Assembly: GCA_001275005.1 (NCBI GenBank) | Contig: JWZX01002598.1 | Span: 1 to 35,774, forward strand | Length of the DNA stretch: 35,774 bases | DNA from: Chrysochromulina tobinii | Lineage: Eukaryota > Haptophyta > Prymnesiales > Chrysochromulinaceae | Direction: 5' to 3' | Part shown: positions 1 through 35,774 of the stretch, one piece after another | Layout: every line of letters begins with the position of its first letter | Numbering within the stretch: the first letter of the stretch is position 1 | Program-made: the position numbers and the translations under genes | The notes under the pieces: model-generated | The model's input: the letters and a program-made list of their open reading frames with translations, nothing else | Told to the model about the DNA's origin: nothing | Databases searched by the model: none

Positions 1-10
1 CGAAATGGAG

Positions 11-42
<32 letters not shown>

Positions 43-80
43 CGAGAGCGAGGGCGGCGGCGGCGGCGAGGAGGAGGTGG
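1..80. repeat. GGC/GGT-rich microsatellite encoding poly-Pro on the minus strand
   Basis: An imperfect trinucleotide track of GGC, GGT and GAG units. Read on the minus strand it encodes the Ser/Pro-rich tail of the LNR-like protein. Such tracks are length-unstable, so both the reading frame past base 1 and the assembly here deserve caution. Confidence 0.8.
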
Positions 81-915
81 CGGCTCCGGCGGCTCCAAAC
101 TGGACCTCTCGAAGGTAGCATTGGAACATCGCCTGAGAATCTGTGTTGGCGTAAGACGTGATGACTACTTGCCAGCGAGATGCAGTCACTGGGCTGCTAA
201 AGGCGCCATAAGCAAACTCCCCATCGGGGACGGTTGTGAAGTCGGTGTTTGAGCCAGGAACGGTAACAAGTGTCCCTGAAGTGTCCGCATACTTGAGGTG
301 CACCTGCCCGAAGCGATAATGGGTGTTGCCTGCAACACGCCATCGAGAAAACGTGTAGCGAGCACCCATCTCAATAGTGTAGGTATATGGCAATGGTTGG
401 TAGTTCGGTCCAGCAAAGTCGATGGAATTTCCCAGCGGGTTCGAGGTTGTGCCATCAAAGGGAGCCGTGATCGTGCAAAGGTTATAGGAGCACGCATAGG
501 ACACGAGTGGCGAATGCTGTGGTACGGTCCAGCTCGAGCCAGCCCCAGAATAATATGTGATTCCGTTGACAGTGCTTACGGAATGGAGGGATGCCGTGGT
601 GCCCGTAGATGAGGAGGTTCCGGCTGTGGGCGGCGGCGGCGAGCTCTGGCTACGAGGGCCACAATCGTAGCAGTCGGTGCCCAAGCTGCAGATGTTGTAC
701 TCATTTCCGGGGCCGCCATCGTCGCAATCACCGTCATAGGCATAATTGCACGTGTTCGTGCATTGTCCCACCGTGCCGCTCAGCTGGAGGAGGAGGAGAG
801 CAAATGTGAGCATCGAGTGGCGGAGTGAACCAACACGGATCGCACTCAACAGCTTGCGTGCGAGGCCCTTGGCCGGCGTGGCCGGAACGTTAGTAGGTGC
901 GAGTGATGTCATCAT
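1..915 (-). CDS. Secreted Cys-rich (LNR-like) protein with Pro-rich linker, N-terminal part, runs off window
   Basis: The frame is open without a stop from ATG 915 down to base 1, giving 305 codons, so the 3' end lies outside the window. A second start at 813 (Met35) would put the hydrophobic stretch LTFALLLLQLSGTVGQ at the very N-terminus as a normal signal peptide, and I consider it at least as likely. From residue 52 comes a six-cysteine module with the core DGDCDDGGPG and a closing GTDCYDCGPR. It resembles the Lin-12/Notch-type calcium-binding repeats seen in haptophyte surface proteins. A short Pro tract follows, then a beta-rich region of about 170 residues (110-283) whose end (SRWQVVITSY...LREVQF) recalls discoidin/F5-8C-type galactose-binding folds; that is only a resemblance. 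The last 20 residues are almost pure proline. It is probably extracellular, and its ligand is unknown. The start is shared with a divergent gene at 1176. Confidence 0.72.
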
Positions 916-1175
916 TCGTATCTGCGCGAGGGGCGCGCGCGCGTGAGTGTGGTCAGCAAGTGCCCACGGGCTTGGATCGGAGAGAAAGACGAGTGCATTT
1001 TACATTGGTTCGCATATCGCTCGCTTTGTCCCCGCGTCGCTCGCTTTTTGCTGAAGTTTCATACATGTAACTGACCCCTGCAAGCCTCGGAACACTGGGC
1101 TAGTGTGCAGGGTCGTCGCGGAGCCAAAGGTTTCACGGAGCCTTCTACCTTCACAGAACGGGGTGTGCACGAGAA

Positions 1176-2243
1176 ATGCGCTCGCCATCCGAATGCGCGA
1201 AGAATAACACCGTCATCGCGACCATCCTGCGTCCGGGCGCTCTGCCGTCCCTCATGCCCCTCGCAGAGTCGGCCGCTGCTGCGGGTTTCCCGTGCGTGGT
1301 CGTTCAGCCCATGGTGGAGACGTCAACAAGTAGCCCGCTGGTCCATCTGTTGCCTCTTGTGCATCCGCCGCCTCTGCCGCATTCGCGCTGGTGCAACCAA
1401 AGCAACGTTAAGGTGCATGCCGAGTACTGGTCGCGCCGTAGCCAGCTTTTGCGCGCGCGCACGTGGCGATTGCTGCTGGACGCAGGCCTCAATGTTCTCG
1501 GCCTCGACTCTTCACGCAGGCTGAAACGTGATCCGTTGCCTGCATTCGGCGCGCTCCGCACGCGTGCCGATGTGCAGTACGGAGCAGGGGCGGCGCCGGA
1601 CATGATTTCGACGACCCCGGGCTGGTTTTTGAAGCAGGTGGGGTTTCCCATGGGCGTGTGGATCCGCTCGACGCGGGCGACGCGGGCGCTGCTGGCACGC
1701 ACGGAGATACGTGTGAATGGGTGCTCGGATGAGACCCTCTTCACCGAGGAGCTCAATTGGGGTGCCGGGGCCAACGCGACGTGCTGCCACGCGGAGTGCA
1801 TGGCCAAGCTCACGGGCAGCGAGCCAGTGGTGCGCTCGTACGTTCCCCAGACTACCGAGGCCACCTGTGCAGAGGACGGGACAGTGCCTCTCGCTCCGGG
1901 GCCTCCGAAGGCGAGCCGCAACGGTTGGGCCGACTCGCGCGCTCACAATGGGTCTGGGATAAAGCGGTACGGCACAACGCGCGCTGGACTGCCGCTTTAT
2001 CAGCGAGCGTGGAGGGAGGACGCGTATAACACGCTTGCGATTCCCCTGCACAAATTCGGACGCTGCACGGGTCGCGATGCGTCGTGCGTGGGCTTGCATC
2101 CCGACTGTCCGCCGCCGCCGCCGCCGTTCACCAAGGAGATGGCCGTCGCGGGCCGCCGCAAGGAGGCCGAGGCTGCGCGTCTGCGTGGCATCCGCCACCG
2201 CGCCGAGAGGTTGGCTAAGTCGGCCAAGAAGGGGAAGCGATGA
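1176..2243 (+). CDS. Nucleotide-diphospho-sugar transferase-like protein (GT77-type fold), degenerate DxD
   Basis: 355 residues, intronless. An in-frame TAG at 1101 and no ATG between it and 1176 fix the start. Residues about 9-195 follow the plan of the nucleotide-diphospho-sugar transferase family (Pfam Nucleotid_trans): a beta strand near the N-terminus (NTVIATIL), the W..R..LL..LLDAGLNVL helix-strand unit at 85-110, RDP at 118-120, a GWFLKQVG stretch around 150, and DETLFTEEL at 185-193, which matches the conserved DQ..FN..L segment. In active members the metal/UDP-sugar site is DxD; here the equivalent position reads LDSS (110-113), so the second Asp is missing. The C-terminal tail is basic (SAKKGKR) after a run of six prolines. 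No signal peptide is visible, which is odd for a Golgi enzyme; a lost upstream exon is possible. Family assignment is moderately sure and catalytic activity is doubtful. Confidence 0.6.
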   Translation: MRSPSECAKNNTVIATILRPGALPSLMPLAESAAAAGFPCVVVQPMVETSTSSPLVHLLPLVHPPPLPHSRWCNQSNVKVHAEYWSRRSQLLRARTWRLLLDAGLNVLGLDSSRRLKRDPLPAFGALRTRADVQYGAGAAPDMISTTPGWFLKQVGFPMGVWIRSTRATRALLARTEIRVNGCSDETLFTEELNWGAGANATCCHAECMAKLTGSEPVVRSYVPQTTEATCAEDGTVPLAPGPPKASRNGWADSRAHNGSGIKRYGTTRAGLPLYQRAWREDAYNTLAIPLHKFGRCTGRDASCVGLHPDCPPPPPPFTKEMAVAGRRKEAEAARLRGIRHRAERLAKSAKKGKR

Positions 2244-2373
2244 TGGGCGTCGTGCGTATAGCCGTGCGGGGGGGACGTAAGAGGTTTATCAGTGGGGCGC
2301 ATGGAAAATTCGGGCGTCGTGCTGAGCGGTAACGAAACATCGTTCCACTCTCTTTGGACAAGCGCCCGACGCC

Positions 2374-3087
2374 ATGCCTGGCAGCGCGCCCCGCTTGGAC
2401 AAGTACGAGCGGCCGCCGCATGGGCAGTTGACGTTGGAGCAATTTGCCTTAGCGCGGGCGCGCCGAGGCAAGGGCGCCTCCGTCTCTGGTTTGACCTTCC
2501 CACCCCTCACCAAGAACTGGACCTGCAAGTCGGAGGCGTCTTGGCCGGGGGCCGAGTATACGCGCCGCACCCGGCTGAAAAATAAGCTGGACCCTTCGTG
2601 GCAGCTCTCAAAAGCCTTCGAGGAAGAAGTGAAGGAGCTGCTGGGCGACACGTTCAAAGACTGGGAGGACTCGATGAAGCCCACCATTAGCTCCGTGCAC
2701 CGTGGCCAGCCTCCGAGTGAGTCAGGCAACCGGCCCATCCAGCCCAGCTACGTTCTACGCCGCGCCGAGCCCGTCGACGATCTCGGTCAGCCCCTGCCTG
2801 TTGATCTCAAGAGCACGACGATGTCATGTCAGGGATACATCTCCAAGTACCGCTCCAACGAGACGTCGTATACTAAATTTGGGCCGGTGCCTGCGTACCT
2901 TTTCGAAGACTTCGAGGGCCCAGGATTCACGATGGACAAGTGGTTTGAGACGTACGGGCGACCCACCCCAGGTTCGATCAACCTGGGCCCGAAACAGCTG
3001 TACACACACTACCAGAACTCGAGCAAGCGCTGCTGCGGCGAGAGATCGCTGCAGCAGCGCATGATAAAGGGCGTGATCACGAATTGA
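2374..3087 (+). CDS. Unrecognised 237-residue protein
   Basis: A single exon starting at an ATG after a CACTCTCTTTGG pyrimidine-rich leader, 130 bp downstream of the transferase-like gene on the same strand. I recognise no family. The protein is hydrophilic, with no signal peptide or membrane segment. It has an acidic/basic helical stretch at about 80-100 (KAFEEEVKELLGDTFKDWED), an Arg/Pro-rich middle, and a distinctive aromatic C-terminal half with FGPVPAYLFEDFEGPGF around 170-185 and KWFETYGRPTPGS just after it. Codon use is GC-biased like its neighbours, and the opposite frames look like shadows, so I take it as a real gene. Short Pro/Tyr/Gly motifs of this kind occur in axonemal microtubule-associated proteins, but this is only a loose resemblance. 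Confidence 0.6.
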   Translation: MPGSAPRLDKYERPPHGQLTLEQFALARARRGKGASVSGLTFPPLTKNWTCKSEASWPGAEYTRRTRLKNKLDPSWQLSKAFEEEVKELLGDTFKDWEDSMKPTISSVHRGQPPSESGNRPIQPSYVLRRAEPVDDLGQPLPVDLKSTTMSCQGYISKYRSNETSYTKFGPVPAYLFEDFEGPGFTMDKWFETYGRPTPGSINLGPKQLYTHYQNSSKRCCGERSLQQRMIKGVITN

Positions 3088-3955
3088 TGGCTTGAGCAGG
3101 TGGTATGGGCGGTGACGGCTGAGACTGGACCGAAGCATGGCGCACGAGCCTGCGTAGCAGCGAGCACCCCACGATCTTTTGCGCCATTCTCCGCAGAACC
3201 CGCAAAGCTGTACGGCGTGCAGGCAGCACCCTTCCCTGCAGACATATATCGTATAACGTGCGGCGCTCCTACAACCCGCGCTACCGCGTACACGTATTTC
3301 CTAAGGTTTTCATCGTATGATACAATTGAGGTCCACATCACGGTACGCGGTATGGTACGGTATGACAGGCTCCCTGCGTGCGTCTAAAATCTGTATAGCC
3401 TTTTACCGCCGGCCACCCGGGCGCCGGGGCCCCGCCGCCGCGCCGTCCGCGGTAGGCCGGTACCGCCCGCCGGCGCGCACAGTCACCGCCCACGCGCACA
3501 GTGCCAGTGACCGCGCACAGCACACTCACATGATGACGCGATACGGGATACTTACGCCCACCGTGTGCCGCGCAGGCTGGACGCTGCTGGTGCGTGCATG
3601 GGCTCCACCCTCCATATGCTCTCACGTCTCAGGGCCCTATCAGGGCTCAACTCTCACTCTCACGTCTCAGGGACTTAGGCACACGATCGAGGATGCAGAA
3701 TCGTGCGACGAAGTCGACTGATGGCGATCGACGTGCAGGATGAAACGGTCCCCCGCGCCCCGTGGCCATGAGTGTGCTCGTGTCTCCATAGTACGGTACG
3801 CTCTGATTTTGCTCTGGGCATGTGATGGCAGAGTTTGCAGCGCGGTGAGCGCGTTGCAGCTTGAACCGACCACCGTGCAAAGTGCAGAGCGTGCTCGCGT
3901 TGCCACCGGGGATTTCTTAAAGGGGACAAGAACGGAGCCTCGAATCTTGCTGGCC
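3088..3955. other. Convergent intergenic region, no gene seen
   Basis: 868 bp between two gene 3' ends. The small open frames here have low-quality composition and no recognisable motif. The only structure I see is a 16-bp direct repeat at 3619 and 3657, and a run of GGTACGGTAT-like words around 3340-3365. Confidence 0.5.
3619..3672. repeat. 16-bp direct repeat pair
   Basis: CTCTCACGTCTCAGGG occurs at 3619-3634 and again at 3657-3672, 38 bp apart, and is exact in both copies. It lies between converging genes. No transposon features flank it. Confidence 0.85.
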
Positions 3956-5243
3956 TCAAGTCCGATATTGCTGGTTTTGTTGCTCGAGCCTCTGATACTG
4001 CGATTGCAGATACTTGAAACGGGCAGCAGTTTCGTGCATCTCGCGCTGCAGCGTCATCGCGAGATCTGCTGTCGGGTGACTTTCGATTGTTGGCGGCTTC
4101 GATGCCGGCGGCTTCGCTATCGGCCGAGGAGGTGGTTGAGGAGGTGGTTGGGAAGATGGCGCCTTGGCTTTGGGCGGTGGCGGAGGTGCCGATGACACCG
4201 ACTCTGAATCAGAATCGCTGCCAGGTTTTGGCGCTGCCGCGCTGGTGGGAACGGGTTCGTCCTTGCCCAAGAAGCGACCCGATGGCCCACGTGGGCGCCT
4301 GGACGCGTGATCTTGCCGCGAGGGGTGATGCAGCTGCGGTACGTAGCCTCTCTCCACGCGTCTCACCATGAGCTTCATCTTCCATTCGCGCCTCTGCTCG
4401 ATCCGTTTGCGCTGCTTGTCGTTGGTGATGACGGCCCACTTCCGAGGTGGATATGCCGTGTGAACGATACACTCTTTGGTGACCACTCTTACCAACTCGT
4501 CGACCAAAGGGTCCTGCGCCCACTCCTCCTCGTAATGCTCCTCAAGGCGCCGCTTGCTGCGGGATTGCGATAGTGGGGGCTCCTTGAGCGTATTTGGAGG
4601 CGCGTCAGATGCCCCACGAGGGACGTGGACCCTGAAGGATGCTTGCTCGTCGAATGGCTGCGACGGGAAGCTGTAGGCTGGTTGGCCATCAATGTAAGCT
4701 TCTGAATGTGCCTTTTGACCGAAGGGTCGGCCTCCAGGCATCGTTGCCGCTGGCGGTGGCATTGGGGCTGGTCTGCTGCCGGGACCAGCCCACGTACGTG
4801 CGTTAGGCGGCACCTTGGCGGATACACGCTGCGATGCCATCGATGGATGGTACGTATGGCCCACATGCAGCAGACGATCCGCAGGTGGAGGCACCTTGTG
4901 CAGACGCTCGTGCAGCCGCAAGAGCTGTCGCTGCACCTGGCCTGATGTTTCGGACGTGCGATCATTATCGTGCGTGCCCAGGTTCCCTGGCAGAGTCTCC
5001 GACGGCAGCCCAATGTCCTCGCACATCATCTGCGAGCGCCGTCGCGCATGCACACGGGAGGGGATGGGACAGGTCAGTTCCGGCCAACGGAGCCCGAGCC
5101 CTACGGGTTCTGGCTTCTGGGTGAGGCTGAACATGCTGTCGAGACTGGCTCGACGGCGAGTTAGTCTGACGCAATGGGAAGGGCTTTTGTCCTCGGGATG
5201 GCTGCGCACGCACCAGGAGCTCTTCGTTGGCGTGGAGGGCCAT
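3956..5243 (-). CDS. Divergent NF-YA (CCAAT-binding factor subunit A)-like protein
   Basis: In the frame 5365-3956, residues 315-366 carry the two halves of the NF-YA core. The first is the subunit-association helix pattern N.KQ..RI..RR...K..L. The second is a DNA-contact helix with SRQDHASRRPRGPSGRFL, matching the canonical SRH.HA.RR.RG..GRF. NF-YA joins the NF-YB/NF-YC histone-fold dimer and inserts its A2 helix into CCAAT boxes. Here the canonical SRHxH is SRQDH, and one extra residue sits before the SR. The C-terminus is Pro-rich, then a short coiled coil (QREMHETAARFKYLQSQYQRLEQQ). The 5' end is uncertain. A second frame upstream (IIETIEQEMALHANEELL) joins in phase across a 97-nt intron, 5213-5117, with donor GTGCGT, branch ACTAAC and acceptor CCCAG. 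ATG 5243 is the first in-frame start of that exon, but its frame is open to about 5340, so another 5' exon may exist. Confidence 0.6.
5117..5213 (-). other. Predicted 97-nt spliceosomal intron in NF-YA-like gene
   Basis: On the minus strand the donor is CTG|GTGCGT, a perfect ACTAAC branch site lies about 45 nt before the acceptor, and the acceptor is CACCCAG|AAG. Removing it joins two frames that both look coding and that otherwise conflict. The length matches the 97- and 101-nt introns inferred in the EF-hand gene. Confidence 0.5.
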
Positions 5244-5365
5244 TTCCTGCTCGATCGTCTCAATAATAGCTCGATGGTCGGGTGTGCGGGAAGCCACAGA
5301 TCTTCGGGTCGCTGAAGGATGGTGGCGAGTCGCGCGGCAGGCTTACGGAATTCGGAATTCGTCAC

Positions 5366-5904
5366 ATAGTAATCTTAATGACATTTTCCGAGATCGTCCT
5401 GGACGCGCGCAAATCTCAAAACCATACCACACTCTCCCCTGGATGCCGGGGAAGAAAGGTAGAAAAAGGGGGGACCGTCACAGCTCACAGGGACACTCTC
5501 ACACTCAGGCCTAGCTTGAGGCCTAGAAGCTACAAAATTGCGAAATTGGCCCCGCGCGTGCAGCGCCCGGCGCGGCGCCCCCGCGTCCGCGCGCGGTTCG
5601 TTCCATGACCCCATGCATGACCCCCCATGAACCTAGGGAGCCAGCTACGGAGCGACGAAGTTACAGTAAACGAAGGATTCGAAAACCTGGTCGTGCGTTA
5701 TACCCCTTCCCCCCTGGCCGGGCTACTGATGGCTCCGCTGTCTGTCTCTTCACGCGGTGGTTCACGGCCGCTTAACCGTTGGGGTCAAGCGGCAGGAAAT
5801 TCCTTCGGGAACAAATCGGTGTGAAGATGCGCCTTATCAAGGACGCGCTAAGGCGACCGGGCGGGGCTAAGCTATAAGCGGCCCGGCCCGGCGGCTGATC
5901 GAGT
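5366..5904. other. Divergent promoter region between NF-YA-like gene and APC5
   Basis: About 540 bp between divergent genes. It may hide the first exon of the NF-YA-like gene, because that reading frame has no upstream ATG. A small repeat, AGGCCTAG, occurs twice around 5504-5526. No RNA gene or convincing TATA element was found. Confidence 0.4.
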
Positions 5905-8900
5905 ATGGCTGTGATAATAGGGGGTCCGGGGGTCCCCGAGCTAATGGTAACCGCATCCGTATGTACGCCGGTCCGGTGTCTTGGGCTGAGGCGGCGCGCA
6001 TCCTCCGGCTTTTCGCTCTTTGCCAGAGGATTGACGCCTCGCGGCATCGCGCTCGGCCATCTCATCGACCTGTACACAAACCCGACGTTGCTCGACCTGC
6101 CCGATCGACAGCGGCTCGCACTTGTGCTCATCGAGCAGGTTAGCCTACATCCCGCAAAGTCGGCCATCGAGCCGGGGCTAGCCGACCTGCGCGCAGCGAT
6201 CGCGCCACTGCCAGCCTGCCTGTGGGAGGAGTTTCAGTTGAAACTGATTGGGCTGACCGAGCCGGATGACCTTTGGGACCTCATGGAAACTCTCTTGGCG
6301 CTGCTTCAACCGCCGCTCATCGAGCCACACGAGATCGAGGGCCCCTTTACCATCGACCGCTCTTCGCTGCTTGGGCTGTACGTTCGGCGCATCCACCTAG
6401 CGTTCCGTGAAACTACCTTTGAGGAGCTGTGCACCCTCGTGACGCACTTTGGCCAGTGGGTCACCGCCGCGAACGCGCCCGAGGCATCGGAGGAGCCCGC
6501 AGTCGACGATGCGGTGGCGGCGGCAGCCCCTCCGCCATGGCAGTATTTGCTGCCCGCGTCGCAGCTGGAACAGCACGTGCACCAGCTGGTGCGGCTCGTG
6601 GAGGAGGGCCTGAGCGAGCTGCCGGCGGGCAGCTTGCCGCTCAAGCGCCAGGTGCAGCAGCTGCTGCTACTCGCGCCCAACGTGCCGCAGGTCCATTACC
6701 TCGATCTGCTCTGCCACCTCCAAGACAAGGCTTACGAAGACGCACTCGGGGCATTCCATCGGTACTTCGATAAGGTGCGCGCGGCGTCATCGGGTGCCGG
6801 CGCCGGCGGCGGCGCTGCCGCTGGCGCGCCCGCGCTGAGCCGCGACAGCACGCGTGCTCCGATCCAATGGGCCAGCCTCAATCTGGCTCGACTGCAGCTT
6901 GTGTTCGCGCATAAGGAGCACGCGCTCGCGGCGATCCAGGAGGCGGTGCGCTCGGCGCAGCAGCACGAGGATAACGTGTGCCTCGCGTACGCGCTGCTCT
7001 GGATGTACGAGGCCCACGCGAGTCCAGGGACCGCCGGTCCGCCCAGGACGTTATATGAGGAGTATGCGGCGGCCGAGGCAGCCGCAGAGGCGGCACGCGC
7101 GAAGCAGCAGCAGCCGGCGGGCGCGGCGGGCGCGGCGGGCGCGGCGGGCACAGCGGGCGCGGCGGGCGCGGCGGGGATGGCTGCGGGCGCGAGCGCGCAC
7201 CAGTCTTGGCCAACTGCTACGCCCCTCTCGAGCGCCGCCTCTGCCTCAAAGCAGCGTGCGCTACTCGAGCGCTGCCTCGCGCGTGCCCACGAGCTCGGGC
7301 TGCCCGAGCTCGTGGCGCTCGCTTCACAATCCCTGGCGCTGCGCGACATCGATGCGGTGGCACAGGCGCGCTTCGGAGCGCCGCTGGAACCGGTGACGCC
7401 CACGTCGGCGGCGCCGGAGCCAGTCGTCAACTTCGGGCGCGTGCCATGCTTGCCACCTGTGCCCCTCGCGTTGCCAGGTGCGCTGATTGCCATTGATTGC
7501 ATCTGATTGCCGCTGATTGCCTTTGATTGCCGTTGATTGCCGCCACCTGCGCCCCTCGCGTTGCCAGGTGCGCTGCCCTCGCTCGCGTCAGCGCAGCCGC
7601 CACCCCTGCACGTGTGGGCGGCGCTGCGCTGCGGCGCCGAGGGGTGCGGCGGCGCGTCGCAGCTCGTGCGAGCGTGCGCCTGGGAGCACTTCGGCGACAC
7701 ACGCCTCGCGGGGCTCGCAGCTTCGCTCCAGCTTCGCTTCCACAAGCCCGCGAGCCTCAGCGGGCGCGCCGTGGCGGCGCTGCCGCCGCCCGCGCCACCC
7801 TCGGCCGTGTTGGCGGCGGGCGCGCCGGCCGACGGTGCGCCCGCGCCTCAGCGGCCTCTGATCGTCGGCATCGACCTTTCACGCCCGACGCAGACCGACC
7901 GTGTGCTCGCCGCATGTAAGCTGGCCGTGCTCGCTTTCGGTCCTAAAGGCGAAGAGGGCGCACTGCAGATGCTCGTGCAGCTCCGTCCCCACTGCGCCGC
8001 GCCGCCGCTGTTCGCCCTCTGGCGGCAGCACACGCTCGAGGTGCTCGTGCGTGGCGCCGTGCTACGTGGCGAGCAGCGGCGCGCCTCGGAGTTCCTCGCG
8101 CTCCAGAAGAAGGAGGTGGCCGCTCAGCACGGCGCCTCGGACGTGACCTGGGCCGCTGAGCTCGAACTCCTCATCCAGCAGGGTGAGAACTTTCAGGCGA
8201 TCTGCAAGGCGGCTGACCTCGAGAAGACGCGCCCGCTGGGCAAGGCGGGTGGGCTCGCTTGCCCGCGCGCCACGATCAAGCTCGCCATGGCGAAGGCGCA
8301 TGCCCTCGGCGGCGATCCCCTCAATGCCATGCCTCACGCCCTCACGGCCATCGCGCTCGCCGAGCAGGCGTCGCTGCAGTCCGTGTACGCCTCGGCGGCG
8401 CTCCAGCTCGCTGGAGGTGCAGCTCGAGCTCGATCCGCCGCGCGCGCTCGCCCTGCTGCACAAGGTGCGCCCACAGGTGATGCGCAACGGCTCCACCTAC
8501 CAGGCGGCGCAGCTCCAGGCACTCACCGCGCACTGCCGGCTCGCGCAGCTGCCGGACTTTAACGCGACGACGCCGCCGCAGCTGCAGCCGCTGCGCACCC
8601 ACATCCTACCGGCCATTCGAGACGCTCTCAACGGGTTCGTCAAGCTGCGCTGCCACAACGAGGTGGCGCAGCTCCTGTACCTTCGTGCTCGCATCTGGAA
8701 CTCTCTCACAGACGTGGAGGCCGACGCCCTCGACCAGCGCGACCGTGACGCCGAGCTCTTCTGCCGCGCCGAGGAGGAGGCGAAGCGGGCGGCCATGCGG
8801 CCCTCGGGTGCCGTCTTCGAGTACGCGGAGCCCGGCGTGCTCGAGGCGCACCTGCAGAGGCTCAAGGAGCTCGACGCCGAGGCGGCCACCCTCTATGCAT

Positions 8901-8914
8901 CGGCCAGCACTTGA
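5905..8914 (+). CDS. ANAPC5: Anaphase-promoting complex subunit 5 (APC5)
   Basis: APC5 is a TPR scaffold subunit of the APC/C ubiquitin ligase that drives mitotic exit. The N-terminal helical domain contains LLGLYVRRIHLAFRETTFEEL (about 154-174). The APC5 signature around 262-290 includes the segment ending DALGAFHRYFD, and a TPR at 321-370 includes NLARLQLVFAHKEHALAAIQEA. Together these fit the APC5 TPR family (Pfam ANAPC5) well. Exon 1 (5905-7477) and exon 2 (from 7568) are in the same phase once a 90-nt intron is removed; reading through it hits TGA at 7504. A low-complexity Ala/Gly tract (7115-7177) interrupts the TPR array. At about 8405-8415 the coding frame shifts: VYASAALQLA ends in one frame, and LEVQLELDPPRALALLHKV continues in the next frame to the stop at 8914. 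A 2-nt loss or 1-nt gain explains this better than a 34-nt intron, so it is a sequencing error or a real lesion. The product would be about 970 residues. Confidence 0.85.
7115..7177 (+). repeat. GCGGGC microsatellite encoding Gly-Ala repeats in APC5
   Basis: Imperfect 9-nt units (GCGGGCGCG) encode repeated GAA triplets between two TPR segments. The tract is in frame and is probably a flexible loop. Confidence 0.8.
7478..7567 (+). other. 90-nt APC5 intron lying between duplicated splice-site sequences
   Basis: The donor is GTTGCCAG|GTGCGC at 7478 and the acceptor is the second GTTGCCAG at 7567. A 35-bp segment (7451-7485) recurs at 7541-7575 with two mismatches, so donor and acceptor are offset copies of the same AG|GT-containing sequence, exactly 90 bp apart. 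Removal is phase 1 and restores APC5. The intron interior is occupied by six 10-bp tandem repeats. Confidence 0.75.
7484..7543 (+). repeat. Six tandem copies of a 10-bp repeat TGATTGCCNY inside the APC5 intron
   Basis: Units begin at 7484, 7494, 7504, 7514, 7524 and 7534. Five of the six match TGATTGCC plus a variable dinucleotide, and the second reads TGATTGCATC. The repeat brings TGA codons into all frames, so the segment cannot be coding throughout. Confidence 0.9.
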
Positions 8915-9424
8915 TGGGCGTCGTGATGGGCGGCCTCGCTCCAGGCAGCCCGTGGCCGCGCATGCGTTCCGTACGACGGCCCGAGCGTGCAGGAGTGTGG
9001 CCGTGCGGGGACGATGGCCGGGCCGTTAACGGGGCCGGGCTTGACTGTCGAACCGCCGAACGCCCCGTGGGCCGCACGACAACAGGAACACGCACGCACT
9101 CACACACATTCATACCCACTGCCCGAAATGGGATCTGATTGCAATATCTATGGCTCGAATAACGAGAACGCGGCGGCTGCCTCTGGGGGTTGTAGCGAGT
9201 GAGCGAGCGGATTCAGAGAGCGAAGAGTGACGAGAAGAGGGCATCGCCTGGGCGCGGCGTGCCCCGTTGCGAGATGAGTCGACGACCGCCCACCTGAAAC
9301 TCATCCACCTGTGTGTTTCGTCGCACCAGCGCGGGGGGACCGCGACGAAACTGTCTGACTAACGCACCAGCAGTTCTGTGTTCACAAGAAAGCCCCCCAG
9401 GGGACGGACAACGGCTTCAAAAAC
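8915..9424. other. Intergenic region between APC5 and the RJL gene, nothing recognised
   Basis: 510 bp. It probably holds the APC5 3' UTR and the RJL promoter. A CA-rich stretch lies around 9085-9120. No frames with recognisable motifs. Confidence 0.4.
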
Positions 9425-9985
9425 ATGCCGGAAGTGCGAGTCCCGCTCCAGCCGGTGCAGGCGGCGGCGCGCCTCAAGATCATCAGCCTCGGCGAACCGA
9501 GTGTGGGCAAGTCGTGCTTGATCAAGCGCTACTGCGAGGAGAAGTTTGTGTCAAAGCACGTCGCGACCATCGGCATCGACTTTGGCGTCAAGCCTGTGGT
9601 TGTCGAGGGCTACGGCGACGTGCGCGTAAACTTCTTTGACTTTGCCGGCGGACCCGAATACTTCGAAATACGCAACGAATTCTACAAGGACGCGCAGGGT
9701 GCGCTGCTCGTCTTCGACCTCGCCTCGAAGGCGACTCTCGACGCGCTGGACAAGTGGCTGAAAGAGGCCGAAGAGTTTGGCATGCGCACGGCAGCGCTCG
9801 TGCTCTGCGGCAATAAGTGCGACAACAAGAAGCACGAGGTGACCGAGGCGGAGGCTCGACGCTGGGCTGGTTCGCACGGCGGCATGCCCTACTTCGAAAC
9901 ATCCGCCAAAGACGGCGATAATGTGAGCAAAGCCTTTGATCAGCTCTACAAGCTCGCCGTCCTGCCAGGAAAGGGGTGCGGCTGA
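9425..9985 (+). CDS. RJL: RJL-family (DNAJC27/RBJ-like) small GTPase without J domain
   Basis: 186 residues, intronless, start ATG after AAAAC. All G boxes are visible: G1 GEPSVGKS (23-30), switch I Thr48 in ATIGIDFGV, G3 DFAGG (72-76), G4 NKCD (130-133) and G5 ETSAK (158-162). The flanks IKRYCEEKFVSKHVATIGID and YFEIRNEFYKDAQGALLVFD are diagnostic of RJL proteins, known in animals as DNAJC27. The catalytic Gln of switch II is replaced (FAGGPEYF), as is usual in this family, which implies low intrinsic GTP hydrolysis. There is no C-terminal prenylation box, also typical. Animal homologues add a DnaJ domain after the GTPase domain; this copy ends 25 residues after G5. The family's distribution follows flagellated lineages, so a flagellar role is the usual proposal; nothing in this window tests that. 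Confidence 0.88.
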   Translation: MPEVRVPLQPVQAAARLKIISLGEPSVGKSCLIKRYCEEKFVSKHVATIGIDFGVKPVVVEGYGDVRVNFFDFAGGPEYFEIRNEFYKDAQGALLVFDLASKATLDALDKWLKEAEEFGMRTAALVLCGNKCDNKKHEVTEAEARRWAGSHGGMPYFETSAKDGDNVSKAFDQLYKLAVLPGKGCG

Positions 9986-10785
9986 ACATCCTCGATCACA
10001 GTGGGTTGGGTAGGCCTTAGGACTCCTTAGATGCGGTGATGAAAGAGAAACATCTGATCGACGCACCAGGAAAGCACTTCGCGGTTCGCGCGCCCACGGC
10101 CGCGGGGGGGCGCGGGGCCGAATAGTTACTCCCGAACCCCCACCATATGGCTCTCACGAGACTCATCCACGATCTTCGACGATCCCGCCACGATGTGTGT
10201 GATCGCCGCAATTTGCGATTTTCCCCCTGTTCACATGAACGACCCCCTGTTCACTGTACCCGGTACGCGCGGCGCGCCCGCTTCGCGCTCAACGTGCGTC
10301 GGTGCGATCGCTGCTCGCGCACACCGTGCCGCCTTTGCACACACGGAATCGACCGAGACCGCTCAGGTGCGTTCCTCCATGTGCCCCGCGGGCACTCCTG
10401 CATCTCCGTAGGGCGCACACATGCGTCTCCCTTTCTCTCTCACGACTGTTGGTTTTTCCGCAGTCGCGCGCCGCCAACCAATCCGCCTCCTTCCCCTCTC
10501 CACTCCCGGGCGCGCTTTACAGCCACGTGACTGCCCAATCCAGAGACCTTGAGCTGGGCTGCTTCTCTCGAGGGCATGCGACTCTCCGTTTGCGATGAGA
10601 GCTTCGGAGCCACACGCCGCACGCGAGTCCCCTCATCCTTGCGGCACGCTGTAGGCTGTGCATTTCTACGCCGAGACACGTCAAGCGCCCTTCAAGCTTG
10701 CAGCCGCCTTGTGGTCCCATATCTCCATGCTGCCGAATGCACGCATGCAGCCTATAAGCCTCTCTTCTTCTCTCTTGTTCGCAGG
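9986..10785. other. Intergenic region upstream of the WD40 gene
   Basis: 800 bp with no supported gene. It contains a 12-bp direct repeat at 10223/10243. A TATA-like CCTATAAGCC at 10751-10760 lies about 30 bp before the WD40 ATG. A pyrimidine-rich TCTCTTGTTCGCAG just before that ATG would also serve as a splice acceptor, so an untranslated or coding 5' exon could lie here. Confidence 0.4.
10223..10254. repeat. 12-bp direct repeat pair
   Basis: CCCCCTGTTCAC occurs at 10223-10234 and 10243-10254. The spacer ATGAACGA, together with GTTCAC, makes a near-palindrome (GTTCACATGAAC). Function unknown. Confidence 0.85.
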
Positions 10786-12238
10786 ATGATCGCGACGCTC
10801 ATCAAATGTGTAGCGGAGAAGGCCAGCGCCCACAGCAATCAAGTCACCTCGGTCACATTTTCCCCGGACGGGACCAAGATTGTGTCTGGATCGGCTGACG
10901 GGACGATCAAAGTCTGGGATTCGGGTGCGCTGCGCCCTCAAATCGCCCTTTCTTGGCCAAAACTGACGCCTGTTGGCTTGCCTGGCAGACAAACTGGAGA
11001 TGCTGAGCGAGAAGACGAACGCCCACAGCAACTACATCAGGCCGGTGGCGTTTTCCCCGGACGGGACCAAGATCGTGTCCGGATCGCACGACCAAACGAT
11101 CAAAGTCTGGGATTCAGGTGCGCCGGAGCCCTCAAATCGCGCCTCCTTGGCCAAAACTGACGCCTGTTGGCTTGCCTGGCAGACAAGCTGGAGCTGTTGA
11201 GCGAGAAGATGAACGCCCACAGCGACTTCATCAGGTCCGTCGCGTTTTCCCCGAACGGGACCAAGATTGTGTCCGGATCGGACGACAAGACGATCAAAGT
11301 CTGGGATTTTGGTGCGCCGCGAGCTCAAAATCGCGCCTCCTTGGCCAAGACTGACGCCATTTGGCTTGCCGTGGCAGACAAGCTGGAGCTGTTGAGCGAG
11401 AAGACGAACGCTCACAGCGACTGGATCAAGTCGGTGGCGTTTTCCCCAGACGGGACCAAGATCGTCTCGGGATCAGACGACAAGACGGTCAAAGTCTGGG
11501 ATTCGGGTGCGCAAAACCCCCACAAAATTGCCCCTCCTTGGCCAAAACTGACGCCTGCTGGCTTGTCTGGCAGACAAACTGGGGCTGCTGAGCGAGAAAA
11601 CCAACGCCCACAGAAGCTACGTCCTGTCGGTGGCGTTTTCCCCTGACGGGACCAAGATTGTGTCGGGATCGGTTGACCAGACGATCAAAGCCTGGGATTC
11701 GGGTGCGCCGCGAGCCCAAAATCGCCCCTCCTTGGTCAAAACTGACGCCTGTTGGCTTGCCTGGCAGGCACATTGGTGCAGTTGAGCGAGAAGACGAACG
11801 CCCACAGCGGCAGCATCTTCTTTGTCGCGTTTTCCCCGGACGGGACCAAGATTGTGTCAGGATCGCGCGACAGGACGATCAAAGTCTGGGATTCGGGTGC
11901 GCCGGAGCCCTCAAAAATCGCCCCTCCTTGGCCAAAACTGACGCCTGCTGGCTTGTCTGGCAGGTGCGCTGGGGCTGTTGAGCGAGAAGACGAACGCGCA
12001 CAGCGGCCCAGTCTACTCGGTCGCGTTTTCCCCGGACGGATCGAAGATTGTGTCGGGATCGGACGACAAGACGATCAAAGTCTGGGATATCATCAATTGG
12101 TCTCGCAAAGATCACTTGATGTTCAACGTTACCACCCAGCAATTTGTCTTGGTGGTGCTGTGGCTGAACAAATACAGCATGAAGTTTCCTGATGATGTGC
12201 TTGATCTGCTCATCGAGGCTTGCTTGCGGATGCGCTAA
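10786..12238 (+). CDS. Seven-bladed WD40 protein with one 43-residue blade per exon
   Basis: Exons are 10786-10924, 10989-11117, 11183-11311, 11378-11506, 11574-11702, 11768-11896 and 11964-12238. All six introns (64, 65, 66, 67, 65 and 67 nt) are phase 1, start GTGCG, carry CTGAC about 25 nt before the acceptor and end TGGCAG or TGGCAG-like. Spliced length is 1059 nt, 352 residues. Each of the seven exons encodes one WD repeat with the pattern [10 protein letters not shown]...[21 protein letters not shown]; the five internal exons are exactly 129 nt. Seven repeats fit a closed beta-propeller. After the last blade a non-repeat tail ends [20 protein letters not shown]. The first exon differs at its start ([12 protein letters not shown]) and may not be the true 5' end. 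The partner or ligand is unknown. The high identity between blades implies very recent amplification. Confidence 0.85.
10925..12000 (+). repeat. Tandem exon-intron repeat array, about 195-bp period
   Basis: Unit starts (exon starts) fall at 10989, 11183, 11378, 11574, 11768 and 11964, a period of 194-196 bp. Both exon and intron parts are conserved between units. The intron core CTTGGCCAAAACTGACGCCT recurs almost unchanged. The period is not a multiple of three, so the units stay in one reading frame only if the introns are spliced. Confidence 0.9.
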
Positions 12239-12530
12239 GCCGGGTGAGGCGCAGAGGCGCGGGAGACGGCGGCAAAACCGCGGGTGTCGCCACTTTTGTT
12301 TATACATGAAGAAAATAATGCAGTGCGGGCCTTGGCTTCTCACCTGACATGCCCGATGTGTCAGGTGAGACAGTTTACGCCAGGGCCACGCCCCCTAGAC
12401 CTACACACGGCACTTTACAGGCTTCGTTCCACAGAGCTTGCAGCGCGGCTTTCCACAGGAAAATTGGTCAGCGAAGAGAACGGGCGCGCTCGCGCGGAGC
12501 TGCAATCGCCGCAATCGGACGCGAGCGCAG

Positions 12531-12826
12531 ATGCGCCGTCTGCTCGTGAGCCTCGTCGGCCTCACCTCACCGCTCGTACGCTCGTACGCGGTGACACCGA
12601 GCCTGCAACGGCTGCCACACATCCGCGCTTCCGCGGCGGCAGCCGCCACACCACATCGACGGCGAGTGCCGTCGATATCGAGCAGCTGATCGTCGAGCGC
12701 ACGGAGAGTGTGCGCGCGCCGCCACTGGACACGCGCACTTATCGGCACGTGACGCTCGCCATCGGGCCGCGTGCGCTGCTCGTGCACGACGCGGAAGCCG
12801 ATCACGCCGCCGCAGCCATCGAGGTT
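12531..12826 (+). pseudogene. N-terminal remnant of an insulinase-type (M16) peptidase gene
   Basis: In one frame, 12680-12826 reads VDIEQLIVERTES then LDTRTYRHVTLAIGPRALLV and HDAEADHAAAAIEV. This matches the start of M16A peptidases such as insulin-degrading enzyme (YR...L.NGL..LL..D...DKAAA.LDV). The zinc motif HxxEH, which should follow about 30 residues later, is absent, and the next 390 bp up to the converging ABC1K gene contain no continuation. Just upstream, ATG 12531 opens a different frame with a targeting-like start (MRRLLVSLVGLTSPLVRSY) that hits a stop at 12687, so at least one frameshift separates leader and domain. I infer a truncated, decayed copy. A single 5' exon with missing downstream exons is the alternative. 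Confidence 0.45.
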
Positions 12827-13100
12827 TTACGGCGGGAGCTCGTCAGCTCGAGGCTCCCGCGGCCCGACCTCCGTGGCCGTACCGTGCTGCCGTCCCTCCG
12901 CTCCTCGCCGGGCGGCCGCGCGATTCCAACAGGCCGGCGCCGCCCACGCGCGCGACGCGCACGGCACACACCACCGACTCTGAGAGACTGACCCACTGTG
13001 TGACACTCCAACGAGTGTCCCTGCACTGTCTTCACAGACCCGAGACAGGCAATCCGCGCAGCGGCCATCGCGCCGCCACACGCGACCACCCCCGCGCGCG

Positions 13101-13192
13101 AGGGAGAGCGAGCCGTGATCGAGGGAGATCGAGGGAGATCGAGTCGTGATCGAGGGAGATCGAGGGAGATCGAGGGAGAGCGAGCCGTGATC
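13101..13192. repeat. GATCGAGGGA satellite just 3' of ABC1K
   Basis: Repeats of GATCGAGGGA are broken by GTCGTGATC or GCCGTGATC, giving a higher-order unit of about 30 bp present roughly twice, and flanked on both sides by GGGAGAGCGAGCCGTGATC. It ends 26 bp from the ABC1K stop codon and so probably lies in its 3' UTR. Confidence 0.85.
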
Positions 13193-13217
13193 CGACAGGT
13201 CGACACCGCCCCGGGCG

Positions 13218-15143
13218 TCAACTCGATTCTCTCTCGCTCGTCTCGAGCTCGTCCTGCGAGATTGTCTCGAGCTCGTCCACGACACGCTGCGCATCGGCGC
13301 GCCAGGCGGCAGCGGTGCTCACGCTCTTCTGCGCCATCAGCTGGCTGCTGCCGCGCATGAGCAGCGAGACACGCGCCGCCAAGATGAATTCGGATGGGAC
13401 GGTGACGAGCTGATCGTACGTGTCGAGCGCCTTGAGCGCCTGCGCGGGCGAGCGAGGCTTGCCGTTGCTCCACGTGTCCGGCGGCAGGTCGCGATCAAAG
13501 AAGAAGCCCGCAGTCGCCGCGAGACCCGCGGCTGAGTTATGGCGCGTCTCAAAGCCCAAGTCCGCTGCGGCGTGCGCCACGCGTAATCGAGCCGCCTCGA
13601 CTGCGGCAGCCTGCGCGTGCGCGTCGCCCTGTTCGTCGCCTGTGTGCTCGCCGTTGTGATCGCGTGTGTCATCGCCCTTGCAGTCGCCCTTGGCATCGCC
13701 CCGGACAGTTCGCGCCGTGTCGAGCGCCGCAGCTCGTCCTCTTCGGCGCTCGACACAGCGCTCTGGTCGGTACTCGGGGTCAGGCAGCGTGAGCGCCGCG
13801 GCGGGCGCATCGGCAAGCGCGAGGATGAGGCGCGCGAGCAGCAGCCGCTGGCGCGACGTGAGTCGCACGCACTGGCCAAAGTCAATCAAGCCGAGCCGCC
13901 CATCGGGAAGCAGCAGCACGTTGCCTGGGTGCGGATCCGCATGGAAGACGCCATCGAAGAAGATTTGGTGGCCGAGCGTGCGCAGCAGCAGCTCGAGCTG
14001 CCCGCGTGTCTGCCGGCGCAGCCACCAGAGCTTGGGCGCCGCGCGCGCGCGCTGTACCAGCGAGGGCGTTCGCACGTTTGTAGGCATCGGCCGCCCGAGC
14101 GCCTGCGCGCGCGCGGCTGCAAAGCCGCCCTCGCCGACCGCCTCGATGAACCGTTTGCTGATCGACTGGAGCAGCTTCTCGCCGGGGAGCCGCTCCATCA
14201 CGAGCACGCGCTCGGTCGTGAGCTCGAGGTACGGCGACGGGATGACGATGCGGGGCTCGACGCAGCGCCGACGGCACTCCAGCATGTCGCGCGCCTCGCG
14301 AGCATAGTCAAATTCCAACTGGAATCGCTTGCGTACCTCGCTCACCACCGGGCTCATGGCGGGCAGTGCGAGGCGTGCGAGCCGCGCCACGTTGCCCAGG
14401 TCGTGCCCGAAAAACTCTCGGGCCTCGCGGTACTGCAGCTTCAGCACGACGTCGCTGCCGTTGCGTAGCCGTGCCCGGTGCACCTGCCCGGTCGACGCAG
14501 CGCCCAGTGCCGTCTCGTCGACCCACTCAAGCTCGGCTGCGAGCGCCGGCGCGTCGCGCGGCAGCGTGCGCGCCAGCGCAGCCCAGGGCCGCGGCGGCAC
14601 GGCATCCTGAAGCGTGCTGAAGGCACGCACGTACGGATCGGGGAGGACATCGGCACGATTGGAAAGCACTTGGCCCATTTTAATGTAGCCTCCCGCCATG
14701 CACTGGACCAGCCGCAACGCTCGCGGCGCCTGCAGCTCGTGGTTCGTGGTGAAGCGCTCGGCGCGCAGCTCGACCGGCGCGGCCACAGTGCCCACCCAGA
14801 TGCCTGCGTAAGAGGATATGATGGGCGCGACGCCTAGCCAGAAGCGCAAACCCCGCCGCGCCCATGGTGTCGCTACGACCCATGTCGTCAGCGCTAGCAG
14901 TGCGGCACTCAGCCAAGGGACGCCATCCTCGCCAGGCGGCGGAGATGCCATCGTGGGCGGAGCTCCGCCACCGCCACCACCTCCGTTGCCGCTACGGAAG
15001 CTGCCACCGCGGCCGCGGCCGAGCGGTCGCAGCTTCAGGAAGGAGCCGGACATCATTTCACACGCGACATCTATGAACACGACTTTTCTTCCCTCAGGTC
15101 CGATCTTCTTAGTCACGTGAAGAGTTTTTTGGTTTCGCGTCAT
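13218..15143 (-). CDS. ABC1/UbiB (ADCK/ABC1K) atypical protein kinase
   Basis: 641 residues from ATG 15143, intronless. The family regulates quinone/isoprenoid metabolism in mitochondria and plastids. Diagnostic elements are in order: the KxGQ motif YIKMGQVLSNRADVLP (about 149-165), the Ala-rich loop GAASTGQVHRA that replaces the Gly-rich loop (212-222), the ATP lysine in VVLKLQY, the catalytic HADPHPGNVLL (about 399) and the metal-binding IDFGQ (about 417). The N-terminus is Arg/Ser/Gly-rich with a Gly7 run and then a hydrophobic segment (SAALLALTTWVVA), consistent with organelle targeting and membrane association; which organelle is not determinable. After the kinase core comes an acidic insertion of GDxxGD-like units (about 480-510) encoded by a short tandem repeat. 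It is divergent from eIF4A across 351 bp. Confidence 0.87.
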   Translation of the reverse strand: MTRNQKTLHVTKKIGPEGRKVVFIDVACEMMSGSFLKLRPLGRGRGGSFRSGNGGGGGGGAPPTMASPPPGEDGVPWLSAALLALTTWVVATPWARRGLRFWLGVAPIISSYAGIWVGTVAAPVELRAERFTTNHELQAPRALRLVQCMAGGYIKMGQVLSNRADVLPDPYVRAFSTLQDAVPPRPWAALARTLPRDAPALAAELEWVDETALGAASTGQVHRARLRNGSDVVLKLQYREAREFFGHDLGNVARLARLALPAMSPVVSEVRKRFQLEFDYAREARDMLECRRRCVEPRIVIPSPYLELTTERVLVMERLPGEKLLQSISKRFIEAVGEGGFAAARAQALGRPMPTNVRTPSLVQRARAAPKLWWLRRQTRGQLELLLRTLGHQIFFDGVFHADPHPGNVLLLPDGRLGLIDFGQCVRLTSRQRLLLARLILALADAPAAALTLPDPEYRPERCVERRRGRAAALDTARTVRGDAKGDCKGDDTRDHNGEHTGDEQGDAHAQAAAVEAARLRVAHAAADLGFETRHNSAAGLAATAGFFFDRDLPPDTWSNGKPRSPAQALKALDTYDQLVTVPSEFILAARVSLLMRGSSQLMAQKSVSTAAAWRADAQRVVDELETISQDELETSERESS

Positions 15144-15494
15144 TTCTTCACAGCATTTCGATTAGAAGCGACGAGGACAAGAAATCGGCCGCTCTTGCTC
15201 CGGGAGCAGGCGAGTGCCTCAATAGGCCCTTCGCGCGCGCTTTCCTGCTCCGGTGGCTACTGCCACACGCCAACGCATCTCTGACGCCCGCGACCGTGCT
15301 CGTCCCCTCCCTTGGCAGACCCCATAAACCGCTAAAACCACTACATGTCTGAGGGTGCGTTCAGGCGCTCGCACCGCAGCCCGCATCAGCCCAGCACAGA
15401 CGCTGCGTTGGCTCGCCCGATCCTAGTGGCACCACTGACGCGCTCCGCTCGCCACCGGCTCACAGACCGATTCGATGATGCGAAGAAGACTATC
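15144..15494. promoter_or_regulatory. Divergent promoter region, ABC1K (-) / eIF4A (+)
   Basis: 351 bp between two start codons on opposite strands, so both promoters must lie here or overlap. No clear TATA box. Frames crossing it are shadows. Confidence 0.4.
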
Positions 15495-17135
15495 ATGTCG
15501 GAGGACGGCATGACCGTCGAGACGAACTACAATGAAGGTGTGTCCAAGTGCCTCGATGCGATGCCGATGCACTTTCGATGCAATCTGATGAAATTGCTGC
15601 ACGCGCCGTGCTCATGGTGCAGTGATCGAGAGCTTTGACGACATGGGCCTCAAGGAGGACCTCCTCCGCGGCATCTACTCTTATGGCTTTGAGAAGCCGT
15701 CGGCGATCCAGCAGCGAGCGATCAAACCGCTCATCCTGATGCGCGATACGATCGCCCAGGCTCAGTCGGGCACTGGCAAGACGGCCACCTTCACTATTGG
15801 TGCGCGCCCGTGCCTCGCGCGCGTTTGCGGCTGTGCTGCCCGCAGCAGGGTGCTGCAGTTCAGCTCTTGGCGTATGTGGCTGGCAAGGGCGGCGCTGCCG
15901 ACTCCTCCCGCCTGCTGTTCGGCTGGCGGCGGGGTTGCCAAGGCTGCGGGTGGAGACGCAGAGCGCGGCGTCGCGTCGCAAGGCTCGTTGTCGGCACCGT
16001 CGACGGCAACACGGCAGCCGCTCGTCGGACGCCGGCTAGAGACGCGCCTGCCGTCGAGCCGGGCTGGGCACCGCCGGCACAGATGCGGCATCGCAGGCTG
16101 CGTTGCTGCTCCGTTGCTGCCGCGTCGCCGTCCTTCTTCAGCCTCTCCGCTGACATGCCGGCGCTCGCCTCTCTCGTGGCAGGCCTCCTGCAGAACATCG
16201 ACCTGTCCAACCGCGACTGCCAGGCGCTCATTCTCGCGCCGACGCGCGAGCTCGCGACGCAGATCGTCAAGGTGGTGACCGCCATTGGCGACTACATGGG
16301 TGTTTCGACGATGGCGTGCATCGGCGGCACCAACGTGCGCCAGGACATGGACAAGCTGCGCGCGGGTGTGCAGCTTGTGGTGGGTACGCCAGGCCGCGTC
16401 TTCGACATGATCAACCGTCGCGCCCTCGCTGTGGATTACATTCACTACTTCTGCCTCGATGAAGCTGACGAGATGCTCTCGCGCGGCTTCAAGGACCAGA
16501 TCTACGACGTCTTCCAGAAGCTGCCTCCCTCGGTGCACGTGGGCCTCTTCTCGGCGACGATGCCGGCCGATGTGCTCGAGCTCACCTCCAAGTTCATGCG
16601 TGATCCGATTCGGATCCTCGTGAAGCGCGACGAGCTCACCCTCGACGGCATCAAGCAGTTTTACGTGATGGTCGAGCGCGAGGAGTGGAAGCTTGACACG
16701 CTCTGCGACCTCTACGAGACGCTCACGATCACGCAGGCGATGATCTTCGTCAACACGCGGCGCAAGGTCGAGTGGCTCACCGAGAAGATGCACGGGCGCG
16801 ACTTCACATGCTCTGCCATCCACGCGGACCTCGACCAGAAGGAGCGCGAGCTGATCATGCGCGAATTCCGAAGCGGCGCGTCGCGCGTGCTCATCACGAC
16901 CGATGTGCTCGCGCGCGGCATCGACGTGCAGCAGGTGTCGCTTGTGATCAACTACGACCTGCCCACGAACCGCGAGAACTATATCCACCGCATTGGCCGC
17001 GGCGGCCGATTCGGTCGTAAGGGAGTCGCGATCAACTTCCTCACCTCAGAGGACGTTCGCACGTTGCGCGAGATTGAGCAGTTCTACAACACCCAAATCG
17101 AGGAGATGCCGATGAACGTCGCGGACCTGATCTAA
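15495..17135 (+). CDS. EIF4A: Translation initiation factor eIF4A (DEAD-box RNA helicase)
   Basis: Three exons: 15495-15537, 15623-15799 and 16183-17135, total 1173 nt, 390 residues, close to the usual size of about 400. Introns are 85 nt (GTGTGT...GCAG, phase 1) and 383 nt (GTGCGC...GGCAG, phase 1, with CTGAC 28-32 nt before the acceptor). Motifs in order: Q motif [21 protein letters not shown], Ia PTRELA, GG, Ib TPGR, II DEAD, III SAT, then the eIF4A-type strings [13 protein letters not shown] and [32 protein letters not shown] and [15 protein letters not shown], ending [11 protein letters not shown]. These place it with canonical eIF4A rather than eIF4A-III. It unwinds mRNA leaders as part of eIF4F. 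The start is ATG 15495 ([14 protein letters not shown]), which splices directly into the conserved [19 protein letters not shown]. Confidence 0.95.
15800..16182 (+). other. Long eIF4A intron 2 (383 nt)
   Basis: Four times longer than the other introns in this window. Open frames run through it on both strands, but only because it is GC-rich; none resembles a known protein. I see no box C/D or H/ACA snoRNA with convincing paired boxes. Confidence 0.75.
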
Positions 17136-18459
17136 GTTGCCCTACCCCACACCCCGGAGCCGTGCGGCCGCCGGCATGAGGGGTGTGCAAGCGGTGCCGC
17201 CGAAGCGCGGCACGTCTATGCGTGGGGGTGCGGTGTATCGTGGGCGCGGCGCTGCCGTCGCGGCTGGCGGCCACGAGGATGTCGGTTCGGGGGCGGGTGT
17301 TAGTCGGATGGAGATGGATGAGGTTGGGCACCCATCTCCATCCTGCGCGCGGATGGCGATGGGCAAGGCAGGCTCCCAGACTCCCTCAATCGACTCGTGT
17401 GCTCCGATTGGGCACATGAGAGGGTTCGTATAGTCTCGGCGTCGCCTGTCTTCGCTCTCCACTGGAGCCAACGGCCCGTCGCAGGCTGCGTCGGCCGTTG
17501 GGCTCGCATACTGAAGTAGGAGGCGGGCCCAAGAGGGTCCTGGCGGCCGCCGCGTACGCGTGCGAACGCCGCGGCGTTGCCATCGATCGTGATTGTGCTG
17601 TCCTTGATGTGCTTGTGGGGCAGAGGACCCCAATGCGGTCTTTATATCGTCTTTGCGCATGCCGTTGTTGACTTGTCAGTGCCACCTCACTGTATGGTAA
17701 TTCGATTCGTTGAACAAACCTGTCCCGACTCCCACGAAACGCCGACGCGCGGGCGGCGACGGCCGACGCGGACCGGCCCCGGCGACCCGCGGCTCGCGCG
17801 GGACGACGGCATCCCGCCCGCGGCGCCGGGCCGTCCGAGCTGCGAGCTCCACCGCCGTCCCACCGCGCATCACTGCACACTGGCGCTTCATCTCCTCGCC
17901 CGAACTTTGCTTGTCCACGCTACACTGACGTACACTGAAGACCGTGAACGCGAACACTCGCCTCTCGCGCTAGGCCGCTACCGTCCGCGCGGCTACAATT
18001 CGCCGCGCTACTGTCGCGACGACGACCTATACGTCACTGCGGAGAGCCGATCTATCGGACCGAGAGATGAGAGGTACGCCATACGCAGCGTATTGAGCCA
18101 TTGCGTATTTGCGTATTCGTGAGCTTTCTGAGGCAGCCTTTTGGCTTTTGCGTATTACGCAATACAGTTTGACAGGGTTTGCGTATTGCGTAATGCGTAT
18201 TGCGTACTACGTACCCGCTACGAACGACATAGTTACCGGCGCGGCGGCGCCACGCGCGCGCACCGGCCGGCGCGGGTCCGTGCCGGGTACGAGGGGTAGC
18301 CGTCTATACGCGTGGCTCTACCCTCTACACACTGTAGACCCCAAGACCCCAAGACGTTCAGTAGCCATTCCGCACCACGGGCATGACAGTGCAGCCGTGT
18401 CACTCTTGTTACAACTGTTGTTCGGGCTTCGCTCGCGCCCTCGCTTCTCCTCGCTGTGC
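17136..18459. other. 1.3-kb gene-free region 3' to both eIF4A and the SDR gene
   Basis: Lies between converging genes. Open frames here have poor composition and no motif. It holds a GCGTATT-rich block at 18088-18212. I saw no tRNA, snRNA or transposon signature. Confidence 0.45.
18088..18212. repeat. Cluster of GCGTATT words with imperfect palindromes
   Basis: GCGTATT occurs at 18088, 18103, 18111, 18150, 18181 and 18195, partly as TTGCGTATTACGCAATAC (an imperfect palindrome) and TTGCGTATTGCGTAATGCG. The block is visibly AT-richer than its surroundings. Confidence 0.8.
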
Positions 18460-19173
18460 TCACGCCACTGCGGATCGTCCTCCATCCACCCCGATGATTT
18501 GCCCGGTTACCCAGCTCGCGTCGTTCGAGAGCAAAAAGTAAGCGAGAGCCGCCGAGTCCTCAGCCTCACCCACACGGCCGAGCGGGTGGCTTTTGGCAAG
18601 TGCTGCCGCCATAGACTCCTTCGAGAGCATTGGCGCAGCCATTGCGGAATGCGAGATGGACGGTGCGATGGCATTCACACGCACCTTGGGTGCGAGCTCG
18701 GCGGCGAGGGCACGCGTCAGTCCCTCGATCGCACCTTTGGCGGAGGAAATGACCGCGTGATTAGTGAAGCCCTGCTGCACCGCCACGCTAGAGAAGAGGA
18801 CGACCGAGCCTCCATTCTTCTTAAGTGCTGGCTCCACGCTCTTAAGAACCTCAACAGCGCCAACGACGTGCAAGGAGAAGCAGTTGAGAAAATCTACGGG
18901 TGATGCACGCTTGAGTGGCTTGAGAACGATGTCCCCAGCACAGTACGCCAAGCCTTTGCAATCATCAGGCACTTGGCCGCTGAGGCCTGATGCAATGGTA
19001 TCTGAAGCCATCACATCGAGGACTGAAAACGGCGCCCCACCGCATTCAGCTGACAGCGCCTCGAGCTTGCTCGAGTCGCGACCGATGAGCCATGGGCGTG
19101 TGCCTGCAGCGAAGACTCGCCGGGCGAGTGCGCGACCAATCGCGCCGGTCGCCCCCACGATCGCGATCGTCAT
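18460..19173 (-). CDS. Short-chain dehydrogenase/reductase-like protein lacking the catalytic Tyr
   Basis: 237 residues, one exon, start ATG 19173. The Rossmann signature GATGAIGRALARR is at 7-19, an AYCAGD stands in the place of NNAG (76-81), and FSSVAVQQGFTN (127-138) contains the active-site Ser. The YxxxK motif is altered: Ile142 sits where Tyr should be and Lys146 is kept (ISSAK). The helix after it (GAIEGLTRALAAELAP.VRVNAIAPS) and the C-terminal WVTGQIIGVDGG are standard for classical SDRs. Without Tyr the normal proton-relay chemistry should not work, although SDR subfamilies with NH...A.AK at this place are known. It lies 170 bp downstream of the dioxygenase gene, on the same strand. 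There is no targeting peptide. Confidence 0.85.
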   Translation of the reverse strand: MTIAIVGATGAIGRALARRVFAAGTRPWLIGRDSSKLEALSAECGGAPFSVLDVMASDTIASGLSGQVPDDCKGLAYCAGDIVLKPLKRASPVDFLNCFSLHVVGAVEVLKSVEPALKKNGGSVVLFSSVAVQQGFTNHAVISSAKGAIEGLTRALAAELAPKVRVNAIAPSISHSAMAAPMLSKESMAAALAKSHPLGRVGEAEDSAALAYFLLSNDASWVTGQIIGVDGGRSAVA

Positions 19174-19342
19174 CGAGGTTTTGAGGCGCGAGAGTGTGAG
19201 AGGAAGTTTCTTGTCCTTTTCCGACTTTTATCACCCGAAATGGAAAGCCGAGGAGCACGAAACCCGCGACGTGAGCGGGTCGCGCTTCTCGTCCCTCTCG
19301 CCTCGTGCTCAAGGTTGTCGCCTAGGGACCTAGGCACCGAAT

Positions 19343-20656
19343 CTAAGAAGGAGGCTCTGGCAGTCGTTGCTTGACTCGCGCTGCAGTCTCGAGCACGCGA
19401 AGCTTGCTCCTCCAGTCGTCCGCGGTCAAATAGCAACCAATCAGGTTGCGACGCCCCTGGAAGGCGTACCGGCCGTGGAGCACGCGGTGGTTGTCGATGA
19501 GGATCGTGTCGCCGCACTCGAGGCGCAGTGGCACCTGCAGCGCCTCGAGCGTCGTCTCGAGCACGCGCGCGTGCGCATAAAAATCGGCCACGTCATCAAA
19601 CCCGAGAGAGCACAAAGGCGCGCGGTCCGTGTCATTGTAGCGGAAGCCGATGACCTCGGCCGTGACCGGATGCAGCTTGAAGACCGGCGCGGTGTGCACC
19701 AGATGCCGCTCGCCCTCGACGTGCTGGAAGGGGATGGAGACGCGGCAAAAGAACGCGAAGGTCGCTGGGAAGTCACGCCGCAGTACTTCGGCCGCCATGA
19801 ACCCATCGGCCAGCTTGGTGCTGCCGCCGTGCGGTACGCTGGGGTGTGGCGGCGGCTGCTCGACGCAGTTGAAGAGCTGGATGCCCGGCTGCGCCTCGAG
19901 GTAGCAGCAGTCGGTGTGCAGCGGCAGCTCTACGTTAGTGTACGCCGTGTCGATCACGTCCTCCAGATTGCGTGGGGCCGTGTCCCATATATAGCCATAC
20001 ATGGTAGGCTGCACCATGCCGAGCTGCATCGCGAGCGCCTCCGTCGCCTCGACCGTGGGTGGCACGCCACGCACGCGCAAGATGCCGGAACGCCGCAGGT
20101 GCCGCAGCGCCGTTAGCGTGGTTTCGTCGGCCACGGCGCTCGACGCAGCCAGCGACTCCCAGGCCACATTGGGCACGTTTCCGCCCGCCATCTCTTCAGG
20201 CAACCAGGGGCTCACCTTATCGGCTCTGGACTTCACAACCTTGGTGCTCGATGCCGTCTTGGCACCGACCCGAACGTCGTAGCGGTGCTCAAAGAGCCAT
20301 TCGGCGGCAAAGGTGGAGACGTGTTCCTTGCCGCTCGCCTCGTTGGCTGCCGGCCACGCGACCTGGATATGATTGCCGTTGATATCCACGCGCGCGGGTG
20401 CGGTGCCAGAGACGTGCCGTAGCGGCAGCTCCCGCTGATGCGAAACTGGGTGCACCGACTGCGGGCAATGATCTCGGAGCCACGCGTGATGAAAGCGGCT
20501 TTCGCTGCCGTCCGACCACGTGAGATGCACAGCAGCTGGGTTGACGGCCACACCAGTTACAATAGCGGATGTTGACTGTGCGCGCCGTGTCGTACCGCTC
20601 AGCAGCGGGACAGCAGCATTTCGTGTGAGGTTGCGTCGCACTCGGGCGAGCAACAT
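19343..20656 (-). CDS. TMLHE: Trimethyllysine dioxygenase-like Fe(II)/2-oxoglutarate oxygenase (carnitine pathway)
   Basis: 437 residues from ATG 20656. The frame continues upstream only to a non-ATG position, so 20656 is preferred, and it gives an Arg-rich mitochondrial presequence (MLLARVRRNLTRNAAVPLL). Residues about 41-110 are the N-terminal domain shared by trimethyllysine and gamma-butyrobetaine hydroxylases (LTWSDGSESRFHHAWLRDHC). The TauD-type double-stranded helix carries the iron triad: HTD in LPLHTDCCYLEAQPGIQLF (about 247) and the distal His in IDNHRVLHGRYAFQG (about 390). The segment GCYLTADD after it favours TMLHE over gamma-butyrobetaine hydroxylase, but the two are hard to separate by eye. 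Expected reaction: hydroxylation of N6-trimethyllysine (or gamma-butyrobetaine) with 2-oxoglutarate, O2 and Fe(II). Confidence 0.82.
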   Translation of the reverse strand: MLLARVRRNLTRNAAVPLLSGTTRRAQSTSAIVTGVAVNPAAVHLTWSDGSESRFHHAWLRDHCPQSVHPVSHQRELPLRHVSGTAPARVDINGNHIQVAWPAANEASGKEHVSTFAAEWLFEHRYDVRVGAKTASSTKVVKSRADKVSPWLPEEMAGGNVPNVAWESLAASSAVADETTLTALRHLRRSGILRVRGVPPTVEATEALAMQLGMVQPTMYGYIWDTAPRNLEDVIDTAYTNVELPLHTDCCYLEAQPGIQLFNCVEQPPPHPSVPHGGSTKLADGFMAAEVLRRDFPATFAFFCRVSIPFQHVEGERHLVHTAPVFKLHPVTAEVIGFRYNDTDRAPLCSLGFDDVADFYAHARVLETTLEALQVPLRLECGDTILIDNHRVLHGRYAFQGRRNLIGCYLTADDWRSKLRVLETAARVKQRLPEPPS

Positions 20657-21519
20657 CGCGAAGTGTCGCGCGTGCAACCGTGTGAACAACCTGATGTGCA
20701 GTGTTAATACTCGGCCGACTACTCGGAATCTATGGTGGGGCAAACCTGATCATTTTCTCACTATACACCTGTGAACACGCCTAATACACACCACCACACG
20801 TTCACAGCGCCAACGAGATGCTGCACAGGACCCTCCAACGCGAGCGTGCGGTGACACATGCGATGCAGACGGAAAGCGGAGTCCGGAGAGACTGTACCAA
20901 AACAGAGAAACGCGTTCGCGGTGCGGCCGCGGGCCGACAGGTGACCCCACATGCAGACCTTCGCAAGATCCAAGCGCTTCCATATCAAATTCTCCATGAC
21001 GTTACCATGACGTGAAGCCGATCATCCACGAATCCATCCGAGGACCATCCCCAGATATCCCAGTTAGAGCGTACCAAATGGAGTGTATACGGATCGGATG
21101 GAGACCGGCAGGCCACCAGGCCACGCCACACAGCGCAAATCCGTATCGTGATTCCGCAAACCGCCCTGTCACGCCCGGGCTGCACACCGCACCGATCCGT
21201 CGATTCCCGCATCATCACGTCTCCGTTTGATCCGCCATCGCGTGTTTTCACACCGACCGGTCCCGCGGTAACATAGTTACACGCACGGTTGGCGTAAATG
21301 GTACACCTGCAAATGGTGCTCGTCTACAACGGCTCCAAGAACAGATGCGGAATTCACGCTTGGCCACGATTCGGACTCACATGGTGATTGGGGTGCGGGA
21401 GAATCGCACAATGTCTTTCCCACTGAGAACCATGGCCTGAATCAGCTATGAATTAGCCCTGAATGGAATCCACCATGGCTGCTTTCCTATTGTATGTCAC
21501 CACGCGCCAGATGGCCACA
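20657..21519. other. Intergenic region, no gene seen
   Basis: 863 bp between the dioxygenase 5' end and the EF-hand gene 3' end. It is less GC-rich than the genes. A CATGACGT word is repeated at 20996 and 21007. No domain-like frame. Confidence 0.4.
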
Positions 21520-22410
21520 CTAGTAGTAGCCGCCAAGAGGTCCCCACTTGAAGGGTTTTGCCGTCTCGTAACCAGTCTTCCTTGGGTTATGGATCTTGAT
21601 GATAGGTCCCGTGTCGAGCGTTACCTGCTGGAATTGGATGGTGTTTGGCTCCGCGAGCATCGACGGATGAAAGCGCGGATCCTTTTCTGCGCGCGTCAGG
21701 CGGCCGAGGGCACATGTGAGTCGGGACATGTGGGAGCAGGATTGGCGAGGCTATGCGTATCATCGCAGGTTCGCAGCAACAACGTACTGATCTCGTTGAT
21801 GAACTGAGTCTGTCGCCGTGTCTCGAGGTCACGTTGCATCCGCTGCACAAACACAAAGTCCCTTCGACTGAGTCCCTCACTCGTTACTGCTCTCATCTTC
21901 TGCTGCATGGGCATCTTGCCGTAGGATTGCTGCGGCGGCGGTGGGGTCGCGGGTTTCGCCGGCGCGCCTGGTGCATCCCGGAGCATTTCCATGCGATCGG
22001 AATCGCCGGACATGAAGCTGGTGAACTCTGGGATGGAAATGTAGCCATCTCCATTGAGATCGAACCGTGCGACCAGCCCTTTTAGGATATATGGCGGCAG
22101 AACAATGTTGCAAGCCTTGAGGACTTCGATGAATTCATCGACGTCGATCTGGTTGCTAAGGTCCTTGTCGATGAGCTGGAACATGCGCTTGATGCTGCCA
22201 GCATTTGCTGCAAGGTGATCCTTGAGCTTATTGAGGGCTGCTTCAACCTGACCTCCCTGAGCGAAGGAAACAGCCATGAGCTCCCACTGGGCTGGCTCAC
22301 AGCCGTCCAGGACGGGCGAGGAAACGAACGCGGCACGACGTGAAACTACCAACCAACGCGCCGTCTTGCGCTGTTTGATTTCCGAGCCCTTCCTGGCTAC
22401 CGTAAGACAT
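21520..22410 (-). CDS. EF-hand calcium-binding protein (two EF-hands)
   Basis: Best model: exon 1 22410-22354 (MSYGSQEGLGNQTAQDGAL), intron 22353-22257 (97 nt), exon 2 22256-21788, intron 21787-21687 (101 nt, donor GTACGT, acceptor GCGCAG), exon 3 21686-21520; 230 residues. Both frame changes are resolved in phase by these introns. The first donor (GTTGGT) is weak, and an alternative start in another frame (ATG 22418) is possible. Two canonical calcium loops lie at about 49-60 (DKDLSNQIDVDE) and 85-96 (DLNGDGYISIPE), each with all acidic ligands. A Pro-rich linker follows, then a helical segment (VFVQRMQRDLETRRQTQFINEI). The last exon encodes a basic/aromatic tail ending KPFKWGPLGGYY. It is probably a calcium sensor with a docking tail; the partner is unknown. 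It is divergent from the gene at 22536. Confidence 0.75.
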
Positions 22411-22535
22411 GTTGACATGCGTTGAAGAAACCCCAAAGTACAATTACACGGTACTTGACTCGACGTGTCGACCGGAACCTGACAAAAAGCGCCGTGTTGG
22501 TGGTTCCAAAATTCGGCAGTGCCGTACGAGAGTGA
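22411..22535. promoter_or_regulatory. 125-bp bidirectional promoter gap
   Basis: Only 125 bp separate the start codons of the EF-hand gene (-) and the proline-rich membrane protein (+), so the two promoters must overlap or be shared. No TATA box is evident. Confidence 0.45.
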
Positions 22536-24731
22536 ATGGTGTGCCGACAGTGGACTCTTCGCTACGATGGGGGCTGCGCCGCGGAGCCGTTTGCGCTCTA
22601 CGGCCTAGCGACATCCATCGGGCCACCGCTCCTCGGCTCCATTGAAGGCTGGTTTGCCGATCGGTGGGGCTGGGTCGCAAGGCAGCCGGCCACTTCGGCG
22701 GCTCGTGTACTCTGGCCGACTGAGAATCAATTCAACACGTCGCTTGATCGGTACGAGAGCGCCGTACGAGAGCTTCTGCCACCGCGCACATCCGTGGAGG
22801 CCTTTGAGCAGACTGGCGATGAGCTCGACCTGCTCGAGCAGATGCGCCTGGTGCGCTTGCAGAACGTCATCTACAACTCCTCCTCCTCATGGCCCAATGC
22901 GACACACGAGGACCTGTTCCAGAGCGAGGATGCGCAGCCGCTGATCCACTTCGACCGCTACTTAACGGCCCAAGGCCTTCACGCCAACGGCGCCACATCC
23001 ATCCTCTCGGACGCTGCTGCGGTCCAGGCGTACCAGGCATGCAGCTTTGCGGCGCTGTGGCTGCAACTGCGCTTTGGGCGCGTGCCGCCGCGCCAGAGCG
23101 CCGCGCTGCTCGGCCGCTCGTACGCGCAGCTCGCACCCCTCATGCACCGCGGCGGCACCGGCGTGCCGAGCTTCCCGGCACCGCGCGTGACGGCCACGTA
23201 CTGTCTCGGCGCTGCGATCCTCGAGCGGCTCGTACTCTCACGTGGCATCGCCGTCGCATCGGCCCATCGCGACGTGATCGCCCAGCTGGCCACGGACACG
23301 GCCGATCGCACGCTGATCGCCAGCGCCGCGCATCCATCGGACGTGTACGCCGCCGGTGTCCTCTTCCACGAGATCGCCATCTCGCTCTTCCCTAACGCAC
23401 TCGGAGCCGTTTTGGCACTCCGTTTCGCGCGCAATGCGAGCGAGCGGGCGGCGCTTTGCCCTGGCGGCGCGTACCCGAGCACCTGCGGCGTACCCACGCG
23501 CAGTGCGCTGCCACCGGCCGCGCCGCTGCCGCCGTTCGAATGGTGCCAGGAACGCGCGCCGCCGCTGCCGCCGCTGCCGCCCATCGCTCCGCCGCCGCCG
23601 CTGCTGCCTTCGTTACCGACCGCCCCACCGCCAGAGCCCTCACCGCCGCCACCGCCGGATCCCCATCCGCCGCCACCACCTTCGCCGAGGAGGCCGGAGC
23701 CCTCGCCGCCGCCCAGGCCGCCGCGCCCGCCTGCCTTTCCGCCCGCTCCACCCCCTCCACCCTCACCCGAGCCACCCGAGCCTTCGCCGCCGCCGCCCTC
23801 GCCTTCGCCGCCGCCGCCCTCGCGGCCGCCGACGCCCTCGCAGCCGCCGACGCCCTCACCGCCGCCCCCCTCACCGCCGCCGCCTTCACCACCACCCAGA
23901 CCACCGCCGCCTTCACCACCGCGCCCTTCGCCGCCGCCCTCTCCGCCGCCCCCCTCACCACCGCCCCCCGCGTTTCCGCCGCTTTGGCCATTCTTGCCGC
24001 CAGTCCCACCAAAGCTGCCGCAGGCCTCGCCGCCAGCGCAGCTCGCGACGCCCGCACAGCCGCCCTCGCCGCCGCACTCACCGTTTGTGCAGCCGCTCCT
24101 CGCCGCCGTGGGCGGCGCCGCGTGCGACTGCGGCTGGCAGTCGGCCATTGCCTTCGTCGGCGGTTTCCTTCTTGGTCTTCTCGTACTCCTCCTCTACCGC
24201 TGTTGGCTGCGAGGCACCTACCTGCGCGCCGCCGCTCCCGCCAAGACCACGGTCGTCGTGTACGGCGGCGCATACGGCGCATACGGCGGCACCGGCGCGT
24301 GCGGCCGCGGTGTGAACGGGCAGTCGCGGTGTGAACACATGCCAGATGCCCTCTACGGCCTCCAAACGCCACCTTCCACGTCGCCGGCGCTCAAGAAGGC
24401 GCGCACCCGGCCTTCAGCCAGCATCACGGCCAGTTCCGCAGCCCCTCGTCCGCGCCTTGTGCCCCCTCGTCAGCCCTCGCCTGGCTCGCCGCCACAGCGC
24501 GCGGCTCCGAGCCCACGCGTGGGGGCGTCTGTAGTGCTGCCCGAGCCCAGCCGCAGTGCCCGCCCCGGCGGCTGGGACAGGCCGACGCGCTGCGTGTCCG
24601 CCATGCTGGCTGCGGGCGGGGATGGCGACGAGCATGGTGCTGGCTACGCCGGACGCACCATGCGGGACGTCGAGCTGCCGCCCCTTTGGATCGCGCCGCC
24701 CGTGAGCCCCGCGCGCCCGGATCGTCTCTAA
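22536..24731 (+). CDS. Single-pass membrane protein with extracellular helical domain and 190-residue Pro-rich stalk
   Basis: 731 residues, one exon. The N-terminal ectodomain-like region (about 1-320) is unrecognised; it has several N-glycosylation sequons (NTS, NSS, NAT, NAS) and Cys pairs near its end (LCPGGAYPSTCG). Residues about 325-517 are a hydroxyproline-glycoprotein-like stalk of SPPPP, PPSPPP and RPPPP repeats, then ACDCGWQ, a clear transmembrane helix at about 535-560 (IAFVGGFLLGLLVLLLY) and a cytoplasmic tail with YGG repeats and Ser/Pro/Arg-rich sequence. The layout is that of algal cell-surface proteins with a rigid Pro stalk. No classical signal peptide is seen at the Met used, so an upstream exon may be missing; the hydrophobic stretch ALYGLATSIGPPLL is weak. 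Confidence 0.7.
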   Translation: MVCRQWTLRYDGGCAAEPFALYGLATSIGPPLLGSIEGWFADRWGWVARQPATSAARVLWPTENQFNTSLDRYESAVRELLPPRTSVEAFEQTGDELDLLEQMRLVRLQNVIYNSSSSWPNATHEDLFQSEDAQPLIHFDRYLTAQGLHANGATSILSDAAAVQAYQACSFAALWLQLRFGRVPPRQSAALLGRSYAQLAPLMHRGGTGVPSFPAPRVTATYCLGAAILERLVLSRGIAVASAHRDVIAQLATDTADRTLIASAAHPSDVYAAGVLFHEIAISLFPNALGAVLALRFARNASERAALCPGGAYPSTCGVPTRSALPPAAPLPPFEWCQERAPPLPPLPPIAPPPPLLPSLPTAPPPEPSPPPPPDPHPPPPPSPRRPEPSPPPRPPRPPAFPPAPPPPPSPEPPEPSPPPPSPSPPPPSRPPTPSQPPTPSPPPPSPPPPSPPPRPPPPSPPRPSPPPSPPPPSPPPPAFPPLWPFLPPVPPKLPQASPPAQLATPAQPPSPPHSPFVQPLLAAVGGAACDCGWQSAIAFVGGFLLGLLVLLLYRCWLRGTYLRAAAPAKTTVVVYGGAYGAYGGTGACGRGVNGQSRCEHMPDALYGLQTPPSTSPALKKARTRPSASITASSAAPRPRLVPPRQPSPGSPPQRAAPSPRVGASVVLPEPSRSARPGGWDRPTRCVSAMLAAGGDGDEHGAGYAGRTMRDVELPPLWIAPPVSPARPDRL
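23560..24090 (+). repeat. CCGCC-type low-complexity tract encoding the Pro-rich stalk
   Basis: About 530 bp of degenerate CCG/CCC/TCA/TCG codons. The opposite strand stays open as Gly-rich frames, which are shadows. The region is prone to length variation and misassembly. Confidence 0.8.
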
Positions 24732-25095
24732 GCCCTGCAGTCACTAGGGAGAGCGCTGCAAGGGAGATGCACAGATGGCTCGAGCTGCACGGGAGCGAAC
24801 GTGGCGACGTGGGCCTGCCGGCTGGGCTCGGGGGGCGAATTTGATGTGTCTCCCGACTCGTACGACGTAGTGTGGTGGGAGTGGAAGACCACACTCAGAC
24901 CGAGACCCGCGGGGAATCGCCGCGGTTCGTTCATTCCGTTTATACGTCTCGTCTAGATTAAGTAGGTATTCGCGTCCGCGAAGCCGCGTCCGTCCTTAGT
25001 CCGTCCCCCGCTGCGCGTCCTCTCTCTTTTTAAGACACACTCTATTTAGACCCACCCGCGTCCTGGGGGAGTATCCCCTGTGTCACTAGCCTGTC
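24732..25095. other. Intergenic region, nothing recognised
   Basis: 364 bp between two plus-strand genes. A T-rich TCTCTCTTTTTAAGACACAC lies at about 25020-25040, upstream of the next start. Confidence 0.4.
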
Positions 25096-26454
25096 ATGCC
25101 TCTTCGAAAGATGGTGTCCCGACGATTCAAATTCACGAGAGACAACCCCGTGCTCGGGAGGGACACACGAAACTGCAAAACGAAACCACCAGAACCGCAC
25201 GAAGGATCGCTTGGCCTTGGGGCTAGCCTCCGCGGGGGCGGGGTGACCTCCAGGCGTGCTTGCGGCTGGCGAGCGCTTGCCATGCCGACGACAACACGCG
25301 GCGGCACACAAACCACGCGCGTATCCGCGCTCGCGTCGCTCGCTGCCGGTACTCGCGCGAATCTCCTCGAAGGGGTTCAGGCACCGGTCCGTCACGGGCC
25401 GCTTGAGTCCGTCTCAGTGCGCGACATTATTCTCGCGTCCCGGGATTCGCTTGGATCCGTGTCGGTGCGCGACGTCATCAGATCGCCAGGATCACCATCA
25501 TTGCAGCCGCTGTACACCACTCTTAGCCGCAGGAAGCATCGGGCGGAGGCTGTCGTGTGGTCACCGTTGTATCGCTGTGCATGCATGCTGTTGGCGCTCG
25601 GCGTGGGTGCTTTGCCAGTCGGCCTCGGCTTCGTCATGGCGCTCTTTGACTCTGAGACGACCGCAGCAGGCAGTGGGACAGTGGCTGCTCCCACAGCCCA
25701 GAGTGCACGCTGCTTGCCCACTGAAATGCTGCGCATCAATGCGACGACAACAAGCAGCAAAGGCGTTCGGCTCGCCGCGGCATGGCTAATTGATGAAGGT
25801 CCTCGAGACGAATTTCGGCGTCCAGGGCGCGCCATCCTCAGCGATGCGCGTGCCCAGGCCGTACGTGATGGCATGCGTGTGTTTGCCTTTGAGCCGTGCG
25901 CGATGCCTCCTGGCATGATGGGTCTCCTTACCGCGCGCTCAGCGGTTGAGGCGTGCCGGCTTGGTCGTGCTGTGGCCGCTCATCGCTGTCCCCCATCGCC
26001 CAGTCCGCCGTCCCGACGCCGCATTGCCCAGTCCGCTGCTGGCAAGAGCTCGCCGGCCAAAGCGATGGTCGCTCCGCAGTGCAGGGATGTCCACGATCTC
26101 GGGCGGGAGGATGGAGTGTTACTTGCGGCCGCGTGCGCCCCGGCCAACAACCGCAGCGGCACCACAGAAGAGCCGGCGCGTCCCGATGACAGCGCGGCCG
26201 TGCTGGTGGACGGCTGTCGCATGGGCTGCGCAGGCACTGGGCGCAGCCGCAGACGCGAGGGCCGCGGGCTGCGCGCTCAATTCATGCGCGACAAGAAGCA
26301 GCTACAGTATGCGCAGCGGCGCAAGCTGCAAGGGCTTGAAGCCACCTGGGCCAGCCGCACACTTGAGGAGCACGGCCAGCACTCGCCACGGAGGCGCCAA
26401 CCGTGGCATCGATCTCACCGTGAACACCTACACGTCGAAAGAGAGGTCGTCTAG
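25096..26454 (+). CDS. Unrecognised protein with one predicted membrane helix
   Basis: 452 residues, start ATG 25096. I recognise no family. A hydrophobic helix at about 161-184 (CACMLLALGVGALPVGLGFVMAL) follows a basic stretch (SRRKHRAE), consistent with a signal anchor or single pass. Just before it a ten-residue motif is repeated: SVSVRDIILA (106-115) and SVSVRDVIRS (121-130), both preceded by short linkers ending in G or E. After the helix come a region with one sequon (NATTT), Cys-rich segments and a basic C-terminus (GRSRRREGRG; RDKKQLQYAQRRK). Codon use is GC-biased but composition is Arg/Ala-rich, so part of it could be non-coding; introns may be read through near the 3' end. Confidence 0.4.
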   Translation: MPLRKMVSRRFKFTRDNPVLGRDTRNCKTKPPEPHEGSLGLGASLRGGGVTSRRACGWRALAMPTTTRGGTQTTRVSALASLAAGTRANLLEGVQAPVRHGPLESVSVRDIILASRDSLGSVSVRDVIRSPGSPSLQPLYTTLSRRKHRAEAVVWSPLYRCACMLLALGVGALPVGLGFVMALFDSETTAAGSGTVAAPTAQSARCLPTEMLRINATTTSSKGVRLAAAWLIDEGPRDEFRRPGRAILSDARAQAVRDGMRVFAFEPCAMPPGMMGLLTARSAVEACRLGRAVAAHRCPPSPSPPSRRRIAQSAAGKSSPAKAMVAPQCRDVHDLGREDGVLLAAACAPANNRSGTTEEPARPDDSAAVLVDGCRMGCAGTGRSRRREGRGLRAQFMRDKKQLQYAQRRKLQGLEATWASRTLEEHGQHSPRRRQPWHRSHREHLHVEREVV

Positions 26455-26781
26455 CAGCGTGTGGCATAGTTTCATAGTATACGAACAGTGTCAGAAGGCG
26501 AGTGGATGGGGCCTAGTTGCTAGAGTCCCGGTTCGGTCCTGGTTCGTACACGCCGGCCGATTGCGCCTCTACCAGAATTCGTGTTTTTGGCATGCAGTGA
26601 GAGCGGCTCTTATACATCAGTCCCTCTTTCGCACAGAATTTCGTCATTGACGACGGTCCGAGTCCGTTATGTTGTAAATGACGGTGCAGCACACCCTAGA
26701 TGCATAACCGCGGAACGCAGTCCGTCGCTTACGCGCTGTTCACCCCTTGCCCTTCTTTGCGCGTACAAACTTGACATCTCG
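26455..26781. other. Intergenic region, nothing recognised
   Basis: 327 bp, AT-richer than its neighbours. Frames that cross it join the next gene upstream of its likely start without any conserved sequence. Confidence 0.4.
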
Positions 26782-27198
26782 ATGGCCACCGTTCAGCCCA
26801 TGTGGTACGCGGCGCTCGCGCGCCTCTACGTCGAGCGCGTGAACGACCACAACACCGCTGGCATCGAAGAACTCTGCGCTACGCCGTGCAGCCTCAAAGA
26901 GTATCATCCCAACCTCGAGGGGTTTGACGACTACTTTTCCAACCTCGAGGACGTCCACCACGACGTGAGTTCCTACATGGTCCCCAAGGTGAAGGGCAAC
27001 AACGTCCTGATCGACTACCAGAGGTTGTGGATCGATAAAGGACAAACATCAGTGGTTGATGCACAAGATGCGCTCACCTTTGATGAAAATGGACTCATTG
27101 TGCGCGTCGCGTACTCGCGCAGGCCCGTCCTGCAATCCAAGCAGCGCATGCGACGCAGGGGAGGGTCACGAGCTCACCCTCTCGTAACACATGCCTGA
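26782..27198 (+). CDS. NTF2/SnoaL-like fold protein
   Basis: 138 residues from ATG 26782. The frame is open further upstream, but that part has no protein-like pattern, while ATG 26782 directly precedes the domain. The layout fits the NTF2-like cone fold: first helix MWYAALARLYVERVNDHNTAGIEELC, then C.LKEYHPNLEGFDDYFSNLEDVHHDV, then three strands SSYMVPKVKGNNVLIDYQRLWIDK, SVVDAQDALTFDENGLIVRVAYSRR. SnoaL-like proteins bind small hydrophobic ligands or act as isomerases or hydrolases; no catalytic residue can be assigned here. The last 25 residues are basic and not part of the fold and could be read-through from a missed intron. Confidence 0.6.
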   Translation: MATVQPMWYAALARLYVERVNDHNTAGIEELCATPCSLKEYHPNLEGFDDYFSNLEDVHHDVSSYMVPKVKGNNVLIDYQRLWIDKGQTSVVDAQDALTFDENGLIVRVAYSRRPVLQSKQRMRRRGGSRAHPLVTHA

Positions 27199-27509
27199 TG
27201 GTGTGATGGATTCGATGATGGATGCACTCTTTGCCGCTACTCTCGATCGCTCCCCGCACACACACCGCACGCCGATAGGGTCCGACGGCGACGCACCGCA
27301 CGTACACCGCACGCGCACGCGCGCGAGCATCCCCTTATCCTGCCTTATCCCCGACTTCCCCAGGTGCGGGACCCCGGGACCTCCATCCGTGTGGCGGTGG
27401 TGTTGCGCCGTCTGACAGTAATTTTTCGAAGCAGCAAGCCCATTTTACGTGGTGAGATACAGTTGACGAGGCGGGCATGTCCTTTTAGCGCGGAGGCAAA
27501 CGCGTCGTG
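27199..27509. other. Intergenic region, nothing recognised
   Basis: 311 bp with a CA/CG-rich part around 27250-27330 (CACACACACCGCACGC). No RNA gene seen. Confidence 0.4.
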
Positions 27510-28067
27510 ATGGGCGCTTCCTGGAAATGTCATGCTCGGGCGAAGAAACTCCGTCATGCGACGAGCTTTGTCGAGCAGCTCCACGGCCGCCAACGCGCTT
27601 CTGTCCGAGATCGCACGCGTGGGTACGCATCATGGCCGACGCGCGCTGCCCGCATTGGTCTGACGCGCCGCGGGCTGCAAGATGTGGGGGAAGCGACGGC
27701 CATTGAGTTTTCATCACCTGTTGGGCATCGCGAATGCTCTGTGGACGCCGTGCTCTTCGGAATCGACTGGGAGGCGATGAAGATCAGCGACGGTGATGAG
27801 CTTTACCACACGACATGGGCCAACATTGCAGGACGCAAGCGGGTCTATTGGCCTGTCTCCGGCACGGTGGCAAGCGTCAACGAGGCACTTCCCGTGCGAG
27901 ACATTGAGGAGAAAGATTGGCTTGTTGAGCTGATCCTTGACGGTGATCTGCAGTCGTCCTCGCTCCTAACCGAATCTGAGTACCTCAAGGTAGTTCAAGA
28001 GCAGGGTCCGGGGCTTTTCGGCGACGAGGACGATGCAGCTCGTCTGGGTTACACCTCGTACGGGTGA
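27510..28067 (+). CDS. Glycine cleavage H (GcvH)-like lipoyl-domain protein, frame disturbed near its N-terminus
   Basis: The downstream part reads as a GcvH-like domain: ARIGLTRRGLQDVGEATAIEF (GcvH: GIT..A...LGD...VE), FGIDWEAMKISDGDELYH and PVSGTVASVNEAL (GcvH: PVSG.V..VNEAL), ending EKDWLVELIL. In GcvH a lipoyl-lysine carries the aminomethyl group. Lys in EAMKIS is the best positional match, but an extra segment (YHTTWANIAGRKRVYW) lies before PVSG, so the assignment is unsure. The segment expected just upstream, HEWVRV, appears in a different frame: 27614-27634 reads HAWVRIM. Skipping one base near 27644 (MADA|AARIGLT) joins them. A third frame from ATG 27532 gives a presequence-like MLGRRNSVMRRALSSSSTAA. 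So the gene is probably a mitochondrial GcvH relative with one or two indels, or it has an unrecognised small intron. Confidence 0.5.
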   Translation: MGASWKCHARAKKLRHATSFVEQLHGRQRASVRDRTRGYASWPTRAARIGLTRRGLQDVGEATAIEFSSPVGHRECSVDAVLFGIDWEAMKISDGDELYHTTWANIAGRKRVYWPVSGTVASVNEALPVRDIEEKDWLVELILDGDLQSSSLLTESEYLKVVQEQGPGLFGDEDDAARLGYTSYG

Positions 28068-28478
28068 TGGTCTCGAGATTCTATTGAGAGAAAGGCGCGG
28101 AGCGAGCGCGACCGTTGCGCCCCAGAGTCTCGCCCCAGAGTCTTAATCGTCAGAGCGATGGAACTTAGAGAACCGACAACAACAACGGAAAGTGGCAAGT
28201 ATCACACCACATACCACATACCAACTTGATAGTTAGTCACATCTCCGCGCCGCGCGCGTACCCAAAAAATCGGTAGAACTGTCTCTCGCCTCTCTCCGCG
28301 GCGTCGATGGTCGGCGCGGTCAGTGTCGATATACACGTACATCCGTCTCTGGAACTCTCCGAGTCTCGATCTGCACACACGTGGCTCGAGACTCACCGCA
28401 ACGCACGCAAACCGCCTGTTCGCTGTCGAAGACAAAACTGAGCTCTGAGGCCGTCACGTGTGACACGCTCGCTTCGAA
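28068..28478. other. Convergent intergenic region, nothing recognised
   Basis: 411 bp between the 3' ends of the GcvH-like gene and the giant membrane-protein gene. It contains an ACCACATACCACATACCA tandem at about 28204-28221. No gene supported. Confidence 0.45.
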
Positions 28479-31400
28479 TCACGCCTCGAGCAGCTGAGAG
28501 TAGGGCACCTCGGGCGAGGCCGACGGCTTGGAGTAGCTGCCCCAGTAGGTGCCGTCCGAGCGCCGGCCGCACAACCCGAGCGTAAGCACCACGAGCGTGC
28601 AGTACACGGCCTCAACGGCCCACATGCAGAGCGAGCCGATCGGTCCACGGCCTGGTGTGAAGGCAAACCAATCGGGCTCTGGTAGGTAGGCGGGCGCCTG
28701 GAGCGAGTCGCCGACGCTGCGCTGGCTGATCGCCTCACGGCCCACTTCCTTAACAGCCGCACCGACGCCGATGACGCCGTAGGCGTCGTCGCTCAGGGCA
28801 GGGAAAGCGCCGAGGGCGAAGGTGAGGTACTTGGCTGCGAGTGCGAAGCTGAGGAGTGCGACTGCATGCGTCTCCACGTCATCTCCCCACGGAAGCGGGT
28901 GAGGCATGTACTCCATCGTGGCCGGCAGGCAGGGCACGAGGACCATCGCGGCGCAGATGGCTGATGAGAAGATCATCTCCGTGCGCCGCTGCGCCGACGT
29001 TTGCTGCTGCAGCACGGTAGGCGCGATCAGCGGCAGCACCGCGCGTAGAAACGTCTCAAGAAACCGCCGTCGCTCGCAGATGACGGCGCACGCGGCGCGC
29101 AAGCCGCCGTTGCAGAGTACGCGCAGCCACTGCCAGCCGAAGGCGGCGAGCACAGCGGAGATTGCCACCAAGTCGAGCAAGCGGCCGAGCGCCGAGCCGA
29201 GCACGAGCAACGCGAGCGCGCGCAGGGTGGCATCCGCCGTGAAGTAGACGGCCATGAGGGCGTTCACTTGGGCGGAGCGTACGTACTCGTCGCGCACTCG
29301 GAGGCCGGCTGAGGTGGCCTCGCTTGTGGTGAGGTCGGTCAGGCTGAGCACAAGCGTCGCGAAGGAGACGAGCGCCGAAACCAACACGATCGGCTGCTCG
29401 TGCCGCACCTTAAGGTACTCGTTGTCATCGCAGTAGATGAGGACCAGGACCACCATCGGGCCGCACTGGAGGATGGACGTGGTCGCCGCGAGCAACCCAT
29501 ATTTGGGCGACTCACGCTTCTGCGACAGGGCCGAGCGGAAGGCCTCGACGGGCACGGCGAGTCCGACGCTATTGACCGTGCTTTCGGCGAGGGCCACAAC
29601 CAAGCTTGGATTTGGTCTGTCTTGAGGACTTAGATTTGGCTGCATCTGGACTGTCTTGAGGACCCTCGGCGGTGAAGCGCCTCTGGGGCCGTGCAGCGCC
29701 ACTGGGGCGACGGCTGGGGTCGACGGCAGTTTGGGGAGACGGGCCTTGGCTGAGGCATGCTGCACGGGCCTCGCGCCCGCAAGTCTCGCCTCCTCGCTCG
29801 CCAGCTGGTGCACGGAGAGCGCGCCCACCTCGGCGGCTGTGAACCAGTCAGGGTCCGATCCATAGCAGATGAGCTTGCGCCACGGCGTCTCGCCGTTGAG
29901 GTCGGTGTATTGGCCAGCGCGCCAGCCGCCGTCGCCTTGCAAATGCCACGAGAGCCGCTGCGGGTCGCGCGGGTTCATCGAATCCGCGCGGTACTGCTGC
30001 AGCTCGCTATTCGGCGCAAAGCCAAACGAGTAACCGTCAGTGCGGTACCACCAGACGCCGTTGTGCTCGTGCGGCTCGTTGTGAGGCGTGCGACGAAGCA
30101 CGTCGTCGCGCTTACCGAAGGCGCCAAGGGCGACCGCGTTCGCGCCAGCCTCCCGCGCGCCGACGAAGACCCACTCGGCGTGCGACGGGATCGTGTCGAG
30201 GTGGTACGCGGTCGTCGCATGGCTGTAGGGCACCTCGTAGTGCTTCGTCATCAACGCCAGGTCGTTGGTCGTGACCGCGTTCAGCCAGATCGAGCCGAGG
30301 CCCACGAGCGAGCCGTTGCTCACCGAGGGAATCAGAGGCGAGAAGGGCGCGTTGGGCGGCGGCGGGAGCGAGCGGTCGATCTTCTCGTGCTGCAGGCTGG
30401 CCGCACACGCGAGATACCCATGGGACAGGTTAGGCGTGCTGACGGCGGCCGCGGCAGCAGAGCTCGGATGTTGATACGTGCTGCTCGTAGCCGCCTCGGC
30501 GGGCGTAGTGGGCGCACGCGACGACTGCAGCCGCTCAGCGAGATAGGAGCGAGCGGAGGCGATCGAGGTGCGGCGCTTTGAGGGCGGCGGCGAGGAAGAG
30601 CCGTCCACTGGGGGCGAAGGCGGCGGCGAGGGCGGAGCTTGGCGAGATGCCGGGCGGTTTGAGCGTTGAATCCCGCCCGCGCCGATGCGCGTGGCGGGGG
30701 GGCTCGATGAGAGCCAACGGCTCTCGTCGCCGGGCGCCAAAGAGTACTCCTCGGCGCCGTAGCGTGAGGTGTAGTAGAGCATCTTGGTCCACGCACCAAC
30801 GCCCAGAGCGGTGCCCACACGGTAGCCTCCGAGCCCATGTAGACCCCAGCTCAGGCGTGCTGGGTCCGACTCGTTGGACGCATCCACCAGGTAGCCACGC
30901 TTGCCCACGTCTGGAGAGGCCGCGAAGCCAAAGGAGGCGTCGTCAGTGCGGTACCACCAGACGCCGTTGTGCTCGTGTGCGACGTGCTTCTCTGTCCGCG
31001 GATCGAGATGCGTCCGACGCACCACCTCCTCGCGCCGACCAAAGGCTCCGACAGCGATCGTGGAGGATCCTTGGCGGTACGCGCCGACGAAGACCCACTT
31101 GGCGTCCGCCGGGATCGAGTCGAGCTCGTCGCCGCTCGTCGCATGGCTATACGGCTCGTCGTAGTATGTGGTCATGCCAGACAGATCCTCGAGCGCGAGC
31201 GCGTTCACGAGCACGCCCTGCTGGAGTGGGAATTTCATCAGCAGCTGCCCATCGGGCCCCTCGATGCGATACGGATGCTCCTCGCGCTCCTCGTCGAACA
31301 GCGAGGGCGGGCTCGGTGGCGGGCTTGGCGGCGGCGAGGGCTCGGGGGCGGGGCGGGGGCCAAAGGCGACGGTGGAGCGTTCCTTCTGCGTGAACGTCTG

Positions 31401-32231
31401 ATCGACAAGCTCGACAACCGTGCCCTTTTTGCTGAGCTTGGCCAAGCGAACAGTGTCACCCACCTCGGGCCGCAGCACGGGCGTCTGCCTGTCGTACGCG
31501 GTGTACATACGGGTGGCTAGGGCCGCCACCACGAGCACAAAGACCGCGGCGGTCGCAAAGGCCACCTGGCTTGCGAGCACGAAGCTCCAGATCATCAGTA
31601 CGCTGGTTGTGAGAGCGGCGAGATGCACCAGGCCTCCCATGAGCAGTTTCAAGCGCCACAGCACACCGCCGCCGCCGCCGCCGCCGCCGCTCTCTAACGA
31701 GTCCGCAAACCCGCTCATCTCCGGCGAGCTCGGGCGGGCGTTGGCGCCGAAACGGAAGCGCGCCATCAGGTCGTCGACGAGCTTGCCCAGCAGCGCGAGC
31801 ACCACGACCACGCCGATGCCATACGCGACCCCGAATGTCGCACCGAGACGTAAACTGACCGCCGGCGCCGCGGTGCACACACATGGCGATTGGAAAGGCA
31901 TGCCCACCGCATCGATGCTCTGCCCGTCGTAGCAGTCCCACGAGCCTAGCTCGGGCAGGTACAGGTACATGGCGCCTTCGCAGGCCTCGTCGAGGTGGGC
32001 GAGGCTCTCGGTGGGCAGCTGATAGTGCGAGCTGAGCGCGTTGACCACTTTGGCGGAGGCCATCTCCCGCGTTGTGATGTACTCGTCCGCATCGTAAAAG
32101 ATCGGTGGTGCAAGCGCACGCGCGCGCGCGGCGAGCGCGATCGGCAGCCGGAAGAGTTCTGTGTAGCTGCCGCATGCCTCGGCGCAGGACTCGCCCGGCT
32201 TCGTCAGGTGCCAGCAGCGCGCGTCGACCAT
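28479..32231 (-). CDS. Polytopic membrane protein with Cys-rich module and two copies of an unnamed domain; probably the C-terminal half of the kinesin fusion
   Basis: 1250 residues from the Met at 32231. The frame is open further upstream into a Pro-rich stretch (PPNPPPLISLDSELC), so this Met is unlikely to be the true start. Residues 1-125 are a Cys-rich module (ARCWHLTKPGESCAEACGSY ... SPCVC). TM helices follow at about 127-155 and 200-245, then an SH3-like segment (VGDTVRLAKLSKKGTVVELV). Two copies of a domain of about 135 residues lie at 352-485 and 659-790, with shared strings PYSHAT, LD.IP..A.WVFVGA, HEHNGVWWYRTD, SFGFA, RLSW.L.G.GG.R.G and W.K..Y. A Ser/Pro-rich linker joins the copies. 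After about residue 905 there are six or more hydrophobic helices and a short tail. Its location is a membrane compartment; function unknown. I infer that it is continuous with the kinesin frame. Confidence 0.72.
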   Translation of the reverse strand: MVDARCWHLTKPGESCAEACGSYTELFRLPIALAARARALAPPIFYDADEYITTREMASAKVVNALSSHYQLPTESLAHLDEACEGAMYLYLPELGSWDCYDGQSIDAVGMPFQSPCVCTAAPAVSLRLGATFGVAYGIGVVVVLALLGKLVDDLMARFRFGANARPSSPEMSGFADSLESGGGGGGGGVLWRLKLLMGGLVHLAALTTSVLMIWSFVLASQVAFATAAVFVLVVAALATRMYTAYDRQTPVLRPEVGDTVRLAKLSKKGTVVELVDQTFTQKERSTVAFGPRPAPEPSPPPSPPPSPPSLFDEEREEHPYRIEGPDGQLLMKFPLQQGVLVNALALEDLSGMTTYYDEPYSHATSGDELDSIPADAKWVFVGAYRQGSSTIAVGAFGRREEVVRRTHLDPRTEKHVAHEHNGVWWYRTDDASFGFAASPDVGKRGYLVDASNESDPARLSWGLHGLGGYRVGTALGVGAWTKMLYYTSRYGAEEYSLAPGDESRWLSSSPPATRIGAGGIQRSNRPASRQAPPSPPPSPPVDGSSSPPPSKRRTSIASARSYLAERLQSSRAPTTPAEAATSSTYQHPSSAAAAAVSTPNLSHGYLACAASLQHEKIDRSLPPPPNAPFSPLIPSVSNGSLVGLGSIWLNAVTTNDLALMTKHYEVPYSHATTAYHLDTIPSHAEWVFVGAREAGANAVALGAFGKRDDVLRRTPHNEPHEHNGVWWYRTDGYSFGFAPNSELQQYRADSMNPRDPQRLSWHLQGDGGWRAGQYTDLNGETPWRKLICYGSDPDWFTAAEVGALSVHQLASEEARLAGARPVQHASAKARLPKLPSTPAVAPVALHGPRGASPPRVLKTVQMQPNLSPQDRPNPSLVVALAESTVNSVGLAVPVEAFRSALSQKRESPKYGLLAATTSILQCGPMVVLVLIYCDDNEYLKVRHEQPIVLVSALVSFATLVLSLTDLTTSEATSAGLRVRDEYVRSAQVNALMAVYFTADATLRALALLVLGSALGRLLDLVAISAVLAAFGWQWLRVLCNGGLRAACAVICERRRFLETFLRAVLPLIAPTVLQQQTSAQRRTEMIFSSAICAAMVLVPCLPATMEYMPHPLPWGDDVETHAVALLSFALAAKYLTFALGAFPALSDDAYGVIGVGAAVKEVGREAISQRSVGDSLQAPAYLPEPDWFAFTPGRGPIGSLCMWAVEAVYCTLVVLTLGLCGRRSDGTYWGSYSKPSASPEVPYSQLLEA
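29850..30255 (-). repeat. Second copy of the WVFVGA/HNGVWWYRTD domain (protein-level repeat)
   Basis: Encodes KHYEVPYSHATTAYHLDTIP through the W.KLICY end. Its partner copy lies at 30775-31180. Identity is clear at motif positions but the DNA is diverged, so the duplication is old. Confidence 0.8.
30775..31180 (-). repeat. First copy of the WVFVGA/HNGVWWYRTD domain (protein-level repeat)
   Basis: Encodes YYDEPYSHATSGDELDSIP through W.KMLYYTS. It is separated from the second copy by a Ser/Ala/Pro-rich linker of about 170 residues. Confidence 0.8.
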
Positions 32232-32250
32232 CTCGCCTTGCAGGCAGAGT

Positions 32251-35200
32251 TCAGAGTCCAGTGAGATGAGCGGTGGCGGGTTGGGGGGTTTCGGGCTTGG
32301 AGGTGGCGCGGGCGGCGCGGGGGGGCGGCAGTGGCGGGAAGGTATAACCTCCGAGGGGCATTTCGAGGTACGGCAGCCAGGGCGCCGGTAGCACGCCCGC
32401 GACGGCGCTGGGCACTGTGCCCGGCATGCTCCAGAGCGCGACGCGTAGCCCGATCAGTCCGCCGCAGAGGAGCATCACGATCCACACGAGTGGAGACTGC
32501 AGAAATGGCCGCACAGCATTCCCCACAGCCTGCACCGCGCCGATCATGCGCCTCCATGCCCGGTACAAGGGACTGGCCTCGCGCGCGGCCTTTTCGGCCT
32601 TAGCACGCTTCTTGAGCGTTGCTGCGCTCGGACCATCCACAACGGCCTCCTTGTGCGCCTGCTCCGCTTGGGCCTCGAGGCATCTGCGCACCACGTGCGC
32701 GATGATGAGGAGCGCCATCAGCCCGAGCGCAAAGAGGAGCTGGTATGGCGGCAGCGCGGCGGTCAACAGCGGAATGAGCTCGGGCGGCGAAGGCGGCGCC
32801 GGGAGGCATTTGCACGGGCTGCGCGCGTGCAGCCCCGCAGGCGGGGGATCCGTGGGCTTCAGGTTGGCAAAGCAGTGCCAGAGCGATGGCGCCGTCGGAC
32901 CCGTCTTGTAGAGCAGCGTGAGTCCAGCACACGTGGAGGCTTCATCGACGGCCACATGCTCATACGAGGCGCTGTCCCACCCAGAAAGGGGAAGCATGCC
33001 CGCAAGGGTCAGCTCGTTCAGGCATGCGACTACCGCAGGCCGACCGCTGCCAACGGACGTCGCCTCTTCGTCGAACCCGCCCATGGACGCACACGCGGCC
33101 GTGCAAGACTCATCCTCCTTGGCAAGTAGCCAGCACTCGTCGCCCACGGCAGCGCCACCGCCGGGGCACGGGTGGGCCTCCCGCCACTCGGCGCACTGTG
33201 CGGCCCAGGTAAAGGCGGGCGGCGGCGGCGGTGGGCGCGGGTGGATTCTCGCATCGTAGTAGCCGTACATCGCAAGCGTCTGCCAGACGAGGAAGACTCC
33301 CGCCGCGACCAGGACCGGATGCCGCTGGGCGGAGCTGAAGAAGTCGCCAGACAGGCGCTCCGCCATCTCGGCCAGCTGCACCAGTATACGCGCCGTGCCG
33401 AGCACACAGGTCTCCACCCCACGGGACACGCCCATGGCGCAGGCCTCGAGGGCGACCGAGATCGCGGCGCGCGCCGCGCCGGGCGCACTCGCGCACGCGC
33501 GCGCACCCGCGAGGACGGCGCCGTACAGCGCGACGCACGTCGCGGTGGGCCCTTCGACGACCAGCCACCAGAGGGCAGTGCCGAGGCCCTTGAGGAGCCC
33601 ATAGAGCAGCTGGAAGGGGAGGATGAGGATGCTCAGGATCATCCAGCGCGTGTACAGCAGCAGCCAGCACATCCATCTCCCGCAGCCCTCGAAACAATCG
33701 CAAAGGCTAGTGCGCAGCACTGCGGCCTGCGTCGTCACCGGCTCGGTGAAAGTGGCAACTGTCTCGGTGGCATCGCTGAAGACCTGGGTGACGGCGACGG
33801 CGAGCGTCTCAGGAGGAGGCTTCAGTTCCGGAGGCTCCTCGAACGTGTACGCGTTCGCGGCGGCGCGGTTGGCGATCTGCTTGGCGCGCGCGGCGTATTG
33901 GAGCGTTTGGAGCGTCTCGGCGTAATTGGAGGCCGTGGGGGCGATGGTGGCGAGCATGGCGGTGTTGGCGTTGCCCCCGAGGGACTGCTCGAGGATCTGG
34001 GTCAGCTTGGAGGCACGATAAGGGACCACCTGCGCCTTGGAGGCTCTGGGGTCCGTCAGGGCATTGATGACGTTACCCAGTGCCGAGAGGCTCTGGTTGA
34101 TGGCAATGGCCTCCTGCAGAGTCTCATCCTGCGCGCCGCTCTTCTTGGCGCGCTCGGAGCCCGCGAGGTCGACGAGGCACATCTTGGCGAACACGCGCTT
34201 CTTCTGGGACGAGCCCGCGTAAAACTCGATCTCCTGCTCAACCCGGATGATGACGATGGCATGCGAGCGCGAAGACTCCGCGTTCATGAAAGTCGAGGCG
34301 ACGGCACGCTTCTTGTTGCCGCGCTCGATGATCTCTGCGAGGCCGGCGGCATCCTCGATCTGATGCTCGGTCAGGCCCTGCACATATGTCCCCAGCTTCG
34401 GGTCGCGGCGCACCTTGAGGTCCACTCCGCTCGCGTCGTCCACGAGCAGGTCGTGCACGATCTCGCGGTAGATCTGGAGGTACGAGGCGCACACACGCAC
34501 CGAGCGCCCATCCTCGAGCAAATCCACCTTGTCGAAGACGGCGTCGGCAACGCGAGGGATCACGCCGGGATCGTCGGGTGTACCCATCATCGAGTGAGTC
34601 TTGCCGCTGCCCGTCTGCCCGTAGGCGAGGATCGTCGCGTTATATCCGTCGAAGATGCCGTCGACGAGCGGCGCTGCGAGCTCTTCGTACAGAGCCTCAC
34701 TCGAGCTCAGGTGATTGAACAGGTGATCGTAAGCAAAGATGCTCTTCTGAGGCGATGACGTGTCTCCGTCGCACAGCGGCTGCTGCAGGCAGATGAGCGA
34801 CGGCTGACTCGGGTCGAGCAGCACCACATTCTGCTCGCGTGCCTTGCGCTCGGAGCGCGACATCGGGCGGCAGCGCACGCCCACGCGCACGTTGGTCTCA
34901 CGAGCCGTCGCTCGCGCCGTGCGCGCGGTGCGAGGCGCCGGCGCGCGTTCAGTCTCCGGCGGCACCGCTTCCTCCTCCTCGGGGCGTGGGCTGAGCGTTG
35001 GCTGCGGCCGCGCCTGGCGCTGCACCGAGGGCGACGCGCGTGACGGCATAGGCGAGGCTACACCAGCACAGGCGCCGGCGACCATGTCGGCGATGCCGTC
35101 CGCCTCTACTGGCTCGCCACCTGCTGGCAACATGAGCTCGGCCGCCGCCACCACGATGAACTGGTTGCTGCCATCCTGCAGACGGACGCCCCACCGGCCG

Positions 35201-35538
35201 GTCGCGGGGTCCTCCCGTTCGACAATAACGGCTTTGCCAGCCAACTCCTGCCGCGCACCCTGGACACGGAGGATCATGCGCCGTCCGGGGTGGGGGCGAC
35301 CGGCCGCCGTCGAGCTGACAAAGGTCATGCCCTCCTTTGCGGTGCCGGCGCCAGAACCAAGCCCGCCGCGGTGAGTCTTTGCCCTCCGCTGGCGGCCCGG
35401 CGATTTGTTGTTGATTGCACTCTGTGGCTCTCGCGAGGACATGCACGTGGACATTGGCTGCGGAACCAGGCACGCCACTTGCTCGCGGACCGCGGCCCGA
35501 AAGTTGGCCCAAACGAAAGTGAAGTTCCGCGGAACCAT
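32251..35538 (-). CDS. Kinesin motor fused to membrane-spanning and Cys-rich segments (N-terminal half)
   Basis: 1095 residues from ATG 35538. Residues about 85-140 form an SH3/KOW-like unit (GKAVIVEREDPATGRWGVRLQDG). The kinesin motor spans about 215-560: VRVGVRCRP, P-loop GQTGSGKT (about 305), switch I NAESSRSHAIV, switch II VDLAGSE (about 452) and YRASKLTQILEQSLGGN. All ATPase and microtubule-binding signatures are intact, in an N-kinesin position. No coiled coil follows. Instead there are hydrophobic helices at about 616-650 (WMCWLLLYTRWMILSILILP), 736-760, 923-952 and 1016-1036. Between helices two and three lies a Cys-rich module after a Pro tract (DECWLLAKEDESCTAACASM), similar to the one in the next frame. 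The frame ends at 32251 in aberrant sequence just after a G7 run at 32319-32325 (+ strand). Motor assignment is certain; the fusion is inferred from a continuous reading frame without a stop. Confidence 0.85.
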   Translation of the reverse strand: MVPRNFTFVWANFRAAVREQVACLVPQPMSTCMSSREPQSAINNKSPGRQRRAKTHRGGLGSGAGTAKEGMTFVSSTAAGRPHPGRRMILRVQGARQELAGKAVIVEREDPATGRWGVRLQDGSNQFIVVAAAELMLPAGGEPVEADGIADMVAGACAGVASPMPSRASPSVQRQARPQPTLSPRPEEEEAVPPETERAPAPRTARTARATARETNVRVGVRCRPMSRSERKAREQNVVLLDPSQPSLICLQQPLCDGDTSSPQKSIFAYDHLFNHLSSSEALYEELAAPLVDGIFDGYNATILAYGQTGSGKTHSMMGTPDDPGVIPRVADAVFDKVDLLEDGRSVRVCASYLQIYREIVHDLLVDDASGVDLKVRRDPKLGTYVQGLTEHQIEDAAGLAEIIERGNKKRAVASTFMNAESSRSHAIVIIRVEQEIEFYAGSSQKKRVFAKMCLVDLAGSERAKKSGAQDETLQEAIAINQSLSALGNVINALTDPRASKAQVVPYRASKLTQILEQSLGGNANTAMLATIAPTASNYAETLQTLQYAARAKQIANRAAANAYTFEEPPELKPPPETLAVAVTQVFSDATETVATFTEPVTTQAAVLRTSLCDCFEGCGRWMCWLLLYTRWMILSILILPFQLLYGLLKGLGTALWWLVVEGPTATCVALYGAVLAGARACASAPGAARAAISVALEACAMGVSRGVETCVLGTARILVQLAEMAERLSGDFFSSAQRHPVLVAAGVFLVWQTLAMYGYYDARIHPRPPPPPPAFTWAAQCAEWREAHPCPGGGAAVGDECWLLAKEDESCTAACASMGGFDEEATSVGSGRPAVVACLNELTLAGMLPLSGWDSASYEHVAVDEASTCAGLTLLYKTGPTAPSLWHCFANLKPTDPPPAGLHARSPCKCLPAPPSPPELIPLLTAALPPYQLLFALGLMALLIIAHVVRRCLEAQAEQAHKEAVVDGPSAATLKKRAKAEKAAREASPLYRAWRRMIGAVQAVGNAVRPFLQSPLVWIVMLLCGGLIGLRVALWSMPGTVPSAVAGVLPAPWLPYLEMPLGGYTFPPLPPPRAARATSKPETPQPATAHLTGL
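32319..32325. other. G7 homopolymer at the junction of the two giant-gene frames
   Basis: With six instead of seven bases here the kinesin frame continues as PPLPPP then APPAPPPSPKPPNPPP straight into the second frame. A one-base homopolymer surplus is therefore the simplest cause of the split. Confidence 0.7.
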
Positions 35539-35731
35539 TTAAGAAGTTTTGAAGCCCGGGGGCCGACCCGCTCCACCACAACGCCTTAGAGCTACCCTGG
35601 CCTTGCCTTACATTTCATGGGCCTGTGCGCAGATGTCTGATCTCGGTCATCTGCCAGGTCGCGTCGATAAGGAAGGAGGTACCAACCTATGGGGTGCCGG
35701 GCGAACCAATGAGCGACATTCACGCAAACAA

Positions 35732-35764
35732 CATTCAACATTCAAAAAAAATGAATGTTGAATG
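35732..35764. repeat. 13-bp perfect inverted repeat with A7 loop
   Basis: CATTCAACATTCA (35732-35744) and TGAATGTTGAATG (35752-35764) are exact reverse complements separated by seven A. They can form a stable hairpin or cruciform. It lies at the window edge, 190 bp upstream of the kinesin-fusion start. Confidence 0.92.
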
Positions 35765-35774
35765 GTGAATGCTG

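What the first reader, a model, noticed from the sequence alone, without database searches (positions are those of the whole stretch)
28479..35538. A kinesin motor built into a giant polytopic membrane protein
Seen: an intact N-terminal kinesin motor (GQTGSGKT, SSRSH, DLAGSE) followed, with no coiled coil, by transmembrane helices, a Cys-rich module and more helices, and then, one base out of frame, a second Cys-rich module, two unnamed repeated domains and six or more C-terminal helices. Removing one base gives about 2350 residues. Known kinesins reach membranes through adaptors or lipid-binding domains; I know of no described kinesin with an integral polytopic body. It would couple microtubule motion directly to a membrane.
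Basis: partly seen in the sequence, partly recalled or inferred. Interest (0 to 1): 0.88.

Follow-up and report, generated by a model that had tools for sequence, protein, structure and literature searches.

The report
Kinesin motor fused to membrane protein
A haptophyte alga appears to encode a microtubule motor built directly into a large membrane protein that may be distantly related to lipid scramblases, so that the motor would pull or hold a membrane without an adaptor.

Summary
The window is from the haptophyte Chrysochromulina tobinii. In detail: an intact N-terminal kinesin motor continues in one open frame into membrane helices and a Cys-rich module; one base out of frame follow a second Cys-rich module, two repeats and more helices. 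The break is best read as a one-base length error in a C7 run: codon statistics switch frame there, a metagenomic homologue (P0002) reads through the junction in one frame, no frameshift-stimulating RNA fold was seen, and the genome came partly from 454 reads. The body has relatives without a kinesin. Its helices may form a divergent XK-related (scramblase-type) core split by a cytosolic insert; this rests on sub-threshold Pfam matches in homologues, not in the window. The motor's five nearest kin found have soluble-looking tails; one is in the same genome. None of 25 other kinesin loci examined shows two or more helices in the motor's frame (5 have tails too short to tell). No second species with motor and body in one protein was found, so misassembly or a gene boundary in the linker is the main rival. 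Proposed role: a membrane-embedded motor or tether, perhaps for the cisternae around haptonema microtubules (untested).

The parts
33874..34875 (-). kinesin motor domain (residues 222-555 of the first ORF), catalytic motifs intact
   Evidence: Pfam PF00225 full-length, E 5.2e-104; PDB matches; same place
33259..33873 (-). linker after the motor, with hydrophobic stretches at residues 634-652 (score 1.83), 659-677 and 742-760 (these two only at the laxer threshold 1.4)
   Evidence: open frame, codon score +0.06 to +0.15 per codon against -0.3 to -0.5 for the other sense frames; no paralogue of this stretch in the own genome
32794..33216 (-). Cys-rich module 1, probably luminal/extracellular
   Evidence: 40% identity to P0002 over 192 residues
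32689..32745 (-). transmembrane helix (residues 932-950)
   Evidence: hydropathy 2.21, counterpart in P0002 169-187
32434..32490 (-). transmembrane helix (residues 1017-1035)
   Evidence: hydropathy 2.32, counterpart in P0002 245-263
32319..32325 (-). C7 run in the Pro-rich linker where the frame changes
   Evidence: codon statistics switch between 32420 and 32300; no stable RNA fold, z 0.28
31863..32252 (-). Cys-rich module 2
   Evidence: homologous to P0002 from residue 323 on
31776..31832 (-). transmembrane helix after Cys module 2
   Evidence: hydropathy 2.19
31527..31646 (-). helix pair corresponding to XK-related TM1-2
   Evidence: the homologous pieces of P0002 and P0003 each hit PF09815 alone, profile 3-51 and 3-50; the window's own piece does not
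31407..31463 (-). short SH3-like stretch
   Evidence: PF20297 E 0.0084, below its cut-off
30759..31217 (-). repeat domain copy 1 (unnamed family)
   Evidence: 69% identical to P0002 copy 1; no PDB match with the repeat profile
29847..30290 (-). repeat domain copy 2 (unnamed family)
   Evidence: distant copy in P0005
28482..29570 (-). C-terminal helices corresponding to the rest of the XK-related core

Best explanation
One gene encodes a protein of about 2350 residues: an N-terminal kinesin motor in the cytosol, a short linker, then a polytopic membrane body with two Cys-rich modules outside the cytosol and an XK-related-like helical core into which two cytosolic repeat domains are inserted. 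Shown: the motor, the body, the continuous frame from motor to Cys module 1, and a homologue that reads through the later frame break. Inferred: that the break is a homopolymer length error of the assembly; that the core is a divergent XK-related fold; that the protein sits in a membrane with its motor facing microtubules. Mechanism proposed: the motor is followed by no long coiled coil (by inspection), so it would work as a membrane-bound monomer or be paired by the body, and many copies in one membrane would pull it towards microtubule plus ends or hold it against microtubules. A candidate site is the fenestrated cisternae around haptonema microtubules, described in other Chrysochromulina (PMC6398456, passages seen); C. 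tobin has a long coiled haptonema (PMC4580454, passages seen). Lipid scrambling by the core is possible but untested.
For: Motor intact. First ORF open from motor through Cys module 1 and the next helices; codon scores favour that frame among the sense frames to about 32400, then the second frame (weakest near Cys module 1, -0.06 to +0.05). P0002 carries Cys module 1, helices, Pro linker, Cys module 2, repeats and C-terminal helices in one frame, 40-47% identical in the main blocks. The NCBI model P0001 (1662 aa, 'kif17-like') also joins motor and body; 5 of its 6 gaps are multiples of three and cut out open sequence, partly conserved in P0002, while the one that is not (337 bases) spans the frame break. 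Assembly used 454/Newbler plus Illumina/Velvet (PMC4580454, passages seen). XK-related: P0002 TM1-2 and P0003 TM1-2 hit only PF09815, at profile 3-51 and 3-50 (E 0.034, 0.091); P0002 TM3+ hits only PF09815 at 122-177 (E 0.042); own paralogue L010 TM3+ at 119-190 (E 2.7e-4); 4 of 4 reversed pieces hit nothing up to E 10. XKR4, XKR8 and XKR9 stand at ranks 17, 19 and 44 of the VIA-align list with aligned lengths 181, 191 and 185.
Against: No second species with motor and body together (7990, 7992 and 7990 candidates scored). P0002's predicted start lies after the place where the motor would be; P0003, P0004 and the own paralogue L010 carry no kinesin match (of L010 only the piece 58-2706 was scanned, and one search has no kinesin match at its place). 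The linker of about 200 residues has no homologue. XK-related matches are all below the curated cut-off, and 4 of the 8 pieces tested do not hit it: both window pieces, P0004 TM3+, and L010 TM1-2, which prefers 'Competence' at E 7.1e-4. hhalign against the own XKR-like group A3 is negative, PDB profile search negative, the models are poor (pLDDT 38 and 45), and ESX and ABC-exporter rows rank above the XKR rows.
Confidence: 0.62

Rival explanations
1. Misassembly or gene boundary: a kinesin gene and a separate body gene were joined, or lie next to each other, and the open frame through the linker is chance.
For: Linker 33259-33873 has no homologue; P0002 starts at the first Cys module; the nearest kinesins have soluble-looking tails; the final assembly was made by shredding and re-joining consensus sequences.
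Against: Frame kept over the whole linker with coding-like codon usage; the NCBI model spans it; P0002 as predicted has no helix ahead of its first Cys module (by inspection no signal peptide), so its real gene probably starts further upstream.
Confidence: 0.2
2. The frame break is real: the gene is a pseudogene in this strain, or makes a 1095-residue motor with a few helices plus a separate second protein.
For: The assembled sequence has it, and the frame-A ORF ends at 32251 soon after the run.
Against: It lies in a C7 run in a genome sequenced partly by 454; codon usage continues at once in the second frame; P0002 is continuous there; both halves are otherwise free of stops.
Confidence: 0.12
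3. Programmed frameshifting at the C7 run makes both a short and a long product.
For: A run of C at the crossover; two long overlapping frames.
Against: No RNA structure above chance in the 76 bases folded (z 0.28); the homologue needs no shift.
Confidence: 0.04
4. The body is not XK-related but another polytopic family, and the fusion is only a membrane-anchored kinesin.
For: All XK-related matches of the body's kin are under the curated cut-off and 4 of 8 pieces miss; the fold list is led by unrelated helical proteins and ABC exporters; A2 against A3 negative.
Against: Two separate halves of P0002 pick the same family in the right order; reversed controls hit nothing.
Confidence: 0.35

Closest known systems
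C. tobinii kinesin L027 (contig C1612) and metagenomic kinesins P0006-P0009
   Same: same motor subfamily: 46-61% identity, clade of six with support 99/97, the window motor sister to the other five
   Different: long tails that look like coiled coil (inspection), no run of membrane helices (P0007 has one hydrophobic stretch at 1.61)
P0002 (ENA metagenomic protein, 1627 aa)
   Same: whole body in the same order, 40-47% identity in the main blocks
   Different: no kinesin in the predicted protein; 5' end probably incomplete
P0004 and C. tobinii C798 protein (L010)
   Same: related C-terminal helices; P0004 also has a Cys module
   Different: C2 domain in P0004, EF-hands in the core of L010, no copies of the repeats seen; no kinesin match
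XK-related proteins (XKR4, XKR8, XKR9; PF09815)
   Same: weak, colinear profile matches in homologues; similar helix arrangement in a low-confidence model
   Different: window itself below detection; large insert between TM2 and TM3; motor and Cys modules added
Kinesin gene models tagged 'TM' in PMC1434745 (tables and legends seen)
   Same: kinesin models with predicted membrane segments are already in print (poplar LG_XVI0226, kinesin-5, tag TM; 'MFS' in a legend, species not seen)
   Different: tags only; no body of this kind in the passages read

Membership tests
Kinesin superfamily | full motor domain with P-loop, switch I, switch II | tested here: met
   PF00225 1-327/327, E 5.2e-104; motifs aligned to KIF13B
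Kinesin superfamily | microtubule-stimulated ATPase and movement | not testable with these tools
   needs purified protein
Kinesin subfamily of L027/P0006-P0009 | motor groups with these to the exclusion of the other own kinesins in the tree | tested here: met
   clade of 6 of 25 rows, support 99/97; L039-L043 were not in the tree
Kinesin subfamily of L027/P0006-P0009 | long soluble tail without a run of membrane helices | tested here: not met
   the five others lack such a run; the window has a polytopic tail
XK-related (PF09815) | score over the curated cut-off | tested here: not met
   window none; best of its kin P0002 13.8 and L010 20.5 bits against 24.8
XK-related (PF09815) | TM1-2 and the ESxPQ-type TM3 region in colinear order (motif name recalled) | tested here: inconclusive
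   4 of 8 pieces match in the right places, including both halves of P0002; the window's two pieces do not
XK-related (PF09815) | XKR fold | tested here: inconclusive
XK-related (PF09815) | phospholipid scrambling | not testable with these tools
   needs a liposome or cell assay

The most novel reading that the evidence does not exclude
A kinesin whose cargo is built in: a motor fused to a scramblase-type membrane core, moving or tethering a specialised membrane (such as the cisternae around haptonema microtubules) while remodelling its lipids.
Probability: 0.25. Interest if true: 0.88.

Novelty: new variant of a known kind. Interest (0 to 1): 0.62.

Why it matters
Kinesins are generally held to reach membranes through adaptors, light chains, receptors or lipid-binding domains (own knowledge). 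A motor that is itself a multi-pass membrane protein would be a different way to couple microtubules to membranes. [quoted passage not shown]

Tried and rejected
Programmed frameshift: judged unneeded. Intron across the break, as in P0001: judged unlikely because the cut-out stretch has a counterpart in P0002. A paralogue of the fusion in the same genome: the first ORF's tail finds only itself; the C-terminal piece finds itself and the C798 protein L010; repeat copy 2 finds only the two copies of the window. Other own kinesins with membrane tails: 25 loci examined (20, 5; one search lists 130 match rows, many of them exons of one gene, so a large part was not examined); none has two or more helix-like stretches in the motor's open frame as far as fetched (L023 has one at 1.62); 5 of the 25 have under 65 residues after the motor in that frame and say little, and exons further on were not looked at. 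Viral contigs: no relative of P0002 or of the repeat; GTDB genomes: none of the repeat. Fold of the body, 1065 residues: pLDDT 38, not searched. Foldseek with the C-terminal helices: best E 0.24, no XKR among the 50 rows shown. NCBIfam: nothing for three proteins. Papers: searches gave no title or abstract start that describes a kinesin as a polytopic membrane protein or joined to XK-related proteins; one search showed 25 of 232 papers. The two papers were opened at the phrase and speak of a 'transmembrane kinesin receptor'. The library lacks most subscription journals.

Full report
What is there. On the minus strand two long frames follow one another: 32251-35538 (1095 aa) and 28479-32231, whose frame is open from 32453. 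The first begins with an intact kinesin motor and runs without a stop through a linker, a Cys-rich module and two helices. The second holds another Cys-rich module, a helix, a helix pair, a short SH3-like stretch, two repeats and about seven C-terminal hydrophobic stretches. The name of the public protein encoded here identifies the organism as the haptophyte Chrysochromulina tobinii (taxonomy).

The frame break. The two frames overlap in a Pro-rich linker and meet at a run of seven C. Codon statistics trained on 10,655 codons from 12 other loci of the genome favour the first frame among the sense frames up to about 32400 and the second from about 32300 on. The metagenomic protein P0002 carries both Cys modules and everything behind them in one frame. 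The RNA around the run folds no better than shuffles. The genome was assembled from 454/Newbler and Illumina/Velvet consensus sequences (PMC4580454, passages seen). The NCBI model P0001 gets past the break with a 337-base gap, and its other five gaps (114, 588, 294, 246 and 285 bases as mapped) are all multiples of three; the paper gives a single intron per gene on average. I conclude that the break is most likely a homopolymer length error, without having seen reads.

The fusion of motor and body. In its favour: one frame, coding-like codon usage through the linker (score +0.06 to +0.15 against -0.3 to -0.5 for the other sense frames; the best antisense frame lies between -0.08 and +0.03), and P0001. 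P0002 as predicted starts at the first Cys module without a helix, and by inspection without a signal peptide, so its gene probably starts further upstream; what lies there is unknown. Against it: the linker has no homologue, and three protein searches gave no second protein with motor and body.

The motor. Its nearest kin found are four metagenomic kinesins and one C. tobinii gene, L027, with long tails that look soluble and have no run of membrane helices. In a tree of 25 motors the window's is sister to those five (clade 99/97; the five together 92/89). Of 25 other own kinesin loci examined, none has two or more helix-like stretches in the motor's frame; five have too short an open tail to tell, and many match rows were not examined.

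How it may work. The motor would face the cytosol and the Cys modules the other side. With no long coiled coil seen, pairing would have to come from the body or from crowding in the membrane. Many such proteins in one membrane would pull it along microtubules or hold it there. [quoted passage not shown] tobin has a long coiled haptonema (PMC4580454, passages seen). That makes it a testable place; nothing here shows that the protein is there.

Known or new. Predicted membrane segments in kinesin gene models are in print as tags (PMC1434745, passages seen), but I found no description of a kinesin with a polytopic body like this one in the listings. I rate it a new variant of a known kind, interesting if the fusion is confirmed.

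Noticed in passing
L011, L012, L013, L014 (own genome contigs C384, C1658, C1474, C1482): Large open frames with an XK-related-like helical core followed by LKxAGY-type repeats (L011: Pfam Decapeptide E 2e-71); the piece of L013 is over the XK-related cut-off (25.5 against 24.8 bits) and their profile finds XKR4 in the PDB at E 0.018. They look like a group of scramblase-like proteins.
   Followed up: partly
L010 (contig C798): A protein with a C2-like stretch (inspection), helices related to the window's C-terminal ones and several EF-hands inserted among them; looks calcium-regulated.
   Followed up: partly
window 29847-30290 and 30759-31217; P0005: A repeat domain of about 150 residues (WVFVGAR..GAFGRREEV..HEHNGVWWY..RLSWHL.G.GGWRAG) without a Pfam match or a PDB profile match; a distant copy sits in P0005 beside ankyrin- and LRR-like stretches.
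   Followed up: partly
P0001: The public gene model of this locus has five gaps that are multiples of three and remove open, partly conserved sequence, so its introns are probably wrong.
   Followed up: yes
window 3956-5365 (-), 5905-7506 (+), 13218-15143 (-), 15810-17135 (+), 19343-20743 (-): Neighbouring ORFs with NF-YA, APC5, ABC1 kinase, DEAD-box helicase and TauD-type dioxygenase domains; ordinary.
   Followed up: no
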